DNA of 9,496 nt from Chloroflexota bacterium (GTDB lineage Bacteria; Chloroflexota; Dehalococcoidia; DSTF01; RBG-16-68-14), in assembly GCA_022573935.1 (NCBI GenBank), contig JACZTE010000020.1:1-9496 (forward strand), read 5' to 3'. Each line of letters opens with the position of its first letter. Within the stretch, counting starts at the first letter, position 1. Positions 1 to 9,496 of this stretch are shown piece after piece. The notes under the pieces were generated by a model. That model did not search any database, was not told where the DNA came from, and saw only the letters and a list, made by a program, of their open reading frames with translations. The position numbers were made by a program, and so were the translations under genes.

Positions 1-1
1 C

Positions 2-199
2 GTGCGGGTGAAGGACGCCCCCGATAAGTACGGCTTCGTCGCCAACCGCATCTACTTCGCCGCCGTAGCGGAGGCGCGCAAGGTGATGGAGGAAGAGATC
101 GCCTCCGTAGAGGACATCAACAAGGCGATGCGCTTCGGCTTCAACTGGCCAGCGGGCCCGCTGGAGATGGTCGCCGGCGCCCGCAAGGGCTGGCAGTAG
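2..199 (+). CDS. 3-hydroxyacyl-CoA dehydrogenase, C-terminal fragment (5' end outside window)
   Basis: The frame is open from the window edge and ends at TAG 197-199, giving the last 65 residues of a longer protein. The fragment matches the C-terminal domain of NAD-dependent 3-hydroxyacyl-CoA/3-hydroxybutyryl-CoA dehydrogenases. It has a V-K-D-A-P stretch followed by G-F-V-A-N-R-I, then an A-S-V-E-D-I-N-K-A-M helix and the W-P-A-G-P-L-E-M motif. In the family these enzymes oxidise the 3-hydroxyl of acyl-CoA in beta-oxidation or butyrate-type pathways in the cytoplasm. The protein stops soon after GPLE, with A-R-K-G-W-Q, and lacks the roughly 30-residue tail ending in G-R-K-x-G-x-G-F-Y-x-Y that many relatives carry. 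This may be a subfamily trait. The NAD-binding Rossmann domain lies upstream and cannot be seen. An enoyl-CoA hydratase at the far end of the window acts in the same kind of pathway. Confidence 0.85.
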   Translation: MRVKDAPDKYGFVANRIYFAAVAEARKVMEEEIASVEDINKAMRFGFNWPAGPLEMVAGARKGWQ

Positions 200-243
200 G
201 GACGGAGGCCCCGGCCCTATCGACAAGAGGAGGAGCGAACACT

Positions 244-618
244 ATGTCTGAATCCGACAACATCGACCTCATCCGCCGCTTCTGCGCCACCTGGGCGGCG
301 CTCGACGTGCCGAAGATCCTCGATTTCTTCGCCGACGACGCCGTCTACCACAACATGCCCGTCCAGCCGATCCAGGGAAAGGACGCGATCCGCGGCTTGA
401 TCGAGCAGTTCGTCGCCCCGTTCGAGCGCGGCGATTGGGAGATTACCCACATCGTCGCGTCGGGCGACGTCGTGCTCACCGAACGGATCGATCGCTTCAT
501 CGGCGAGAAGAACACCGTCGAGCTGCCGATCATGGGCATCTTCGAGATTCGCGACGGCAAGATCGCCGCCTGGCGTGATTACTTCGACCTGTCCGCCTGG
601 ACGCGCCAGATGTCGTAG
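244..618 (+). CDS. limonene-1,2-epoxide hydrolase-like protein (SnoaL/NTF2-like fold)
   Basis: This 124-residue protein is the usual size for a single SnoaL-like cone-shaped domain. It begins with an M-S-E-S-D-N helix and contains Y35 and N37 (Y-H-N-M-P), R81 and D83 (E-R-I-D-R-F), and D112 (W-R-D-Y-F-D). These five correspond in spacing to the Tyr53, Asn55, Arg99, Asp101 and Asp132 active-site set of Rhodococcus limonene-1,2-epoxide hydrolase: offset 18 for the first four, 20 for the last. In that family the Asp-Arg-Asp triad activates water to open an epoxide in one step. Because the whole catalytic set is kept, real epoxide hydrolase activity is likely, although the substrate is unknown. 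The start is fixed by an AGGAGGAG ribosome site about 10 bases upstream of ATG. The gene sits 44 bases after the acyl-CoA dehydrogenase fragment and 113 bases before the LLM oxidoreductase. Confidence 0.85.
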   Translation: MSESDNIDLIRRFCATWAALDVPKILDFFADDAVYHNMPVQPIQGKDAIRGLIEQFVAPFERGDWEITHIVASGDVVLTERIDRFIGEKNTVELPIMGIFEIRDGKIAAWRDYFDLSAWTRQMS

Positions 619-663
619 GTGGCCAGCTGTCGTAAGTAGAAAGAGGGCCGCCCCGTAAGACTT

Positions 664-704
664 GCGGGACAGGCTTTAGACTGTCGGGCTGAAGCCCGGC
701 CCGC
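664..704. repeat. REP-like palindromic element with two hairpins
   Basis: This gap between two genes holds a nested palindrome. An outer stem GCGGG (664-668) pairs with CCCGC (700-704). Inside are two hairpins: GACAG (668-672) with CTGTC (681-685) around a GCTTTAGA core, and GGGCT (686-690) with AGCCC (693-697). The first hairpin would be a perfect GACAGGC/GCCTGTC arm pair but for one A in place of C. A related palindrome with the same GGGACAG..GC.TTAG core lies at the end of ppdK (7834-7856), so I read both as members of one dispersed intergenic family. The element ends just before the ribosome site of the next gene, so it may influence mRNA stability or termination between the two genes. 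Confidence 0.55.
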
Positions 705-731
705 GGGGAAGTTAGCAAGGAGGAACAGCCA

Positions 732-1682
732 ATGGCGCACAAGGTTCGCTTCGGCATCCAGACCAGCCAGGAGAACGTCGAGTGGTCGCAGCTCCTCGAC
801 TTCTGGCGCTTCCTCGAACAAGAGACCGCCTTCAACAGCGTCTGGACGATGGATCACTTCGTCCCGCCGATGCCCGGCCAAGACCCGAGCGGCTCCTGCC
901 TGGAGGGCTGGACCACGCTGGCCGCCGCCGCCCAGGCCACCGAGCGGCTGCGCCTCGGCTGTCTCGTCACCGGCGTCACCTATCGACACCCCTCGGTGTT
1001 GGCGAAGATGGCCGCCACCGTCGATCACATCTCGAACGGCCGCCTGGAGTTCGGCATCGGCGCTGGCTGGCATCAGCCGGAGCACCAGTTCTATGGCATC
1101 CCCTTCCCATCGGTCAAGGAGCGCTCGGACCGGCTCGAGGAGGCGGTGCAGCTCATCCGCCTCCTCTTTCAGGCGGAGGGGCCGGTCGATTTCGAAGGGA
1201 AGTACTATCAGCTACGGCAGGCGCCGTTCTCGCCGCCCTGCGTGCAGAAGCCGAACCCGCCGATCTTCATCGGCGGCGGGGGCGAGAAGCGCACCCTGCG
1301 CACCGCCGCCCGCTACGCCGACGCGATCAACGTCATGGGCTCGCTGGACATGGTGAAGCGAAAGATCGCCGTCCTGGAGCAGCACTGCGCCGACATCGGC
1401 CGCGACCCGAACGAGATCGAGAAGAGCTTCCACGGCCCGGTGCTCCTGATCGACGACCCGGAGCGGGCCCAGCAGATGCGCGCGAGGTTTGCCGGCGCGG
1501 GCGGCCCGCCCGACAAGGAGGTCCTCGAGACGATTCTTATCGGTGACGGGGCGCACCTCAGGGACCTCATCGGCCGCTACGCCGACGCGGGCGTAAGCTA
1601 CATCGTGATGATGAGCCGCGCGCCCTACAACTTCGACATCTACCGCCGCATCTCCGACGAGGTCGTCTCCGCCTTCGCCTGA
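732..1682 (+). CDS. LLM-class flavin/F420-dependent oxidoreductase
   Basis: A 316-residue protein with the sequence pattern of the bacterial luciferase-like monooxygenase (LLM) superfamily, a TIM barrel that uses FMN or coenzyme F420. Characteristic segments are W-T-M-D-H-F near residues 38-43, the R-L-G-C-L-V-T-G-V-T-Y-R-H-P strand around 74-87, D-H-I-S-N-G-R-L-E-F-G-I-G-A-G-W-H around 98-114, and P-P-I-F-I-G-G-G-G-E-K followed by A-A-R-Y-A-D-A-I-N in the middle. The length is normal for the family and the C-terminus looks complete. Cofactor and substrate cannot be settled by reading: the RLEFGIGAGW type is common among predicted F420-dependent members. The ATG is preceded by AAGGAGGA at a good distance. 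It probably acts on a small hydrophobic metabolite in the cytoplasm; the neighbouring epoxide hydrolase-like gene may belong to the same route, which is inference. Confidence 0.9.
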   Translation: MAHKVRFGIQTSQENVEWSQLLDFWRFLEQETAFNSVWTMDHFVPPMPGQDPSGSCLEGWTTLAAAAQATERLRLGCLVTGVTYRHPSVLAKMAATVDHISNGRLEFGIGAGWHQPEHQFYGIPFPSVKERSDRLEEAVQLIRLLFQAEGPVDFEGKYYQLRQAPFSPPCVQKPNPPIFIGGGGEKRTLRTAARYADAINVMGSLDMVKRKIAVLEQHCADIGRDPNEIEKSFHGPVLLIDDPERAQQMRARFAGAGGPPDKEVLETILIGDGAHLRDLIGRYADAGVSYIVMMSRAPYNFDIYRRISDEVVSAFA

Positions 1683-1694
1683 TCGCGACGTGCT

Positions 1695-1820
1695 ATGGGT
1701 GCCATCCTCCGCTTCTTCCGCGACATCGCGAACCTGCACATCGGCCAGCGGGGTGTCCACCGCTGGGAGAAGTGGCGCAATCGCGAGTGGTGCAACTACT
1801 GCGGCAAGGACGCGGAGTGA
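1695..1820 (+). CDS. possible small protein with a C-x2-C knuckle, 41 aa
   Basis: A short frame starting 12 bases after the stop of the LLM oxidoreductase encodes 41 residues rich in Arg and Trp. It ends in a W-C-N-Y-C-G-K-D-A-E tail, a single zinc-knuckle-like C-x2-C pair. It is the only frame that fills the 145-base gap between converging genes, its third codon positions are mostly G or C like its neighbours, and its TGA ends exactly at the base of the convergent hairpin (1820-1837). No convincing Shine-Dalgarno sequence precedes the ATG, so translation would rely on coupling to the upstream gene. I do not recognise the family. A single C-x2-C cannot complete a tetrahedral metal site unless the protein dimerises or borrows ligands. 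Confidence 0.5.
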   Translation: MGAILRFFRDIANLHIGQRGVHRWEKWRNREWCNYCGKDAE

Positions 1821-1837
1821 GGAGGCCCTAGCCTCCT
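1820..1837. terminator. GC-rich hairpin between convergent genes, candidate bidirectional terminator
   Basis: AGGAGGC (1820-1826) and GCCTCCT (1831-1837) form a perfect 7-bp stem with a CCTA loop. The hairpin sits exactly where two transcription units meet. The plus-strand TGA (1818-1820) ends at its left foot and the minus-strand TAG of the thioredoxin gene lies in the loop (1830-1828). No T-run follows on either strand, so intrinsic termination would be weak. Attenuation or 3'-end protection is equally possible. Confidence 0.5.
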
Positions 1838-2565
1838 GAGTCGTCCTGCGTGGTGATGTCCCCCACCGGGCCGATGTCATCGCCCACTTCTTCGACCTGG
1901 CCCAGGGCGAGCTGAGCGAATCGGTCGAAGGCGCGGTAGGTGAGCTCACCACCCACCAACTCTCGGATGACCCCGTCCTTGTCGATCGCCAGCGTCACCG
2001 GCAGGCCGCGCACCCGATACGTATCGCCTATCTTACCGGAAGGGTCCATGACGCTCACGTAGGTCGCGCCAAGGCGGTCCAGGAAGCCACGGGCCGCTCC
2101 TACCCGCCCTTCTCCCCAATCGACGCCGAGGACTACCAGCCCCTCGCCCTCCCGCTCCTGGAACACTCGCTCCAGCGCGGGGATCTCAGCCTCGCAGCTA
2201 GTACACCAGGTCGCCCAGAAGTTGAGGATGACCGGCTGGCCCTGGAAGTCAGAGAGGCGCACCAGGTTGCCGTCCAGGTCCTGCCCCTCGAAGTTCGGCG
2301 CAAGCTGGCCCACCGCAGCGCTCACGCCCAGCCCCCGCGTCCGCTCGTTGCGCACGGCGTCGATGATCTTGCCGGGTTCGGCGCCACCGCCCAGCACCTG
2401 GACGAGGAAGACCGCCCCGGCGATGGCCGCCGCAGCGATGCCGAGGACGGCGAGGCGGCGAAGGCTAAAATAACCTCTGACCGTTCGCGCCGCCCGCTGT
2501 CCGGCGGACATCTCCTGGAGCCTACGCTCCTGACGCCTGCGCTTGCGCTCGCTTTTATTGCTCAT
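1828..2565 (-). CDS. membrane-anchored TlpA/ResA-like thioredoxin-fold protein
   Basis: I start this protein at the ATG at 2565, giving 245 residues, because the longer frame would run through the end of the upstream gene, whose TGA lies four bases before this ATG. The N-terminus is very basic (residues 4-37), followed by one hydrophobic helix at about 38-57, so the rest should face the extracytoplasmic side as a signal-anchored domain. The AhpC/TSA-thioredoxin domain covers about 84-222. It has the N-F-W-A-T-W-C-T-S-C-E-A-E-I-P active site (Cys121, Cys124) and a G-L-P-V-T cis-proline near residue 189. The C-terminal 20 residues are acidic and probably disordered. Family members reduce disulfides of exported proteins or cytochrome apoproteins. 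As the last gene of the metal/thiol operon, it may keep the cysteines of the CIPC-motif membrane proteins reduced, which is inference. Confidence 0.88.
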   Translation of the reverse strand: MSNKSERKRRRQERRLQEMSAGQRAARTVRGYFSLRRLAVLGIAAAAIAGAVFLVQVLGGGAEPGKIIDAVRNERTRGLGVSAAVGQLAPNFEGQDLDGNLVRLSDFQGQPVILNFWATWCTSCEAEIPALERVFQEREGEGLVVLGVDWGEGRVGAARGFLDRLGATYVSVMDPSGKIGDTYRVRGLPVTLAIDKDGVIRELVGGELTYRAFDRFAQLALGQVEEVGDDIGPVGDITTQDDSGG

Positions 2566-2569
2566 CTCA

Positions 2570-2860
2570 TCAACGGTCTGACTCGCTGAGCCGTGCTTTG
2601 GGCGTGAGGCTCCCAGACCCAGCTTCATCCACCTCACACGCAGCCGCGTTTTCCCGCCGGACGTAGATGAAACCGGCCGCCGCCACGAAGGCCACAGCGA
2701 CTATGGTGCCCGCTGCCAGCACAAAGCTATTGTCCGTGAACCACGCGCCGAACGCCGAGAAGGCGCCTGCCCCGATGCCTGCAGCCAGCAGCACCGGAAT
2801 GAGACACGGAATGCAGATTGCCAGCGGGATGATCCCGGCAAGCACTCTAGATCGCCTCAT
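2570..2860 (-). CDS. MerT/MerF-like small membrane protein, two transmembrane helices
   Basis: A 96-residue protein with two hydrophobic stretches, at about residues 7-30 and 46-66, joined by a short loop (A-W-F-T-D-N). The first helix carries C-I-P-C (Cys16, Cys19), and a third cysteine (Cys75) lies just after the second helix, followed by a polar tail. Size, two-helix layout and a cysteine pair in helix 1 match the MerF/MerT class of mercuric ion importers, which pass Hg(II) between cysteine pairs across the inner membrane. The C-x2-C spacing differs from the vicinal CC of classical MerT/MerF, so the substrate may be another soft metal or not a metal at all. ATG 2860 is preceded by a strong GAGGAGG site. 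The gene is followed four bases later by the thioredoxin gene, so the two are probably co-translated. Confidence 0.65.
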   Translation of the reverse strand: MRRSRVLAGIIPLAICIPCLIPVLLAAGIGAGAFSAFGAWFTDNSFVLAAGTIVAVAFVAAAGFIYVRRENAAACEVDEAGSGSLTPKARLSESDR

Positions 2861-2870
2861 GTGTACCTCC

Positions 2871-2945
2871 TCATTCCGCGCAACCGCTCATCACGCGGGT
2901 ATCGCAGACGAACGACTGCGCCGCAGGCTTGATCTCCGAGCTCAT
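2871..2945 (-). other. 24-codon ORF overlapping the stop of the CopZ-like gene; possible relic
   Basis: The ATG at 2945 overlaps the TGA of the upstream CopZ-like gene (ATGA junction), the usual arrangement for coupled translation. The frame encodes 24 residues with two cysteines (F-V-C-D-T-R-V-M-S-G-C-A-E) and G or C at most third codon positions. It stops at TGA 2873-2871, next to the ribosome site of the membrane-protein gene. It may be a genuine micropeptide or the N-terminal stub of a longer gene. The F-V-C-D segment reminds me of the start of an unnamed small cysteine protein seen in mer-like operons, but this is a recollection I cannot verify. Confidence 0.35.
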
Positions 2946-3466
2946 TGTGGGGAAGACATGGACTGTGTTGATACGGAACCCACCCTCTCGGCCCTATTAA
3001 TCACAGCGCGTACGTTCCCAAGGCAGCAGCTGCCCTGCGGATTGCGTACGTCACAGGCGCACTGTCCGGCCTGGATTCCGGCGGTAATCGCCGCTACTAC
3101 GGTGCTGCGGCCTGTTTTGGCGAGCTCTTTCTTGATGCTCTCTGGGGTGTGCCGGAAACAATAGCAGACGAACACGCTATCGTCATCCGGATGCTTGTTG
3201 TGGACGTGCTCCCGGATGTCACGCTCCAAGAACTGCTGCTCGCCGTCCGCGCTGTAATACACGGTGGGACACTCTGGCGTGCGACAGAAGCGGTATTCCA
3301 CCGCGCGCAATTCGGTCAACGAGTGCGCGAGCAGCGCCTTGAGGGTTAATGAGTCGACCGCTTTCCCCGGTCGCGCGCAGCCCGGGCACGCCATGCTCGG
3401 TTCTGCGGTGGCAGGCTCGCAGACTGCGGTACCAGCTTCGGGGGGACACTCACATTTCTCAGCCAT
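2942..3466 (-). CDS. CopZ N-terminal-like iron-sulfur/zinc protein without a heavy-metal-associated domain
   Basis: A 174-residue cysteine-rich cytoplasmic protein. The start is ATG 3466, with an AAAGGA site about 10 bases upstream; a TTG one codon earlier also lies in frame but is less likely. Residues 1-26 hold C5, C7 and C16. A zinc-ribbon-like part has C-P-G-C (27-30) and C61/C66. The second half has C-Y-C (101-103), C-A-C (136-138) and C-C (147-148), the arrangement expected for a BFD-like [2Fe-2S] cluster. This matches the N-terminal half of Archaeoglobus CopZ, which binds zinc and a [2Fe-2S] cluster and is followed there by a copper-chaperone HMA domain. Here the protein ends soon after the cluster region, so no HMA domain is present. 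Such stand-alone forms are found near MerT-like genes. Role in this operon (inference): redox or metal chaperone for the membrane proteins encoded next to it. Confidence 0.75.
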   Translation of the reverse strand: MAEKCECPPEAGTAVCEPATAEPSMACPGCARPGKAVDSLTLKALLAHSLTELRAVEYRFCRTPECPTVYYSADGEQQFLERDIREHVHNKHPDDDSVFVCYCFRHTPESIKKELAKTGRSTVVAAITAGIQAGQCACDVRNPQGSCCLGNVRAVINRAERVGSVSTQSMSSPQ

Positions 3467-3541
3467 CAAGAATCAATCCTTTCATTCAGCATTGTCCAGT
3501 GTCGCGGTGGCCTTTCCTTTGAGTACCTGTTGATACTGGCC

Positions 3542-3673
3542 TCAAACCGCTCCAGGGATTGGGGCCCATCGCCACTGCGCACCGAATCCGACACACGCAG
3601 GTGCCGTCAGCAGCACGGGAACAAAGCAGGGGATGCAGAGCCCCAGCCCCACGATTACTACAGGTATTCTCAT
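3542..3673 (-). CDS. short CIPC-motif membrane peptide, 43 aa, probably a truncated paralogue
   Basis: The ATG at 3673 shares its A with the TAA stop of the rhodanese-CBS gene (TAATG), a strong sign of coupled translation. The 43 residues form one hydrophobic helix with C-I-P-C-F-V-P-V-L-L. This aligns with C-I-P-C-L-I-P-V-L-L of the MerT/MerF-like protein encoded at 2570-2860, and the two genes are also similar at the DNA level there. The second helix is missing: after residue 30 the sequence is W-R-W-A-P-I-P-G-A-V and then TGA 3544-3542. The peptide is therefore either a minimal single-helix version or what remains after a deletion or frameshift. The following 75 bases are open in two frames but form no recognisable domain, and they carry the ribosome site of the next gene. 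Confidence 0.5.
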   Translation of the reverse strand: MRIPVVIVGLGLCIPCFVPVLLTAPACVGFGAQWRWAPIPGAV

Positions 3674-4371
3674 TATTCCGAATTCATCTTTCTGAGCTTC
3701 TCCTCCGCGTCCTTGCGGTACAAGATGCCAAGGAGCCGGCCCGTGGATGTGGTCACCAGCATGCTGCCTACTTTCCTCGCTCCCATATGTTCCGTCAACT
3801 CTCGGAGCGCGTCATCTGGCCGGGTCGTCGTCGGGCCGATCTCCATGACCGACTCGATGGAGGCGTCGGGGTCGGCGTTGAAGGCAGCCCCCCTGAGACG
3901 GCCAATCACGACGCCCTCCTCACTGGTCACAATGCACACGTTCTGGCCCGCTGCCTTGACACGCTCCACAACGTCACCCAGACGCTCGGTCAGGCGGCAG
4001 GTCGGCACGTCTCGCTGAACCGCGTCACCTGCCCGAAGAACCCCAGCGAGCTGCCCCTCGGTCGGCAGCCCGTTCGCCGTCCAGTCTGCCATCCCTGTGA
4101 CGTAGTCGAAGACCTGTGTGAAGCCTAGACTTTCGAGCCGACACGCGGCCCGTGGACTCATGTCTCACTGGTTGTCCGCTCAGTAGACGACGACCGGCCG
4201 GCTCCGCTCCAGGGCGCGACCCGCGGTCGTTGCGTCGAGCGTCTTGAGCGGGAGGTTGATCGCCCCGGCGATGTGCTCCTCCTGGAACTCCTGGTCGGGA
4301 CGCACGTCGATGAGCTGAGCTCCCTCAGCGACTAGCTCTTGCACTGTATCCCTGGAAATGTCGGTGGGCAT
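3673..4371 (-). CDS. rhodanese-CBS protein with two in-frame UGA codons, probable double selenoprotein
   Basis: Read as one frame from ATG 4371 (GGAGG site 5 bases upstream) to TAA 3675-3673, this gives 232 residues with TGA at codon 64 (4182-4180) and codon 69 (4167-4165). Residues 1-106 are a rhodanese domain: I-D-V-R-P, the H-I-A-G-A-I-N-L-P-L stretch (33-42), R-P-V-V-V-Y, then UGA-A-D-N-Q-UGA-D-M-S-P-R-A-A and R-L-E-S-L-G-F. In relatives as I recall them, the loop is C-x4-C-D-x-S-x-R-A-A, so both UGAs replace conserved cysteines, the first being the sulfur-carrying catalytic residue. Residues about 115-232 form a CBS-domain pair. If the UGAs stopped translation, the first product would end one residue before its catalytic position. 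The frame is otherwise undamaged, which argues against a pseudogene. An independent CBS protein from ATG 4161 is possible but lacks a good ribosome site. The gene starts 13 bases after the ArsR-type regulator. Confidence 0.75.
4134..4152 (-). promoter_or_regulatory. candidate bacterial SECIS stem-loop
   Basis: On the coding strand CGGGCCG (4152-4146) pairs with CGGCTCG (4140-4134), giving 7 bp with one G-U pair and a five-base loop CGUGU. The first loop G (4144) lies 20 bases after the second UGA and 35 bases after the first. As I recall the bacterial SECIS model, the apical-loop G is expected about 16-37 bases after the UGA and near the start of a small loop, with GU in the loop. One hairpin could therefore serve both UGAs. 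Short GC stems are common in such DNA, so on its own this would be weak; the support is its position behind two UGAs that replace cysteines. Confidence 0.45.
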
Positions 4372-4384
4372 CTCACCTCCGCTC

Positions 4385-4741
4385 TTACGCGGTCTCCTCG
4401 TTCAGGCGCAGACAAGAGGCAACCGCTTCCGCGTTCTCTGCCAAGATCGTGCGTGCGAGCCGCATGAGCTCCGACACGCGCGGATCGGTGATGCGATAGT
4501 AGACGAACTTGCCCTCTCGACGGGTGCCGATATAGCCGCACCAACGCAGGCACGCGAGGTGGCTGCTCACCCGCGCCTGCGGCACACCCAGGCCGTGCAC
4601 TAGCTCAGTAACGTTCTGCTCTCCATCGAGCAGCAGCTCGATGATACGAACGCGGGTGGGGTCTGAGAGGACCTGAAAGAAGCGAGTGACAAGGTCTATC
4701 TCCAGATCGTACTCAATGGCGGGACTCGTCGAAGTGATCAT
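4385..4741 (-). CDS. ArsR/SmtB-family metal-sensing repressor, CmtR-like
   Basis: A 118-residue winged-helix protein of normal length for the family. It has L-S-D-P-T-R-V-R-I-I-E-L-L near residues 25-37, a recognition-helix region V-P-Q-A-R-V-S-S-H-L (53-62), and a wing R-R-E-G-K-F-V-Y-Y-R (74-83). The helix just after H61-L62 carries C64 and C68 (A-C-L-R-W-C-G), and a third cysteine, C110, lies near the C-terminus. This three-cysteine pattern corresponds in spacing to C57, C61 and C102 of mycobacterial CmtR, which binds Cd(II)/Pb(II) through these thiolates. A soft thiophilic metal is therefore the likely inducer. Members repress their own operon and release DNA when metal binds. It is the first gene of the operon, its ATG lies inside a dyad overlapping the promoter, and no ribosome site precedes it, so it may be translated from a leaderless or nearly leaderless mRNA. 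Confidence 0.88.
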   Translation of the reverse strand: MITSTSPAIEYDLEIDLVTRFFQVLSDPTRVRIIELLLDGEQNVTELVHGLGVPQARVSSHLACLRWCGYIGTRREGKFVYYRITDPRVSELMRLARTILAENAEAVASCLRLNEETA

Positions 4742-4767
4742 ATCTGATTAGAAAGATATATTATCAC
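4734..4767. promoter_or_regulatory. candidate operator dyad of the ArsR-type regulator
   Basis: ATATCT (4740-4745) and AGATAT (4754-4759) form an inverted repeat with an 8-base AT-rich centre. It is flanked by GTGAT (4734-4738) and ATCAC (4763-4767), which are also inverted but not quite symmetric. An AT-rich interrupted dyad of this size is typical of ArsR/SmtB operators. It covers the -10 region and the start codon of the regulator gene, so binding would block its own transcription. Confidence 0.6.
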
Positions 4768-4781
4768 TCCAGGATTGTCAA
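4753..4781 (-). promoter_or_regulatory. sigma-70-type promoter of the metal/rhodanese operon
   Basis: On the minus strand a perfect TTGACA (4781-4776) is followed after 17 bases by TATCTT (4758-4753); an overlapping TATATC with a 15-base spacer is an alternative. Transcription would begin near 4746-4748, only about five to seven bases before the ATG at 4741, predicting a nearly leaderless mRNA. The -10 region overlaps the operator dyad. Confidence 0.6.
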
Positions 4782-4827
4782 GCGGGCTGATAGTTTAGGC
4801 ATCGGCACCCGTCTAGCCGGCCCGTGA

Positions 4828-4833
4828 TATAAT
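4828..4833 (+). promoter_or_regulatory. ppdK: -10 box for ppdK
   Basis: A perfect TATAAT stands in the divergent intergenic region, 48 bases before the ppdK start. No recognisable -35 hexamer lies at 16-19 bases upstream, so activity may depend on an activator or on the TG at 4825-4826 (an imperfectly spaced extended -10). Transcription would start near 4840. Confidence 0.45.
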
Positions 4834-4843
4834 AGCCCTCGCT

Positions 4844-4866
4844 GCCGCTCCTCACATCGGAGCGGC
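4844..4866 (+). promoter_or_regulatory. 5'-leader hairpin upstream of the ppdK ribosome site
   Basis: GCCGCTCC (4844-4851) and GGAGCGGC (4859-4866) form a perfect 8-bp stem with a 7-base loop, just after the expected transcription start. It ends three bases before the GGAGGAG ribosome site (4869-4875). It could stabilise the mRNA end or limit ribosome access. No known riboswitch consensus is apparent in such a short leader. Confidence 0.4.
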
Positions 4867-4881
4867 GCGGAGGAGTCACGG

Positions 4882-7848
4882 ATGACGGATCGCAAGTACG
4901 TCTACCTCTTCGCCGAGGGCGACAAGGACCAGCGTGACCTGCTGGGCGGCAAGGGCGCGAACCTGGCCGAGATGACCAACCTCGGCCTGCGCGTGCCCCC
5001 CGGCTTCACCATCACCACCGAAGCCTGCAACGCCTACCTCGCGGGCGAGAAGGCGCTGCCCGAGGGCCTGATGGACCAGGTGCGAACGGCCCTCCGTCGC
5101 GTCGAAGAGGAGACCGGCAAGCGCTTCGGCGACGCAGAGCGGCCGCTGCTGCTGTCGGTGCGCTCCGGCGCGAAGGTCTCCATGCCGGGCATGATGGACA
5201 CCGTGCTCGACCTCGGCCTCAACCCCACCACGCTCGAAGGGCTGATCGCCGCCACCGGAGACGCGCGCTTCGGCTACGATTCCTGGCGGCGCTTCATCAT
5301 GATGTTCGGCGACATCGTCCTCGAGATCGACCGCCGCAAGTTCGACGCGATCTACGACGAGGCGAAGGCGCAGGCCGGCGTGCAGGACGACGCGGAGCTG
5401 CCCGCCGACGCGGTGCGCGAGGTGGCCGAGCGCTTTCGCGAGCTGGTCAAGCAGGAGACGGGCTCGCCGTTCCCCGACGAGCCGCTCCAACAGCTCGATC
5501 TGGCGATCAAGGCAGTCTTCAACTCGTGGGGCAACGAGCGCGCGGTCTACTACCGCCGGATCGAGAAGATCCCGGACGACCTGGGCACGGCGGTCAACGT
5601 CCAGGCGATGGTCTTCGGCAACCTGGGCGAGGACTCAGGCTCCGGCGTCGCCTTCACCCGCGACCCCGGCACCGGCGAACGCACCATCTGGGGCGAGTAC
5701 CTGGTCAACGCCCAGGGCGAGGACGTGGTCGCCGGCATCCGCACGCCGATACCCATCGCCGCCCTCAAAGAGCGCGAGCCCTCCCTCTACGACGAGTTCG
5801 CCGCCATCTCCGAAAAGCTGGAGCAGCACTTCCGCGACGCGATGGACATCGAATTCACCGTCGAGCAGGGGAAGCTCTACATCCTCCAATGCCGCGTCGG
5901 CAAGCGGACGACGCGAGCCGCCGTCACCACCGCCGTCGATATGGTCCACGAAGGGCTGATCAGCAAAGAGGAGGCGATTCTGCGCGTCGCCCCGCACCGC
6001 CTCGACGAGCTGCTCCACCCGCAGCTCGACCCTCGCGTCGAGACCGCGTCGCTGTCGAAAGCGGGCGCCGATCTCGCGCCGGCGCTGGAATCGCAGGCGG
6101 AGATGGTCTTCCTACGCGACGGCGTCGTCGCCACGCTACGCAACGACGAGTGGCGCTCGCTGGACGAAAGAGAGCGAGCGTCGCTGCTGCGCGAGGTACG
6201 GTTCTTGGAGGTGGCGCGCGGGCTACCCGCGTCGCCGGGGGCCGCGGCAGGCGTCGCGGTGTTCGACCCCGATACGGCGGCGAAGCTGGGCCGTGGAGGT
6301 GAAGGCCGCGACGTGATCCTGGTGCGCCAGGAGACGTCGCCGGACGACATCCATGGCATGCAGGCATCGCGGGGCGTGCTCACGGAGCGCGGCGGCATGT
6401 CGAGCCACGCCGCGCTCGTCGCCCGCGGCTTCGGCATCCCTTGCGTCGCCGGCTGCGAAGCGATCGACGTGGACGAAGACGCCCGCTCGATGGAAGCGGG
6501 CGGGCTCGCGATCGCCGACGGCCAGACGATCACCATCGACGGCTCCGACGGCCGCGTGCTGCTCGGCCACATCCCATCGGTAGAGGCAGAGTTCTTCCCA
6601 GAGCTCACCGAGTTTCTCTCCTGGGCAGACGAGATTCGCCGCCTCGGCGTGCGCACCAACGCCGATACGCCCAACGACGCCGCCAAGGCGATCGAGTTCG
6701 GCGCGGAAGGGATCGGCCTCTGCCGCACGGAGCACATGTTCCTCGAACCAGACCGCCTGCCTGTCGTGCGCGAGATGATCCTCGCGGCGGCCGAGACGAA
6801 GGCGCTGGAGGCCGACGTCGCGGCGGTCGAAGCTGAGCTGGCGGCGGCGGGCGACGAGAAGCGGCAGCGTCCGCTCGAAGACCGGCTCTCGACGCTGCGC
6901 GGCCGGCTGGAGGGCCCGATGGGCAAGTACCGCGGCTCGCTGGAGCGGCTGCTGCCCATGCAGCAGGGCGACTTCGAGGCGATCTTCCGCGTGATGGGCG
7001 AGCGGCCGGTCACGATCCGCCTCATCGACCCGCCGATGCACGAGTTCCTGCCCGACCACGACGAGCTGCTCGAATCGGTGATCCGGCTGCGCATCGAGGC
7101 GCCCGATTCGCCCGAGCTACGGGCGAAGGAGTCGATGCTCCGCCAGGTCGAGGCGCTGCGCGAAGTCAACCCAATGCTCGGCCTGCGCGGCTGCCGGTTG
7201 GGCATCCTCTACCCGGAGGTGAACGAGATGCAGGTGCGGGCGATCTTCCGCGCCGCGGCGACCGTGGCCAAGGAGGGCGTGCCGGTGCATCCGGAGGTGA
7301 TGATCCCGCTCGTCGGCTTCGAGAGCGAGCTCCGGATGCTGCGAGCGCTGCTCGAACGCGTCGCCCGCGAGACGATGCGGGAGGCGGGCACGGAGGTGCC
7401 CTACCTCTTCGGCACGATGATCGAGCTGCCACGCGCCGCCCTCACGGCGGGCGAGATCGCCAACGACGCCGAGTTCTTCTCGTTCGGCACGAACGACCTC
7501 ACCCAAACCACGCTCGGCTTCAGCCGCGACGACGCCGAAGCCCATTTCCTCACCCGCTACCTGGAGCTGGGCCTCCTGGACGACAACCCGTTCGAGACGA
7601 TCGACCAGGTCGGCGTCGGCGCGCTCGTGCGCATGGCGGTAGCGGCGGGCCGGAAGGCGCGGCCCGACCTGAAGCTGGGCATCTGCGGCGAGCACGGCGG
7701 CGACCCGCGCTCCGTCGACTTCTTCCACCGGGCGGGGCTGGACTACGTGAGCTGCTCGCCCTACCGCGTGCCCATCGCCCGCCTCGCGGCGGCCCACGCC
7801 GCCCTGGCGGAGCGAACGCCGACTCGCCTCGTAGGGACAGAGCGTTAG
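4882..7848 (+). CDS. ppdK: pyruvate, phosphate dikinase
   Basis: A 988-residue enzyme that interconverts pyruvate, ATP and Pi with PEP, AMP and PPi in the cytoplasm. The N-terminal ATP-grasp part has L-L-G-G-K-G-A-N-L-A-E-M (20-31), S-V-R-S-G-A-K-V-S-M-P-G-M-M-D-T-V (92-108) and I-L-Q-C-R-V-G-K-R-T (334-343). The swivelling phosphohistidine domain has L-P-A-S-P-G-A-A-A-G (448-457) and E-R-G-G-M-S-S-H-A-A with catalytic His509. The C-terminal PEP/pyruvate TIM barrel has G-L-C-R-T-E-H-M-F (612-620), F-F-S-F-G-T-N-D-L-T-Q-T-T-L-G (865-879) and G-I-C-G-E-H-G-G-D-P (933-942) with catalytic Cys935. It is about 110 residues longer than typical bacterial enzymes of about 875; the extra length lies mainly near residues 390-440 and 636-685. 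Ser507 replaces the Thr that regulatory kinases phosphorylate in plants and many bacteria. The start is set by GGAGGAG. The last codons lie within a repeated palindrome. Confidence 0.97.
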   Translation: MTDRKYVYLFAEGDKDQRDLLGGKGANLAEMTNLGLRVPPGFTITTEACNAYLAGEKALPEGLMDQVRTALRRVEEETGKRFGDAERPLLLSVRSGAKVSMPGMMDTVLDLGLNPTTLEGLIAATGDARFGYDSWRRFIMMFGDIVLEIDRRKFDAIYDEAKAQAGVQDDAELPADAVREVAERFRELVKQETGSPFPDEPLQQLDLAIKAVFNSWGNERAVYYRRIEKIPDDLGTAVNVQAMVFGNLGEDSGSGVAFTRDPGTGERTIWGEYLVNAQGEDVVAGIRTPIPIAALKEREPSLYDEFAAISEKLEQHFRDAMDIEFTVEQGKLYILQCRVGKRTTRAAVTTAVDMVHEGLISKEEAILRVAPHRLDELLHPQLDPRVETASLSKAGADLAPALESQAEMVFLRDGVVATLRNDEWRSLDERERASLLREVRFLEVARGLPASPGAAAGVAVFDPDTAAKLGRGGEGRDVILVRQETSPDDIHGMQASRGVLTERGGMSSHAALVARGFGIPCVAGCEAIDVDEDARSMEAGGLAIADGQTITIDGSDGRVLLGHIPSVEAEFFPELTEFLSWADEIRRLGVRTNADTPNDAAKAIEFGAEGIGLCRTEHMFLEPDRLPVVREMILAAAETKALEADVAAVEAELAAAGDEKRQRPLEDRLSTLRGRLEGPMGKYRGSLERLLPMQQGDFEAIFRVMGERPVTIRLIDPPMHEFLPDHDELLESVIRLRIEAPDSPELRAKESMLRQVEALREVNPMLGLRGCRLGILYPEVNEMQVRAIFRAAATVAKEGVPVHPEVMIPLVGFESELRMLRALLERVARETMREAGTEVPYLFGTMIELPRAALTAGEIANDAEFFSFGTNDLTQTTLGFSRDDAEAHFLTRYLELGLLDDNPFETIDQVGVGALVRMAVAAGRKARPDLKLGICGEHGGDPRSVDFFHRAGLDYVSCSPYRVPIARLAAAHAALAERTPTRLVGTER

Positions 7849-7856
7849 CTCTGCCC
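7834..7856. repeat. REP-like hairpin containing the ppdK stop codon
   Basis: GGGACAGAGC (7834-7843) pairs with GCTCTGCCC (7848-7856) as CAGAGC/GCTCTG plus GGG/CCC around one bulged A, with loop GTTA. The TAG stop of ppdK (7846-7848) straddles the loop. The GGGACAG..GC.TTAG core is shared with the palindrome at 664-704. It may act as an intercistronic stability element or weak terminator; no T-run follows. Confidence 0.5.
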
Positions 7857-7884
7857 AAGACTCCGACCCGTCAGGAGACCATAC

Positions 7885-8709
7885 GTGGAGCGTGAAATGC
7901 AAAAGCTCGCCGAGGGGCGTGAGGCGGAGATCTTCGCCTGGGAGGACGGCACGGTGTTGCGGCTGCTGCACAACCCGGACGCCCAGCAGCAGGTCGAATG
8001 GGAGGCCCGCGCGATGAGGGTCGCTCTCGCGGCCGGCGTAAGCGTCCCCGCCGTACACGGCACGACGACGGTACAGGGCAGGCCGGGCCTCATCATGGAG
8101 CGCATCGATGGTCTGGACCTGCTCGCGCTGGTCGGTAGGCGCCCGTGGGCCGTCCTCTCAATCGGCAAGACCTCCGGGCAGCTGCACGCCCGGCTGCACG
8201 AAGTCAGCGCGCCCGACAGCATTCCCGCCCTCAAGGCGAGCCTCGCCGCCAGGATCGAGGCTTCGGACCTCGTGCCCCGGCGCCTCGCCGAGTTCGCCCT
8301 CTCCGCCCTGCACGGCCTTCCGGACGGCGACCGCCTCTGCCACGGCGATTTCCATCCCGGCAACATCATGCTGAGCAATGGAGAGCCGATCCTGATCGAT
8401 TGGACCAACGTCACCCGGGGCGACCCGAACGCCGATTTCGTCCGTACCAACCTCATGCTGCGCATCGGGGAGCCGCCGCCTGGCTCCACTGCGCTGCTGC
8501 GTGCGTTGGCACAGTTCGGGGCACGGTTCGGCCGCTCGATATTGCTCTCCGCCTACCTGCGCGCGTACCGCCGGGCCCGCACGCCGGATGCGGCGCTCGT
8601 CGAAGGATGGCAGGTGCCCGTGGCGGCGAACCGCCTGGCAGAGAACGTCGAGGGCGAGCGCACGACGCTATTACGCTTGCTAGAGGAACGGCTGGCGGCT
8701 ACCGGCTAG
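7885..8709 (+). CDS. APH/choline-kinase-like phosphotransferase
   Basis: A 274-residue protein of the aminoglycoside phosphotransferase (APH) superfamily, which has the protein-kinase-like fold. The catalytic loop is C-H-G-D-F-H-P-G-N-I-M (152-162, catalytic Asp155, Asn160) and the metal-binding motif is L-I-D-W-T-N (170-175, Asp172). The N-terminal lobe has the G-R-E-A-E-I-F-A-W strand pair and T-V-L-R-L-L, with Arg26 where many kinases have the ATP-binding Lys. The start is taken as GTG 7885 because AGGAG (7873-7877) sits about 8 bases upstream; ATG 7897 would be too far from it. The natural substrate is unknown. Most chromosomal members phosphorylate sugars, amino alcohols or other metabolites, so antibiotic resistance should not be assumed. 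It lies 36 bases after ppdK and 49 bases before the hydratase gene, all in one direction. Confidence 0.85.
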   Translation: MEREMQKLAEGREAEIFAWEDGTVLRLLHNPDAQQQVEWEARAMRVALAAGVSVPAVHGTTTVQGRPGLIMERIDGLDLLALVGRRPWAVLSIGKTSGQLHARLHEVSAPDSIPALKASLAARIEASDLVPRRLAEFALSALHGLPDGDRLCHGDFHPGNIMLSNGEPILIDWTNVTRGDPNADFVRTNLMLRIGEPPPGSTALLRALAQFGARFGRSILLSAYLRAYRRARTPDAALVEGWQVPVAANRLAENVEGERTTLLRLLEERLAATG

Positions 8710-8713
8710 CCGG
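8702..8713. repeat. perfect 12-bp palindrome over the phosphotransferase stop codon
   Basis: CCGGCTAGCCGG is fully self-complementary and contains the TAG stop (8707-8709). As RNA it has no loop, so it is unlikely to be a terminator by itself. It may simply be chance in GC-rich DNA. Confidence 0.3.
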
Positions 8714-8758
8714 CCGTCTCCTCTATTCAGACCGCACGCGCGGAAAGGAGCGACCATC

Positions 8759-9496
8759 ATGGATAGCGTCCTCACATTCGAGAAGCGCGGCCACATCGCC
8801 GTCATCACGCTGAACCGCCCCGAGGTCCGCAACGCGATCGATCCCGAGATGATGGTGCGTCTGGCGGAGGCGTGGCTCGAGTACGACCGAGACGACGAGC
8901 TGCGGGTGGCGATCGTGACGGGCGCGGGCGACAAAGCGTTCTGTGCCGGCGCCGATCTCAAGCGTCTGATCCCGCTCCTCACGGGCGCTCGAGAGCCCGA
9001 GGACGAATGGGACCACAAGCTCAGGAACGACGCGTCGCTTGGGCGTACCGCTCTCCTGCGTGACCCGCTCTACAAGCCGGTGATCAGCGCCATCAACGGC
9101 CACTGCCTCGCCGCCGGAACGGAGCTTATCCAGGGGACGGACATCCGCATCGCCGCCGAGCACGCGACGTTCGGCCTGACCGAAGTGAAGCGCGGGATCG
9201 TCCCGGCCGGCGGCGGCCTCACCCGCATGCCCCGCCAGGTGCCCTACGCGCGGGCGATGGAGTTCCTGCTCGTCGGCGACAGCATCCCGGCCGAGGAGGC
9301 GCGCTACATCGGCTTCGTCAACTACGTCGTGCCGCAGTCGGAGCTGATGGCGAAGGCCGAGGAGTTCGCCGTCAAGATCGCCCAGAACGGGCCGCTGGCC
9401 GTGCGCAAGGCGAAGGAGGCCGTCGTTCGCGGGGCCGGCCTACCGCCGGAGGACTCCGAGCGGATCGACAACGAGATCATCGCCCAGGTGATGCGC
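8759..9496 (+). CDS. enoyl-CoA hydratase/isomerase family protein (3' end outside window)
   Basis: The frame is open from ATG 8759 to the window end and gives 246 residues, so only a short C-terminal piece should be missing (family length is usually about 255-265). It is a crotonase-fold protein. F-C-A-G-A-D-L-K (61-68) and G-H-C-L-A-A-G-T-E-L (114-123) form the CoA-binding and oxyanion-hole segments. Glu122 and Glu142 (G-L-T-E-V-K-R-G-I-V-P-A-G-G-G) occupy the positions of the two catalytic glutamates of rat enoyl-CoA hydratase. With both acids kept, hydration of a trans-2-enoyl-CoA is the best prediction. The ATG is preceded by AAAGGAG at 8 bases. Beta-oxidation or a related acyl-CoA route is likely, and the dehydrogenase fragment at the other end of the window would catalyse the next step on such products. 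Confidence 0.93.
   Translation, partial: MDSVLTFEKRGHIAVITLNRPEVRNAIDPEMMVRLAEAWLEYDRDDELRVAIVTGAGDKAFCAGADLKRLIPLLTGAREPEDEWDHKLRNDASLGRTALLRDPLYKPVISAINGHCLAAGTELIQGTDIRIAAEHATFGLTEVKRGIVPAGGGLTRMPRQVPYARAMEFLLVGDSIPAEEARYIGFVNYVVPQSELMAKAEEFAVKIAQNGPLAVRKAKEAVVRGAGLPPEDSERIDNEIIAQVMR

Follow-up and report, generated by a model that had tools for sequence, protein, structure and literature searches.

Can two UGA codons lying five codons apart in one reading frame both be translated, and, if so, as what? The question is raised by a 9,496-nucleotide stretch of a Chloroflexota contig, referred to here as the window, in which the minus-strand frame from 4371 to 3673 spans 233 codons, with TGA64 and TGA69 as its only internal stops and TAA as its terminal one. 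A sequence-only reading of this DNA had proposed that selenocysteine (Sec) occupies both cysteine positions of a rhodanese active-site loop. Direct translation confirms the frame as open save for the two TGAs, and the U-x4-U spacing followed by D-M-S-P-R-A-A-C is as that reading gave it: the loop is U-ADNQ-U-DMSPRAAC, and the product with Sec at both UGAs has 232 residues. Very probably, the window encodes one rhodanese-CBS protein, with UGA64 as well as UGA69 decoded as Sec by means of SelB and tRNA-Sec. Features of the window are listed in Table 1.

Table 1. Features of the window, with positions counted from its first letter
Feature	Position	Strand	Basis
Rhodanese-CBS pair gene, very probably a selenoprotein gene	3673..4371	(-)	232 codons, TGA64 and TGA69 read through, then TAA; PF00581 8.6e-18, PF00571 1e-8; AlphaFold2 pLDDT 97.2
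In-frame UGA codon 64, canonical catalytic Cys position, Cys in most relatives	4180..4182	(-)	Frame reading, comparison of loci
In-frame UGA codon 69, TGA in 80/80 related genome loci read	4165..4167	(-)	Frame reading, comparison of loci
SECIS-like hairpin: 7 bp, 5-nt loop CGUGU, G at loop position 2	4134..4152	(-)	Folding and codon constraint; bSECIS model (PMC13188914)
ArsR/SmtB-type metalloregulator, first gene of putative operon	4385..4741	(-)	NF033788, 88.8 bits, cut-off 55
Short CIPC-motif ORF, overlaps selenoprotein stop, apparently truncated	3542..3673	(-)	Translation; no family
CopZ N-terminal-type iron-sulfur metallochaperone	2942..3469	(-)	PF18423; NF047645, 110.8 bits, cut-off 100
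Apparent MerA C-terminus remnant, 33 residues	2874..2972	(-)	70% identity to L002 MerA, E 1e-6, small local database
MerT-like small membrane protein, CIPC motif	2570..2860	(-)	No family above cut-off
TlpA/ResA-type thioredoxin	1828..2637	(-)	Family match

A predicted single protein and its relatives

The rhodanese domain (PF00581) passes its gathering score with 65.1 bits against a cut-off of 22.2, and one CBS module (PF00571) is recognized at 35.8 bits against 24, the second module having no sequence match. AlphaFold2, run on a 61-row alignment, returned a confident model (pTM 0.88): residues 60-63 form a strand, 64-70 a loop and 71-81 a helix, and two CBS-like modules lie beyond residue 115. 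As modeled, the protein consists of a single rhodanese domain and a CBS pair, and termination at UGA64 would break the rhodanese domain within its active-site loop. Alignment to solved rhodaneses shows the loop region to exceed theirs by about two residues. CBS-pair structures dominate the 50 best PDB rows of the structure search, including AcuB with AMP/ADP/ATP; the rhodanese BH2092 also occurs there, and no rhodanese-CBS template was found among these 50.

Scanning of genome contigs yielded 174 relatives, and 80 loci were retained and read. The second site is TGA in each of the 80, and the first is TGA in 27 and TGC or TGT in 53; the two TGAs are thus not a matter of chance, as the sequence-only reading had argued from the window alone. 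By sequence comparison, these genes very probably form a widespread rhodanese-CBS selenoprotein family with a C/U-x4-U loop, in which the near-invariant Sec is the second. The proposal of Sec at both loop positions is supported for the window itself, and across the family the first position is mostly Cys. Retained loci come from taxa that include Chloroflexi, Actinomycetota (Rubrobacter, Thermoleophilia), Acidobacteria and Dormibacteraeota MAGs. The closest, L001 from MAG B27T3L8, encodes a protein with 96% identity to that of the window.

Gene-calling programs divide these genes in two. Among 120 protein matches listed of 2029, 94 are shorter than 200 aa, and in 93 of these the first residue is the counterpart of Met71, directly past the second UGA. 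RefSeq isolate records list the gene as split or give one half of it, which is the division that had been predicted for conventional annotation. For example, plasmid-collection records of the isolates Pseudonocardia autotrophica and P. broussonetiae have TGC/TGA at the two sites and are each annotated as two proteins, and a Rubrobacter marinus plasmid record, also TGC/TGA, is annotated for the CBS part only, with an apparently frameshifted upstream part. The plasmid-collection record of Nonomuraea gerenzanensis (L124) has TGC/TGC.

Homologs were expected to have Cys or Sec at both positions, and they mostly do. The exceptions are a C-x4-S paralog and some of the 26 full-length proteins among the 120 listed; these 26 have at site 2 Cys (16), Trp (9, all from JGI) or Arg (1), and one of the 16 site-2-Cys proteins has Tyr at site 1. 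The Trp letters (P0026, P0030, P0033, P0054, P0056, P0063, P0065, P0077 and P0081) probably arose from translation of TGA with code 4 by the gene caller. A search of 198 Actinomycetota genomes for Cys/Cys DNA, with P0102 as query, met TGA inside 33 of 35 matched places. The sole unbroken match covering the loop was the C-x4-S paralog (L157), which is without the hairpin sequence described below; its genome (G383) also holds a Cys/Sec copy and tRNA-Sec. As a further oddity, the contig of L002 carries two copies of the selenoprotein gene (4641-4889 and 6001-6678), the upstream one retaining both TGAs and diverging abruptly past the loop, where it is truncated.

In a tree of 105 rows with six loop residues masked, Sec at site 1 calls for at least four changes on the quick tree, of which strongly supported branches force only one. 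The Cys/Cys state calls for six changes on that tree, at least three of them forced. Judged from these sequences, site-2 Sec looks old and the Cys/Cys forms look like repeated losses; site-1 Sec may have been gained once or a few times.

Selection was gauged by dN/dS from codon alignments of ten pairs of double-UGA (UU) sequences, window pairs included. Before UGA64, values were 0.11-0.28 in eight of the ten pairs, the other two having one substitution each, and after the hairpin they were 0.09-0.33 in all ten. For the window, the values before and after were 0.13/0.21 with L002, 0.27/0.14 with L003 and 0.28/0.16 with L004; against L001, the value after the hairpin was 0.30. Sequence on both sides of the UGAs is under purifying selection.

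Hairpin, selenocysteine machinery and rival readings

Downstream of the loop codons lies a hairpin of -9.9 kcal/mol, whose own loop is separated from UGA69 by 19 nt and from UGA64 by 34 nt. The published bSECIS model, as given in a 2026 review (PMC13188914), allows a loop of 3-9 nt, a stem of 4-16 bp with G in the first two loop positions, a distance of 16-37 nt from the UGA and a folding energy of at most -7.5 kcal/mol; the window hairpin agrees with these constraints for both UGAs. A search with Rfam matched nothing in the window up to E = 1, so no library model stands behind the hairpin.

The case for it comes from codon choice and folding. Counted from codon 64, codons +10, +11, +12, +14 and +15 carry 0.7-1.6 bits of excess information relative to codon choice in the rest of the region, and the constrained codons read CGR GCC GCG nnn CGG CTC. 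Values are elevated at codons +8, +9 and +17 too (0.3-1.8 bits, with +17 resting on few sequences), and most others are below 0.4 bits; the constraint extends beyond the hairpin stem. Together, the constrained codons fold into the hairpin. Five of its pairs are complementary in each of the 96 Sec sequences, another in 95, another in 84 and the pair that closes the loop in 65; with so little variation in the stem, covariation between paired bases is minimal. These codon-choice and stem-pairing comparisons exclude the truncated second copy of L002; in stem pairing and in one of the codon-choice comparisons, identical blocks entered a single time. The best hairpin reached -7.5 kcal/mol or lower in 86% of UU sequences (n=28) and 99% of those with Cys at site 1 and UGA at site 2 (C/U; n=68), against 17% and 21% of the respective synonymous resamplings; about 14% of the 28 UU hairpins thus fall short of the limit. 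The controls were one C/C and one C/S DNA sequence, of which the C/C sequence (L124) retains a similar GC-rich stretch.

A single conserved hairpin would serve both UGAs, since its loop lies 19 and 34 nt away from them and the search for a separate SECIS for UGA64, made upstream of the main stem, yielded no other hairpin as well conserved. In that upstream position, the mean best energy was -2.45 kcal/mol in UU sequences vs -0.21 in synonymous resamplings, and 0.03 vs -0.24 in C/U sequences. The signal is weak and, by eye, mainly confined to a UMDGLU subgroup, and a SECIS of its own is not claimed for UGA64.

For the machinery itself, the genome of L001 (G001) and those of other carriers stand in for the window genome. 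SelB scores above its cut-off in 22 of 25 genomes of related loci, including G001 (322.5 bits against 242.25), and Rfam tRNA-Sec exceeds its threshold in 19 of the 25; ARAGORN assigned 18 of those 19 to tRNA-Sec, with a UCA anticodon, and the other to tRNA-Ser. Altogether, 23 of 25 double-UGA genomes have SelB and/or tRNA-Sec above cut-off, as the Sec reading had called for, and G022 and G678 have neither above cut-off. Searches of G001 for tRNA-Sec (Rfam, ARAGORN) and SelA found neither, probably owing to incompleteness of the MAG.

Among 301 Chloroflexota genomes, SelB was present in 234, tRNA-Sec in 226 and at least one of them in 246. The 31 genomes with a match at E up to 1e-20 (those of G183 and G188 being clearly partial, and that of G183 stopping short of the loop) had SelB in 29, tRNA-Sec in 27 and at least one in all 31, with one-sided Fisher p values of 0.0013 for either, 0.015 for SelB alone and 0.073 for tRNA-Sec alone. 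Among 346 Actinomycetota genomes, 42 were carriers, with TGA, which may include a terminal one, in 49 of 51 matched places, some of these being partial. Here, tRNA-Sec occurred in 26 of the 42 carriers vs 183 of 346 genomes overall, with no clear enrichment. SelB, checked in the 16 carriers lacking a tRNA-Sec, was above cut-off in 11, which brings those with either to 37 of 42; the carriers with neither are G489, G511 (a SelB-like fragment only), G578, G659 and G666. SelA, checked in 22 genomes lacking a tRNA-Sec call, was above cut-off in 13.

Other accounts of the two UGAs can be weighed against these results. The codons might end a short rhodanese fragment, with translation restarting at the AUG one codon past UGA69 to give a CBS protein. 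An ATG does follow Asp70 in 81 of 96 sequences, and the Pseudonocardia genes are annotated in RefSeq as divided in this manner. However, the other 15 have CTC, CTG, ATC or CTA at that codon, so reinitiation cannot be general; the cut would also cross the active-site loop of one domain that is predicted with confidence, relatives put Cys codons in the place of TGA, and synonymous constraint builds a SECIS-like hairpin. Split genes with reinitiation were rejected on these grounds as very improbable. An equally slim chance attaches to UGA standing for an ordinary amino acid (Cys or Trp) under an altered code or through a suppressor tRNA. The nine JGI proteins with Trp at site 2 would suit such decoding, but their letters are most simply put down to a code-4 gene caller, and carriers hold SelB and a tRNA-Sec with a UCA anticodon. 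Moreover, 38 of 69 family sequences themselves terminate in TGA (the 69 of 97 whose stop lies inside the stretch read), which means that UGA is recoded by context in the family. It is likewise the normal stop of window ORFs 732-1682, 2570-2860 and 2942-3469, an observation of the sequence-only reading that stands, and general reassignment was rejected.

A subtler possibility is that only UGA69 is efficiently recoded and that UGA64 in the UU forms acts mostly as a stop, a selenium-dependent brake on expression. The hairpin lies near the far end of the range in the published model (34 nt within 16-37), and most relatives have Cys at site 1, as would fit a brake; on the other hand, UU is kept in 28 distinct sequences from several groups, with purifying selection past both UGAs, and another selenoprotein, TsoB, is tabulated in the review with two Sec in U-x4-U. 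This account is improbable, if a little less so than the two above. Finally, the frame could be a pseudogene with two nonsense mutations, or a product of sequencing or assembly error. A merA remnant and a truncated-looking MerT-like ORF do make the operon seem to be decaying, yet the window frame has no other disruption, the window pairs show constraint (0.30 past the hairpin with L001, 0.13-0.28 on both sides with L002-L004), and related loci with TGA at the same sites already refute this explanation for the family, leaving it a negligible probability for the window. Translation of both UGAs as Sec, by contrast, accords with the pairing of Cys and Sec at the loop positions, the conserved hairpin, the Sec machinery of carriers and the otherwise intact frame, and the double-selenocysteine proposal is supported.

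A putative mer-type neighborhood

On the minus strand of the window, the ArsR gene is followed by the selenoprotein gene, the CIPC ORF (by eye like the N-terminus of the MerT-like neighbor), the CopZ-type Fe-S protein overlapping the MerA remnant, the MerT-like protein and the TlpA-type thioredoxin. The locus had been described as a metal-sensor operon. An ArsR regulator does adjoin the gene, but the surroundings as a whole look, from their sequences, like a decayed mercury-resistance-type operon; merA is a remnant and one MerT-like ORF appears truncated, hence the impression of decay. L001 retains, at 6696-6833, a 46-residue MerA N-terminus in place of the C-terminal piece of the window, and these different remnants suggest that merA was lost by different deletions in the two.

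Across 92 loci (the window included), a panel applied within 6 kb found the DF family (NF049942) at 27, ArsR at 25, MerA-like proteins at 11 (a count that takes in remnants and weak matches), TlpA at nine and MerB-like proteins at four. Most of these loci show no MerA, and many are short, so that absence of a neighbor means little. Of the MerA-like proteins scored, those of L110, L113 and L117 exceed the cut-off and lie directly upstream; that of L002, also above it, adjoins the truncated copy, and that of L062 is below. Scores for three of the four MerB-like proteins all fall short of NCBIfam cut-offs, and that of L126 exceeds a Pfam cut-off. By a rough gene call, a same-strand neighbor lies upstream in 75 of 92 loci and downstream in 51 of 91. 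Seventy same-strand upstream ORFs (of 91 upstream references) were scanned, with matches to the DF family in 11, the MerR type in five, MerA-like proteins in four and ArsR HTH_5 in three.

Of the neighbors identified, the most frequent is the DF-family protein, which has about 100 residues and lies mostly upstream (e.g., L051 5200-5517, L126 3583-3933). Its CP motif has Cys where read, and NF049942 is a (seleno)protein family with a Sec member elsewhere. On the P. autotrophica plasmid (L126 2484-4992), a MerR-type regulator, an alkylmercury lyase-like protein, the DF protein and the split selenoprotein gene occur in succession.

Known selenoproteins and a possible function

The U-x4-U motif is already known. 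The sequence-only reading had taken Sec rhodaneses to have usually one Sec; a precedent for two is TsoB, tabulated as UxxxxU with two Sec in the 2026 review (PMC13188914). TsoB (NF045694) likewise has a rhodanese domain, and residues 18-116 of the window protein match its model at 45.9 bits in the rhodanese part only, far from the cut-off of 805. The two differ in architecture, since the TsoB model has a length of 572 and is named a rhodanese/DsbD fusion, whereas in the window protein a CBS pair follows the rhodanese domain; they also differ in that most relatives of the latter have C-x4-U. The window ArsR protein falls below the cut-off of TsoR, an NCBIfam ArsR-type model (49.8 of 115 bits). 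Other Sec rhodaneses in the table of that review are form 1 (UxxS), form 2 (UxxG), form 3 (CxU, NF041203) and form 4 (UxxG), which share a rhodanese-like domain with Sec but are tabulated with one Sec each. The window protein scores 37.3 on NF041203 against a cut-off of 115. The UxxS form is a possible relative, as U69-D-M-S here also reads UxxS. Cys-only rhodanese-CBS proteins of Actinomycetota (P0102 from Carbonactinospora, L124 from Nonomuraea) share the architecture and loop but have Cys/Cys and no UGA.

No NCBIfam model of June 2026 exceeds its cut-off for the window protein, and a full-text literature search met no paper joining selenoprotein, rhodanese and CBS domain. The UxxxxU/CxxxxU motif was found in the 2026 review only, the main text of which does not contain "CBS", and the main text of the deep-Sep paper contains neither "rhodanese" nor "CBS". 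No description of the rhodanese-CBS family, its C/U-x4-U range or its spread was found in the searchable literature.

As to function, Cys or Sec64 could conceivably be the carrier of sulfane sulfur or a soft metal, with Sec69 of the same loop as its resolving or co-ligating partner. Such a pair would form a selenenylsulfide or, in the window protein, a diselenide. The CBS pair might gate the rhodanese loop through an adenine nucleotide, a suggestion that stems from the likeness of its fold to nucleotide-binding CBS proteins and, like the carrier role, is possible without being probable. The same can be said of a soft-metal, mercury or persulfide species as substrate, which is suggested by the ArsR, MerA, MerB-like, MerT-like and DF-family neighbors. 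Put together, one SECIS would direct two Sec 15 nt apart (34 and 19 nt from the hairpin) into a diselenol loop carrying mercury or sulfane sulfur under adenine-nucleotide-binding CBS control, in a family of Chloroflexota, Actinomycetota, Acidobacteriota and Dormibacterota MAGs that annotation has missed; this whole is tentative, and somewhat doubtful in its full extent.

The family would add a sizeable set of selenoproteins, with one or two Sec, to lineages such as Rubrobacter, Thermoleophilia and Chloroflexota, and its partly mer-type neighborhood would tie selenol chemistry to the handling of mercury. As the protein occurs naturally in C/U and U/U versions, with one conserved SECIS-like hairpin at two spacings, it offers a direct test of the reach of SelB from the hairpin and of whether one hairpin can serve two UGAs. 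The C/U members in cultured Pseudonocardia make experiments possible. Some other residues of the window protein are also well kept: Asp66, inside the loop, is conserved in 88 of 88 sequences, and of 105 wider relatives 91 retain Cys125 and 77 retain Cys146, possible extra ligands or redox partners.
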